In this document: positions 1 through 64,000 of the stretch, in pieces
Position numbering within the stretch: position 1 is the first letter of the stretch
Layout of the letters: each line of letters begins with the position of its first letter
Origin: Pycnopodia helianthoides
Taxonomy: Eukaryota; Echinodermata; Asteroidea; Forcipulatida; Asteriidae
DNA length: 64,000 nucleotides
Reading direction: 5' to 3'
Assembly (NCBI GenBank): GCA_032158295.1
Contig: CM063253.1
Span: 20,947,583-21,011,582, forward strand
Position numbers and translations under genes: made by a program
Notes under the pieces: model-generated
Databases searched by the model: none
Seen by the model: only the letters and a program-made list of their open reading frames with translations
Told to the model about the DNA's origin: nothing

Positions 1-996
1 ACTTAGATATCAAATAGCTTTTGTTGAACAGGAACTTTTACCTTCAAAAAAGGAAATACATTATTGTTGAAAATATCCTTTTTGTTCTTGTAAGTTACTG
101 TAGAGGCACGGGAAGGAGGCCGGCCCTCTCATTAAAAAGGACAAGCATTCACTAAAATACTACACAGAAAGTCCACACGATGACGTCTCAATTATGAAAT
201 GATCTCCCACTGTTGAATTGATTTTAATCTCCAATCGATAACGAACAACAGCACACCGCAGTCATTTATGTGAAGGGCAACAGGTCATTACGAGGCTGGC
301 TACATAACCAAGTTTACTCTAGCCCCTAAAGAATTACAATATTTCGCTGATAAAAAGATGATTTAAACACAAAACAGTACTCACAGAGAGCTCTAGGACA
401 TCATCCCTCCCAAGCATTATTATTGGTTTATTAAAAAAGGTAAACATGGCACCAAAAAGCCGAATTGCGGATGCATACAGAGAATATAAAAATTACAATC
501 TTAAAAAATGTTTAAACTACACAAGGAAACAGATATAAAAAACACACACACAAAAAAAAAGGTACAGAGATAAACAGACTAAAAGATAAAAAAAAAAAAA
601 GTAAACAGTATTCCGGAGCATGGCCAGAAAAAAATAAAAATTGGAGAGAAATACCCGCAGAAAAAAGTTGTGCGCTCTCTTGTTTGAAGCTAAAATGAGC
701 AGAGAAAGATCCAAAGGTTGTGAACACAAACTTTAAGTGTTTACAGTAAATACGCAAATACAAAAGTTGCATCAGGCCCAAGTAAGATTGAGGGCGCACT
801 TGCGTTCACTACATTTATAATGATTTCAAAACATTTTGCGCTGGGAGTGTTATTTATGACAGGCATGGTGCATCATAAATATATCCTATTATTACTATTG
901 TTGTTTAATTACTGATGTACTAAACCCTGGGTTTCTGTAAATAAAATAAAAACTGTGTTTACCACATTACGGATAGTTCACTTTTTGTGGTCACAG
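1..996 (+). other. Upstream intron of WDR36 (partial)
   Basis: This stretch precedes the first visible WDR36 exon and ends in the acceptor CACAG at 992-996. It is AT-rich, with A-runs near 540-600, and shows no open coding segment with conserved-looking residues. The short minus-strand reading frames here are phenylalanine/leucine-rich translations of the A-runs. I see nothing else in it. Confidence 0.5.
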
Positions 997-1184
997 ATGA
1001 AGACGTTCTTGCTCTCATGAAGACACTGTCCCCATCGGAGATTGACGTGGAGCTTCGTAGTCTGTCACCAGTAGGGGGCGGTTCAACGGAGGCCATGAAG
1101 CAGTTTCTTGTTTTCCTTCACAAGAGTCTGGTCACCAACAGCGATTTTGAACTCGTTCAGGCTTACACAGCACTTTTTGCAAAG
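997..1184 (+). CDS. WDR36: WDR36 / UTP21 homologue, penultimate coding exon
   Basis: This exon encodes part of the C-terminal Utp21 domain of WDR36, a WD40 protein of the small-subunit processome that works in 18S rRNA maturation in the nucleolus. The reading contains IDVELRSLSP, a GGGS segment and DFELVQAYTALFAK, which match the conserved vertebrate pattern (I-x-x-ELRSL-x-P, then DFELAQAYLALFLK). It is bounded by acceptor CACAG (ends 996) and donor AAG|GTGAGT (1185), and ends in phase 0. The preceding WD40 repeats lie upstream of the window. The downstream exon at 7588 joins in the same phase and completes the known C-terminus, which is strong independent support. Confidence 0.9.
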
Positions 1185-1389
1185 GTGAGTGAGTCTCGGT
1201 GTAGTCTTGGCCTAAGACGTCAGTGATCGACTGTGGGTTGTCAGTGTCCTCTGTGTTGGGAGGGCAGTATGACGTCATCCATTCGGCACATGTCAGTATG
1301 ACGCCATCGGACGGTTAACTCCGTCCGTCTGAGCGCCGACAGTCATGTGTCCAGAACACTGGTTTGTGTATGTACGCTCATAGTGTTTC

Positions 1390-1956
1390 CTCCTATTTTT
1401 CTACAGTTCAAACCATTCACAGTCATAACACCAGGTCAAACCGCAATATTTTTCTTCCATTTGCACACACCACCTATTCTCTGAACACCTTGAGATTTTA
1501 CGAACCACGTCTTTGGAATGGTATCGATGGCAAGATTAAGTCAGGGTCATCTGTGGGTTGTTTTTAAAAAACATCTTGTCTCAAATTATCTTGAGTAGCT
1601 TCTTCTCTTTACATCCTTCTCCTCTATGAGTTCCTAGTTATGTTTTCTCTCCTTGTTCCGTCCTAGCTCGTTTGTTAGCGTTTTTTGTTTGTTTGTCCTG
1701 TTACGTCCCTGTCTGTATGTTTTGTTGTAATTTAAGTTCCATTCAGAAATCTAGTCTTTTGTTGTATAAGGCATTTCTGTACGAGACCCTGTCTTTTGAA
1801 TATGCCTCCATATTTGCCTCTGCTTCATTGAGTCTCTTTTAACCATTATTCTCTAAGTCCTTTATACACCTTTGTTCAATAGATCTTCTTAATACTAATT
1901 GTATGTAAATTTTGCAATATGGAAATAAATGTCCAGTTGAATTGAATTGAATTGAA
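1390..1956 (+). mobile_element. LINE 3' fragment (CR1/L2-like reverse-transcriptase tail)
   Basis: The frame at about 1400-1566 reads HNTRSNRNIFLP, then TTYSLNTLRFYEPRLWN, the typical C-terminal end of non-LTR retrotransposon ORF2 (HNYNTR, then an F-x-G/E-P-x-x-WN motif). It is followed by a T-rich 3' UTR and ends in tandem TTGAA/ATTGA repeats at about 1936-1956, as in CR1/L2-class elements that lack poly(A). The element is 5'-truncated and dead. It lies in the WDR36 intron in the same orientation. Confidence 0.7.
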
Positions 1957-2535
1957 TCATCAGTCACTGACGCCGTGGGCCAAGACTAGTGTTTGTGGTG
2001 CTTTGGTTAAATGCCACATTGCACATAGTAACCAAGACAACGATTAATTACAAAAGGAGAAAACATAGCTAATTTGGCGTTGGAGGCCAGTGAATCCTCA
2101 TTTAATTGCAACTCATTAAAAGCCCACTGTTTATAGAAAAAGAGGCCCCTCATTAATTAAATTGAGTCTGTAACCCATCCCGAGCGCTACAGTCATTTGT
2201 CTAGCTTTGAATTGTGCTATTAGTGTTTGTTTTAATTATCTAGAAATTGTTGATATAATATTATAGCATTTTACTCGTGTAAGGGTAACTATTCCTCTGA
2301 CAAACTTGTAAATTTCTTTGTCCAAGCTACTACCTTGGTGAAGACGTTGATAATTTACTAGCATTCACGGTGCGGAACATGTTGAAACAGTTAAAACATG
2401 CAACAACGGCTATGCAAATGTGTCGGTCATGTTCACTCCCGACAGATGATTGATAATACAGGTGATGCTTTTGTGTAAACAAAGAAAACTTTGGAAAAAG
2501 AATGAGGATTCTTTCTTAGTTGTTTTGGGTATATA
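1957..2535. other. Intronic sequence, no recognised feature
   Basis: AT-rich WDR36 intron between a LINE tail and a SINE. I see no coding segment or clear repeat in it. Confidence 0.4.
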
Positions 2536-2966
2536 TCGTTGCCGAGCGGATAAGAGTTCCGGACTCAAGCTCTGGTGTTTTTGATCAGCAGAGTGTGGGT
2601 TCGAGTCCTGGTCTTGACACTTGTGTCCTTAAGCAAGACACTTAACCATTATTGCTTCGTCCTTCGGATGGGACGTAAAGCCGTTGGTCCCGTGTGTTGT
2701 GTAATGCACGTAAAAGAACTGAGTGCACTTATTGTAGAGAGACGGTGTTCGCCCCAGTGTTCCTGGTTTGATTGGCAGCATATTGCGCCACAGCACCGTG
2801 TTAAATGTTAAGGGTTAGGGTTAGCACATGGTGCTATGTAAAGGAAAAGGTCTCATACTTCAAAACGTAGCTTCACATACCTTGCAAGAAAAATTATATA
2901 TAATAATGTTGGAGAATCATGAGCATCACTGAGTGATGGATTTGAGCGCTATATAAGAAGCCACTG
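2536..2966 (+). mobile_element. tRNA-derived SINE (Leu/Ser-like head, deuterostome-type body)
   Basis: The head has a box A-like GTTGCCGAGCGG and a box B-like GGGTTCGAGTCC (about 2600), with the long variable region of a class II tRNA. The body includes GTCCTTAAGCAAGACACTTA and a segment with GGATGGGACGTAAAGCCG. The 3' end reads GAGCGCTATATAAGAAGCC, typical of such SINEs. A minus-strand relative with the same head lies at 45950-46262. I cannot resolve the subfamily (Deu-like versus another core). Confidence 0.7.
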
Positions 2967-3978
2967 TTGTAGTATTTTATGCTGCATTGTGAATGACCTT
3001 TGGTGTTCTACATTAGTGTTTATCCATTTGGCAGCAAGCCAAATTTATGAGGCACTCGTTAGTGTCATTAAAATCTGCGAAGCATGAGAATAAATAGTTA
3101 AACAAAACTCATTTCTGCAACAAAATTGATTGTTTAAACTTTAATGAATTCAGCACTGCATACACAATCATCAGAACAATAGATCCTGCAAGTAGCATGA
3201 ATATTAAAAACATTTTTTTGTTTACACCTTGGGTTCCCACGCACATGACATTAACGTTCAAATATTTATGGTTTATGATTACAGTCCATATTACAGAGAC
3301 ATTTAAAAAGGAATGCCATACATTTTTAAACCGAAACCCTAAGCTTTAAGCCTGGCATGGTTTCCTGTTTCAGCCCTGTTCGTCTGCGTACAATATTATT
3401 AGCAGACAATACCCAATTTAATACTCATCCTCGTTAGACATGTGAACTAATAAAGAATTTTAAAAGCTTGAAGTGAAGCCGAAAAATAGAACAAGATTGA
3501 GAGGAGCTCTTGGCGAAACTACCTAGTAGTATTTCCGGATTTGAACTTCAGGCCAACTTGTTGCCTTGTTTTGTAGAGAAATTGTGCCACAGTGCAAGAC
3601 ATAATCAAATTGAAATACAACGGCCTTGTGTCTGGCTTTTTGGTGAAGGTGAATTACATGTATCCTATGTAAGATTGATCATTATAGCACACACACATGT
3701 CTTTGTCATTTTATTGGTGGAACAAGCATCACATGTCTTCCTTTACTTTGCCATGTTTATTGCCGCAACGCTTAATATAGGAGTCCTATATGGAAAGTTT
3801 GAGGACACTTTTGATGCTTCGCCGTGTCATTTCCCCCGACATCGTTCCCGCCTTTTTGTCCCAATGAGGCAAGTTCTTGTCATGGCGGACAAGGTTGGTG
3901 TCTATATGAAGTTATCCATGCTGTTTAGAAGTTTTTTAAAGCAGTCTAGAGCGTGAGGTAGTCAAGTTTCCGTGTCTA

Positions 3979-4135
3979 TTTTGGGCACCCCGAACAAAGA
4001 TATTGACAAAACAGGGAGACCGCCAACATAGGGCTAGATAGCTCAGTTGGTAGAGCGCCGGTACGTTAATCCGGAGGTCGTTGGTTCAGATCCCGCTCTA
4101 GTAAATTTTTCTTTGTTCAATCCCAAACCATTATG
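3979..4135 (+). mobile_element. SINE with tRNA-Asn-like head, plus copy
   Basis: The tRNA-like part is 4031-4101, with box A TAGCTCAGTTGGTAGAGC and box B GGTTCAGATCCC. The anticodon position reads GTT (Asn-like), but position 33 is C and stem pairs are broken, so it is not a working tRNA gene. The flanks (an AACAAAGATATTGACAAA stretch before, TTTGTTCAA after) recur with the other two copies, which marks it as a dispersed element. Confidence 0.65.
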
Positions 4136-4389
4136 AAAAAGAAATACAAATGACAAGAATCTATGTGTGAGTTATATAAAAATGTTAAATGCATTTCGTT
4201 TGTGCATTGTCGCAGAATCTAATCACTCTGTGAAATCTAGCGTTTCCATTTGACTTACCTCATGAAATGGAATAGTCCAGATTTCACCTGGGATTATATT
4301 CTGCTACAATGCACTTAAAGGCAGGGTATACTTTTAGTAATTGTGTCAAGTAATGAACCACAAGGGAAACTGACTGGGTGAATTTCAAA

Positions 4390-4545
4390 TAGTATGGGGT
4401 TGAACAAAGACAAATTGACTAGAGCAGGATTTGGACCAACGACCTCCGGATTAACGTACCAGTGCTCTACCAACTGAGCTATCTAGCCCTATGTTGACGG
4501 TCTCCCTATTTTGTCAATATCTTTGTTCGGGGGTGCAAGTCAGAA
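4390..4545 (-). mobile_element. SINE with tRNA-Asn-like head, inverted copy
   Basis: Reverse-complement copy of the element at 3979-4135; the tRNA-like part is 4419-4490. The two copies form an inverted repeat with about 255 bp between them. The matching flank GTCAATATCTTTGTTCGGG at 4515-4533 shows that the element extends beyond the tRNA-like head. Confidence 0.65.
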
Positions 4546-4794
4546 GCCATACAACCGTTAACTGCCGTGTAGCCAGGGATCACACCCAAGTTTACGATAC
4601 AACCTGGGAAGCAGCAGCACCACGGGATGCACTTTGAAACCACAAGGGAAACTGACTGGGTAAATTTTAGTAATTGTCTATGATGTAATCATGTTTAAAA
4701 GATAGTTATCATAAAAAGCACAAATTATCGTCTTGAACCTTGTCAAAAGAACGATAAATGTTTTTATACCTCATTTTGCATTTTAAAATAAAGT

Positions 4795-5445
4795 ACTCGT
4801 ACTCATACTCAGAGGTCCTAGTACTTGGTACCCAGCTGGTACTCATACTCAGAGGTCCTAGTACTTGGTACCCAGCTGGTACTCATACTCAGAGGTTCTA
4901 GAACTTGGTACCCAGCTGGTACTCATACTCAGAGGTCCTAGTACTTGGTACCCAGCTGGTACTCATACTCAGAGGTCCTAGTACTTGGTACCCAGCTGGT
5001 ACTCATACTCAGAGGTCCTAGTACTTGGTACCCAGCTGGTACTCATACTCAGAGGTCCTAGTACTTGGTACCCAGCTGGTACTCATACTCAGAGGTCCTA
5101 GTACTTGGTACCCAGCTGGTACTCATACTCAGAGGTCCTAGTACTTGGTACCCAGCTGGTACTCATACTCAGAGGTCCTAGTACTTAGTACCCAGCTGGT
5201 ACTCATACTCAGAGGTCCTAGTACTTGGTAATACCTCCAGCTGGTACATCATACTCAGAGGTCCTAGTACTTGGTACCCAGCTGGTACTCATACTCAGAG
5301 GTCCTAGTACTTGGTACCCAGCTGGTACTCATACTCAGAGGTCCTAGTACTTGGTACCCAGCTGGTACTCATACTCAGAGGTCCTAGTACTTGGTACCCA
5401 GCTGGTACTCATACTCAGAGGTCCTAGTACTTAGTACCCAGCTGT
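4795..5445. repeat. 40 bp tandem array, about 16 copies
   Basis: A 40 bp unit starting ACTCATACTCAGAGGTCC and ending CCCAGCTGGT repeats from about 4795 to 5445. Copies are nearly identical, with one 8-9 bp insertion/deletion disturbance at 5230-5250 and a few point changes (TTGGTA to TTAGTA). The unit is rich in GTAC/TACT, and degenerate GTACT motifs continue to about 5575. It lies in the WDR36 intron and has no coding meaning that I can see. Confidence 0.95.
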
Positions 5446-5609
5446 TGGACTTAGTACTCAGATATCAGAATATTTGGTACTCAGTCACTTCTACTTGTAC
5501 TCAATGGCTCAAGTACTCGTTCTTGAGTAGTACCTGGCCCCCTTAGTACTCGGCAGTACTTGATACTCAACTGAAAAGCACTTGAGTTCAACACTGATTC
5601 TTACTTGGG

Positions 5610-5780
5610 AGTGGAATGTACACAAAAACAAAGAAGGTATTGTCGATTTTAGATCAAAGAGTGAGCGTGTCATCTTCAACCATTATTCACAATCAGCAAG
5701 TAGAAATTGTTCCAAAATATGAAGGCACTGTATTTGATGACAAGCTCAGATGGGATGAAAACATAGAAGTTTATTGGAAG
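5610..5780 (+). mobile_element. LINE reverse-transcriptase fragment
   Basis: The reading from about 5616 has TKTKKVLSILDQR, then QQVEIVPKYEGTVFDDKLRWD. This is the recognisable RT segment of CR1/L2/Rex-type elements (K-T-K-E-M-x-x-D-F-R, then V-E-x-V-x-x-Y-K-Y-L-G-T-x-x-D-x-x-L-x-W). A residue gap at KYEGT and the abrupt end at 5780 show it is a decayed fragment. Confidence 0.6.
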
Positions 5781-6005
5781 TGTGTCATGTTTTTACATAA
5801 AAGTATTTATCAGAACATGTCAACAGCATGTAACTTTCTCTGTGAACTATTTTTAGTCTCTCTTTTTTTCCGGAAATTCATTGGAAGTCTGTCATGTTTT
5901 TACATAAAAGTATTTATCAGAACATGTCAACAGCACGTGACTTTCTCTGTGAACTGTTCTTAGTCTCTCTTTTTTGGGAAGTTCATGGAAGTGTATCATG
6001 TTTTT
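5772..6005. repeat. Tandem repeat, unit about 105 bp, just over 2 copies
   Basis: A block beginning TTGGAAGTGTGTCATG with a following TACATAAAAGTATTTATCAG recurs at about 5881 (TTGGAAGTCTGTCATG) and again, truncated, at about 5985. It directly abuts the LINE fragment, so it may derive from it. Confidence 0.75.
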
Positions 6006-7120
6006 CTTTTTTTTGTTGGTACTCTAATTTAACTTTGGGTTGAACTAAGAATTTGTTTTCTTTGTTTAACCCCAAATTATTTTATCACATGGCCATGTTT
6101 AAATTTGTGATATAAACATGGTGAAAAGTGTTTAAACATACGCCATGCGCTCATTTACGTGTAATGCAATCTGAGGTTTAATATTGTAATTTTCAATATT
6201 GTTAATTTCATGTAATTAAGCCTTTGGCTGCAATGTGTTTTAGCAATAAACCAATCAATACAAATCAATACATACTGGTACTTAATGTAAAATCTATTAG
6301 TACGCTCGTGTTGAGCGTCCCATGCAATTTGACCCTTCGCTAATACTGAGAGACAAGAGGACAAGAAAGGTTTTACAGATTTTCCGACATTTTTACGCTT
6401 TTTAAGAAAAAGGGGATTTATGAATGGGAATAAAACAGTAGTGACTCGATTTCAGACCTTGCAGGGTCATGACTGTGCGATAAATAACCTCACCTTTGGC
6501 TCGGTCCTTTATCGCCAAGCCACAACCCTGCCGGTTTAGAATGGCCGGTTAAGACCTTGTCACTACTCTTTTATTCCCTTAATATGTTGTGCCACTTTAA
6601 AAAACTTACCGATACTCAACAAATTTGAAACTGATTATTGCCTTGAACCAAGACTAATTCAAACAGAGGGTGGTTGTGTAGGATTAAACTTGAGTTACCC
6701 CTATTGTCAGTGCAGTGGTCTGACTGGATATAAATTGATGGGTGCTTGCTCAATGATGCATGGCAAGTAATTCTCCTTAGTGAAGGCCAGTCGATCATGC
6801 ACAACGAAAATTTATGGATTTGTGTGTACCGTGCAAAAATAATTGTATACACAATAATTTTTTTATTAACCTGTGTCGCCTCCAACTCAACCCCCCCCCA
6901 AACAAAATTATAATTATTTTGGTATAGTATAATAATTAAACAGACAAATACTTGTTGTTATGTTTAAGGGCAGTAATTAAGATTATATGAAACACATTAT
7001 TGTTTATCTGAGAAATATTTTCCACCCAGACAGCAATCGAGGCAAAAAACACACTTTCTTAATCCGCACTCCAACAGTCCAACTATTGTCAATACATGTT
7101 TTATAACAAATATTTCTGTT
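6006..7120. other. WDR36 intron, no recognised gene
   Basis: AT-rich intronic sequence. A MITE-like palindromic motif (GGTTTAGAATGGCCGGTTAAGACC) occurs near 6530-6555. I see no coding signal; short frames here lack conserved-looking residues. Confidence 0.35.
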
Positions 7121-7124
7121 TGAA

Positions 7125-7500
7125 GGTAAGATACTTCTGGTAATTGTCAAAGACTAGTTTCCTCTTTTGGTGTATCCCAACCTATGAATAAAATAACAAA
7201 CCTGTGAAAAATTTAGTCTCAATTGGTCATCGAAGTTGCAAGAAAATAACGAAAGAAAAAACACCCTTATTGAAAAGAAATGTGTGCTTTCAAATGCCTG
7301 AGAAAGGCTTCATGCCTTGAGCCTTTCTGAGATTCAAATATTTTAGTGAGAAATTACCTCTTTTTCAAAAACTTACTTCAGAGGGATTCGTTTCTCACAA
7401 TGTTTTATCCTATCAGCAGCTCTCAGGTGCTCTTTACCAAGTAAGCTTTTATGGTCATGTATTTTTTGAGTAATTACCAAAAGTATCTACTGCTTTTAAG
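7125..7500. mobile_element. MITE family A, diverged copy
   Basis: Ends read GGTAAGATACTTCTGGTAAT and TAATTACCAAAAGTATCTAC, an imperfect terminal inverted repeat. The interior contains AATTGGTCATCGAAGTTGCA as in the copies at 8760 and 62702. It sits immediately before the last WDR36 exon. Confidence 0.65.
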
Positions 7501-7587
7501 ATGAGAGGAATGGTAAGAAGGTCATCTATCCCCCAAACAGGCTGGATTCCTCACCGATATTTTGTCTCATTTTTTCTTCATTTACAG

Positions 7588-7737
7588 CTCCATGGTGATG
7601 AAATAGCCAAAGAACCCAGCTTAATTGAAGAGGTGAACCACCTGGTTGATATTCAGCAGTCGTCATGGCAACGTATCCAAGCACAACTCAACAAGTGTCT
7701 GTGCCTGATAACATACATGAAAAACCCTGCGGTGTGA
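7588..7737 (+). CDS. WDR36: WDR36 / UTP21 homologue, terminal coding exon
   Basis: Terminal coding exon of WDR36. It begins after acceptor TTTACAG (7581-7587) in phase 0 and stops at TGA 7735-7737. The 49 residues include EEVNHLVDIQQSSWQRIQ and LNKCLCLITYMK, which follow the conserved C-terminal WDR36 pattern (EEI-x-x-L near the start, LFNQSMCILNYLK at the end). Together with exon 997-1184 it finishes the Utp21 domain. The separating intron (1185-7587) is about 6.4 kb and holds a LINE tail, three SINEs and a 40 bp array, yet the exons look intact. Confidence 0.9.
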   Translation, partial: LHGDEIAKEPSLIEEVNHLVDIQQSSWQRIQAQLNKCLCLITYMKNPAV

Positions 7738-8093
7738 AGTCTCAATAAGCCATGGCGGATACATCACTAAGAGACTATTGTGTCAATTTTGTATGCAGAG
7801 GCTCAAACCAAACAATGCACTGCTATAGTGTCCACCATTATCTCTAAAAGGCTAATAGGCCTCGCTGTGTAAAATGAGTCTGATATTAGTCAGGTGCATG
7901 AGGATTGTTGGTGTGTGGATTGGGGAGAGAACTACCCACAACCCTCCCTGAATTGACCATGTTCAGCTTTTGTTAAGATGTAACACAGGATTGATAATTA
8001 AATAGATCTGATACGAGTATACAGCATAAAGAACATTATTTTTCTGGTAAAACCAAATAATTATGATTGATAATGAATTTAAAAACAATGGTA

Positions 8094-8099
8094 AATAAA
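8094..8099 (+). promoter_or_regulatory. Poly(A) signal, WDR36 3' UTR
   Basis: AATAAA lies about 360 bp after the WDR36 stop codon in AT-rich sequence. It is the best-placed canonical signal before the next transposon copy at 8271, so it is the likely 3' end of the WDR36 transcript. Confidence 0.45.
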
Positions 8100-8270
8100 A
8101 GGTTTTTTAGTCCAAAAGTTTACTCAGAAATGTTTCCATCTGGAACACTGCCATTTGTGAGGAAGTTGACATGAAAACACTCAATCATTTGTGAACTTGC
8201 AAAAAATCTTTGATAAAACACAAATTGTATATTTTTTTCCCCTCAAAGAGATGACCTTACTTAAAGGAAC

Positions 8271-8654
8271 ATTACAGAATTGATTTTTGCTAACAAAACA
8301 GTTGCTGGCAGTGTAAGCACTTTATGCAATCCACCATATACATAAACTGACAAACCTGTAGAAGTTTGAGATCGATCGGCCATCTGGGTCACGAGAAAAT
8401 AGTGAAAAACCGATTACACATTTGCATGAAATCATATAGATTCAACAAATGAATAAAATGCTCACTGAGCGATAAACTCCAATCGGAAAACTAGTTTATT
8501 CATTTCTCATCAAATATGCATTTCAGACAGAAATATTTCAAGGGATGTTTTCTACTATCATCATCATTAGACCGTGTAAGTTTTTATGTAAATCTGTGAT
8601 AAAAAAGTATATTTTACAAGTTTTTTTCTTACCAATTCTGTAATGTTCCTTTAA
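8271..8654. mobile_element. MITE family C copy 1
   Basis: About 384 bp, bounded by TTAAAGGAACATTACAGAAT and its inverse ATTCTGTAATGTTCCTTTAA. It is closely similar to the copies at 37727, 39088 and 54387. Both ends finish in TTAA, consistent with a TTAA target site (piggyBac-like). Confidence 0.85.
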
Positions 8655-8759
8655 TACTGGCAGTGTCATGAGCCAATTAAAGCCACCTTACTTTCAGACT
8701 GCTTATTGACAAGGCCCTAATTCGGATGCACTTTCCCTGTTTACAATACACTACATGAG

Positions 8760-9137
8760 CTTAAAGGCAGGGTGTACTTTTGGTAATTGCCAAAGTCTAG
8801 TATCCTCACTAAGTGTATCCCAACATATGCATACAATAGCAAACCTGTTAAAATTTGGCTTCAATTGGTCATCGAAGTTGCAAGGAAATAATGAAAGAAA
8901 CAAAGACCATTGACCATACAATTGTGTGCTTTCAAATGCCTGAGAAAGGCAAGCATTATTCATATTTAAATATTTTGGTGAGAAATTACCTCCTTCTAAA
9001 AACTACATTACTTCAGAGGGACTCGTTTCTCACAATGTTTTATACTATCAGCAGCTCTCAGGTGCCCCTTTATCAAGTGAGTTTTTGTGGTAATGTATTT
9101 CTTGAGTAATTACCAAAAGTATCCACTGCCTTTAAAA
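8760..9137. mobile_element. MITE family A copy
   Basis: Starts TTAAAGGCAGGGTGTACTTT and ends AAAAGTATCCACTGCCTTTA. The interior has TTGGTCATCGAAGTTGCA and TTTCTCACAATGTTTTATAC. It has TTAA at both ends. Confidence 0.8.
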
Positions 9138-10480
9138 CAATTAGTAACTATAACAATGTACGGACAAAATATGAATATGATAATAATATAACGTATGGCC
9201 AGTCACCTTTGAACTTGTGAATGCCTTGACTGCACTTTTGAGTATCAACAAAAACAACAACTACACAGATCACCAACAAATTTGTAAGCACAATTTCTAT
9301 TTTTCTCCTGCAAAATGTGAGCCCAAAGAATGTATCTTTCCAGAATATATTCTGTACATGTATTTCTTAAAATCTTATTCATTTATAAATAAATAAAAGT
9401 TGTCTTTTATAAATATATTATACAATGGCTACAAATGCATCCATTATTTGAAAACCTTGCGTGAAGTTGGCCAGGGAAGTCGTCATAATTATCATCATCG
9501 TAATCGATATTAAGTTATTTTCTCCAATCATACCTTAAGTTTCGAGAAACAGACAACCTTTTTGGAGCAATCTGCCAGCCCACACCCCCAACCACCCACA
9601 CCGACCTGGTATATCCAGGACTTGTCTTTGTTCTCCTTAAGGACCCCAATGGAACTAAGTCTAAGGTACTGATTTTGGGGGCTATCCTTGGATGATTTTG
9701 TGCAGTTTTCTTTCTTGTTTTCTACTTTCGTCTTTGTTTATATCCTCCTGTTTCTGTGTATGTACTTTTGCTATGTTTTTGCTGTGTCAAATTCCAATAT
9801 TTCGCCCTTTTTATCGTGAAATGTACCACGGCCTCAATGTCAAAGAGGAGGACACGCCCACCCCCACGGGGTCACTGTTGAATTCCCATTGTAGTGTTTT
9901 TATATCGCCGTTTCTGTTTTTTACTCGTTTGCCTCGAGATCACCTTGGCAACCCTAACATCATTAGGGTGTTTCCTGGAAAATATCCAGAGCATATTGCT
10001 GTGGATTATTTTGGGTGTTTTTAACATAAGTAAGGATGAACGTTTAATCATTTATGTGGTTTCCTTTTTGTTTGTACTAAGTAGCTTTTTGATCATTTTT
10101 CGAGTTAATAGGGCACATGTGGTTGAAGTCTTACCTTTGCTGCACACATTTTAGACATCTGAGAAACAATTTGCGAGCAGAAAAGCTCGTGTACGTGTTC
10201 TGACACACGACAGTTTAAAGAGCTCAACTGTACAAAATATAACCGAGGGTGGCATTACAAAAAAACAGGCGTTCGTGTTTCGGATCGATGAATTATGTTA
10301 TAGAGGTATGAATATTGTAAATATGCAATCCCGATAACGTCACCAATATGTTATTATTCAGGTTTATAGAAGTTGATGGACAAGACTTTACAAATATTAC
10401 AAAAGGTACAACTGGCTGTCAACGTTGGTCCTTTGAAGACACCATACAACGCGCTTTTCCGATTGCACTGAAAATGACAC
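9138..10480. other. Intergenic, no recognised gene
   Basis: AT-rich sequence between MITEs. The longer plus frame at 9692-10024 is phenylalanine/serine-rich, has no splice context or family pattern, and I read it as chance. Confidence 0.35.
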
Positions 10481-10486
10481 TCATTT

Positions 10487-10612
10487 GACGATACGGCTAC
10501 GTCTAGATTTCCGCGTCATCATGCGATAAGTATAGCACGTCCTTAGCAACACTCTTAACAACAGTCGTAGCCGTAGCTGTAGCCGCTAATTCGACATACG
10601 GCATGTCTTCTG
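10487..10612. mobile_element. Palindromic MITE family D copy
   Basis: The element pairs GGCTACGTCTAGATTTCCGC with a right arm GTAGCCGTAGCTGTAGCCGC around a conserved centre (CGTCATCATGCG, then CGTCCTTAGCAACA). The same element recurs at 34286, 36000/37230 (split) and 41735, with partial copies at about 20545, 20974, 43110 and 43460. Confidence 0.75.
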
Positions 10613-11475
10613 TTTCACCAAACGCCACGTGGTTTATATAGGCCAAGTTCGCGCAAGGATCAATGGTGGTTGATTAGTGACGTACAAGTTGCTCTAGTCA
10701 TGTCGTGTCAACGCGACCGGCGGCTCAACTCAACGTACGATATCTTTTTTCCTAAAACTGGTCCGCTCTGCTCTGTGCTATGATATTACCAAGCGATGCG
10801 ACCATGCAGTAGGCTGGTTCCAAATAGTCGACTAGCGAAGTCCAACTATCGTCGACTAAACAGAGTTGGTCGAACTATGGTCAACGGTAGATCTTGCATG
10901 CGCGAACTTGGCCATTGTTGCATTTGGTGCCCACGGATCTTTAGCTAAGCAAGGGTATTTCCCTGCTCTTTAAACGCGAAATTGAGCCCAGGTCGAAAGA
11001 AACAGTTGAGTTCTTGCAGTTTAAGTTTTAAACCTGCATCTTTGCCATTTCCGAAATATTATAGATATCTTTATCTAGCGTACAAAGTAGTTATGTTTTT
11101 TTTTCAATAAACATCAGGTAGCTTTTTTCATGTTGTTATAGAAGTTATAAACTTTCATTTGAAATACTGAACGAAGTAAAATAAGTCGTAAACGATAAGT
11201 ATTAGTTGTAGTTTTTTAAAAGATAAAAATGTTGAGTTATTGTCCGGACCCGATATTATTTAACATTACAGCAGCCATGTACAAGTTATTTACATACACA
11301 TTTCGTGCATTGTGCTTGGCATATTATGCAGAAGTCTTTATTATTTATTTATGTTTATTATTTATTTTTTTTTTTTTTTTAATATTTGAAACAGTCAACA
11401 CTCAGCTTCATCTGTCAAAATTCGTTCAGTGAAATTTATTATTGGTATTTCTGCTAAACATCAGGCGATGCAACT

Positions 11476-12157
11476 TTAAAGGCAGAGTGCACCTTTGATT
11501 TTTGGAACCGTTCGATTGTGTTAGCTCTATAAAAATGTAGTTATATAGACGATGTGACCTGTGACATCACATGTTTACAAAAGAGCCACAGAGCCTGGAC
11601 TTCCGGCGGGCACATTTGTACACAGCTCAATGGAAGAATACAACAAATCTTATGTTTTATGGAGATCGCGCTGTCTGATTTTCCTCAACTTTTGATATGA
11701 AGAAAGGGGGGACATCTCAAAAGCTGTACAGCTGTTGCTTTTGTAAATTTTGAATATATGTGAAAATTATGACACAAAAATAAATTTTCCCATTGAGCCT
11801 GTGTAGCATCTTGCCCGTCAGGAAATGCATTATAATGTACGAGGTCACCACTCTGTAAACAATGTAACATGGTATACACAATAAAACTAACCTGTTAAAG
11901 TTTCATTTCAAAAGGTAGTAGCATTATTGAGATATCACCAAAAATCTAGAGCGGTTATGTCAACGCAGGAAGAATAATCCGTAACGTTTCTCAGAATGAC
12001 ATGTTTGTGCATCCCTCGCTCTATAAAACCACATTCCTTTGAAGGAATTGTTGCTCAACATGTTATACAATACCACCAGCTGTAGTGCTTCTTAACAAGT
12101 AAGTTTTCGTGATCATTCATTTTTAGAGAAATTACCAAAGGTACACACTCCCTTTAA
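11476..12157. mobile_element. MITE family B, enlarged copy
   Basis: Ends TTAAAGGCAGAGTGCACCTT and AAAGGTACACACTCCCTTTAA with TTAA on both sides. It carries the family interior (AATAAAACTAACCTGT, AAAGGTAGTAGCATT, TTTCTCAGAATGA). At 682 bp it is longer than the other copies (about 370-410 bp), which implies a nested insertion of about 300 bp near 11540-11880. Confidence 0.7.
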
Positions 12158-12443
12158 GCATTTGCAATATTATGTCTACACATTTACACAATAGGGTATT
12201 GTTACCATAGTTGGAAACGTCAGTTTTGGTGATAATTAATGCGTTGACCAGACATCGATTGTGATCAGTGAAAGTAATGACTTGATATTGTGTTTAACCA
12301 TCAACGTTTTGCGTCTTGTACTTTAGTAATTAGCTTTAATTCACTACTCATGGTAAACTCTTGCTACAGATGGAATTTTTAATTCAGTAGAAAATGTGTA
12401 TCTCTTGCACTGGTGATCGCACACTCGTTCAAATAACGGTGTG

Positions 12444-12821
12444 TTAAAGGTACACGTTGCCTTGAATCGGCCGAGATGGTGGATAAAAAGCGTTTGTAAA
12501 CCGTTTGTTATAAAATGAATATGGTTAGAAAGATGCTATAAAAGTAGAATACAATGATCCACACAAATATGCCTCGAAATTGCGTGGTTTTCCTTTTACA
12601 TCGTGAACTAACTCAGTCGGCCATTTTATGGAGTCTACAAAATGGCCAACCGTGTTAGTTCGCAAAGTTAAAAAAAAAAAACGCAATTTCGAGGCATATT
12701 TGTGTGGATCATTGTATTCTACTTTTAAAACATCTTTCTAACCATATGCATTTTATAACAAACGGTCACAAACGCTTTTTATAAACCAACTCGACCGATC
12801 CAAGGCAACGTGTACCTTTAA
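12444..12821. mobile_element. Near-perfect foldback MITE, 378 bp
   Basis: The two halves are inverted copies: the left end TTAAAGGTACACGTTGCCTT pairs with the right end AAGGCAACGTGTACCTTTAA, and the pairing continues through AATGATCCACACAAATATGCC. Each arm is about 170 bp around a small spacer at 12610-12660. A transcript would form a long hairpin. Confidence 0.9.
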
Positions 12822-13157
12822 GAAAGAAAAGTATACCAGGGTACAAAGAAGAATGAAATTATTACACAAACTGCTTCTGAATAATTATGTAATCTTCGTT
12901 TCAGTGATCTACATTTTGTCATGATTGAAACTGCTCTTGGTCGGGGAAAAAACACCATATCCGCAGGGTTGAATGTCAGCCAGAAAAGAAAAAGGAAACC
13001 TTTTTCTCTCGTTTTTGACAAACAAATTGTATAATGTGGAACAGAACAATACAAGCAAAACAAAATGGAAAAAAGAAAAATATATAACGATTGGATGGAA
13101 TCAGCCCTTCTGCACCCCAACCGCACTCCTCCAAAAAGAAAAAACAAAAAACGAAAA

Positions 13158-13222
13158 CAACAACAAACAAACAAACAAACAAACAAACAAACAAACAAAC
13201 AAACAAACAAACAGACAAACAA
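13158..13222. repeat. (CAAA)n microsatellite
   Basis: About 16 CAAA units with one interruption (CAGACAAA). It is responsible for the lysine/asparagine/glutamine and cysteine/valine-rich frames around 12,818-13,336, which are not genes. Confidence 0.95.
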
Positions 13223-14821
13223 TAAACTGAAGAGAATTGCAATAAATAAAGCCCGTCTCCTCCACGTCATGACAAAATAATAGACAAAAATATTGTGTAA
13301 TGCGGAACAAAACAAAAACGAAACCAGGAACAACATTTTAGGAATCCATCACTAACTTTTGTCTGTGTTGGTAAAACAAAACAAAAAAATGTGTTACGCC
13401 ATCAATGCTTTTTTATGTAATCCTTAATTTGTGTAACTGTAATTTCCTCGGACCGAAAATGGCGTCCAGCAGCCACGATGAGCAAAAACAAACTGGCACC
13501 TCCATGTCTGAACTCTCTAAGTACACAACTCTGTGGGTATTGTGTTTGAAGGGCGCCATTGTGTAAAGAAAGAAAATATTATAGGGCGCCGTAGGTGAAA
13601 GATGGGGAACCCGTGGTGAAATGTAAAGAGTGCACTGGACGCCATTTCAGCAAGCAACTCTTTTGATGGAACAATAGATGAGTGCAGACAATGACCACTG
13701 CTCCCAATGAATAGCAGAACATTTGCTTGTTGATATGGGCATTATGTGTATTTCACGCTCCAACAGCAGATAAAGCTACAGTAACCCATTTTGTGCCGTC
13801 AGCGCTCCATGAACCTTTGAACGAAATACACAGATGAAAAAGTGACACGACGAAACAGACATGTAAACAGAAAAGCTGCCGTCAGACGGACACACAGATC
13901 AATGAAACAACACATAGACAAGCTTCAATATTCTATATCACCTATTTCATCTTTCTGAAGAAAGAGGTGTTCTTATATTCATACAAACCTTTGGTTTGTC
14001 CACAGAATGTTTCAAATACTATGGTTCTCAGGTCCACACTCTATTAAGTAATGTCTCTTCACCAGACGGTATTATGGCTGCATAAAAAAACGTAGTATTT
14101 TGTTGACCCTATTGTTATGAAAGTTCTACCAATGATGTACTGTACATTGTAGACAAATAACAATAGTGAACTTACACTATTAAACACATTCACCCCTGTG
14201 CTGGGTGTTTGGCAAACAGTAACAAAAAGGTACACCACTTTGAACATGCTCAAAATGAAACATTCTTAACAATAGGCCTTTCTTCAAAATACAATGGGAG
14301 AACAATTGCTTAAAATTCAGTATGAGTAATCCAGAATTTGACATCACAACGGTGCTTAGCAAAGACAAAGACAAACACAAAACGTTGTCTTAACTTATAA
14401 CATAATTACGGTACGTTTAATTTTCTTCCCCATTACTACCACCGCATAATTTCCGATTATAATGTTCAGGAGAATTTTCCTCTTGAGCGAGCTACCATTG
14501 TTATAACAATGGCGCGGCAAGTACCGTGCAATATTGATGACTCTGTGTAGCAATAAAAAGCGTTACCAAGGCTGCACCACCTGTATCCTTGACATCGATT
14601 GGTTACCACTAAACCCGTACTCCCGTCATCCTAGAGGGAAATTTTTAATGAATAAAAAGACAAGAGTGCTGGTTGGTTGGTTGGCATGGAGACTAAAAAC
14701 GCCAACAAATTGTGGTAGCACAAACAATCTATGACCACTACTTATGTACTGTACTCACAGATGAGGCTCACAGTTCACTGGTAGACAGTCTTAGTTTAAA
14801 CCGTAGCTGTATTTGGTGAAC
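13223..14821. other. Region upstream of the CARD/UBL gene
   Basis: No gene recognised. The 60-120 bp before the ATG contain CTCACAG at 14754-14760 and again near 14770, which could be acceptors of an untranslated 5' exon. No TATA box is clear in the 100 bp before the ATG, so the transcription start is unknown. Confidence 0.35.
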
Positions 14822-15155
14822 ATGGATCGCGCTACCCGGAAGAAGCTGCTCGAGTCTAAGAAGGCGCAGCTTGCCGAAGTGATCGATGCAGATGCAATCG
14901 CTAAGGAGTTGGTTTCTAAAGATGTGATAAACGAGGGCATCAGAGACCTGATCTTAAAGCTGAAGACCAACAAGGAGAAGACGTACAAACTGGTGGACGC
15001 GCTCAAGATTTCGAAGGGAAAGAAGTTTGAGCTGTTCTGCAATGTGCTGAGTGAACAGGGCCACGAAAAACTCGCCCAAGAGCTCATGCAGCCAAAAGGC
15101 AAAGAAGCAGATAGTGCCGGGAGACGGAAGAACAGAACTCCATCAGCTGGACGTG
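14822..15155 (+). CDS. Exon 1 of the CARD/UBL gene: CARD1
   Basis: 111 codons plus one base. Six-helix CARD pattern: RKKLLESKKAQLAEVID in helix 1, then DAIAKELVSKDVI, GIRDLILKLK, TYKLVDALKISKGKKFELF and a last helix ending LAQELM. Leu/Ile spacing and the K/E-rich surfaces are typical of CARDs. A short basic Ser/Gly-rich tail (GRRKNRTPSAGR) leads to donor G|GTGAGT at 15156. If the donor were not used, the frame would run 10 more codons to a stop at 15185-15187, giving a 121-residue CARD-only protein. Confidence 0.85.
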
Positions 15156-18100
15156 GTGAGTACACCAAAGATTACATCGTAGTTTAAATGACTACAGGAG
15201 ATTCATCATTGTACCCAAGGGGGTGCCTGGTGGCGCGTGCCCCCACAATCCAGTGCCCCAAAGTGCCCCCCACGAAAAATCCAGACACATGTAGTGCCCT
15301 TAAAAAAACCTTTAAAAAACAAAAACAAAAACACGGCCTTTCCCCCTGGAAAGCAATGCCCACATCATTGAAAATGCCTCTGTGTTTTCCTTGGCCGTTG
15401 GCCCTCCATCTCTTTCTAAGCCCAGCGGCAACCGGTTAAAAAATATCGGCTGAAATGAAATAGTGAGGTCAACGGTCAAGTAAGAGGGTGAAACGCATAC
15501 AAAAAGATTCATGTTTTTATCTCCTGGCATTTTACGGCGAAGGATAGAAACTCGTAGTCGACTTTATTTTTATTTGGTAATTACTCCAAAAATGGATGAC
15601 CATAAAAACTTACCTGGTAAGAAGCACTGCAGCTGTTGATAATGTGTAACATTTGGAGAAACAATTCCCTTTAAGGGAATGTGGTTTTAGAGAGAGGGAT
15701 TCAAAAACATTTCAATCTGAGAAACGTTTCTGCATTAAATGTTTCTGATTGTGTACTTCAATTACTGTTTATTCTTCCTGCGTGGACAAAAACGCTCCAG
15801 ATATTCGGCGCTAACTCAAAAACTCTGCCACCTTTCTAGAGTTTTCACAGGTTAGTTTTGTTGTATATATCTATATTTACTTAGTATTAAAACAATCGAA
15901 CGGTTAAAAAACCCAAAGCTATATTTTGCCTTTAATTGTGTTAAAATGGCCGCACCCAGCATAAACTCTAGCATTTTGGTGTGTAGGCTTACCGCAATAG
16001 TTTTGTGTTAAACACATTAGTGCGTTTACACAAACTTCAAGAAAATTTGCCCTTTTATGTAATGATGATAATTCCATTGGGGAAGAATATGTTACTTCAA
16101 GAGAACGTTTGTCTGTTCTCATTTTTTCAGTAGAAAAAGGCATGTAATAGATTCCTAGTGTCATGGTATTTCGTGTGACGTAAAGTGACGGTCTGAAACA
16201 CACGCCACGCCCAGCTCACTCATACTAATAATCATAAATGTTTAGCTTAACCTAAATAGCTTAACATAAATAGCTTAACATAAATAGCTTAACATGAATG
16301 CATCAAGCCGGTTTTTGCTTTGGGATTCAGTCAATAAACAAGAAGCACTGGATATTTCACTTAGCATTACTCAAGGTAATTATTTTAATTTCTTTTTGTT
16401 TTGATTCCTCGTTTTCACCCGAGAACTTCAGATTAAAAAAACACACCTTGCGATCCAGCTGTAACAATCTTGTCAACGTAGATGCAACCAATACGAAAAC
16501 GGGAAGGGGGGGGGGAGAAGAAGAAGAAAGAAAAAATGGTTAATAGTTTGTCTGAAATTGTTTTGATTGTTTTATTGATTAGTATGTGCTTATCCGGGGC
16601 TCTGGTATCAAGTATATACAAAACTAAGTTTAACGTTACAAAAACCCATTCATTTCCCTTATAGGGCCACTGAAAATAATTTTAATATGATATACTTTAA
16701 ATTATAAATTTATATATAACAAAAATTCATGCGTTTTAAAACACACAAACGTATGCCTGCTAAGGAGTCTGACAATAGCGGGGAGAAGGTAGAACTGTGC
16801 AAGTGCAACCCCACGGAGCTCTGAAAATCATATGATCATCCAACTCGTTTAGAAGACACAAATTAAATTGTTTGTAGTTGCTGTGGAAGTGGGGGGGGGG
16901 GTAAACTCAGCTAATATTTCTTAGTTTTCAATTCACTACTTGCACGGATCTGCCTTGTGTGTTTAGATCCTTGACTTCATGTTTCATATTGATTATGTAT
17001 TGTATTTATGTATCTGTTTGGATGAAAGTGTCATTACATTACCCTGACAATACAGAGTTATATAATGTTTCTATTCACTGCCGTCTCCAACTCGAGGCTC
17101 TACACGCAAATGGCTGACCATGCAAAGGGCGAATAGCACTTCAGCTTGGAAAGTAAGAAATCCCCAGCTACGGATTGGCTTACTCTAAATGAGTTGATAT
17201 TATGAATTATTTCATTAAGCATGAAGACAAATTTACAGGCCTAGTGGATACCAATCTCAGTGTCGAATTGCAATTTAAGGTTAAAGGTCACTTGAAAGAA
17301 GTCATAATGTACGCTTTGGTCATTTAATTTGAATATATACTGCACAATTATGATTGATCAATTCATATTCCTGCCATTGTCTTTTTGATAAACACATGCT
17401 TGTGAAATGAAATACAAAGTTTTCAAAAGTGTACAGCAGATAATGAATAAAAAACATGTTTCGCGTTCTGCCTTTTTGAAAAAAAAGAAGGAGTTTGTGT
17501 TTTCTTTCTAAAATGGCCGCCCAACACATTCAAGACAATCGGCCACCCAACACATTCAAGACAATCGGCCACCCAACACATTCAAGACAATCGGCCACCC
17601 AACACATTCAAGACAATCGGCCACCCAACACATTCAAGACAATCGGCCACCCAACACATTCAAGACAATCGGCCACCCAACACATTCAAGACAATCGGCC
17701 ACCCAACACATTCAAGACAATCGGCCACCCAACACATTCAAGACAATCGGCCACCCAACACATTCAAGACAATCGGCCACCCAACACATTCAAGACAATC
17801 GGCCACCCAACACATTCAAGACAATCGGCCACCCAACACATTCAAGACAATCGGCCACCCAACACATTCAAGACAATCGGCCACCCAACACATTCAAGAC
17901 AATCGGCCACCCAACACATTCAAGACAATCGGCCACCCAACACATTCAAGACAATCGGCCACCCAACACATTCAAGACAATCGGCCACCCAACACATTCA
18001 AGACAATCGGCCACCCAACACATTCAAGACAATCGGCCACCCAACACATTCAAGACAATCGGCCACCCAACACATTCAAGACAATCGGCCACCCAACACA

Positions 18101-21100
18101 TTCAAGACAATCGGCCACCCAACACATTCAAGACAATCGGCCACCCAACACATTCAAGACAATCGGCCACCCAACACATTCAAGACAATCGGCCACCCAA
18201 CACATTCAAGACAATCGGCCACCCAACACATTCAAGACAATCGGCCACCCAACACATTCAAGACAATCGGCCACCCAACACATTCAAGACAATCGGCCAC
18301 CCAACACATTCAAGACAATCGGCCACCCAACACATTCAAGACAATCGGCCACCCAACACATTCAAGACAATCGGCCACCCAACACATTCAAGACAATCGG
18401 CCACCCAACACATTCAAGACAATCGGCCACCCAACACATTCAAGACAATCGGCCACCCAACACATTCAAGACAATCGGCCACCCAACACATTCAAGACAA
18501 TCGGCCACCCAACACATTCAAGACAATCGGCCACCCAACACATTCAAGACAATCGGCCACCCAACACATTCAAGACAATCGGCCGGGCTATTTAACAAGA
18601 TGGTTGCCAGCTTTTTTCGGTATGTTTTTTCGGTGTGCTCAAGTCTAAAAATACGATCTTATTTATTTTAAAATTTATTTTTTTGGCCAGAGATCTTAAA
18701 AAAAAGAATTTCGTGAAGAAAGAAAAGAAAAAAAGGAGGCGGGCGGGGACGCTAAAAGCATGTGTTTTTTTTTTTTTTTTTTGGCCTTAAACAATCTGTG
18801 TAATGGTGTTTTTATTCACGAAATTGTGGATTAGCATGGTGAATGCATCATCAGACTGTCAGGTAATGATGTAGGTTGCCCACTTTGTTTGCACTCCTTG
18901 ATCTATGCCTAAATAATTGAGATTTGTCATTAGAAATCGATAACTGGAACTGAAATTAGCTGTCTCACACACAGCCGTATTTCAGATGAAATTGTCATTT
19001 ATTGTAAAGAACTTCATTAATCATGACTTAATCATGATCAATCACTCATGCATGTCATGACCAAAGCGCAAGGTCAGGACAACATTTCAGATTATTACTT
19101 TTAATAATATTGCAATGACGTGGGCGTAACTACAAAATATTCGTTGGTAGCACTATTGTTTACAGGCAAAGTATACCTTTGGTTTTTGGGACCGTTTGAT
19201 TGTTTGAATCTTATATAAATGTAGATATATACAATAAAACTAACCTGTGAAAATTTCATTGCAAAAGGTGGTCGCGTTTTTGAAATATCGCCAAAATCCC
19301 CAGCGAATAATGTCGACGCATAAAGAATATCCCTAATAGGAATACACGATCTGAGAAACGTTTCTGACAGAAACGTTTCTCATATTAAAATTTTTGTGGA
19401 TAAAAACTGACATATTTGTCAATATCCACAGTATTTTGAATTGAAATACATTATTTCTCAAAATGCTTTATACTATTGAAAGTTGCTGTAATTCTAACCA
19501 TGTCAGTTTTTATTGCCTTCTCCAAGTGCATCATGATAAGTCGCTGTAGTTTGGCGTACAATATGAAAACTTAATGATTATAAAGTTCATACCATCCTCC
19601 AAATAGAAAAAAAACTTTTCTATCTAAAAGCTCACTGATTCCAAAGTTCATACCAGTGCCAATCCTCCAGAGAAATGTTTCTATCTGAAAGCTCACTGAT
19701 TGTAATGTTCATACCAGTACCACTCCTCCAGAGAAATATGGAAGCTCACTGATTCTATAGTTCATTGGTTTTAGAGACAGAGACATTCATATCTCAGCAA
19801 ATTGATCGCTCTCATAATTCAACAATTTATAAAACCTGTCTTATAATGTTTCTCTTTGTTCCTAGCGCCTTGAGTACATTTGGTATATATACGTGCGCTA
19901 TAAGGACTCGTACATCTTCAGTGTTATTGAATTGAGATTTCGTTATTTTGCGAAAATAGGTAAAGAATATTTCTGGATAAAAAACTACTTAAATGTCAAG
20001 ATGCTGCTTCATGCATTCCGTGCTTGAGGTCACTTTAAACCGTGGGGATAATTACCGGCGAGTAACGGGGGGGGGGGGGGGTTCGGGGAGGGGAGGGGGG
20101 TCGGTGTGAGTTGTGAGGGGTTTCGGTCTTTCTCGGAATCAGGCATGATCGGCAGTGATCGAACAAATTAATTGACCAATTTCAAAACAAGTACCAAATA
20201 TTTTTTGTCTAAAATACTACATACCATCGCGAATTCTCTAGGTTTCTTTTCTTCACTCTCGATAAACAAGTAAATGCATACACATACACACTATGGTCAT
20301 TTTTTAAACCATGATTTGGACTTGGGCTTCTGCTTTGGCTTCGTCCACTTGATTGATGCCCCCCGTAAGGAAAGCTCACATTTTCACACATAACTGACAG
20401 AGCCCAAGATCAAGCATTGGTTTCGAAAAGGGTCAACATTTCTCTCGATTTCTTACATTAGTCTGCTGTTCTTTGAAAAATGAGGATTCCAACGTTAATT
20501 TGAACAGTAACACCATAATGGTTTCTCCTTGACGAGTCTTCGATGACGTTAATTAGTGCGAATTAACTATAGCCGTATTGGAATCAACTGCTACGGATTC
20601 AACTGTTGTTAAGGACGTTGCTAAGGACATCCTATACTTTCAACACATGATGACGCAGTGATCAAGCAGTAATAGACCTTTCCATTGATAAACAAACCGC
20701 GCTGGTTGGCATGGATGGCCGAATGTTACCAAAACATTCAATCGTCTTAACAGAATGTTGTGTCCAAATTCAATTTTTTTGCAAACGTTCAATAATAATA
20801 TAAAAAATACATCACATGATTGGTTACTTTGTTTCCAACAAATTTAACACTTTTTGTTAAACATTCTAACAAACTGTGGCTATCTGTTTTTGCTTTGCAC
20901 TGATGGCTTCCCATAGTTTTCCAACTTTGGTTGGCAAAAACTCGGACTGTGACCTTGAAACAGAAAGGTTTATAGACGTAGCCGTAGCCGCTAATTCGGA
21001 CACGGCTTAAGTTTGGGTTATCGAAGCTACCCGGCTTAGGGCCTAACGTCACTGGTACTCTGACAACCATAATCAGAATTGTGCTTTAGTCCCCACAGAT

Positions 21101-24100
21101 CCGTTGGTTGGTTCTATTAAACAAACAGACAATATCAGGTTGTCTCACAGTGGTTTCTTTTCCGCTGCCTTTCAATCTCTGTAGACCCCGGTTCGAATCC
21201 CACCCCATGACCGGAGCCTTGCCTTGCACGTGGATGGGGGGGGGGGGGGGGTCAGTCCCTATAGCTTATTGCGTGTGTTTGCTCAATTGGGGTTTTCCTC
21301 CCACATCTAAAACTGAACATTTTCTTCACCATTTTCTATTCATATTGGCGCTAATTGGAAGTGTATGACAGAAAGAAATTAGCGCAAAGGGCTATTTGCA
21401 TTTGTAAGTCTTCGATAGAACTCCAAGTGTTGTGGGACTGAGCATGGACAAAAAGGATTTAATTTAAAGGTATTATACAGGACTGGTAGAGCTGACAAAA
21501 CAGTCGCAAACAAAGTTCATGTTTTGTGTGATTAACCATATACATGAAATAACAAACCTGTGAAAATTTGAGCTCAATTGGTCATCGAGTTCACGAGAAA
21601 ATAGTGAAAAGAGACCTTATGTGTTTTCTGTTTTTCAAACATCGAGTTTATTATCGCGCGCGATAAAAACTATTGTTTTATTCATTTCTCAGAAACGATA
21701 GCATTTTAGGCAGAACTATTTTAAGGAACCCTTTCTACCATTACTTACTTTAAATCATGTAAGTTATGTGTGAATCTGTGAACATTTGTGTTTTTCGATC
21801 TTACCAATAGTGTACATGGCCTTTAAGACCTCAAAATGCCTGCCTGTGAGTAATTATTACAACATATTAAAATATCTTGAGTTAGATTGATTTATGATAA
21901 CAATTATAATAGCCTAATAGCCTAATATGAATAATAATAATAATACTAATACTAAAGTAAGGCATAAAAAAACTTTTTATTGCCCTTTTGGCTAAAAAAT
22001 CGGGAGGGTCGAGGAGGAAAAAATCACAGTAGATATAAACACAACTTTATGATTTCAACCATTTTAATGTTCTCAAAGTAGTATACATTCATACGGTGAA
22101 TACAAACTTACACAATAAACTTACACAAACTTGGTGTATGAATAAATAAAATAATAATTTATAAAACCCCGCGCTACGTATAGGCCAGTTAATCTAAGCC
22201 AAAAAATGGCTTGACCAAGACAACAATGTAACAGAAATGATTTTGTTTGCAACAGTCTCTCAAAACCCTCCAAAACAACATATCAAAAAAGTAGAAAAAA
22301 GTAAGCAGGGGAAATACGCATAATTTGCATAAATTAAAATTTGCCGTTTTCGCCTCTATTTTCACTTATGTATGTGTGCACACAACCTGATAGTTGTAGA
22401 ATTGATATCAATGTTCTATCAAATTTTCATGCAAATGTCTCTTGAAACCAGGAAACCCTCCCAAACAAAGTATCAACAATATTCAAAGTATCAAAGGTGC
22501 CAATATATATTAATTAAATTTATTTAATTAAAGTTACGTGCGTATTATGCACTAACAAGAAATGCAATATTGACTGCTCCTTTAAACTAAACTGCGCCAA
22601 TAAAGTGTCTAAACACTTACAAATGGTCAGATATATCACAACCTCAAATAGTATGCAGAACATTAATTAATTAATCCGATGCACAGTTATCTTCTGCGCA
22701 TTTTGATACCTCTTTTGTTGCGCTACGATAATGTTTGGCGGATTAATGGGTACTTGAGTGGCTTAAGGTCGAATTTCAAAAGTTGCAAAAGCCCCTATTC
22801 AAGCAAGACGTATCCTTGCCGTTCAGGACAGTGGTGGAGGACACACACAGCAGTTACAGTTTATAAGATAAAAGCAGAGAGTACCTTTAAGCAGTGAAGT
22901 TAGAAGTCGGAGGAGCTACTGCCATAAATTTCATGGTTAAGTAAACAGAACAAATTTGTGTCTTTTGTCTTGATTTTGTCTTTGTGTGATACTTGTGCAA
23001 GTTCCCTTCTGGAATTGGGGTGAATAGGGGCTTTTGCAACTTTTGAAATTCGACCTTAAGCCACTCAAGTGCCCATAAATCCGCCAAACAACATCGCAGC
23101 GCAACAAAAGAGGTGTCAAAATGCGCAGAAGATAACTGTGAATCGAATTATGTAATTATTTTTTTGCATACTATTTGAGGTTCCGATAAATCTGACCATT
23201 TGTAAATGTTTAGATACTTTATTGGCGCAGTTTATGTTTGAAACCTTGGACCAGGCACCCCTGGGTCAGAAGATGTTAGGGAGACTCCAAACTTAACCAA
23301 ATTATTATCTCTAGCCCGGTCATGGGGGTTCCAGTATTTATTTTATTAATTTTATTTAATTAAGACTATGTGGGTATTACAATGCACTATAAATTAATTA
23401 AATATTTGACTGCTCCTTTAAATGATGTTTGACACCTTGGACCAGGCACCACTGGGTCAGAGGATGTTAAGGAGGTTCCAAACTTTACAAATTATTATCT
23501 TCTGACCTAGTGGTGCCCAGTCGATCCAAGGTGTCAAATATAATAAAGGGGCAGTCAAATATTTCATTAATTTATAGTGCATTGTAATACGCTCAAAGTA
23601 ATAATTAAACAAATTTAATTAACATTTTCTGGAACCCCCATAACCAGGCTAGAGATAATAATTTTGTAAATTTTGGAACCTCCTTAACATCTTCTGACCT
23701 AGTGGTGACCGGTCCAAGGCATCAAACATGTTTAAAGGGACAGTAACATATTTCTTTAATTTATATTGCATGTAATTTGCACATAATTCTAATTAAATAA
23801 CTTAATTAGAAAATACTGGAACCCCCATGACCGGGCTAGAGATAATAATTTTGTAAAGTTTGGAACCTCCCTAACATCTTCTGACCCAGTGGTGCCCGGT
23901 CCAAGGCATCAAACATAATTTAAAGGGGAAGTCGTTATTGCATTTCTTGTTAGTGCATAATACGCACGTAACTTTAATTAAACAAATTTAATTAAGATAT
24001 GTTGGCACCTTTGATACTTTGAATATTGTTGATACTTTGTTTGGGAGGGTTTCCTGGTTTCAAGAGACATATGCCTATAAATTTTAGGTGACAATGATAT

Positions 24101-25940
24101 CAATTCTACAACTATCAGGGCGGGTGCACACATACATAAGTGAATTTTTTTTTCATTCTTATGTGCCAATGGAAACAAAATTTCTGTATTTTTATGATGC
24201 GGGCAATAACAATTCTAATTCTAATTCTAATTCTAATTCTAAAAATAGAGGCGAAAACAACATTTTTTAATTTATGCAAATTATGCATATTTCCTGCACT
24301 TCCTTTTTTCTACTTTTTTGATATTTTGTTTTGAAGGGTTTCAAGAGACTTTTGCATGCAAATTTGATGTGAAAATTAGATAAATTCTACTACTATCAAG
24401 GCGTATGCATACAAACATTAGTGAAAATAGAGGCGAAAACGGCAACGGCAATTTTTAATTTATGCAAATTATGCATATTTCCCCTACTTACTTTTTTCTA
24501 CTTTTTTGATATGTTGTTTTGGAGGGTTCGAAAAGACTGTTGCAAGGTCAAACCACTGATTGACTAGACTAGTAGGGGCCTGTTCAGCTGTCAGTCGAGT
24601 GACGTATACTTTGTGCTCGGTAGACGCCGCTTCTACCACATGGGCCACACGTGGGAGGATCTCCACGAGCGTGGTTTGGTCTCCACAAGCGTGGTTTGGT
24701 CTCCACAAGCGTGGTTTGGTCTCCACAAGCGTGGTTTGGTCTCCACAAGCGTGGTTTGGTCTCCACAAGCGTGGTTTGGTCTCCACGAGCGTGGTTTGGT
24801 CTCCACAAGCGTGGTTTGGTCTCCACAAGCGTGGTTTGGTCTCCACGAGCGTGGTTTGGTCTCCACAAGCGTGGTTTGGTCTCCACAAGCGTGGTTTGGT
24901 CTCCACAAGCGTGGTTTGGTCTCCACAAGCGTGGTTTGGTCTGCACAAGCGTGGTTTGGTCTCCACAAGCGTGGTTTGGTCTCCACAAGCGTGGTTTGGT
25001 CTCCACAAGCGTGGTTTGGTCTGCATAAGCGTGGTTTGGTCTGCACAAGCGTGGTTTGGTCTCCACAAGCGTGGTTTGGTCTCCACGAGCGTGGTTTGGT
25101 CTCCACGAGCGTGGTTTGGTCTCCACGAGCGTGGTTTGGTCTCCACAAGCGTGGTTTGGTCTCCACAAGCGTGGTTTGGTCTCCACAAGCGTGGTTTGGT
25201 CTCCACAAGCGTGGTTTGGTCTCCACAAGCGTGGTTTGGTCTCCACAAGCGTGGTTTGGTCTCCACAAGCGTGGTTTGGTCTCCACAAGCGTGGTTTGGT
25301 CTCCACAAGCGTGGTTTGGTCTGCACAAGCGTGGTTTGGTCTGCACAAGCGTGGTTTGGTCTCCACAAGCGTGGTTTGGTCTCCACAAGCGTGGTTTGGT
25401 CTGCACAAGCGTGGTTTGGTCTCCACAAGCGTGGTTTGGTCTCCACAAGCGTGGTTTGGTCTCCACAAGCGTGGTTTGGTCTGCACAAGCGTGGTTTGGT
25501 CTGCACAAGCGTGGTTTGGTCTCCACAAGCGTGGTTTGGTCTCCACAAGCGTGGTTTGGTCTCCACAAGCGTGGTTTGGTCGGGTGGGATCTCGTAGATC
25601 GGGAAGCTGCATTCTCTTCTTCTCTTTAATTTGCCAAATTGCAGGATTTTGACGGCGATAGTGTCCCGACTCGATAACTTTTTGAGACTATACTTTTAAA
25701 TTACATCATAAATATTTAAATTATATTTTAAACAGTTTCTTGATTTTTAATGACGATTTAGGCAACTGAAATTGGATTTGTTTTCTTTTGAATTCGTACA
25801 AGAAACACCCGTGGCTAAGCCCACGGCCACGTGTTTACAATATCAGATACGGCATCGTTCATCGTGATTTCTGACAGTACTCAAAAATAATATTTCAGCT
25901 TCGGATATTCAAAGTAAAAAATACTTCCCAAAAAATCGCC

Positions 25941-25976
<36 letters not shown>

Positions 25977-28900
25977 CGACCGTGGATTTCTGTTTTTTGC
26001 GGGGGTCGGTCGGAAAAGGGCAATAAAAAGTTGTTTTTCTGTATGCCTAATATTCAGTTCTTATGTAGTACTTTTGAATATCACACCAACTGGTGTTGCG
26101 AGGCGCTCATTGTTTTTACAGCAGGTATAGGCTAGGCCTATGTAGAGCTGTTTTTTAAACTGAAATTTCAAGGGGATCCCGTTGTTCTTGAAAATAAAAA
26201 TCACTCGTCGTTTAGATTTTTTTCTTTGGTTAAAATTTGATAGAAGGTAATGTTACAAAACGATTCGGCCTAACATACTTTCACACAAGGCACGAAATAA
26301 CTGTAACGACTGCGAAAATTGTTTGTGCGCGGTTGCTTACAAACTGTTGTCATGTTTTTTATTTGTTCTTGTTTATTTGTTCCTTCAGTGTCTCAAATGA
26401 AAGTATTTTACTTCCATGACTAAAGGAAATAAGCGAGTTAATATATAATCAAATTATTGACCAATAATTTGGTAAAAAAGCACATAAAACAAACATCCTA
26501 ACACCCCAACAAACAAACACCCCAAAACAAACAAACAGCTTAAAATAAAAATGTTTCTTTTGTCTTATGGTTTATGGTTTATTTATTTAAAATGTCATAG
26601 CAGCATACTGCTGAATTGCGACATAATTTACAATCATTAAAAACATTACAATGTATAAAAAGAACAGCTTGTGCACTTAACGTCTGTTTAACTGTTGACT
26701 CTATTTTATCCATGGATTGTTGTGTAATTGTTGCCTTTTATTCTTTCGTTTTTCCCAGACGCAAAATCGAACTCGTCCGTTTCAGGCAGCTACGTAGACG
26801 TCTTCAAGACATGTCGTAACTGTTTCATCAGTGACGTATCGGCAGACCCAGAAAGTTTAGTTCGAAAGCTGGAGGTGGGGAATGGAGTCATCCTGACGAG
26901 CGCCACCAAGCGACAGCTCGAGCTCGAATCTCATGCGGAGGCAAAGGCCGAGATACTGTTCAACGCCATCTTGCCTCAAGTAAATGAGTATGGGCCGTTT
27001 TTTGACCTTGTGCAGCTCTTACGAGATCCGTTCCCGCATCTCTCCAACAGTTTATGGGAACAGCTGAAGAACATTGTAGTACCCCCAAAAAGTAGGTTCA
27101 AATTCATAGTTACCGACCTCGTCCACAGACCCCCTTGCATTGGCCGCCATCTTTGATGTCAAACACGACTCTCAGCCAGTGAGAGCTTTTCATTGACCTC
27201 AGTGAGGGGACTGTTTTGGGCATGTGGCGTCATATGCAAGGAGTCTGTTGGTGATGTCATTGTGTTATAAATGATGATTTGCAATTTAAAGTATTAATAA
27301 TTCTACTACTACAATGTGTTGGAGTTTAATACGACTATACTTCTATATATTGGGTTATTGGAAGCACTGTTGTTTACTTCTTAGAAAATGTGACTAATAA
27401 CCACTTTTTACATGATAAGTGGGAAGAGTTTTATTTATATTTATATTTATGTTATTTTCCAGACAATCGTAAAAAAGTACATGAACAGTCAAAACAGCAA
27501 AAACGTAAAAAGAAAAACTACAAAAACATTGAAAAAGACAGAGGAAGAGGTAAATGAACCAGCTAGATCCCATGGATTGCCCAAAAAGAAAGAAAGTTTC
27601 TTTTTAGAGGCTCTCCTCTCCAGCTGATTAAAAGAAGAAAAATAATAACTGGTTGCTCTGCAAAAAACTAGAGATGAGATGTCTTTTTCGATTGCAAATT
27701 TCTAAAGAGGGTAAAACTTTATGGAAAACCACAGGGTTAAAATGACTCATATCACTCATCTATCTAATGGATATTGTCAGTTGTGTGCACATGTTGACTA
27801 ACTTCCTCATTTGTTGTCGTTTTATTATCTATCTTAGGTGGCACCAACAGCAAGCGCAAGAAACAAAGCGCAGGAAGTTTTCATTCCTCTGTCCCGTCAT
27901 CACCAGGGAGCTTTAGGGGTTCTCCCAGCAACAGCCGCAATGGGGCCTCAAATGACGTCATGAAGTCACTGACAAACCTTCAGTCAGACCTAACGGAGTC
28001 ACAGAGTGACAGTCTGAAGCAATCATTACAACTGGAGAAGTGCATACAGACCACAGCTGAAGCCAATACGGCCATCAAGAAGCTGAAGGAGCAACTAGCA
28101 CTCGCCGAGGAGGAGCGGGATGCGGCCACCTCCCAAGCAGACACGGCGAGGCAGCAGGCCACTGAAGCCCGACAACAGCTCGAAGTTGGTCTCGTTGAGG
28201 CGGAAGGAGATAGGAAGAGGCTGGATGATCAGCATCGCAAGTGGGAGGGCCAGATGAGGAGGCGCATGGCAATGCTGGAGCAGAAAGAGACATACCTTGC
28301 CTCTAAGGAAGTTGAGATAAAGAGGCGGGAGGAGGAGCAGAGGCAACGCAACCAGCTGAACAGACGCCAACAGGACTCCCTTGAAATGAAAGGACGGGAC
28401 ATGGCCTACCGTGGAGATCGTCAGGAACGTCGCAGCGCCGAGCATTACGTCAGAGAAGATAGGATAAAAGAGCGGGAGAGCAATATCGAGAACAAGGAGT
28501 TGCAGCTGGCTGAGAGAGAGGATGAGATCACCAAGAAAGAAAGCGCCCTGAAGAAGAAGGACATCGATCTTCGTCGTAAAGAGATAGAGACGGTACGCCT
28601 CGAAGAGCAGATAAAGACGATGCAGACAGCACAACGAAAGGTGGCAGCTCAACTTAAACAGAGGGAGCAAACTGTGGCCCGGGCAGAAGAAGATGTCAAG
28701 ATCATCGGTGAGAGTCTTGAGCAGCGTGAGAAGAATCTCAAGGAGAAAGATGCGAAACTCAAGAAAAAGGATTTGCAGATAGAAGAGAGATCAGAGGCGT
28801 TGGAAGAACTCCAAAACCAAGTTGATAAGAAGGAAAGAGAAGTCCAAGAGATGGCGCAGGAGCAGCAAGAGTGGGAAAGCGCCTTGGAAACCAAGGCTCA

Positions 28901-31268
28901 GGAGATGGGCGATGCTTCGACAGAATACGAGAAGAGAGAAGAAGAAGTGCGTCAGAAAGAAGATGATCTCATCTTCAAGAAGAAAGAGCTGGACAGCCTG
29001 CAGGATGTCTTGGATTGTCGCTTACAGGCTCAGGAGAGAATGGAGCGTGCCCTGAGGATGATTGAGGTTGAGCAAATACGCCGTGATAAGGAGCTCCTCA
29101 ACCGGGAGGCTGAGCACTTCCAAGTGTGTCTCCCAAACCATGATAAGATCAATGAGATGGAGGATCGCTTGGAGGAGCTAGAAAAGAAAGACGGGGAGTT
29201 ACAGAAACGCGAGGAGCTCCTCAGCTGGATTGAAGTCGAGCAGCAGCGTCGAGAGGTAGAGCTGCAGAAGCAAGAGCTGATGAGGGAGAAGGCCCGACGG
29301 ATGAAAGAAGAACTTGGGGAGCATTCAGATGGGGCTGATTTTGGCATGGATGACGACCAGAGGACCGACATGGAGTCCGTTCCACTCAGCGAAAACCAGG
29401 ATAAAGAACAGGACCCAGAACCACTCGACTTTGAGATCACTCTGAAGGGTGCCCGATATCCTAGACAATCCAGAAAGGATTTCTTTGACATCAAAGCAGC
29501 TGGACTGCAGACTGTCGGGGATTTCAAGAATGTGCTGGAGGTAGAGGAAGGGCTACCGGTCAGTTGGCAAAAGCTGTACATGAATGGTCAGCTCTTGGAA
29601 GACAACATGCCGATACCGAGCGTGGACAATGGAGGTCCTAGACCCAAGTTTGAAATGCGATTGGCAACACCCGCCATGAGTCAACGGATCATTTTCAAGC
29701 TGAAGGTGAGTTTGTACTGATATATTGCTCCCTTATAGTTTTTCATTCATGTTTAATGCAACCCCGTCTTCAAACTCAGGATAAATTTCAACTTGACTCT
29801 TAATTAAACGCATTTTTAAGGACATTACAAAAAAAAAATGAAATGCATTCTTTTTGCAAAGTTTGTTTTTCCGTTATATTCAAAACCCAAACTTGTTTTT
29901 CTTAGCTAGGGGTACAATAAAAGTAAACACCTCAAAAACATAAGTTGCACCGTGTCTTCCTTTGATTTTGATTTTGATTTTTCAGTCATTGCATTGTCAA
30001 ACCACTGTAGGATGAAGGCCTCAGCATGATATCTCCAAATGTCTCTATTTTGTGCTTGTTGAAACAAAGTGACTGTCCCCCAGTATTGTTGAAGCTCGTC
30101 TTTCCATCTTTTTCTCTGGCACTCTCTATTCTGTTTGTTTTCATTATGGCGTCCAGTGATTGATTGCTCAGCTCCAACGGTTACCTGAACTGACTTTAAC
30201 TATTATCATTTAACTCAATTTATACATATTTATTATACCCTTTATGTCTCGACAGGTGAAAAGTTGCCATGGTCCCACCCACACTATTGACTTCTCCTCT
30301 GAAGACACAGTGGCATTGGCCAAGTGCCGAATTTACAAGTATACTGGCATACCTCCTCACCAGCAGCAGCTGTCATACAAAGAAGTACTCCTGGAGAACC
30401 ATGCCTCTTTCCAGCACTACTCGATCAGAAAGAACGCGACCCTTGACCTCAGATTGAGGTTTCCGGTGGTTGCCAAGCTGTCTGATACAGAGGAGCTTGA
30501 AATAACCGCAGATGAAATCAACACCACTGCTAACATCAAAGCCACCATATTCGAGAGGACTAAAATACCACTGGATCACATAAAGGTAAGTGAGCTTTCC
30601 CTCAATGAGGATAAAAAAGCAAAAAAAAAAAAAAAAAAAAAAAAATCTGACAAAAAACAACAACTAAAGTAAAAACGTCAGAAACTGTCCAATTCTAGTT
30701 TTTTTTTTAAAGTTATTGTTGTGGCCAACATACTGCAAGAGTACTAGACCTTACTTTTTAACACGAAGAAACCTACCTTTGCAGCAAAAAAGTAATTCTT
30801 GCTATTTATTTTCTGTTTTTGTTGATTTAGATCTCTTACAAAAACAAACAGCTGGAAGATTACCGCACTTTGTCCCACTACAACATCGACGAGGGTGCGA
30901 TTCTGCAAGTCACGTGCCCCGTGGCGATCCAGCTTGTCACCGGTGGTACGGACATCAAAGTGGACGTGGAACCAGGGATGACCGTGCAACAGCTGAAGCC
31001 GCTCATTGCCCGCAAGAAGAGCCTCCCTATCGACAAGATGTACCTGGTCTGCGGTGACCAGGTTCTCGCAGACGATCAAGATGTGGTTGATCTACTGCGA
31101 GCTGACAAGGAGATATCCATGCACGTGGGTAACGTCCTCGTCATGTCCTCCTCTGGCCAACTCATGCAGGAAACCGGTGAAGATAAACCAGATAATACAC
31201 AACTGGACCAGTCCCTTGATCTCAGTGTGTCCTCACTGAATCTTAAGCAACCTCAGACGAGTCGTTAG
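14822..31268 (+). CDS. CARD-CARD-coiled-coil-(ubiquitin-like)4 protein, complete six-exon gene
   Basis: I assemble six exons: 14822-15155, 26759-27091, 27463-27549, 27838-29705, 30256-30585 and 30831-31268. All have GT-AG borders. Phases match at every junction (1, 1, 1, 0, 0) and the sum is 3,390 nt, exactly 1,130 codons including TAG. Order: CARD1 (about residues 5-90), CARD2 (about 123-212), basic linker (223-290), coiled coil (about 293-752), acidic linker, then four ubiquitin-like folds (about 782-864, 866-945, 946-1015, 1016-1090) and a 40-residue tail without GlyGly. CARDs normally nucleate signalling filaments (inflammasome, BCL10/CARD9-like); the UBLs cannot conjugate and more likely bind partners. 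Expected cytoplasmic: no signal peptide or membrane segment. The ATG has A at -3 and G at +4. The exact combination is unknown to me; the function is inference. Confidence 0.85.
15578..15937. mobile_element. MITE family B copy (CARD/UBL intron 1)
   Basis: Reverse-oriented copy. It runs from GGTAATTACTCC, through GCTGTTGATAATGTG and TCTGAGAAACGTTTCTGC, to CAATCGAACGGTTAAAAAAC and a TTTGCCTTTAA end. It lies inside the first intron. Confidence 0.7.
16940..17150. repeat. Dispersed repeat family E, copy 1
   Basis: Segments TTGCACGGATCTGCC, TTGTATTTATGTATCTG and ACTCGAGGCTCTACACGCAA recur in the same order at about 41,170-41,360 and 60,999-61,210. I see no terminal inverted repeat or coding content. 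Confidence 0.65.
17521..18584. repeat. 26 bp satellite, 40 full copies plus 24 bp, essentially perfect
   Basis: The unit starts CCAACACATTCAAGACAATC and ends GGCCAC. Forty complete units fill 17521-18560 exactly, followed by a 24 bp partial unit, and I see no variant among them. Because 26 is not a multiple of 3 and the unit has no stop in any plus frame, a 366-codon frame runs through it (17495-18595), reading with a 26-residue period. It starts just after AAAATGGCCGCC, but it sits in an intron with no family resemblance, so I treat it as satellite DNA rather than a gene. Confidence 0.97.
19156..19525. mobile_element. MITE family B copy
   Basis: Begins ACAGGCAAAGTATACCTTTG followed by GTTTTTGGGACCG, and has the family's central palindrome GAAACGTTTCTGACAGAAAC at about 19355. 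The right end is decayed. Confidence 0.7.
20069..20102. repeat. G-run cluster
   Basis: A run of about 16 G followed by GGGGAGGGGAGGGGGG on the plus strand, a possible quadruplex-forming tract. Similar long G or C runs occur at about 16,509, 16,890, 21,236, 40,134, 40,536 and 40,590. Confidence 0.7.
21472..21832. mobile_element. MITE related to families A and C
   Basis: Starts TTTAAAGGTATTATACAGG and contains ATAACAAACCTGTGAAAATT and AATTGGTCATCGAG. It ends ATAGTGTACATGGCCTTTAA. The ends carry TTAA/TTTAA. It is a diverged relative sharing interior words with both A and C. Confidence 0.6.
24661..25580. repeat. 20 bp tandem array, 46 copies
   Basis: Unit CTCCACAAGCGTGGTTTGGT repeated 46 times without length change. 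Only a few positions vary: CACAAG/CACGAG at position 7, CTCC/CTGC at position 3 and one CTGCATAAG. Each unit contains CCAC-AAGC-GTGG, a small hairpin. With a 20 bp period and no stops, several frames on both strands stay open for over 300 codons. The same content in every frame shows these are repeat shadows, not proteins. Confidence 0.97.
25945..25975. repeat. Poly(A) tract
   Basis: About 29 A residues near the right end of the foldback element; it may be microsatellite expansion or the tail of a retroposed insert. Confidence 0.8.
26051..26758. other. End of CARD/UBL intron 1
   Basis: AT-rich with TTATGGTTTATGG direct repeats near 26,565-26,582. The last 60 bp before 26758 are pyrimidine-rich and form the acceptor. 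No other feature seen. Confidence 0.4.
26759..27091 (+). CDS. Exon 2 of the CARD/UBL gene: CARD2
   Basis: Acceptor TTTCCCAG (ends 26758); phase 1 joins exon 1 to give a split GAC (Asp). The domain reads DVSADPESLVRKLEVGNGVI, then EAKAEILFNAILPQVNE and FFDLVQLLRDPFPHLSNSLW, the canonical late-helix CARD arrangement (L-x-x-L-x-x-P, F-x-x-F/L-x-x-L-x-x-P-x-x-x-L). Donor AAAAA|GTAGGT at 27092. This second CARD is clearly different in sequence from CARD1, so the pair is not a recent exon duplication. Confidence 0.8.
27463..27549 (+). CDS. Exon 3 of the CARD/UBL gene: basic linker
   Basis: An 87 bp exon between acceptor TTTTCCAG and donor GAG|GTAAAT. In the joined frame it is strikingly basic (NRKKVHEQSKQQKRKKKNYK) and could act as a nuclear localisation signal or acidic-partner/RNA contact. 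The in-phase fit on both sides (1 and 1) supports it despite the low sequence complexity. Confidence 0.7.
27838..29705 (+). CDS. Exon 4 of the CARD/UBL gene: coiled coil and first ubiquitin-like fold
   Basis: Acceptor ATCTTAG (ends 27837). The first ~40 codons are Ser/Gly/Lys-rich (an SSVPSSPGSFRGSP segment, a likely phosphorylation-prone hinge). From 27960 about 460 residues show heptad spacing with Glu, Lys, Arg and Gln dominating and almost no proline, i.e. one long coiled coil (ERREEEVRQKE-type registers). An acidic stretch (DGADFGMDDDQRTDMES) follows. The exon ends with a ubiquitin-like fold starting DFEITLKGAR and containing VSWQKLYMNGQLLEDN, the equivalent of ubiquitin's QRLIFAGKQLEDG. 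Donor AAG|GTGAGT. Confidence 0.85.
30256..30585 (+). CDS. Exon 5 of the CARD/UBL gene: ubiquitin-like folds 2 and 3 (start)
   Basis: Acceptor CGACAG (ends 30255), donor AAG|GTAAGT (30586), both phase 0. UBL2 shows GIPPHQQQLSYKEVLLENHA. UBL3 begins PVVAKLSDTEELEITADE and has the helix INTTANIKATIFERTKIPLD. UBL3 is interrupted by the intron in the strand before its KQLEDY segment, so it is completed by exon 6. Confidence 0.85.
30831..31268 (+). CDS. Exon 6 of the CARD/UBL gene: ubiquitin-like folds 3 (end) and 4, stop
   Basis: Acceptor TTGATTTAG (ends 30830), phase 0. It starts with ISYKNKQLEDYRTLSHYNI, the C-terminal half of UBL3, then UBL4 (VAIQLVTGGTDIKVDVEP, TVQQLKPLIARKKSLPID). The tail is hydrophilic and ends PQTSR-stop (TAG 31266-31268). 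No ubiquitin-type GlyGly is present, so processing and conjugation are not expected. Confidence 0.85.
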   Translation: MSYKNKQLEDYRTLSHYNIDEGAILQVTCPVAIQLVTGGTDIKVDVEPGMTVQQLKPLIARKKSLPIDKMYLVCGDQVLADDQDVVDLLRADKEISMHVGNVLVMSSSGQLMQETGEDKPDNTQLDQSLDLSVSSLNLKQPQTSR

Positions 31269-31567
31269 GGTTTCCTATCCTATCATACAAACCAACAAGC
31301 TTGACCTACATACGACCTAAATGAACCCTCCATCCTCTTCGTCCCCAGTGGGCAGTAATGCCGCATCATTGGGTAAAAAAAAAACGAGACCATCTGCCTA
31401 CAAGATAGCCTGAACATCTGACGTCACACCTCTAGGCTCGTGAATAACGCCAGATACCGGCCTTGAGCGCCTGGCAGAATCCTGCCAGATGTACCTTTGA
31501 CCTTGCATCCCGTTCAAACGGACGGAGATTCGTAGTCTATTCTACACACGTACATACATTCATAGTG

Positions 31568-31573
31568 AATAAA
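31568..31573 (+). promoter_or_regulatory. Poly(A) signal, CARD/UBL gene
   Basis: AATAAA 300 bp after the stop codon, the first canonical signal downstream. The surrounding 3' region (about 31,400-31,800) has an inverted relative at 51,110-51,540. Confidence 0.5.
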
Positions 31574-33055
31574 ACAACATTACATACAAACATTATGCAC
31601 ATGTGCATGCAGCAGACGATCAAAAGTGGGTAGCTGACAAACTACGTCACTTTGGAGCGAACCAATCATAACACAGAAATGGAAAGCTTATGTCACTGAA
31701 AGTTTATCCCATGAAATCATTGGTTTATCCAATTAAATAATTGGGCCTGTAAAGACCAGTGCCTGTCTTTATCTTTGCGGATAAATACAGGGGACCAGTC
31801 TACTCACAATAGTGCAGACAGAAATAATCTGTTTGCTTCCAGACCGGCATACAATATCACTCTTTCAAATAATTGAGTGGATATTCGTTGTATCTCTCTA
31901 AATGCCAAAGAGTGAAAAAGCACTCTTTGAAGAGCCATATGAGGGACAACTCTTTTTCGAGTGGTCTTCCACTCTTTTAGAATGAGATTTGCATCTTTTT
32001 GAGTGATTTTTCACTCTGTCCTGAAGTGAAACCACTCTCAAAGAGTGAAATAACCACCACTCTTTTTAAAGAGCCATTTAAGGGACAACTCGAAATGTAA
32101 AGAGTTGTGTTTTTCCACTCATTTAGATTTAGATATTACATTGTGGTCATAAAAGCCTCGTCTTTGCAGTAAACGTGACTTTTAAAGCAAAATCAGTACA
32201 CTGATAGAAGCAACATCGGGACGGTGAAAGTAGATTTTTAAAGACCATAATGGTGAAAATCACTTATTATTCCTTTAGATCAGTATACAGTTGTTTGATT
32301 ATGCTTCATTTGAACTTTAACTTTTTTTATGAATAATTCTTTATACAATGTTTGCAGATTCGAGCCCTCTATCTTTTCCAACCCATATACCCTAGTTTGA
32401 GAGCACAAAGTACATTTTATATCATTTTTACTGCCGTTTGAATGCTTATAGAAAAAATATATATAAATATAGCTTTACCGGAATGCGTTCATGTTTTGGA
32501 ACCCTGTAAGAATTTGCCTCGCTCTTTGGAGAGGGAATCAGGGTTTTAAATTAAGGTCACTGGGGAAAAAAGGATTGGGGCTATTTCGTGAGGAGAGGAT
32601 ATTTTCCGCACGTTTTCTGGAAAAATAGTCCATTCGTCTTTTGTACAAGAAGTTAAAATTGTAGAAGTTGAAACCGCCTTGGACAAGTACTGGGCTATTG
32701 GTTCAATTTACGTGACGCCATCGTTACAATTAGATTTGTTCGCACCGTTTTGGGAGTCAATGTCCCTGTCTGTTATACAGTGAAGTGCAGATTTTAGGCG
32801 ACGTGCCATTTACAAGTTTACTTGGACTCCCAAAATGGCGAGCTTGGCACAGTTGCTGCTTGTGGCGTCCATGCAACGGTCAATAGTATACAAATATTGA
32901 CTGCTTCGAGTGGCGTAGTAAAACTAGTCACTCGAGGTGATCCCCGGAGCAACCTATCTTCCCGAGGCGAAGCCGAGGGAAGAAGATAGGCGGCTACAGG
33001 GATCACCGAGAGTTACTAGTGTTACTACGCCACGAGACAAAGCAGTCAATATTTG
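31574..33055. repeat. Intergenic with an AGAGTG-rich degenerate repeat
   Basis: Between about 31,860 and 32,110 the words AAAGAGTG, CACTCTTT and AGAGCCAT recur in both orientations (for example GAAGAGCCATATGAGGGACA and AAGAGCCATTTAAGGGACA), a degenerate inverted/direct repeat. The rest shows no coding pattern. Confidence 0.45.
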
Positions 33056-33502
33056 ATTTATAACACCTCTTCCTTTGATTCTATCTGTATACTTTAATCA
33101 AATTAATTAACACTTACGTACGTGGCAATCAATCGTCAAACAAGAACTGTAAAATCTTACGTTGAAATACCGAGTTTTGACAAAATAAGAGGGTACCAGA
33201 CTACTGCTGTTACGTTCGTTCTCTAAACCGTATTTCAAATGCACATATTTTGTTCATTACACCGGGTTCGAGGTTGTCAAGCAGCTCGTTTAAATTAATG
33301 GTAGTCAATGTAGTCAATGTAGTCAGGGTACCAGGGTACCAGGGTATCCATGCACTAGTACATCGGTTGCTAGGCTATCGTTAAATAGTTCGTTGAATAG
33401 TTCGTTTGGTCGGTGAACATGTACAAGAGTAAAACTTCACAACACCATGTGACACGCTCTCGGCCAATCAACGGATAGAATCAAAGGAAGGGGTGTTATA
33501 AA
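33056..33502. mobile_element. Foldback element with 25-30 bp terminal inverted repeats
   Basis: Left end TTATAACACCTCTTCCTTTG continues GATTCTATC. The right end GATAGAATCAAAGGAAGG continues GGTGTTATAA. The neighbouring left sequence (32,880-33,050) is itself palindromic around CTTCCCGAGGCGAAGCCGAGGG. No open frame inside. Confidence 0.7.
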
Positions 33503-34285
33503 CCTTTCTATTGCAACGTCACATCCCGAAAACTATGGAAAGCCATAAATGCAAAGCAATAACAGATACAACAGTTTTTAACAATGTTACACAAATATTC
33601 AAAAATACTGTTGAATTTTTTGGAAATAAAGCAACTAACCATGAGATAAATTTGTTTTAGTTAAAAATTTGCAGAAGTGTTGAATTGGGTCATAATATCT
33701 GTTAACACGATTGAATGTTTTGCTAACATTCTGTTTATCAACGATGGGAAGGTCTGTAGAGTATGCAAGTCTCGCGCACATCGAAAACGAGAAAACGACT
33801 CGAACGAAGAATATATTTGTGTGTGATTTCAATTCTTCTTTTTAAACTCTATACAAAATACTTAAAAACTTAACTAACCCCAGCAATTTCTTACAAACAC
33901 AATTTTGATTGTTACATATAATACAAACACTGAAAAAAGAAATTGGGACGTGGATGCCTTTTTTTTTTGAAACTTTATTTGCCGATGAATTTGTTCGACC
34001 ATTACGTATAGGTTTGATAATAACATGAACTAGCTGGGCAACATCCTTAATTGGTTACAAGTAACCAGAAACAATTGACTCAAGTCTTGTTCTCGGTTTA
34101 CTTTTGTTGATTTGTTATAAAATGTTTCCTTTACATACAAATTTAATCACTAAATTTTACTTTCAAAACAATATGATAATTATAATATTTATAGCCATAA
34201 AATACGTTAAACCATGGAGGAAGGAAGGTTATTTTAAAGTATTTGAAGAAAAAGAATTGCGTACACGTAAAACTCATGGTTAATG

Positions 34286-34412
34286 GCTAAATTAACGGCT
34301 ACAGCTACGGCTAGATTTCCGCGTCACCATGTGTTAAAGTATAGGACGTCCTTAGCCACACCCTTAGCAACAGTCGGAGCCGTAGCTGTAGCCGCCATTT
34401 CGGATACGGCCT
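34286..34412. mobile_element. Palindromic MITE family D copy
   Basis: TTAACGGCTACAGCTACGGC on the left and GCCGTAGCTGTAGCCGCC on the right around GTATAGGACGTCCTTAGCC. It ends ATTTCGGATACGGCC. Confidence 0.8.
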
Positions 34413-34889
34413 TCTATGCAAGTTTTTGAACAGGAAGTAGGACAACCCCTTGCGTGTGTGCAAATGCTTGCGTGTGTGACGTCATGATTTATTAACGGCA
34501 AAATTTACCCTTCAAAATGTGTACTTATATTTCCTTCTCAGTGTTTTAACCTGTTTTTAATGTTTGGTCTCAGGATCGTTGATTTTGCTATGGCTGAAGA
34601 TTTGATAAGATAAAAAAAGAGAGGCTGACAAACGTTTATTTTTTCATCGTACAAATGTGTGTAAAATATAGAAAATATATCATATATTTAATCTTATAAT
34701 CTTATAATCAAGTATACGCGTATAAAATATATAAAATGTGTGGTATAAAGTGAAATAAGGTTATATGCTTTTAGTTTACAACCATCGTAGATCAAATTTA
34801 CGTAAAGTAAGTATTCATTGTTTACACTAATTTCACCAAAAAATAACTTGACACTATACGGTCACCATTTTGCCTTCACTGTTAAATAA

Positions 34890-35264
34890 AGGTAGGGTCA
34901 TAGATTGGTTTTTGTCAACGTAATGCTGATTTATAGACGAAATTATAAAGAAAGAGACACTAAAAGTCACATGTAAAAGTTTCAGCTGCCAGTGTCTACT
35001 TGCTGAGAAAACAGCAAAAAACTTCCATGGTATTTCCACAACAACTTCGAATCCCTCCACGTTTAGCGAGGTGGCAGCGAGTACCAGTCGCATCTGAGGT
35101 GAACACTTTTCCAAACCACATTACTTCGATCAAAAGGAACCCTTTCTCAAAATAGGTTTGTACCATCAACAGCTGCAATGTTTCTCACCAATAAGTTTGT
35201 ATTGTCATTAGTTTTTTTTTGAGTATCAACCAATCTATGAGTATATAACCCTACCTTTAAGAAC
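34890..35264. mobile_element. MITE with TTAA end, family F
   Basis: Left AAAGGTAGGGTCATAGATTGG pairs with right CCAATCTATGAGTATATAACC, then CTACCTTTAA. The interior shares GAGTATCAACC-like words with family A. A single copy is seen here. Confidence 0.65.
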
Positions 35265-35999
35265 AGAAATTTGACCAAGATCCATATCTTTGTATTCACG
35301 TAGTATTAATATATTTTAAGAATATTTAAGGGCACATTGGTAAGTGCTCTTGATATCTTGTTCTGTTTTAGTAAACAGATTCGAACATTGGCCCAACGGT
35401 ACTAACATGACACTTAAACCCACCTGCATTATTTTATATGTTGTTATTAGGGAGAATTGAATAATTAAACAAGAGGTAATAAGAATTTGAACGGCGAATA
35501 ACTCCGGAAAACCTTTAAAAAACAAAATACAAAAAAACCTTAGGCTTACATCGAGTTACCGCCCGTTTAATTGTTCATTCCCTCTTACCTAGCACCTAAA
35601 GATATCACAGCACTTTCTCAAATCCTTTTTGAGACTTGACTTTTAAAATAATTGTACGCACATCCTTCATAAGGGCCTACACAACCTAGTTGAGTTCCGT
35701 AAATATTAGGCCAATGAATAAAGTAATAATAATAAAATTAAAAAAAAATCGAACTTTCTTTAATTAAAGAATTGTGAGATTTTGAACGATAGTAGACTTT
35801 TACAAGTTATTAACGATTTATTATCTTTTATTTACTTATATTATATTTTCCCAACCAATTCAATAAAAACTCATTCAATTGAGCACCATGGCCCAATCAA
35901 TCGATTGAATAAATAAATGCTCCGTTGCATCAGCATTCAACAGTCAAAAGGAGTAATCCAATTTCAACAGTTCAGCATTATTTTTATATGTCTGAATTA

Positions 36000-36078
36000 T
36001 TGGCTACAGCTACAGCTACGGCTAGATTTCCGCATCATCATGCGTTGAAGTATAGGAGATCCTTCAAGGCGCGGATCC
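36000..36078. mobile_element. MITE family D, left half (interrupted)
   Basis: GGCTACAGCTACAGCTACGG, then GATTTCCGCATCATCATGCG and AAGTATAGGAGATCCTT. The right half resumes at 37,226, so the element was split by a later insertion. Confidence 0.75.
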
Positions 36079-37225
36079 AGGGGAGGGGGGCCAGGGGGCC
36101 CTGCCCCCCAGGTAAAATTTGAAGAAAAAAATATATATAAATTGTTTTTTTACTATCTGCCTGCTTAAAAATTAGCCACAAGTGTGTGTGGGGTCTTTTC
36201 CCCCAGCGGCAGGATGGATTTCTTTTTCATCCTATGCCTATCAAATTTGTTTCTTTCTGCCAAAAAGAATCTTTCATGATATTTCACTAATAATTGCTTA
36301 GATTCAAGTGTAAAGACTACACTTAGCTTGAACTATATTTTTTGAATGAATGAATATGCATAAAACCAGATATTGCAGCGACCAGATCCAAACGCGAGAT
36401 TTGTGGGATTGACATTTTCTTTGAATAAAGTTAGAAGATTGGTATGGATCATAAGTGCTTAAAAAGTGTGTCTATTTCTCGGTTTCAGGCACACAGAGGC
36501 TTGATTTTTTACCCCTCAAAATGCCAAAAGCTCAGAGCTTCCGGGGGCTTCACCCCTGGCCCCCACCGGGGCCTCACCCCTGGACCCCACCGGGGCCTCA
36601 CCCCTGGACCCCACCATCGATGTTACAGAACTTTTTCCAGTAAACTTAGAAGATTTATATGGATCTGATTTCCAATAAGAGTGTGTCTATTTCTCTGTTT
36701 TATGGAGGCTTGATTTTTCACCCCTCAAAAAGCCAAAAGCTCAGATTTTCGGGGGCTTAGCCCCCTGGACCCCCACCAGGGCTTCACCCCTGGACCCCCA
36801 CCAGGGCTTCACCCCTGGACCCCCACCAGGGCTTCACCCCTGGACCCCCACCAGGGATTCACCCCTGGACCCCACCAGGGCTTCACCCCTGGACCCCACC
36901 AGGGCTTCACCCCTGGACCCCAGATGTTACAGAAAATTTTCAAGTAATTTTAAAAGATTAATATGGATCTGATTTCCTATAAAAGTGTGTCTATTTCTCT
37001 GTTTTAGGCAAGGAGAGGCTTGATTTTTAACCCCACAGAGCGCTAAAGGCTCAGAGCTTCGGGGGGCTTCGCCCCCTGAACCCCCGGCGGGGCTTCGCCC
37101 CTGGACCCAACAGGGGCAGTAAGGCCGGCCCCTGGACCCATACCATTTTTGTTTACCCTCTAATACAAAATCCTGGTTGCACCGTTATGCCCCCCCCCGG
37201 TTTAAAAAATCCTGGATCCGCCCCT
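36073..37225. mobile_element. 1.15 kb insertion with GGATCC-containing inverted ends and C-rich minisatellite
   Basis: Left end GGCGCGGATCCAGGGG and right end CCTGGATCCGCCCCTGCC are inverted relatives. CCTT(C) on both sides is the likely target duplication, because removing the insert restores a family D element. Inside, 26-27 bp units of the type GGGCTTCACCCCTGGACCCC repeat at 36,540-36,610, 36,755-36,922 and 37,065-37,135, separated by near-identical spacers with GTGTGTCTATTTCTC. No transposase frame. Confidence 0.75.
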
Positions 37226-37290
37226 GCCTTCTCCACACCCTTAGCAACAGTCGTAGCCGTAGCTGTAGCCGCCATTTCGGATACGGCCTT
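37226..37290. mobile_element. MITE family D, right half
   Basis: TTCTCCACACCCTTAGCAAC, then GTAGCCGTAGCTGTAGCCGCC and ATTTCGGATACGGCC complete the element interrupted at 36,078. Confidence 0.75.
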
Positions 37291-37726
37291 CTATGCATTA
37301 GTTTTTGAGCATGAAGTATCACAACCCTTGTGTGTGAGCAATGCTTGCGTGTGTGACGTCATGATTTATTAAGGCAAAATTTACCTTCAAATATGTACTT
37401 ATATTTCCCTTTCTTCTTGTTGGCCTTGTCCAGGAGCTTTTTTCTTCTCCCTTCTCATTGCTCAAATAAAACCACCAATCTCGTTAGGTAGCAAAGAATC
37501 ATTCGGTTTCGTAAAAGCCAACAGCAAGAGCCTGGTCAACCACTCACTTTCATCAATTGTAAGTAGAAAGTAGAAACACAACTGAAGAATGGTAAAAATG
37601 TAGACTTGAATGTCTTTATAAATGACATAGAATGACTGAAACCAACCTGAATGAGAAGAACAATGTCATGTGTGCACGAAAACGGAATTGAATGCGATAG
37701 GAGCTTACAAGAATCCCACATTTCGA

Positions 37727-38119
37727 TTAAAGGAACATTACAGAATTGGTTTTGCTAACAAAACAGTTGCTGGCAGTGTAAGCACTTTATGTAATCCACC
37801 ACATACATAAACTGACAAACCTGTAGAAGTTTGAGATCGATCGGCAACCTGGGTCACGAGAAAATAGTGAAAAACCGATTACACAATTGCGTGAAATCAT
37901 ATAGATTCAACAAATGAATAAAACGCTCACTGAGCGATAAACTCCAATCGGAAAATTAGTTTATTCATTTCTCATCAAATATGGCAATTCAGACAGAAAT
38001 ATTTCACGGGATGTTTTCTACCATCATCATCATTAGACTGTGTAAGTTTTATGTAAATCTGTGACCAAAAAGTATTTTTTACAAGTTTTTTTCTTACCAA
38101 TTCTGTAACGTTCCTTTAA
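37727..38119. mobile_element. MITE family C copy 2
   Basis: TTAAAGGAACATTACAGAAT to ATTCTGTAACGTTCCTTTAA, 393 bp. Interior conserved with the other three copies (GATCGATCGGC, CACTGAGCGATAAACTCC, ATCATCATCATTAGAC). Confidence 0.9.
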
Positions 38120-38839
38120 ATAGACGGTGTAATTCTCGCGCATATCGAAAACGAGCGAAACAACTCGAACGAAGACTATGTTTCTATGAAATGAAATCTT
38201 CTTCTTAAATCATATTTATACAAAATTCTTGAAAATAAAAATATCCAGAGCAAGTTGTTATGAGTGATTTTTATATAATACAAATAATTTGTTCAAATTA
38301 ACATTGAAATAAAATTCAAACTTGGTACAAGGATACTTATTTTTTAGAAACCCCATTTGCCAATCACGCCCGATTTTGTGCGTCAATCACGAAGGTTGAA
38401 TGACAACATGACCGTCAGTAAAATTCTTAACTTTTACAAGTAACCGGAAACGAAACGGAGGTGAAGTCTTATTCTCGGGTTTTCTTCTTCGTTATTTTGT
38501 TGAGTTGATTTGACTTTCATATTTATTATCACTTAGTATTACATTCCTAACAACATTTGTAACTTCCACGACCATAAACTACGTTAAACTAAAATAATTG
38601 CCAAAAAAGCCCGCCCACGTGAAACTCCATATAATTGGGACCACAATGGTCCCGGAAGTTAGAAGACGTGTTAGAAGACTTAAACAGTCTATTTGAGGAA
38701 AGTGCGTGAATTTGAATACATGTTAATGAAATTGAATTAAGATTTTCAGATATCGGCCGGGAAAATTATATTTATTCTGGTTGTGAATGAAGCCTAGTAT
38801 TCTCAGAAAAGCGAACTTAACCACTTTACTAGAACCCCA

Positions 38840-39015
38840 TGGAGAGAAGACGAGGAAGCTATAGTTTCAGTTTTAGAGGGGAAAACCCTGGAGAATTATT
38901 CCAGGGAAAACCCACGCCATCTGTCAGGGACTGAAAATCCAATCCACATTGTGCCCCCGCGGGATTCGAACCGGGTCCTATAGAGGAGAGTTACCATTAC
39001 GCCAATCCGATGTAC
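38840..39015 (-). mobile_element. SINE with tRNA-like head, minus strand
   Basis: On the minus strand the head reads GATTGGCGTAATGGTAACTC and then GGTTCGAATCCCGC (box B). The body follows with CTGACAGATGGCGTGGGTTT and TTCTCCAGGGTTTTCCCC. This is a third SINE type in the window, unlike the Asn-like and Leu/Ser-like ones. Confidence 0.6.
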
Positions 39016-39087
39016 TTATGTTTTACGATTTATCTCTAAACATTCCTGGGTTACAATTGAAATGGATTCCCATTTCCGGAAACTGGC

Positions 39088-39471
39088 TTAAAAGAACATT
39101 ACAGAATTGGTTTTTGCTGACAAAACAATTGCTGGCAGTGTAAGCACTTTATGTAATCCACCATATACATAAACTGACAAACCTGTAGAAGTTTGAGATT
39201 GATCGGCCATCTGGGTCACGAGAAAATAGTGAAAAACCGATTACACATTTGCATGAAATCATATAGGTTCAACAAATGAATAAAACGCTCACTGAGCGAT
39301 AAACTCCAATCGGAAAATTAGTTTATTCATTTCTCATCAAATATGGCATTTCAGACAGAAATATTTCAAGGGATGTTTTCTACTATCATCATCATTAGAC
39401 CGTGTAAGTTTTATGTAAATCTGTGATCAAAAGTATATTTTACAAATACCAACTCTGTAATGTTCCTTTAA
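39088..39471. mobile_element. MITE family C copy 3
   Basis: Starts TTAAAAGAACATTACAGAAT and ends CTCTGTAATGTTCCTTTAA. It lacks a few bases of the TTTTTTCTTACC stretch before the right end. It lies only 970 bp from copy 2. Confidence 0.9.
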
Positions 39472-39684
39472 AAAAAGGGGGAATTTTAACTCGGATTCTG
39501 CAACATTTCTGGGTCATTTTGACACATTCCTAGTCATACTGACCCAGATATGGGTCAGGGCCTAAACGGGACCGGGAGAACGGGTCAATTATGACCAGGA
39601 AGTTTTGAGGGATAATGAGAAGGTCGTGGCCGTGTGCTATTAATGACCGCGCCGAAGGCGCGAGGTCACAATGAGACACAGATT

Positions 39685-39935
39685 ATATCCATGCACTGAC
39701 GTGGGTAACGTCCTCATCATGTCCTCTTCTTGCCAGGAAGCCCGAGAAAATTAGATCATCCAGACCAGTCAATTGATCTCCAGTGTGTCCTAACTGAATC
39801 TTAACCAACCTCAGTCCGCCCGTCAGTTTCGTAGAAAAGGGTTTCATAGCTATTATTATATCAACCAAAAAGTTTAAATTCTATTTATAGTATCAATTAC
39901 CCGTTGTCCTCTTCGTCCCAGGTGGGACAGTGTGA
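39685..39935 (+). pseudogene. Pseudogene fragment of the CARD/UBL last exon and 3' UTR
   Basis: ATATCCATGCACTGACGTGG, GGTAACGTCCTC, ATGTCCTCTTCT, CAGTGTGTCCTAACTGAATC and CTTCGTCCCAGGTGGG match exon 6 and its 3' UTR (31,110-31,360) in order. Small insertions and deletions disrupt the frame: for example GCACTGACGTGGG instead of GCACGTGGG. Only the end of UBL4, the tail and the 3' UTR are represented, so it is a partial, dead duplicate in the same orientation. Confidence 0.8.
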
Positions 39936-40106
39936 CATCAATTTAGAAACACAATATTATAGTTGTATATTCAGTTCGCGGTAACACCATGTGTATATAA
40001 ATTATTTACTACGCCCTGTAGATACTGTTCTTTGAAAACTTGTTTTGTTACTTATTCTACTGACGTGGAGTGGATTTCGGAATTCGGGAGACTACTTTAG
40101 TTCAAG

Positions 40107-40618
40107 CCAGCGGCGGCACCAGACCTGTTAAAATGGGGGGGGGGGGCAAGAGGGGGGCAAACTTAATTTTTATTTTATTTTATTTTTTTTTTTTTTTTGG
40201 GGGGGGGCATATATAATGTACTGTATAGGCCCACACTTCACTCTAGAAATAAGATTTTGCACTGTTTGTGCGTACTGCGTGTACAATGGCTGCTTACGGT
40301 TTTGGGCAGACAATGCATTTCTATTTATAGCAAGTTTCCAAGCTTGTACAGATAAATAAATCCACATTTTATTAACATTGCCGGAGATGGAAAGTGTATT
40401 GGGCTTTTTTGATGGTGCCAGCTAATTATGATGGATGAAATTGAGTTTATTATTTACAGCGCAAACAACATTGTAACAAATTGAGTGCAATGGTTTGGGT
40501 TTAAACTCAATTTCCGCCATCGGGGAAAAACTGGGGGGGGGGGGCAAACTGGGGGGCAAAAATAACTGGGGCATTTGCCCCCCGTGCCCCCCCCCCCCCC
40601 CATTAGCGCCGCCGCTGG
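40107..40618. mobile_element. 512 bp element with CCAGCGGCGGC inverted ends and TTCAAG duplication
   Basis: Left CCAGCGGCGGCACC, right GCGCCGCCGCTGG. The exact 6 bp repeat TTCAAG occurs on both sides (40101-40106 and 40619-40624). The interior has long G and C runs and GGGGGGCAAACT words next to each end, and no coding frame. Confidence 0.8.
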
Positions 40619-41169
40619 TTCAAGCAAGAACTGTCCTGCTTAATTAACTACTACCTGTGCGGGAGGTAGGAAATCGGCCGGGACTACTACTTTCGCTAAT
40701 GGTGGATCGAGGGGACTACTCATTACTAACTTCACTGCCGCGGAGTGAGTTCTTAGTTGGTCTCAACGTTTCAACTAGCTTGCTCTATTCATCGTCAAGA
40801 GAGTGACGAGTGTATGAGATGCTGGTCTCTTTATAGGGACCAACGAAAATAATAGTTTCGAATAGTTGCGAATGGAACTATTTGACAATAGATCTTATGC
40901 ATGTGACGTCATCTGAGTAAGGGGGGGGCTTGTGGAGAGTTCAAAAGACGGTTGTTCATTGGTCAATTATGTGCACCGCGCGTACAAATCTGTGCGTTTC
41001 TATTGTTTCATTATCGGTTCACCTTTAGGATGGAGGCTGGATGACGTCAATGCATAAAGTCCATTAGTCTCCATCAATGTAAATAGAGACTAATGATAAG
41101 GTACTTTGTTCGCTTACTTCACCTTGAGGCCGGCAATGATAACCCCATTGTCTCTCCCTACCCGCTATG

Positions 41170-41360
41170 CTCGGATCCGCCATGTGCGTGTATAGGGCCT
41201 CGACTTTATGCTTTATTTATATTGTATTTATGTAATATGTTTGGCTTAAAGTGTCATTACAGTACCGTGGCAGTACAGAGTTATATAATGCTTCTATTCA
41301 CTGCTGTCCCCAATTCGAGGCTCTACACGCAAATGGCTGACCGTGCAAGGGGCGAATGGA
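41170..41360. repeat. Dispersed repeat family E, copy 2
   Basis: Contains CTCGGATCCGCCATGTG, TTATATTGTATTTATGTAAT, TTATATAATGCTTCTATTC and GAGGCTCTACACGCAAATGG in the same order as the copies at 16,940 and 60,999. The plus-strand frames across it are not genes. Confidence 0.65.
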
Positions 41361-41734
41361 GCGTGTTGCGTGTGGCAATGCGGGTACCCCGCTGGGCCTG
41401 TCACTCCCATCCCAAACTGCCGATATTGTGTACTCAATTTTTTAATCAGTTGGTTTTCTCCGACTCATTTTGATATCATTTTGTGGGCTGCTTGCTTAGT
41501 AGTCTTCGTTTTGTCCGCCAATCAAACCTCTCTGCCCCATCCCTTCCCCTGTTTGAACCCGTCCTCCTCCACTATGTGTCGGTGTACTAGGAGAATCTGT
41601 CCCCGGAGAAGTTCTGTCCCCCATTTATGGGAAATTAACATGGGCTAGAGGAGGTTGATTCAAAAGAGGGCGCTATCAAAAGAAATATGTACACAGTTCG
41701 CCATTTGGGGGGACAGAATCTCAGGCCGTGACCG

Positions 41735-41868
41735 AATTAGCGGCTACAGCTACGGCTACGGCTATAGATTTCCGCGTCACCATGCGTTGAAGTATAGGAC
41801 GTCCTTAGCAACACCCTTAGCAACAGTCGTAGCCGTAGCTGTAGCCGCCAATTCGGACACGGCCTCAT
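41735..41868. mobile_element. Palindromic MITE family D copy, best preserved
   Basis: CCGAATTAGCGGCTACAGC on the left pairs with CTGTAGCCGCCAATTCGG on the right, flanked by CGTGA and ACACGGCC. The centre is GATTTCCGCGTCACCATGCG plus GTATAGGACGTCCTTAGC. Confidence 0.85.
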
Positions 41869-43694
41869 GCCACATCGGCACCAGGTTTTGTTTACAACCT
41901 CTGGTGCTTCTCTACAGGTCTCCTGCTAATCTACAAACCCTCAAATTTAAGGGGCGAAATTAAGTGTGTTTGTCTCCCCCTTACCAGGCTGCCAAAGTCA
42001 CCATGTTGTCCTTGTCAGGCGGCCCTGCTAGGTGTTTCGCTTTTTCACGACTCCCTCGCAATCATACCCTGTGTTCATGTTGGGGTTATACTCCCCGCCT
42101 TTTAAATGGCGCCACGGCCGAGTACAGTATGCCGGGAACAGTTGTCGTAGAGGGGGTATGTTTGCAGGAGAATGCAGTACACCATTCGAGCTTACTGAAG
42201 TGTTTTTTTTTTGTCAGAATAAAACTACTTGTATTCACTTTCTGTTTAGTTGTAAGTATTTAAAAAATATGTTCTAAATCATTATGTCAGGCCGTCCTGT
42301 CCGGGAATTTGTGTAAATCGGTTAGAAAGACACTTAATTTGCATACAAAGTATAAAAAGAAAACGCAGTTTCCCATTGGGTACACAACCTTGCGACGTCA
42401 CTGTCCCAGCAATGTCGACGCGGCGTGCATCACTCGCACGTAAGGATTGGTCCATAGGCCTACCTGGGTCATCCGGGTCTAATTTCATAGAGCTGCTGAA
42501 GCAGCAAATATTTCTTAACAGTTTTTCTACTTAGCAAAAATAAGCAGGATACCAGTCACAGTTATAGCGCATGTAGCATGATATTTGGGTATAGACAGAT
42601 GGTAATGGATAAAGCATCCTGTAAAATTAGTTCGTCTGAAGTGCCCCCGACGATTAGAAATCAATAAATCTGTACCGAAAAAATCTGAATCTCCAAAGAT
42701 CGCCTGCAGGCAAATTTTTGAAATGTCCGTGGTGTCCATTTGACTGCTGCCCTCAAAACGGAGAGAAATGCGGTTGTTCTTGATGAACTTCTTGGTGCAC
42801 CCAGGCACCCTGACTCACCCCCCCCCCGTCCCATCCCTAGCCGGACATTTCTGGATACAGTCGACTTCTTACACCAATAATCAGCTCATCCAAACCATCT
42901 TTAAGAGTTCACGAAGATCAATTTGAAAACGAGGATTCACAGAGTACTGACTGTAAAACAATCGGGTCCCAAACCGGAGTTGATAACGTTTGTGTATTAA
43001 CCAAACTCATGACTCAGATTTTTTTTCTTTTTTGGCATACAACTTTTTAAAGTTCACTTTCGTTCCATACTTTCCATACTTCAAGAATTAAGGCCGAATT
43101 TGCGGCCAGGTCCGAATTTGCGGCTATTATACTGCTAAGGCTACAGCCTGGATGCATTTTTTTGCAGCACACAATTACTATGGGGTCTACAGTGAAGGGA
43201 TCCGGGGAGGCGCCCATAGCTTATGTGTGTATACAATAGCCAGCGTGTGGTGTTAAAAAAAATCGCAGCCTGGATCGCCGCGTCATCATGCGTCAAGGTA
43301 TATGGGACGTAAGTTATGTTTGAAACTTTGCATGGTGTACAAAATAAGAAGTAACAGTAAACTTATGGGTACAACCATGTGTAAATAAGTCCATAGCCAA
43401 CACTCCTTCCAAAAGAAATTTATACATGGTCGTACCCGCAAGTTTACTATTCATAACCACTTCTTATATAGGACGTCCTTTGGGAACATTCGTAGCCCTA
43501 TAGCCGTAGAGTTGACGTTTCTGATACGGCCTGAAAGAGAATTCCTATAAGAAAATGAACTGAGTCTTATTATGCCTAAATGAAGTTAACAATGCCCTCC
43601 CAAAGAGTGTTCGTGACACCTTATAGAGAAGTCTTACTGCGTAATTGGTGGTTGTAGTTTTTCACTGTGACGCACGAGTTTCTACTTCTTTCTG
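41869..43694. other. Intergenic, MITE remains, no gene recognised
   Basis: A left-end scrap of the GGGCCC-type MITE (ATTTCATAGAGCTGCTGAAG) lies at 42,482, and degraded family D pieces lie at 43,110-43,150 and 43,455-43,535. A short inverted pair, GAAACTTTGCATGGTGTACA and the tract GTACAACCATG/CATGGTCGTAC, spans 43,322-43,460. No coding frame with conserved residues. Confidence 0.4.
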
Positions 43695-43701
43695 TATAAA
43701 A
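43695..43701 (+). promoter_or_regulatory. TATA box of the Ras-like gene
   Basis: TATAAAA, 125 bp before the ATG. A transcription start about 30 bp downstream, near CCATTCAG (43,723-43,730), would leave a 5' UTR of about 100 nt. This placement agrees with an intronless, probably inducible gene. Confidence 0.55.
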
Positions 43702-43825
43702 GATGAAGTTTACTGATATAGTGCCATTCAGATGCAAATCCTCTGTGAAGACAAACAGCTAAGAAAACCTGCTGGCACAATCTGAATTGGTAACACTGTT
43801 GATCACAGCTACAATACCAAGCAAG

Positions 43826-44446
43826 ATGAGGCAGCAAAGTGAAGACTCCTACCGCCTGGTGGTCTTGGGCTCCACGGGCGTGGGCAAGTCAGCTCTGGTA
43901 TCCATGTTCCTCAACGGTAACATCGACCGGATCTACAAGCCAACGTTGGACGACATACACGTCGGGTACGCGTGGCAAGGACGCAAGAAGTGTAAACTGG
44001 AAATCCTGGACACGTCGGGCAGATATGATTTCCCTGCCATGCGCAGACTGTACATCTCCACTGGTCACATGTTCCTCTTGGTCCATTCCCTCAAAGACCC
44101 CAACTCCTTCGAGGAGGCTCTCGGCATCCTCGAACAGATCAGAGACGAACGCACGGAACACGATGTGCCCATCCTTGTCGTCGGTACCAAGTCGGACCAG
44201 AAACTCCCGGGTTGCGTAAGCAGTGCCGAGGCAGAGCTCAGACTCATAGACTACTTGGACGTCGTTCGGTACGTCGAATGCAACGCCAATAGCCCTGACA
44301 GTGTGAACAGTCTCTTCAAACAGGTTGCCAATATGGCGTTGAACCCACGTGACCAGACGACTTCTTTACCGGACGAAACGGACGCACAGCCCCCGAAGCG
44401 ATCCATGTCATTCTTCAGAAGGTTGAAGAGCATTCGCCGAAACTGA
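43826..44446 (+). CDS. Ras-superfamily small GTPase, RASD/Di-Ras-like, intronless
   Basis: 206 residues from ATG 43826 (the frame is open further upstream, but this is its first ATG). G1 is GSTGVGKS (15-22), G2 Thr40 in YKPTLDD, G3 DTSGRYDFPAMRRL (62-75), G4 GTKSD (120-124) and G5 ECNA (151-154). DTSG-x-x-x-FPAMRRL-x-I-x-TG and SFEE are closest to RASD1/Dexras and Rhes. Unusual points: the catalytic Gln of DTAGQ is Arg66, G4 has Thr in place of Asn of NKxD, and the C-terminus (RRLKSIRRN) is basic with no CAAX box, so no prenylation is expected. This predicts slow GTP hydrolysis and membrane contact by charge, which is inference. A TATA box lies upstream. Confidence 0.88.
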   Translation: MRQQSEDSYRLVVLGSTGVGKSALVSMFLNGNIDRIYKPTLDDIHVGYAWQGRKKCKLEILDTSGRYDFPAMRRLYISTGHMFLLVHSLKDPNSFEEALGILEQIRDERTEHDVPILVVGTKSDQKLPGCVSSAEAELRLIDYLDVVRYVECNANSPDSVNSLFKQVANMALNPRDQTTSLPDETDAQPPKRSMSFFRRLKSIRRN

Positions 44447-44495
44447 ATTCTGTTGACTTGAAGTCAAGACTATACTGCAAAAGAACTGTGCTAAT

Positions 44496-44692
44496 CAGGG
44501 CCCAATTTCATAGAGCTGCTTAAGCACAAAAAGTAGCGATGCACAACAAAATTATGCTTACCAGAATAAGGTTACCGGCTAAAATACCACGTCACATGTA
44601 CAATTAGTGATCGGTATCCTGCTGATTTCTGCTCAGCAGAAAATTGTTTAGCAATATTTTCTGCTTAAGCAGCTCTGTGAAATCGGGCCGTG
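44496..44692. mobile_element. GGGCCC-ended MITE, family G, copy 1
   Basis: Left GGGCCCAATTTCATAGAGCTG and right AGCAGCTCTGTGAAATCGGGCC form the inverted ends. The interior has ATTATGCTTACCAGAATAAGG and GGTATCCTGCTGATTTCTGCT. It sits 50 bp after the Ras-like stop codon and may lie in its 3' UTR. Relatives are at 47,200 and 53,272, with partial copies at 42,482 and 51,955. Confidence 0.85.
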
Positions 44693-45945
44693 TTGGAAGC
44701 TTCTGAAAATGACAAAACATCGATTCCAATCTTATAGTAAGTATTTAATATTTGGACTTATGACGTCATAATGTGATTCCCATGAAATGTTTGGTACCTT
44801 TGTCGGTGCTGGGCGTTACGTTAAAAGTGGGTTTTCTCTTATGGTGCGTATCTGATCCAATTCTTACAAATTAAATTAATCACCGAAAGTGATTTCTTTG
44901 CTGGTATCATTTTCATCTTGAATTTAGTTATCACAACTTCAAATATTGTTACCATTATATTTTTGTTTTATTTACATTTAAAGAAGACTTATATTTTACA
45001 CACTTTATGGAAAGAGAGCATGCTTGAATGCAATTACAAGCGGGAAATGTATTTGCTATCGGTTGAAGAGAAGTTTTTAAAAAATAACACAAAATACAAT
45101 TTTCACCAGCTTATTCAAATTCATAACAGGTTTCATAAGTAGAGTTACCTACCTTTTTATAGTTTTCCAAATAATGATTGAATTTAAGAAGGCATTACGC
45201 TTCTTGCGATGACAGAATTGCCGAATTGTTTTTGGTTTGTTATCAGTCAGGTAAACTTAAACTTGATTTCGGAGCCGATGGGGGATTTCCTGTCCGATTT
45301 TCCAAAGTTGATTGTAACCACTTTTTGCATAGTGCCGGTCCTGACCTCCACATTTAAAAAGGTTCGTGTTGATAAAAACTGGGTGATGTGGGACGCTTGT
45401 CTTGTATTTACCAGTATTTTTGAAAGGAAAAAAATCTGAGCACAAACTGTTCTGGTATAAAGTTTGCAAGTACAGTAAGATTTAAAAACCGTCCAATATT
45501 ATTTCTTTTTTTAGATCCTTACCGTTCTCGTATTAAACAGTTAAAAAATTATATTTAATTGATTTTACTTCTCAACGAGGTTTGTTTAATACTTTGAAGA
45601 TTTAAATGTATATATCAAATTACAAATTTTTATACGCAAACGTAAAAAAACACTGACAAAAATCTTTTAAAACGTAACAATTTAATTTTCTAATGTATTT
45701 CAATGATTTTCAAGTAAAGTGTATGTTATTATATAGCATGGAGGTTTAATTCGCTTTAGAACAAAAGTAGATTAAGCTCAAGAGGTACAGATTCTAATAC
45801 TTAACGAGTTTGTTGTGCGTTAAAAAAAATTACCGAGAAATCTTGAATTAAAACAAAAACACGGAAAATTATACTTGCTTAATTTTGTTTTTCTTCGTGT
45901 TATTCAATCACCAGTTTATATTCTTTATATAAATATATTTTATAA
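44693..45945. other. AT-rich intergenic, nothing recognised
   Basis: Very AT-rich. Small frames at 44,918-45,142 and 45,209-45,439 have no family pattern or splice context. Confidence 0.4.
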
Positions 45946-45949
45946 GATA

Positions 45950-46262
45950 TCGCAACTTCATGGTGAGGGCTACTCTTAACTGATTTGGGCTGTCGATCAA
46001 AAGTTATACTGTCACCAGGGGCACGTAGCCACATGGGGCTGAAACAGGGTTATCCCTTCAGTAGCATCCATCACGAGCCCATAGCTGGTAGAGCAGAAAG
46101 CACTTCATTCCCCACTTTTTACAAAGCAATTATGGTTAGGGCCTAAGTACCTTTTCTAGGGCACAAGTGTCATGACCGGGATTCGAACCCACACTCTGCA
46201 GCTGACAACACCAGAGCTTGGGTCCGATGAGACCGCTCGTTCACGACACGACACAAAGACGA
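45950..46262 (-). mobile_element. tRNA-derived SINE (Leu/Ser-like), minus strand
   Basis: Read on the minus strand: head GAACGAGCGGTCTCATCGGA and GGGTTCGAATCCCGG, body with AATTGCTTTGTAAAAAGTGG, TTCTGCTCTACCAGC and GGTAACCCTGTTTCAGCCCC-type segments, and a 3' end AGCCCAAATCAGTTAAG plus CCCTCACC. The same body occurs, without the head, in both copies of the 1.6 kb tandem duplication (56,320 and 57,926). Confidence 0.75.
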
Positions 46263-46624
46263 GGGCAGAGTACGTTCTAGCGACCTTTTCGAGAGCACGA
46301 CATCGGCCTCAGGATCGACTCTAGCCTTAATTTCACCTGTAAGGTTTGTAATGGCGCAAGCAGTCGATTGATTTCGGAAAAGACCTACATTTGGTGTTAG
46401 AGAAAAGAAACGTTGTCCTTCAGAATGAAGCTTTCATCTGAAGACACGAAGAACATTGTGGTCGAAACGTTGAGCATTGCACAACCGGGTCTTTCAGTCC
46501 CAGCATTACTACAGGTACTAGAAGAGCTTTAAGGAATATGAGGCAGAATAAACTCCCGCAAGACCCAAGAAGATATGAATGATGCCCCCAAACCAACGCC
46601 TTCATAAATATTTAACTGTAGTTC

Positions 46625-47012
46625 TTTAAAGGGATTTAAGAACTACGGTAATCACTCTAAGAATTAATGGCAATACAAACTGACTTGGTTAGAAGTACAG
46701 CAACTTTCGATAGTATAAAGCATTTTGAGAAATATTTAAATTCAAAATAATGTGGATATGTCAGTTTTTATCCCCCAAAATTTGAATCTGAGAAACGTTT
46801 CTGTCAGAAACGTTTCTCAGATCGTGTATTCCTATTAGGGGTTATTCTTTATGCGTGGACATATTCGCTGCGGATTTTAGCGATATTTAAAAAACGCGAC
46901 CACCTTTTGAAATGACATTTTCACAGGTTAGTTTTATTGTATATATCTACATTTATATGGGATTCAAACAATCAAACAGTTCCAAAAACCAAAGGTATAC
47001 TTTGCCTCTAAC
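46625..47012. mobile_element. MITE family B copy
   Basis: Begins TTTAAAGGGATTTAAGAAC and has the central palindrome GAGAAACGTTTCTGTCAGAA. It ends AACCAAAGGTATACTTTGCC. The inverse-orientation copy at 19,156 has the same central palindrome. Confidence 0.7.
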
Positions 47013-47198
47013 TCTTTAGCCTTTAGAAATTGTCATTAAAACAAAACCAAATTATTATTCTTTATTCTTTATTTGTTTTAAATAAATATTTGTGACACTT
47101 CAAGCATTCATACCTCAACCAAGAACCAGATTATTATTTGAATTTGTCAAGCTTGACCCCAATCCCATCTTATCTGCAGCAAAGTATGAACCGTGCTC

Positions 47199-47406
47199 GG
47201 GGCTCAATTTCATGGCTCTGCTTACCGTAAGCAAAGAATCGGCGCTCACGGAAGCAGGGTATTTTTGCTTGTGCGCGTGCTGCTCCACGTTACTAGGCAT
47301 TCTTCGCTTACACAGCTGGCACAGAAATTCGGCGCTTGCACAGTAAACGGAGATTGGTGATCGCAAGAACAGAATTCTGCGGTAAGCAGAGCCACGAAAT
47401 TGGGCC
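47199..47406. mobile_element. GGGCCC-ended MITE, family G relative
   Basis: GGGGCTCAATTTCATGGCTC at the left and AGCCACGAAATTGGGCCC at the right, with TTACCGTAAGC/GCGGTAAGCAG completing the inverted ends. The interior is richer in GCGC words than copies at 44,496 and 53,272, so it is a separate subfamily. Confidence 0.75.
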
Positions 47407-48567
47407 CAGGTGGATTGTAGGTGGTAGCAAGGACCAATGAGCCCATGTGCAGAAAGCACAAGTTCAAAATGCAGTTTTGTAATAATATACCTTTGGTAAT
47501 ACACGTTGGATTCTATTACTCTGAGTTTAAACCAGCTAAGAGCCAACAACAGAGAATGCTGGATTTGACTAAAAACAAAATAAAAAACCTCAAACCTCAA
47601 CAAGATAATACTTTATATACAGCCATTAAACAAAAGTATGAATGAACTCTTCCCGTCAAGCTAACGTTTGAATCAGCAGAGCACTCTAAATGTTGAGAAT
47701 AAAATTGCAAGTTGTGTTGGCAAATGGGATATTTTGTCACACAACTCGAAAACCTGAACTCGCATTTTTTTCGTTCAAATGGCAAACTAACAATAAATAT
47801 TTAACTTTTGTCTGCTGAAATTCCAGTTTGAATGGTAACCTCTGTCATTTTGTTTGATTGGAACACAATTTTCTCAGAAGCTATATGGAGAACGCTGTAA
47901 AAATCTGACATTTGTGGCTCGCCGCAATCTTTCAAAAACCCTAACTCCAATATTCCCCGGTGCACAGTCTTCGTTCAACGAGCAACAGAGGGGTAAAATA
48001 CCAGCTAAATGGCTATGTATAGATTGATGCTATTGGTCCATATTTCCCCCTGTCTAAATTTGCCAATAGAACTTGAAACGCTGTTTATGCTTAGTCAAAT
48101 TGTGCACAAAACTATGCTACGGATCGTCACGACAAACATGAGCAACGGAAACCTACGCCTAACTACACGTAAGTTTTGACTCCGTTTTCTCTTGAATTTT
48201 TTACACAATAGAGGTGCCACTATAAAGCTAATACACTGTATAGTTCAATCTGTGTAATTAAATTTGTGATTTATTGAAGAGAACATGAGAATTTGAAACC
48301 GCATAAATTGTTGTTTAATAGCCCGCCATGATTTGCTGTAGGTTAGCCGCGTGGGTTGTTGGACCAGTTCATTCCATGTGTAGGGTTCATGTTTCCCATT
48401 GTGTGTACGCAAAATGTTGACTCTGTCGTTCATGACAATCTTAAAAATAGACTAGAGCACTTAAATATACAAATTATGAGGGGTATGGAGGCATTGAATA
48501 CACACGTTCTGTTTACATCCATGTAATTTTCGTATAATTATTCATTGTTAAATATTTTTGTACACAG

Positions 48568-48675
48568 GATATGACAGAAAAAACAAAAGGAAGAAAGTTG
48601 ATTACAAGACACTTCACAATGGACCCAGACTGATTGAAAGTGATATGCCAAGATGTAAAAAAAGAGAGAGATAAA
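48568..48675 (+). pseudogene. Lysine-rich possible exon remnant upstream of the chromo-barrel piece
   Basis: After the acceptor-like TACACAG (ends 48567) the frame reads DRKNKRKKVDYKTLHNGPR and stops at TAA 48673-48675. The composition and acceptor suggest an old exon or retroposed fragment. The link to the next piece is not proven, since they are in different frames with a stop between. Confidence 0.3.
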
Positions 48676-48730
48676 TCATGGTCAAAAAACAAGTTGTTTA
48701 AACTTGATGTTTAAGATGAGCGTGTAGTAA

Positions 48731-48838
48731 ATGATGGGAGCAAGGAGTTACAATGAGGTTTTGGTTCACTATAGAGGTTGGCCCAGCAGATACGATGAAT
48801 GGCGGTTGGAGGAAGATATTGTCAACCTGGATAACGTG
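48731..48838 (+). pseudogene. Chromo-barrel / Tudor-knot-like fragment
   Basis: The frame contains EVLVHYRGWPSRYDEWRLEE, the signature of the MRG15/MSL3/ARID4 chromo-barrel (V-H-Y-x-G-W-x-x-R-x-D-E-W). A donor-like AAC|GTGTGT follows at 48,836. No flanking partner exons are convincing and the upstream frame is broken, so I call it a dispersed or decayed fragment. A single exon of a larger gene is the alternative. Confidence 0.45.
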
Positions 48839-49539
48839 TGTACAATATTCTGTTACTGCCAATGGCATGGCGAAGTTACATTGTGGTATAGCTTGACATT
48901 TTTTAGTGAATGTGTCCTTGTATTTCAGAGCAATTATCTTCCTAAGGTTTCTATTTTATTTGTTATTCGTGGATTTTTTTTAAAAAAAATTTGGAGGGGG
49001 GGGGTGTTTTCATTTGAGTGTTAGTTAAAATTTATTATGACTTCTTCGAAACCAAAACAGACGTACTCATGTGATTTTACAGTCACGAGCAGTTTGAGAA
49101 ACGCTGGTTACATATACTCTGAAAAACAGGTAATCGAACGATTGTGACATCGGTGGAACTGGCAAATCGAACCACTGTGACATCGGTGAGGCAACACTAT
49201 ACTGTGCTCATTGGGTATATTATGTCGTACAACTCTGAAGCCATATCTTCATTTCTGCATTGTAAATACATCTTTCTACTCGAGGCATAATCTGTACTGT
49301 ATGGATATTTGTTATCAACTGTCCGGAGCTAAGAAAGGGTCAATTTTAAGACATCAGAGTTCCAGGCATTTTGAAAAAACAACAACTTAGCAGTGTTGGT
49401 GGTCTCGAGGCCGGCCTCGGTCTTGGTCTCCCCCTCGAAGACCCATGACTCGGACTCGGCCGTGGCCTCGAAGGGAAGTGGACTCGACTTTAACACTGCA
49501 AGATAGTTCCGTGACAAGTTGAACTCGTCTCACTGCACT

Positions 49540-49728
49540 CTAAAAACTTTCGGGTCAGAATCGGCCCGGATTACGGGTTCCAGAGGGCCTGACACAATGT
49601 CCGGGTCAGGCTGAGATAGCATTTTAGCTCAGATCATGATTCTCATTGACCAATTTCTGGGTAATTTTGACCCAGGTTCCGAGTCAAACTGACCCCAAAC
49701 TGGGTCAGACCCCGCGGGACCCATGAGA
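49540..49728. repeat. GGGTCA-rich palindromic repeat
   Basis: Words GGGTCAG, TGACCC and CCGGGTCAGG recur in both orientations, with the ends near CGGGTCAG and CTGGGTCAGACCCC. A related block with TTCTGGGTCATTTTGACAC and CTGACCCAGATATGGGTCAG lies at about 39,500-39,600. Probably a MITE family; ends not resolved. Confidence 0.5.
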
Positions 49729-49989
49729 GATAAGGGAGCGGAGGCGAACAGGTTTAATTTATGCTCTGTCAAATGGATTTTCAATTTCGTTATTTGTAAA
49801 AAAAATAATATTATTTTAAATAATAAAAGCTGCATTTGTTATTATGACACCTTGTATAAGCCACCATCGCCGAGGTCAAAGGAATCACCCATAGACGCAA
49901 CGAGCAAAACTCTCAGCCAATTAAGGATAATGCCTTCCGTTGACCTCAGTGAGGCGTTGTTTGACTTTGTGTCGTCATACAAGGGTTTA

Positions 49990-51736
49990 TCACATGACCT
50001 TTAACTTGATAGATTTATGACGTGTCACGTTGAAACTCAGGTTCTTTACAACACCCTGTCGGTCCACACGTATCTCCACGAACCGGAAAACCACGGGGCA
50101 CCGTCTCAGCGACGACTCGTTTTTAACGTCATTTTTAGTGTTGATCTGAGACAACTTCGTGTGGCACGTGACTTTGTCCGCCACGTGTGTCTCGTAGACC
50201 ATGTAAAACCTTCTCCCCTTGGTCATCAGTCTGGCCACCGGAGACGTTGATTCTATCCGGCAGTTCAACAGTTTCCGCGGATCTACCTTGCGGATCCGTA
50301 CGTTGTAGATGCCTAGCTTAAACGCGGCCTGGTACCCGCCATCAGGTATGGTGTCTTGCGATTGTCGACGAAAACATTTCGATTTGTGCATTATCTCGAA
50401 GTTATTAGGGCCGCTCACTTGCGAAATCTCTTCAAGTAGGGTGGTTTCTTCAGTAGAAATGATTGGTCTTTCTCGAACTAGATAACGTCTGTGGATTATA
50501 TGGAAACGACATGTTCGATTAAGAATACTTAGAAAGTCTCGCAGGGCTACCCAGAACTCGGGGAGATCGCCAACATAGGGCTAAATAGCTCAGTTGGTTG
50601 AGCGCCGGTACGTTAATCAGGATGTCGTTGGTTCAAATCCCGCTCTAGTAAATTTGTCTCTGTCCAACCCAAACTGTTATTTTGTAAAATTTTATGTAAA
50701 ATGTCCCATATGACCAGTGTAGTATCCTGGAATATACGAGGTCACCAAAGGTTACAAGGTCTATAGTTTCAACCGTTACCGGAAGGCTCAGAATACAGTG
50801 ACCACGAAGTGTTTGCCCTTGGGAAAATGAGTAGTTATTTCACTGCGCATAGAAACAACTGAACGCCTTTGCAAGACTAAAACCGGTACACTATGTAGCT
50901 TGAGTTTTCCATGAAACTTTGTTGTAACTTACAAGTTCAGTTTCATCTGTGAAAAAAATGAGTACAAATATTTTATGCGAGGCTTATAGCACTACTTTTT
51001 GTGTCATTGTAATTAATTGATAATGTCGACTGCATTCTATGAAAATTATCTCAGGAGGCAAACTCTAGGTGGCGCAGTATATTGTTAATTCTCTGTATCG
51101 GCCGTGGCCGCAGTAGACTGGTCCCCTATCTTTATCCGCAAGGACAAAGACAGGCACCGGTCCCACATGCCCAATGATGTCATTGGATAAACATGCAGTG
51201 ACATAAACTTCTCATATCTTCGTTATGATTGGTCCGAGGTGATGTAGCTGTCAACTCGCTCTTGCAATTTTGATCGTCTGCTACATGCAGTGTGTGCATA
51301 ATGTTTGTATGTAAAGGTGTTTTATTCACTATGTAATGTGTGTATGTACTGACTACGAATCTCCGTGTGAATGGGATGCGATGTCATAGGTACATCCATA
51401 TGGCAAGATCCTGCCATTCTGGCGTCATTCACGAGCCTCTAAGTGTGACGTCAGATGTTCCGGCTATGGCCGCAGCGGGCGTCATTCACGAGCCTCTAAG
51501 TGTGACGTCAGATGTTCCGGCTATGGCTGCAGCTGTTAATTGCGGACACGGCCTTACCTTCGAAATCGATTAATACTTGCGACCAGTCCTGACTTCCTGT
51601 CATGCGCAGTAAAGAGAAGTCGTCTCTGCGTGTGATCGAGTTTTACAACGGCCCCCGAGTTTAATGACTGACCATCAGTAAAAACCTGAAAGGAGTCAAC
51701 CAATTTGCTGTAAAGCGGAACTACATTAAAAGCCAT
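49990..51736 (-). CDS. Candidate two-exon gasdermin-like (pejvakin/GSDME N-domain) protein
   Basis: Minus-strand model: exon 1 51736-51558, starting GCCATGG (good start context) and ending in donor CGAAG|GTAAGG; exon 2 from 50488 after acceptor TCCACAG to a TGA at 49990-49992. Both borders are phase 2, so they join cleanly, giving about 225 residues. Exon 2 has the order of gasdermin N-domains: a GIYNVRIRKVD segment (compare SFG-x-V-x-K-x-EVD), then SPVARLMTKGRRFYMVYET (compare the -x-VLCVV-x-E- strand), then VVFRFVEIRVDRQGVVKNL (compare TTIAY-x-V-x-EL-x-V-x-x-DG-x-x-x-x-x-L). Exon 1 is less clearly alignable. No C-terminal inhibitory domain is visible. Gasdermin N-domains form membrane pores in pyroptosis; pejvakin has other roles. 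The family call is pattern-based and unverified. Confidence 0.4.
50545..50690 (+). mobile_element. SINE with tRNA-Asn-like head, third copy
   Basis: tRNA-like part 50578-50649: TAGCTCAGTTGGTTGAGC box A, GGTTCAAATCCC box B and the GCCGGTACGTTAATC anticodon region. It starts with the same GGGAGATCGCCAACATAGGG leader as the copy at 3979. Confidence 0.7.
51110..51540 (-). repeat. Inverted relative of the CARD/UBL 3' flank
   Basis: Reverse complement matches 31,400-31,830 in order: AGTAGACTGGTCCCCT, TTTATCCGCAAGGA, AGACAGGCACCGGTC, TGTGCATAATGTTTGTATGT, TTTTATTCACTATG and ACTACGAATCTCCGT. At its right end a segment of about 58 bp (GCGTCATTCACGAGCCTCTA, GTGACGTCAGATGTTCCGG) is tandemly doubled (51,422-51,537). 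It may be a shared repeat family or a duplicated gene flank. Confidence 0.7.
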
Positions 51737-51737
51737 G

Positions 51738-53265
51738 GCTATAAATCATTTAATCATAAAATAAGTAATCTTTGAGCAAAGTATTAACATTGAGCTAGCT
51801 GCCGGGCGCTGCTTAACGGTAAGCACATTTTCGTGATTACTGTAGCAGAAAAACTTGCTTAAGCGTAAGCATATTTCACAAGTTAGCTTGGATTTGCATT
51901 GTTACGCCATTCATTTTCATACAGTAAGAAAGGTTAGCATGCCTTTAATCGGCCGTTAAGCAGCTCTTTGAAGTTGGGCCCCGATATTGCTATTTGCAAA
52001 ACAGATTGGAATTGAAAAAATATGAATACTTAAGACCCGGCCCATTCATGCCGCCAACGCTTATTTACAGCAGTTCTACAAAACTATCACATGACAATCT
52101 TTAAAAGCAAAAAAAGTTGACCTGAAGTGCGGCTAGGTTTATTAGACCATCGGCTCGATTTCAAAAAAGCGCTAAGATTGATCTTATTGTCTATTAGATT
52201 TTAATTTCTTAGCAAAGTGTGATGTCACAATATTTATCACTATTGTAATATTGACAACCCATCTTAAGATGAATCTTAGTGCTTTGTGAAATCGGCCCCA
52301 GCCCATCTCATGTACCTGCAATGGCAAACAATCTGGACCGTTTTCTGATAGTATTGGCACCGGGGTATACGCGGTGTTCTCCCCGCACATCTCACGCACG
52401 ACATTCCCACAAGCTGCTCTCCACACGTCCGGTAGGTTTACAACGTACCGACACTACTAGATTTCACCGCAGCCATTTTCGGCTTATCCAACGTGCGTTG
52501 TCACTTCCTCTTCACTTGGAAAGATTGACGGTTTGTAAAAACTCTTGTGCAAATGATGTCAGTTTAAAAAAGAGGGACACAGACCATCAACAAAATAAAC
52601 ACGGTGTTTGGAAACGCCTAGTTTAACTTTGCTTTTTTTTTGTTGTTACGTAATGAAATTATTTTGAAGAATCAAAATATACTATTACGAAACAATATCA
52701 CTTAAACGCAATCTGCGCGCGTCAATGTAAGTGTCTGTGACGCCACAGACCCATGAACATCCTGCATGCGCACTCTCCCTACTGGTTGGCAAAATGAGTG
52801 AACATCGCGCATTTTTATTATGGGATGTATGGTGGCGTGACGCGCGTCTGCCTAGTGCCCACAACCTCATAGCGTTTGCAAACCAATAGTACGCATGCGT
52901 GACCGTAATTAGCGTATTTCATGGGAAAGGTCAAACTTTTCTTTACCAGCCTCGTTCCCATGGACAGCTCGTCGTATCGTCCCCCTCTAATCGAACAAGA
53001 AATGCTGGAAAAACGACGTGACGAGATCGTACACTTCTTTGAATGAGAAATCTACGCCTGATGTTATCACTCTTCAAGATCGAGACCACTAACCATAACA
53101 AGGCTTCTTAACAACCAAATCAAGTTGAACCAAACTTTTTACTTGACACTAACCTTATTCTAAAAATTAAACCAACTCTTTCATTGACAGACTTTACTGA
53201 AAGTAAGAATCCAATGCCTAAGAACTCTCACCGATTAAATATAGAAAATACTCATCGTATTAAGA
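51738..53265. other. Region upstream of the gasdermin-like model
   Basis: A partial GGGCCC MITE occupies about 51,800-51,980 (TAACGGTAAGCA, GCAGCTCTTTGAAGTTGGGCC). A palindromic tract with CGCTAAGATTGATCTTATTG and ATCTTAAGATGAATCTTAGTG lies at 52,165-52,285. The 52,279-52,626 plus frame has no family pattern and I treat it as chance. Confidence 0.4.
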
Positions 53266-53271
53266 TACTGG

Positions 53272-53463
53272 GCCCAATTTCAAAGAGCTGCTTTAGCACA
53301 AAAAGTAGCTAAGCACGACAAAATTATGCTTACCATAATAAGGTTACCAGCCAAACTACGATGTCACATGTACAGTTTGTGACTGGTATCCTGCTCATTT
53401 CTGCTGAGCAGGCAATTGTTTAAGCAATAATTTCTGCTTAAGCAGCTCTATGAAATTGGGCCC
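53272..53463. mobile_element. GGGCCC-ended MITE, family G, copy 2
   Basis: GGGCCCAATTTCAAAGAGCTG to AGCAGCTCTATGAAATTGGGCCC, with interior ATTATGCTTACCATAATAAGG as in the 44,496 copy. Confidence 0.9.
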
Positions 53464-54211
53464 TGCACCATCATGAATATGAGCTGTAAAAGTTTGCCAC
53501 CAATCATTTCGGCCATTTTTCGACGCTGGACATAATCTCGGAAGAAAACCACCCCCACCCCCGGGTCTAGACACCATTCAGAATTCATCGAGGAAGTAGC
53601 CTTACATTTTTGCAGAACACACGATCGTCTTCTCTACTGCCACGAATCCATCAAGTCATGGACTCTCTAATCTTCTGTATACAATGTACACACTAAAGTG
53701 ATGTGCAATTATTGCCACCGAGGTCAGCTTGGACAATATCATTCATAATAATTAGGCCCTAGCCATACTCATAAAAAATTGTTATTATTATCATATAACA
53801 AATTAGTTGGGAAACAAGACGAATCAAAATATTATAGTCCAAGGTAATCAACACATTAAAATAACAGAAAAGATGTGTCTGAAACTGATCATGATTATTG
53901 TTTTAAACAGTTTTTTTCCCTTAGTTGTCAACAGTACAAAGTCCAATCCATAAACGGACTCCTCCCTTTAAGATTAATATTAATACATGAACAACTGAAA
54001 CCGGTAATCGCGTGAAATACTGCGCATGCACGGAACTCGTATAACCCGCAGATCCACGTTAAAACCGAAACAGCAACTGAACCAATTGGTACGGATACTG
54101 GGTGTCTAAGTACCTCGCCAAGCTGTGATTTTAGTCGTGAAAGAACCTCCATTTTGTTCCTTGGGTCCAGTTATACATTTCAATCAAACACATTGAACAT
54201 TTGGCCTCAAT

Positions 54212-57200
54212 ATGAGGTCATCGGTGGTGCTAATTCTATTTTCCACGGTACTTTTGTGTGGAAGGGTTTGCTGCCAAGGTAAGAAATTCATTCAATTAAA
54301 ATTTATAATATTGTGATGAACAAGAATGTATTTATACAAACTGTCTCAGGCAAGAGTGTGGAGCTATACATTGTAAGTAATCGGGGTTTATAGGAACATT
54401 ACAGAATTAGTTTTTGCTAACAAAACAGTTGCTGACAGTGTAAGCACTTTATGTAATCCACCATATACATAAACTGACAAACCTTTAGAAGTTTGAGATC
54501 GATCGGCCATCTGGGTCACAAGAAAATAATGCAAAAACGATTACACATTTGCATGAAATCATATAGATTCAACAAATGAATAAAACGCTCACTGAGCGAT
54601 AAACTCCAATCGGAAAATTAGTTTATTCATTTCTCATCAAATATGGCATTTCAGACAGAAATTATTTCAAGGGATGTGTTCTATACTATCATCATCATTA
54701 GACCGTGTAAGTTTTATGTAAATCTGTGATCAAAAGGTATATTTGACAAGTTTTTTTCTTACCAATTCTGTAATGTTCTTTTAAGGTGAACTATATACAC
54801 AAAAAGTAAACACAAAATGACAGGCAGAGGGACAAACCTAGTGGCTTTGCAGTAGTACAGCAGACTATCTGTACCCACTCTGTACATACCTTCAATCATT
54901 TTACGGTGATCACTGCGCGTATTCCAATCATTTGGGGTAAACTTTCCTACGTACCGTATTAGAAGGAAACTAGAAACCTCGGACTTTAACGGATCTCCAC
55001 GTTCAAATAATTATTTTGTGAGACTTGCACAGTCTATAAACAAAATTCTTCAAATAACTGCTTTCTATAAAATATTATTTCTTAACAGATTATTTAAAGG
55101 CAAAGTTTACCTTTTGGTTTTTGGAAACGTTCGATTATTTTAATCCTATGGAAATGTAGATACATACAATAAAACTAACCTGTAAACATTTCATTTCAAA
55201 AGGTGATAGCATTTTTGAAATATCGCCAAAAATCTGGAGCGGTTATGTCCACGCAGGAAAAATAATCCGTAATTGGAATACACAATCTGAGAAACATTTT
55301 ATGTAGAAACGTTTCTCAGATTGAAACGTTTTAAAACCCCTCTCCTAAACCACATTCCTTCGAAGGAAATCGTTTCTCAACATGTTATAAATAATCAAGA
55401 GCTGCAGTGCTTTTTACCAAGTAAGATTTGTATGGTCATTAATTTTTGGAGTTACCAAGTAAGATTTTTATGGTAGTAACCAAAAGTTTCCCCTCCTTTA
55501 AGCATAAATGAGTTTAAAACAAAGATGTTTTTGGCTGGTTAATCTGGTTTGGCTTAGCAATTCACCAAAGCGTTTTTTTTATAGTTCGGAACGGTTTTAA
55601 AAATTGACATTCAGTTTTGACCGAACCAGACACTGTGTACACAATTGTGTTTAATGCACATCGCTGATAAAACATTAAACCGAGATCTCCGGAACATCTT
55701 TTTCATATCATCATGCTAAATACTAGTCCCATTTGTGTAACAAATTGACCGTATTTACATTTTGATAAAAATTGCCAACACACAAACACAAAAATGAAGA
55801 TAAGGCGAGGTTGCACTAAAGTGTATCGCCTACAGTATAGAGCCGTGCGAGTTCCTTGGTCAAAGGTTGTACAACCATTCGATTCTGCCTGAGCTGTCCC
55901 GGTTTAACAAAGATATCGAGTTGTTACCACGTTACTAAAACAGTGTGCAAACACAATTAAATAATAAAAATCGGAAGCTTACGTGTCTAATTCCAACAAC
56001 TGTGTGTACACTTGCATTACGGGGACATTGCAAAAGGACTCCTACAGTGGCACTTTCTTTGTTCTCGGTATAGGTCTCGGTAGGCAATAAATGAAATTTG
56101 CTGCAGAAAGTCTAAGTCCGTCGACATTGGGTACAATAAAAAGGGCAAATGAACAAAGTGGTCCTCATATTAGAACAATTCTATATATGTTGAGTCGTCT
56201 TGGTTCCAAGAACCTCTACCTATCTCAAATTGAGCAGTCAGTCTCTAGCCTCGAAGCACCATGGAGGGATGGGATGGGTGATGCTCTCTTTCTTTGTTTA
56301 CGAAAGAAGCATCAGAATGGATGACGTTTTTTTTGTATTAGTGCAAATCATTGCTCCGTAAAAAGTTGGGAAGGTAGTGCATTCTGCTCTACCAGCCAGG
56401 CTCCATGTGGATGATACCCATGCCCACATCCTTACGGACTGTGAAGGGGGTAACCCTGTTTCAGCCCCAGGAGTAGGTGACAACGTGCCCCCTGGTGTCA
56501 GTTGATTTGGGTCAACAGCCCAAATCAGTTAAGTGCAGCCCTCACCTTGAAGTGGCCGTCCGGCCTTGTAAGTTAGGTGATATCTCATAAAGAAAAAACA
56601 TTACGTTGTCGATTTGAACATTTTGTTTTTGGAATTTGACAAAAAGTTTCGGTAATTTGGTGCATCAGCTATAAGTGACAACTATCCCCGTGTGGTGGAA
56701 TGGTTACATCACATATTTCGTGCCTTAGGCTTGAAGTTATATCGACAGTTTTCTACCTTCGTCCATCGTGGTGTCCAGAGTCTGAGATATCGTGTATGAC
56801 AGCAGATTTGGGGTGCATCTTTGCGGTCGTAACCAATAACTGTTTCAGTTGAATTGGCCATTGGTTGATCACTTGGCAATGACCGAAACAGTTATTGGTA
56901 ACAGCCGCGACAACGCACCTTTGATTGCGGAACGAGGTTAATGAACAATCTCGAGCTACAATTAAGCGTTATTAATTATGCACAGAGTTCGTCAGCATTG
57001 GAGACCTAGTTTGCATAATGATCACGTGTTTGTGTTACACGTGACGGGGAAACGGAGTTGCAATCTTTGTCACGATCTGGTACGGAGAGGTTCGTTGCCG
57101 TGTTGTGATTGGCTAATCATCTGGTTTGTTTGTTGCGCTTTTGTATCTCAAATCAGAAAAAGGAATGTGCAACATATACAGAAATAAGCCAATCATAATC

Positions 57201-60200
57201 GCTACGAACTGGACAGCTATTTTTGCCATTTTTTCAAGCTGGTAGGCCAGATTTCAAGCTGATGACTCGGATGAACTCAATTTCTTGAGTGACTTCAGTC
57301 GTAAAGTAACGTCTTATACAACCGATATTGTTTACCTCAAAAACGCCCAATATAATGCGCAGTTTTTCGCATTCTTATCTTACGGTTTCATGGATAAGTC
57401 ATAAAATATGTAGTTCATGCAATTACAATGTATCAGGGTCATTGACGTCGACAGTCTGTTACTTAAGTGTCATTTCACGTAAGTACTTAACATATGTGTC
57501 CACGGTCAAATTTTTTTAATTTTAAATACTTTATGGGTGGAAGATACAAGTGAAAAAAATGGACATTTCAAATCTATATGTAGCCCGTTGTCATGGTAAC
57601 AGCTCATTTTGTGTTTTGGGCATTTTAGGCCGATTTGGGGTCTGAAAAGCTGTTTTTGCTCATATTTATAACTCCACCCTACCAAAATGCAAAGTTATTT
57701 CGTAAAACCTTTTATATCACCACAAAGTATCATCCTTGGCTTTACTTTAGAAAAAAAATTATTGCTATAAATTTTACCCTATTTTTGCATCATGCATTAG
57801 AGCATGTTTTTAGAAAAAGCAAAATCAACATTTTTACCCTATTTTTGGCCCTCAAAATGTCAATTTGCCTGGGGTCTCAGAAAATTTTCCTTTTGGTTGT
57901 GATTAGTCATAAAATATGTAGTTCATGATGACGTTTTTTTGTATTAGTGCAAATCATTGCTCCGTAAAAAGTTGGGAAGGTAGTGCATTCTGCTCTACCA
58001 GCCAGGCTCCATGTGGATGATACCCATGCCCACATCCTTACGGACTGTGAAGGGGGTAACCCTGTTTCAGCCCCAGGAGTAGGTGACAACGTGCCCCCTG
58101 GTGTCAGTTGATTTGGGTCAACAGCCCAAATCAGTTAAGTGCAGCCCTCACCTTGAAGTGGCCGTCCGGCCTTGTAAGTTAGGTGATATCTCATAAAGAA
58201 AAAACATTACGTTGTCGATTTGAACATTTTGTTTTTGGAATTTGACAAATAGTTTCGGTAATTTGGTGCATCAGCTATAAGTGACAACTATCCCCGTGTG
58301 GTGGAATGGTTACATCACATATTTCGTGCCTTAGGCTTGAAGTTATATCGACAGTTTTCTACCTTCGTCCATCGTGGTGTCCAGAGTCTGAGATATCGTG
58401 TATGACAGCAGATTTGGGGTGCATCTTTGCGGTCGTAACCAATAACTGTTTCAGTTGAATTGGCCATTGGTTGATCACTTGGCAATGACCGAAACAGTTA
58501 TTGGTAACAGCCGCGACAACGCACCTTTGATTGCGGAACGAGGTTAATGAACAATCTCGAGCTACAATTAAGCGTTATTAATTATGCACAGAGTTCGTCA
58601 GCATTGGAGACCTAGTTTGCATAATGATCACGTGTTTGTGTTACACGTGACGGGGAAACGGAGTTGCAATCTTTGTCACGATCTGGTACGGAGAGGTTCG
58701 TTGCCGTGTTGTGATTGGCTAATCATCTGGTTTGTTTGTTGCGCTTTTGTATCTCAAATCAGAAAAAGGAATGTGCAACATATACAGAAATAAGCCAATC
58801 ATAATCGCTACGAACTGGACAGCTATTTTTGCCATTTTTTCAAGCTGGTAGGCCAGATTTCAAGCTGATGACTCGGATGAACTCAATTTCTTGAGTGACT
58901 TCAGTCGTAAAGTAACGTCTTATACAACCGATTTTGTTTACCTCAAAAACGCCCAATATAATGCGCAGTTTTTCGCATTCTTATCTTACGGTTTCATGGA
59001 TAAGTCATAAAATATGTAGTTCATGCAATTACAATGTATCAGGGTCATTGACGTCGACAGTCTGTTACTTAAGTGTCATTTCACGTAAGTACTTAACATA
59101 TGTGTCCACGGTCAAATTTTTTTTATTTTAAATACTTTATGGGTGGAAGATACAAGTGAAAAAAATGGACATTTCAAATCCATATGTAGCCCGTTGTCAT
59201 GGTAACAGCTCATTTTGTGTTTTGGGCATTTTAGGCCGATTTGGGGTCTGAAAAGCTGTTTTTGCTCATATTTATAACTCCACCCTACCAAAATGCAAAG
59301 TTATTTCGTAAAACCTTTTATATCACCACAAAGTATCATCCTTGGCTTTACTTTAGAAAAAAATTATTGCTATAAATTTTACCCTATTTTTGCATCATGC
59401 ATTAGAGCATGTTTTTAGAAAAAGCAAAATCAACATTTTTACCCTATTTTTGGCCCTCAAAATGTCAATTTGCCTGGGGTCTCAGAAAATTTTCCTTTGG
59501 GTTGTGATTAGGGCTAACATTGGTTTTTCATATCTGATAAGAACAATTTGGGCAATTGTATCCTGTTGTGACAGTACTGCCTCCAAAATTGACTTTTTCC
59601 CCCAAACAAGAAAAAATGCATTTTGAAGTTTTTCTCCTAGTTTGAACTAATATCATTAAAAAAGTACACTTCCATCAATCCGGCAACTTGTTTTAAGCAC
59701 TCTGTAGGCTTGTGGAAAACCCCACATTGATCAGAAGTTTTTGATGACCCAAATGTCGGATTTTAAGATATTGAATCGAAAAAAGTACCAAATCTGGCCT
59801 CATTAAACTCTTGTCACTGCAATTGCATCTTACTGATTTAGGTTGAGCATGTGCAAGCATTTACAACCTCTTTTAATTTTGCTTCATAAAGTGATCTCTT
59901 ATGCTTATCTTGCAATTCTTGTGTATCAATGTTGAGATCATGGCAAACTGTTTACAACACTTTGAAGCTGAGACTGTTTAATTTCCCAGATCTGTTGAGT
60001 TCACAAATATTGAATGTGTTGGACATGATTGGATGTTCCAGACCGACTGCCTTAAGAACAGAAGCCAGGAGTTGTTTATGGTCTCTTTCTCTGTCCTCCT
60101 CAACTGTTGGTGCCACAGCTCTAACCTTTGATTCAATTCGGCTAAAATGGCTTGAAATCTGTTGTGCCGTCAAGAACTGTGATATAGTGAACATCCTGTT

Positions 60201-63200
60201 TCCTTGGGGTATCTGTCTTTATACGTATTTCTTTTGCAACAATAGCAGGGTCACATTTGTTTCCACTTACTTCACTCAGATTAAACTTTTCATTTCGGAA
60301 ATCCTTTAGTTTTTTGTTTGGACTGTCGATGTATCTGCACTGCCCAAACTGCAGGCAGTTGTTTGTTGCCCGGAGCTGGGATTGTATTCGCTTCTATACA
60401 TGGGATGACTCTTGCCTAAACACAAACTTCTCTTCGTACACAATTTTCACCTTGTCATGAAGTGTGTGCTTTTCTAACCATCTTGTGTGATTGCCACATA
60501 GCAAATGGTGATTCAAGTCACCCAAAGTCTCGTAGGAATCAATGCATCCTTCTTCGGGACAGGGAAAAAGCTCCGATTCACGCATATCCTCATCTTTGGA
60601 ACTTGCACTTTGTTGTTTCACACTTTTACAGCCCGGCCTCTGTCTTACATGGACCTCTTTAAACATGCTCCCCTGCTGCTTAGGGCCTCTTTGAATTGTC
60701 AGTGATGGAGCCTCAACTTGTTTTATAGTTGCTCGGACGACAATGATGGTTGCTGGCTTGATACCATAGCCTCTCCAAGCATGCACACCATCATCTACAT
60801 ATTCAAAATTGGTGAATTGTGTGATGAGGGGGGGGGGGTAAAACCCGAGATTTGGGTCATCACGCCGCCATCTTAGAGGTACAAACGATGATGCAACAAT
60901 GGAAAACGCATATCTCCATACGCGCGGCGTGCTGGATGGGCCAATGAGCAACCTTCTTTTGACCTATAGCCGAGGGCGCCCTACACAAATGACGTCATGT
61001 GCATGCATTCGGTACTTGCACGGATCCGCCATGTGTGTGTAGAGCCTCGACTTCATGCTTCATATTTTGTATTGTATTTATGTATCTATTTGGATAGAAG
61101 TGTCAAAAATTTCCGTACATTATTCCGAGTTATATAATGCTTCTGATTCACTGCCGTACCCAACTCGAGGCTCTCACGCAAATAGCTGACCGTGCAAAGG
61201 GCGAATAGGACCTAAGCAAATAAAACACAAAGTTGAAAGTGAACAGTAATATCTAATCACCAATGTCTTTTGTCAAAAGAGAAGACTTCAATGCTAGGTA
61301 TGTTTCGTACATTTTAATAACATTTATTCAGGGCCTACTTCTTTAAATGTTTCTTGACCCATTCATTATTGCCCATTCTTTAATGGCTGCCAGGGTTTGA
61401 AAACATATATCTTAATTATATATTTTGCCTTGAGTTCGAAGCTTGTCAACCTCTTACCGAGATAGAGACTCTGACGAGAACTAAAACACCGTACCTCGAT
61501 CCCACAGCTAGATTTCTTGCTTTAAAAAAATGAACCGTTCGTTTTCGGTGTCTGCTGAATTGACAACTGTAATAGTCCATATTATTTGGTTTTGCCCTCA
61601 TGCCGCTGGTCTTAAAGCACTGTATATTCAGTATTTTCAGGAGTTCTGTGGAAAGAAAATCCACTGGCATGTTACTCGGTTGGGATTCGAACCCAGGCCT
61701 GTGAATTTGTGTTACACAGGACTCGGGAAATTTACTGAGTATATGGAGCTTTACATACATCGGTGTAAGGGCAAAACCAAATAATCACCTTTATCCCCGA
61801 TGCAAAATTAACATCTGTATTATAATAATCCACTTACTGGTAAAAGAATCGTGTACCGATATAAAGGGGGTGCTACCTGCAGAATAAATACAAAGGAAGG
61901 AAAGAGTCAAGACAAGGAATGTAACACCTCGACATCTGGTGAACGTTTGCTTAAAAGAATATTTATAATAGTTGGACGGTCCTATCTGGTTTAAATTGTC
62001 TCTTTCTATTTCTCATTACAGCTTCCTCGCTTTTATGAATTACTTTTTATTTGACAAGTGATACTGTAATGTTGACATTTACTCTCTGTTTTACAGGCAC
62101 AACCCCTGAAACTCCCAACAGGGTGATCCTTCCACCACCCCCTCCACCCCCTCCGAACCCCCCACAAGACTTCCAGCGGGACGATGACGAGACCAAGGTA
62201 ACAGATCCTCCCGTGACCAAGGACCCTCTGGAGCCCGTTCTCGAGCTGATCAAAACGGGAGGGAAGGAACTGATTGTGAACATCGAATTCAAATCGGTTT
62301 GTACACATTCAATTAGACCTAATTTATTGGCTGATACAGACTTGTTGAATTAATACCACAAGTTAGGGTATATTACTGTACTAGTATATAATATACCAAA
62401 TGAGAACTGGAATACCAAATGGGCACAAGAATACCAAAGGGGCTCCAGGTTACTGATTGGCCCAAGTATACCAAATGGCCCAAAGATACCAAGTTGGCTC
62501 CAGGATAACAAATGGGCCCATAATACCAAATTGGCTCAAGCAGGATAACAAATGGACCAGGATAACAAATGTTAGCTCCGGGATACCAAATGGTCACAAG
62601 GATACCAATTGGGCATGGTTCTGGGTACCCTATGGTCTGAGGAAAGATAACATCTCTCAGAAAGACTATTTTGATTATCTGTTTCATTTAAATGAACTAC
62701 TTAAAGGCACTGGACACTATTGGTAATTACTCAAAATAATTGTTAGCATAAAAACTTACTTGGTAAAGAGCAATGGAGAGCTGTTGGTAGTATAAAACAT
62801 TGTGAGAAACGGCTCCCTCTGAAGTAACGTAGTTTTTGAGAAAGAAGTAATTTCTCAGTAAAATGTTTGAATTGATTTTGAGACCTCGCGCGTGAGGTCT
62901 CGACATCAAGCAATCAAGCATCTGAAAGCACATAACTTCGTGTGACAAGGGTATTTTTTCTTCCATTATTATCTCGCAACTTCGACGACCAGAGTTGAGT
63001 TCAAATTTTCATAGGTTTGTTATTTTGTGCATATGTTGAGATACACCAAGTGAGAAGACTGGTCTTTGACAATTACCAAAGGTGTCCAGTGTCTTTAAAT
63101 CCTTGTGAAGTTAATGTTAGCGCATTTGGTGACACTATTACGGAAGCGTAGTGCCGCTACAAGAATTTTTAAAAAATCTCTCTCTTATCGTGTACGTTCA

Positions 63201-63780
63201 CGATAACTTATTGTGTACGTACAGTTATCGTGGACGTACACGATAAGATGTGGCGGCAATACGTTTCCGTACCCTTTAGCAACATGCTTGATTTTATTTT
63301 CACAATTTTTTCCCAAACTTTGTGTTTCAGTTTGATGCGACGGAACAGGAAAAGCTCCAGATAACGATGAGCGATATTTGCAATGACTACTGTAAAACCA
63401 AGGGAAACTGTGAAGGGGACTTCAAAATAGTGGGGTAAGTCATTGCTTCATAAAACCTCTTTTGCAGTGTTTAGAATTATCAGTGACGACGGTTCTACCA
63501 GAGGAAAGAAACCTGCAAAACTGTTGGAAAGTGTTGATGCATGAGAGATTATTGTGTAATCCAATACTAGGACTCGATGTTGTAAACTGTATCGACAGTA
63601 TTATATTTGGACATATTATTGACAACGTATCAAAAGCAACTTGATTCTTGCCACAGCTGGATTTGTTCACACACACGCACTAAAATTGTAAAATGTTTCC
63701 CTTGGAATATTTAGTAGTAGGCAGGGAGCCGGATACCAGACACAGTGTCATGACATCACCGTGACAATACAGACTTATGG
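54212..63780 (+). CDS. Secreted or membrane protein, first four exons (continues beyond window)
   Basis: Exons 54212-54278, 62097-62296, 63331-63434 and 63715-63780, all GT-AG and phase-compatible (1, 0, 2). Exon 1 is a signal peptide (MRSSVVLILFSTVLLCG, then RVCCQ before the junction). Exon 2 has a proline run (PPPPPPPPNPP) and an acidic/Thr linker, then the start of a domain (LELIKTGGKELIVNIEFKS). Exon 3 adds EKLQITMSDICNDYCKTKGN with paired cysteines, exon 4 CHDITVTIQTY. Alternating beta-like strands and Cys suggest an extracellular SEA-like or small disulphide domain, but I do not recognise the family. The exon 4 start is ambiguous by 3-6 bp (tandem TAG). The final donor is GG|GTACGT at 63781. 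Intron 1 is 7.8 kb. Confidence 0.7.
54387..54784. mobile_element. MITE family C copy 4
   Basis: Starts TTTATAGGAACATTACAGAA (TTAA changed to TTAT) and ends ATTCTGTAATGTTCTTTTAA. It sits 110 bp inside intron 1 of the secreted-protein gene. Confidence 0.85.
55094..55502. mobile_element. MITE family B copy
   Basis: TTTAAAGGCAAAGTTTACCT on the left, AAAAGTTTCCCCTCCTTTAA on the right. Central words GAAACGTTTCTCAGATTGAAA. A short duplicated GTTACCAAGTAAGATTT near the right end marks a local rearrangement. Confidence 0.75.
55503..56310. other. Intronic, nothing recognised
   Basis: Intron 1 of the secreted-protein gene. The plus frame at 56,091-56,324 has no family pattern or splice support. Confidence 0.35.
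56320..59531. repeat. 1,606 bp tandem duplication, two nearly identical copies
   Basis: Copy 1 is about 56,320-57,925 and copy 2 about 57,926-59,531, offset by 1,606 bp. Differences are few (T-run lengths, AAAAAG to AAATAG, TATTG to TTTTG, TCTAT to TCCAT). Each begins with a headless SINE body (CAAATCATTGCTCCGTAAAA, GTTTCAGCCCCAGGAG). Paired frames at 56,978/58,584 and 57,328/58,934 are duplicates of non-genic frames. The junction at 57,905-57,927 repeats TCATAAAATATGTAGTTCATG from inside copy 1 (57,399). Confidence 0.93.
59952..60951 (-). pseudogene. Fragment of a C2H2-bearing orphan protein family, minus strand
   Basis: Two separated minus-strand segments belong together. The first (60951-60394) has TQFTNFEYVDDGVHAWRGYG, then a C2H2-like finger CPEEGC plus LNHHLLCGNH and KHTLHDKVKIVYEE. 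The second (60206-59952) reads FLTAQQISSHFSRIESK, then HPIMSNTFNICELNRSGKL. I remember these words in this order from uncharacterised, repeat-associated proteins of cnidarians and echinoderms (CPEEGC...H-L-x-C-G-x-H; FLT-x-Q-Q-I-x-x-F-F-S-R). The segment between has stops in the needed frame, so it is broken or holds an unrecognised intron. Confidence 0.5.
60999..61210. repeat. Dispersed repeat family E, copy 3
   Basis: GCACGGATCCGCCATGTGTG, TTTGTATTGTATTTATGTATC, TTATATAATGCTTCTGATTC and GCTGACCGTGCAAAGGGCGA in the order seen at 16,940 and 41,170. Confidence 0.65.
61445..61790 (-). mobile_element. Possible SINE with tRNA-like box B, minus strand
   Basis: Minus strand carries GGGTTCGAATCCCAACCGAG (about 61,679-61,698) after a hairpin GTCCTGTGTAACACAAATTCACAGG. 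No repeated copy lies in the window, so the call rests on box B only. Confidence 0.35.
62385..62640. repeat. Degenerate minisatellite of ATACCAAATGGGC units
   Basis: About a dozen units of roughly 18-22 bp built on ATACCAAATGG or ATAACAAATGG with variable spacers (GGCTCCAGG, CACAAG). It lies in intron 2 of the secreted-protein gene. Confidence 0.75.
62702..63098. mobile_element. MITE family A copy with internal hairpin
   Basis: Starts TTAAAGGCACTGGACACTAT and ends GGTGTCCAGTGTCTTTAA. The middle has GAGACCTCGCGCGTGAGGTCTC, a perfect 22 bp hairpin, around 62,880-62,901. This is the best preserved family A copy. Confidence 0.85.
63139..63273. mobile_element. 135 bp foldback element
   Basis: Outer arms TACGGAAGCGTAGTGCCGC and GCGGCAATACGTTTCCGTA, inner arms CTTATCGTGTACGTTCACGA and TCGTGGACGTACACGATAAG. 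It lies in intron 2, about 60 bp upstream of exon 3 of the secreted-protein gene. Confidence 0.8.
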
Positions 63781-64000
63781 GTACGTTCGATTAGCCATCA
63801 CGTGATACTTGTGTCTGCCCCGGGGGTGAGCCACCCCAACCCCAGCTCGCAAGGGGGTCTCTGGTGAGATGCCCAGGTATTATGACGTATCAAACCAAGA
63901 TAGCAGGGACAAGATGAATTAGACATGAGAACAAAAATACACAAATTTATCGTCTCGAAACAATTATGAGAAATGGAAAGTAAACGCACTTCCAGAAAAA

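Follow-up and report, generated by a model that had tools for sequence, protein, structure and literature searches.

Proteins that pair a CARD with a coiled coil are known to join BCL10 and a paracaspase in signalling complexes (PMC5978004, excerpt). Other CARDs are engaged by ubiquitin folds: those of NOD1, NOD2, RIG-I and MDA5 bind ubiquitin, with the NOD1-CARD site on ubiquitin centred on Phe4 (PMC4134136, excerpt), and on the RIG-I CARDs the ubiquitin-like domains (UBLs) of OASL can replace K63 chains (PMC4446440, excerpt).

Within the window (the whole stretch of Pycnopodia helianthoides DNA analysed, 64,000 nucleotides) lies a forward-strand gene whose product has the domain order CARD, CARD (the second by fold model), coiled coil of ~440 residues and four UBLs without GlyGly. 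In several immune receptors, the CARDs are under the control of ubiquitin, or of ubiquitin-like proteins, supplied in trans. The presence of CARDs and UBLs in one chain across two sea-star orders provides a natural test of whether UBLs can control CARDs in cis.

Gene structure and spliced product

Five exons on the forward strand (14822-15155, 26759-27091, 27838-29705, 30256-30585 and 30831-31268) splice in frame, with GT/AG borders, compatible phases and a sole stop at the end. The initial annotation had proposed six exons and 1,130 codons, a sum that is arithmetically right (1,129 aa plus stop) if a segment at 27463-27549 is counted as exon 3. This segment, however, is probably non-coding, because it is missing in three of three orthologues (Asterias rubens, Acanthaster planci and Patiria miniata; protein alignment), its GC of 0.299 is intron-like (the minimum across 960 equal-length windows of the other exons is 0.391), and its omission preserves the frame, yielding a junction, PPKSGTNS, that resembles the orthologue junction. 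Its GC3 is 0.25, versus 0.57-0.64 in the other exons. Given the orthologue absence and low GC and GC3, it was rejected as a coding exon, except perhaps in a rare splice form. Therefore, the likely product is of 1,100 aa, encoded by five exons with four introns. The features, with the original exon numbers retained, are:

14822..15155, + strand: exon 1, with the ATG, CARD1 and the start of the linker; GTGAGT donor; the orthologues share the same starting Met
14831..15088, + strand: CARD1, residues 4-89; Pfam PF00619
26759..27091, + strand: exon 2; acceptor TTTTTCCCAG, donor GTAGGT; phase 1 in and out
26791..27075, + strand: CARD2, residues 123-217; divergent CARD-like domain by fold model, missed by Pfam
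27463..27549, + strand: proposed exon 3, probably not an exon; 87 nt, 29 codons; no counterpart in the orthologues
27838..29705, + strand: exon 4, with linker, coiled coil, acidic linker, UBL1 and the initial residues of UBL2
27960..29270, + strand: coiled coil, residues about 264-700, by helix model and hydrophobic periodicity
29427..29684, + strand: UBL1, residues about 753-838; PF00240 30.9 bits; ubiquitin identity 15/76 (weak alignment)
29694..30459, + strand: UBL2, residues about 842-913, with the intron 29706-30255 inside; PF00240 51.5 bits; ubiquitin identity 26/72
30256..30585, + strand: exon 5, part of the spliced reading frame
30460..30917, + strand: UBL3, residues about 914-984, with the intron 30586-30830 inside; PF00240 50.3 bits; ubiquitin identity 22/70
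30831..31268, + strand: exon 6, carrying the stop codon
30918..31154, + strand: UBL4, residues about 985-1063, running on into VLVMSSSGQ; PF00240 29.3 bits; ubiquitin identity 19/76 (weak alignment)
31155..31265, + strand: C-terminal tail; LDLSVS conserved (orthologue alignment)
31568..31573, + strand: AATAAA, possibly a poly(A) signal, 300 bases 3′ of the stop

Seven further open reading frames from elsewhere in the window were compared with Pfam (E up to 0.01): two matched Utp21, one Ras and one, weakly, a chromodomain, with three unmatched and no CARD or ubiquitin match in any of the seven.

Two unlike N-terminal death-fold domains

The first CARD was identified by profile and fold alike, as had been proposed. 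CARD1 matches PF00619 with E 7.3e-10 (exon 1 alone), and within the complete protein its score is 35.7 bits (cut-off 23.9); its counterparts in all three orthologues (33.6, 26.2 and 33.2 bits) are also above the cut-off. Structure comparison also supports CARD identity, and by fold score the domain seems closer to Apaf-1/CED-3 than to CARD9/CARMA1.

The claim of a second CARD is supported by the modelled fold, a death-fold helical bundle with mostly CARD neighbours, but not by sequence profiles: Pfam gave no PF00619 match in exon 2 or in the CARD2 stretch of four species, and a search of the PDB by sequence listed no CARD among 10 weak phmmer matches, with an empty profile search. In the AlphaFold model, CARD2 is predicted to be a seven-helix CARD-like bundle (pLDDT 83.4), and among the 50 Foldseek matches listed (out of 112), 47 chains come from CARD proteins, the remainder being two designed and one unnamed. 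The best fold match is the Apaf-1 CARD, and the TM-score against 1cy5 is 0.64/0.73, but the best Foldseek E is only 0.048 and scores are modest. Thus CARD2 appears, from its model, to have a CARD-like fold, and would add a divergent domain of this kind overlooked by current family profiles.

As stated in the initial annotation, the two CARDs are unlike in sequence: profile comparison returned a probability of 0.1%, that is, no detectable similarity, and therefore no sign of recent duplication of one CARD. In all four species CARD1 is basic (net charge +2 to +4) and CARD2 acidic (−2 to −5), opposite charges that would be compatible with CARD-CARD contacts. The linker between them (residues 92-122) shows 19 and 23% identity to Acanthaster and Patiria, respectively, and residues 91-120 have pLDDT of 26-31 in the Asterias model.

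Coiled coil and ubiquitin-like array

The Asterias model, mostly at moderate confidence, contains three consecutive long helices (273-405, 416-647 and 651-709; ~437 residues). The hydrophobic period of the coiled coil is 3.5 overall, which by window is clear only at ~428-595 and weak elsewhere; the best self-offsets are multiples of 7 in all 24 listed (six in each of four species). The predicted coiled coil stands as a long helical region with heptad-spaced self-similarity, but at about 440 rather than about 460 residues. A 56-residue internal repeat (IEVEQ at 631 and 687), with only 12-13 identities in 40, is not claimed.

The four tandem UBLs and their lack of GlyGly both proved correct. Searched singly, each exceeds the PF00240 cut-off of 25.4 bits, and four such stretches are also present in three of three orthologues. 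A GlyGly terminus is found in none of the 16 UBLs of four species; therefore the array is not a processed modifier. It also matches the Pfam families Rad60-SLD, Ubiquitin_2 and, weakly, OTU1_UBXL. Among the Foldseek matches listed for this part are linear tetra-ubiquitin and ISG15, with poor superposition (rmsd 13-29). A long many-UBL protein, P0004, whose listed domains include no CARD, was set aside.

The earlier idea of a built-in poly-ubiquitin mimic, taken literally, was weakened by the state of the Leu8-Ile44-Val70 patch, which as a set is kept in none of the 16 UBLs. In each of the four species, every UBL carries substitutions of Leu8, Phe4 and Val70. At position 44, UBL3 has Ser, as does UBL2 except in Acanthaster, where it has Ala. 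UBL4 from each species retains His68 and a Val at 44. For UBL1 and UBL4 these readings come from weak alignments with ubiquitin.

Conservation and distribution in sea stars

Full-length colinear orthologues were found in A. rubens (88% identity), A. planci (64%) and P. miniata (65%), that is, in two orders of sea stars. They represent the same protein along its whole length, with diverged sequence and without exon 3. Their database names (uncharacterized LOC117297546 in Asterias, ‘trichohyalin-like’ in Acanthaster and ‘putative leucine-rich repeat-containing protein’ in Patiria) are uninformative as to function. Identity to Acanthaster/Patiria is highest at the coiled-coil start (93/93%), the coiled-coil end (82/82%), UBL2 (82/82%) and CARD2 (77/77%), whereas the linker joining the CARDs falls to 19/23%. 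Such a contrast would be expected of interaction modules on flexible joints.

Among 5.8 billion proteins searched, the architecture was seen only in sea stars, with no homologue of it elsewhere at E up to 0.001, nor up to 1; two of the searches scored only the 7,992 and 7,989 candidates with the most shared words, and therefore a distant echinoderm relative may be missed. Among the literature matches listed, judged by title and start of abstract, there was no paper on this protein or architecture, and LOC117297546 was not mentioned. ‘Ubiquitin’ is absent from the excerpt of an amphioxus domain-combination paper (PMC2575513), and the excerpt of a review (PMC6723221) contains nothing about this protein.

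Proposed role and alternatives

Since the searches showed the architecture only in sea stars, the protein is probably a signalling scaffold. The colinear orthologues, CARD1 by Pfam and fold, CARD2 by fold, the four UBLs and the long helical heptad region argue for this, and we consider the chances evenly balanced that it is a conserved intracellular scaffold, oligomeric and CARD-nucleating, with a C-terminal UBL docking array. The reading in the initial annotation, an innate-immune scaffold that couples death-fold nucleation to a poly-ubiquitin mimic, is partly supported: a scaffold remains the most likely role, and literal poly-ubiquitin mimicry has lost ground. The long coiled coil would oligomerize the protein and gather two different CARDs at one end, where the clustered CARDs might seed an assembly that includes some further CARD-bearing partner, such as a caspase with a CARD, a protein like Apaf-1 or a different adaptor. 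At the opposite end, the four UBLs could serve as non-processable docking modules for partners of the UBL or ubiquitin system or, alternatively, fold back onto the CARDs to control them. We infer oligomerization, CARD nucleation, the identity of partners and a possible role in immunity or cell death. Read as a scaffold, the protein is an uncharacterized candidate for an adaptor in the cell-death or immune pathways of sea stars.

An alternative reading, which we regard as tenable though doubtful, makes the protein an apoptosis adaptor, in which CARD1, as a member of the Apaf-1/CED-3 group, would recruit an initiator caspase and the coiled coil would provide induced proximity; a fold match, however, does not identify a partner, and the Apaf-1 CARD also tops the fold matches of CARD2.

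Shuttle proteins typically have UBLs that lack GlyGly. Together with the Rad60-SLD, Ubiquitin_2 and weak OTU1_UBXL matches, their presence here is consistent with an autophagy or proteasome adaptor, whose CARDs would grip a CARD-bearing assembly and whose UBLs would deliver this assembly to a segregase or the proteasome; the protein would then end signalling instead of starting it. Yet Pfam lists neither UBA nor UIM, nor any other domain that binds ubiquitin, in the protein or its three orthologues, and we hold this role to be unlikely.

Ubiquitin mimicry in cis, whereby the UBL array would bind its own CARDs and stabilize their assembly for signalling without ubiquitin, much as K63-linked ubiquitin chains or the two OASL UBLs stabilize the RIG-I CARDs, seems to us improbable. 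CARDs and four UBLs do share one polypeptide, and precedents exist in the ubiquitin binding of NOD1, NOD2, RIG-I and MDA5 CARDs (PMC4134136, excerpt) and in OASL, whose UBLs can take the place of K63 chains when acting on RIG-I (PMC4446440, excerpt). But Leu8 and Val70 are replaced in every UBL, as is Phe4, the centre of the NOD1-CARD site (PMC4134136, excerpt), position 44 is Ser or Ala in UBL2 and Ser in UBL3, and ~33 poorly conserved residues part the CARDs, unlike the nearly contiguous RIG-I CARDs (1-92 and 98-190). More speculative, and quite improbable in our estimate, is a self-contained sea-star switch with nucleators, oligomerizing rod and UBLs in one chain, in which the UBLs would control the CARDs in cis via a surface other than that of Ile44; if true, CARD signalling would be independent of ubiquitin chains from other enzymes.

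Finally, a false fusion of a CARD gene with a neighbouring coiled-coil/UBL gene, for which the length of intron 1 (11,603 bases, with two large minisatellites) might speak, is very unlikely, as the exon phases agree, the part encoded by exon 2 has no Met usable as a start, and the join of exons 1 and 2, on which the initial annotation depended, is identical in three of three orthologues (database gene models).

Comparison with known systems

Like polyubiquitin and ISG15, the sea-star protein carries head-to-tail ubiquitin folds, but with 20-36% ubiquitin identity and no GlyGly. It shares tandem C-terminal UBLs with OASL, where they are functionally tied to CARDs (PMC4446440, excerpt); OASL, however, has two UBLs that act on the CARDs of RIG-I, whereas here there are four, with the CARDs in the same chain, and no OAS-like domain ahead of the UBLs among Pfam matches at E up to 10. 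As in RIG-I and MDA5, whose CARDs turn up in the fold matches of CARD1 and of CARD2, two CARDs follow each other, yet no helicase is listed by Pfam and a variable, low-pLDDT linker of ~33 residues replaces the near-direct tandem. With the CARD-CC family (CARD9, CARD10, CARD11 and CARD14), it has in common a scaffold-like layout, with a CARD at the N-terminus and a long coiled coil behind it. It differs in that the coiled coil is preceded not by a single CARD but by two unlike domains (CARD1, by fold score seemingly nearer to Apaf-1/CED-3 than to CARD9/CARMA1, and a second, CARD-like one), and in that four UBLs occupy the C-terminus, where the CARD-CC family has a regulatory tail or MAGUK part.

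A conserved CARD-coiled coil-UBL protein in sea stars

A protein search with the ubiquitin-like (UBL) part of the product of the gene at 14822-31268 (residues 782-1129) returned full-length relatives in Asterias rubens, Acanthaster planci and Patiria miniata. On alignment, all three are colinear with the window protein from end to end, the exon 3 stretch excepted, with identities of 88, 64 and 65%, respectively, across 1,100 residues (Asterias belongs to Forcipulatida, Acanthaster and Patiria to Valvatida). With 88% identity to the Asterias protein, the window most likely derives from a relative of Asterias. Judged by the aligned sequences, this is a real, conserved and uncharacterised protein of sea stars.

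Between the window protein and Acanthaster/Patiria, regional identity peaked where the coiled coil begins (93/93%), followed by the segment where it ends and UBL2 (82/82% each) and by CARD2 (77/77%), and was lowest in the CARD1-CARD2 linker (19/23%). Since CARD1 (54/63%), UBL1 (50/47%), UBL3 (68/66%) and UBL4 (62/54%) compare with 71/74% for coiled-coil residues 301-480 and 52/55% for residues 481-600, some domains are no more constrained than the coiled-coil rod.

In searches of ~5.8 billion proteins, the CARD-CARD-coiled coil-UBL architecture was matched only in these three sea stars; within the proteins searched, the predicted domain order is found nowhere but in sea stars. Because such searches need short exact words and two of them scored ~8,000 candidates each, more distant relatives may exist in other echinoderms. 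No paper about the protein or its architecture was among the literature matches listed.

Gene model

The gene was rebuilt from the window with six exons, all with GT/AG borders:

14822-15155, + strand, exon 1
26759-27091, + strand, exon 2
27463-27549, + strand, exon 3
27838-29705, + strand, exon 4
30256-30585, + strand, exon 5
30831-31268, + strand, exon 6

Their phases join into a single open frame of 1,129 residues and a terminal stop, reproducing the 1,130 codons of the initial annotation, which was correct for everything but exon 3. The 29 residues of this exon are missing from all three orthologues in the end-to-end alignment, its GC content is 0.299 (versus a minimum of 0.391 among 960 windows of 87 bases each within the other exons), and its GC3 is 0.25 versus 0.57-0.64 in the other exons. 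Skipping it keeps the frame and yields a protein of 1,100 residues, the numbering used for domains here. Exon 3 was thus probably called wrongly; its inclusion as a rare splice form is conceivable.

Four divergent UBL domains

Queried singly, UBL1 to UBL4 scored 30.9, 51.5, 50.3 and 29.3 bits against PF00240, respectively, all above the cut-off of 25.4, and each of the three orthologues harbours four matching stretches. None of the four ends in GlyGly. The tandem of four UBLs lacking a terminal GlyGly, as originally described, was therefore upheld. Foldseek with the full-length Asterias model placed linear tetra-ubiquitin in the first row; the superposition was poor and the UBL part of the model is of low confidence, so the UBL assignment rests on the sequence result.

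Identity to ubiquitin in the window protein is 15/76 (UBL1), 26/72 (UBL2), 22/70 (UBL3) and 19/76 (UBL4). Ubiquitin position 44 is occupied by Tyr, Ser, Ser and Val, respectively; Leu8, Phe4 and Val70 are substituted in all four, and His68 is retained in UBL4, single positions being uncertain in UBL1 and UBL4 because their alignment to ubiquitin is weak. A literal poly-ubiquitin mimic, as initially proposed, is weakened: the Ile44 patch is gone, and so is Phe4, the residue on which the NOD1-CARD binding site of ubiquitin is centred (PMC4134136).

Coiled coil and CARDs

The predicted Asterias structure contains helices at 273-405, 416-647 and 651-709. Among ten periods tried in three species, hydrophobic periodicity over the whole coiled-coil region was strongest at 3.5 residues; by 84-residue windows it is clear at ~428-595 and weak in the remainder. 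All 24 best self-offsets listed, six per species for four species, are divisible by seven. Residues 264-289, at the coiled-coil start, form the longest block (26 residues) invariant across the four sea stars. The motif IEVEQ occurs at residues 631 and 687, both inside invariant coiled-coil blocks, at a spacing of 56 (eight heptads); the spacing in Asterias is 55 residues.

CARD1 is basic and CARD2 acidic by net charge in all four species, a weak hint of mutual contact, which opposite charges would fit. The death-fold subclass of CARD2 is the less certain part of its assignment.

Surroundings of the gene

Other features of the window are:

945-1226, + strand, open frame, Utp21 C-terminal domain (Pfam)
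7474-7737, + strand, open frame, successive part of the same domain (Pfam)
4032-4104, + strand, tRNA match (Rfam)
4416-4488, − strand, tRNA match (Rfam)
4799-5444, minisatellite, 16 copies of a 40-base unit, 96% matches
17515-18584, intron 1, minisatellite, 41 copies of a 26-base unit, 99% matches
24660-25581, intron 1, second minisatellite, 46 copies of a 20-base unit, 97% matches
43763-44446, + strand, single Ras family open frame, 227 residues (Pfam, E 4.8e-29)
48731-49024, + strand, weak chromodomain-like match, under the Pfam cut-off

Three + strand frames are open through the minisatellite at 17515-18584. Against the Pfam cut-off of 30.8 bits, the first Utp21 match is above and the second just below (29.0 bits); the two frames probably belong, as exons, to a WDR36/UTP21 gene lying upstream. 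The Ras family frame is apparently without introns.

Comparison with known systems

The protein is best read as a scaffold, and this part of the initial interpretation is reasonable; the proposed innate-immune function may also apply. The coiled coil would gather the CARDs together, and the UBLs would be docking modules at the opposite end. CARD-coiled-coil proteins are described as forming signalling complexes with BCL10 and paracaspase (PMC5978004). According to the respective reports, the CARDs of NOD1, NOD2, RIG-I and MDA5 are bound by ubiquitin (PMC4134136), K63 chains stabilise the RIG-I CARD tetramer (PMC5760545), and the UBLs of OASL can replace K63 chains on RIG-I (PMC4446440). Given such control of CARDs by ubiquitin or UBLs, it is plausible by analogy that the UBLs act in cis on CARDs of the same chain. 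A new domain combination as such is not unexpected, since amphioxus and sea urchin also join death-fold and immune domains in unusual ways (PMC2575513).
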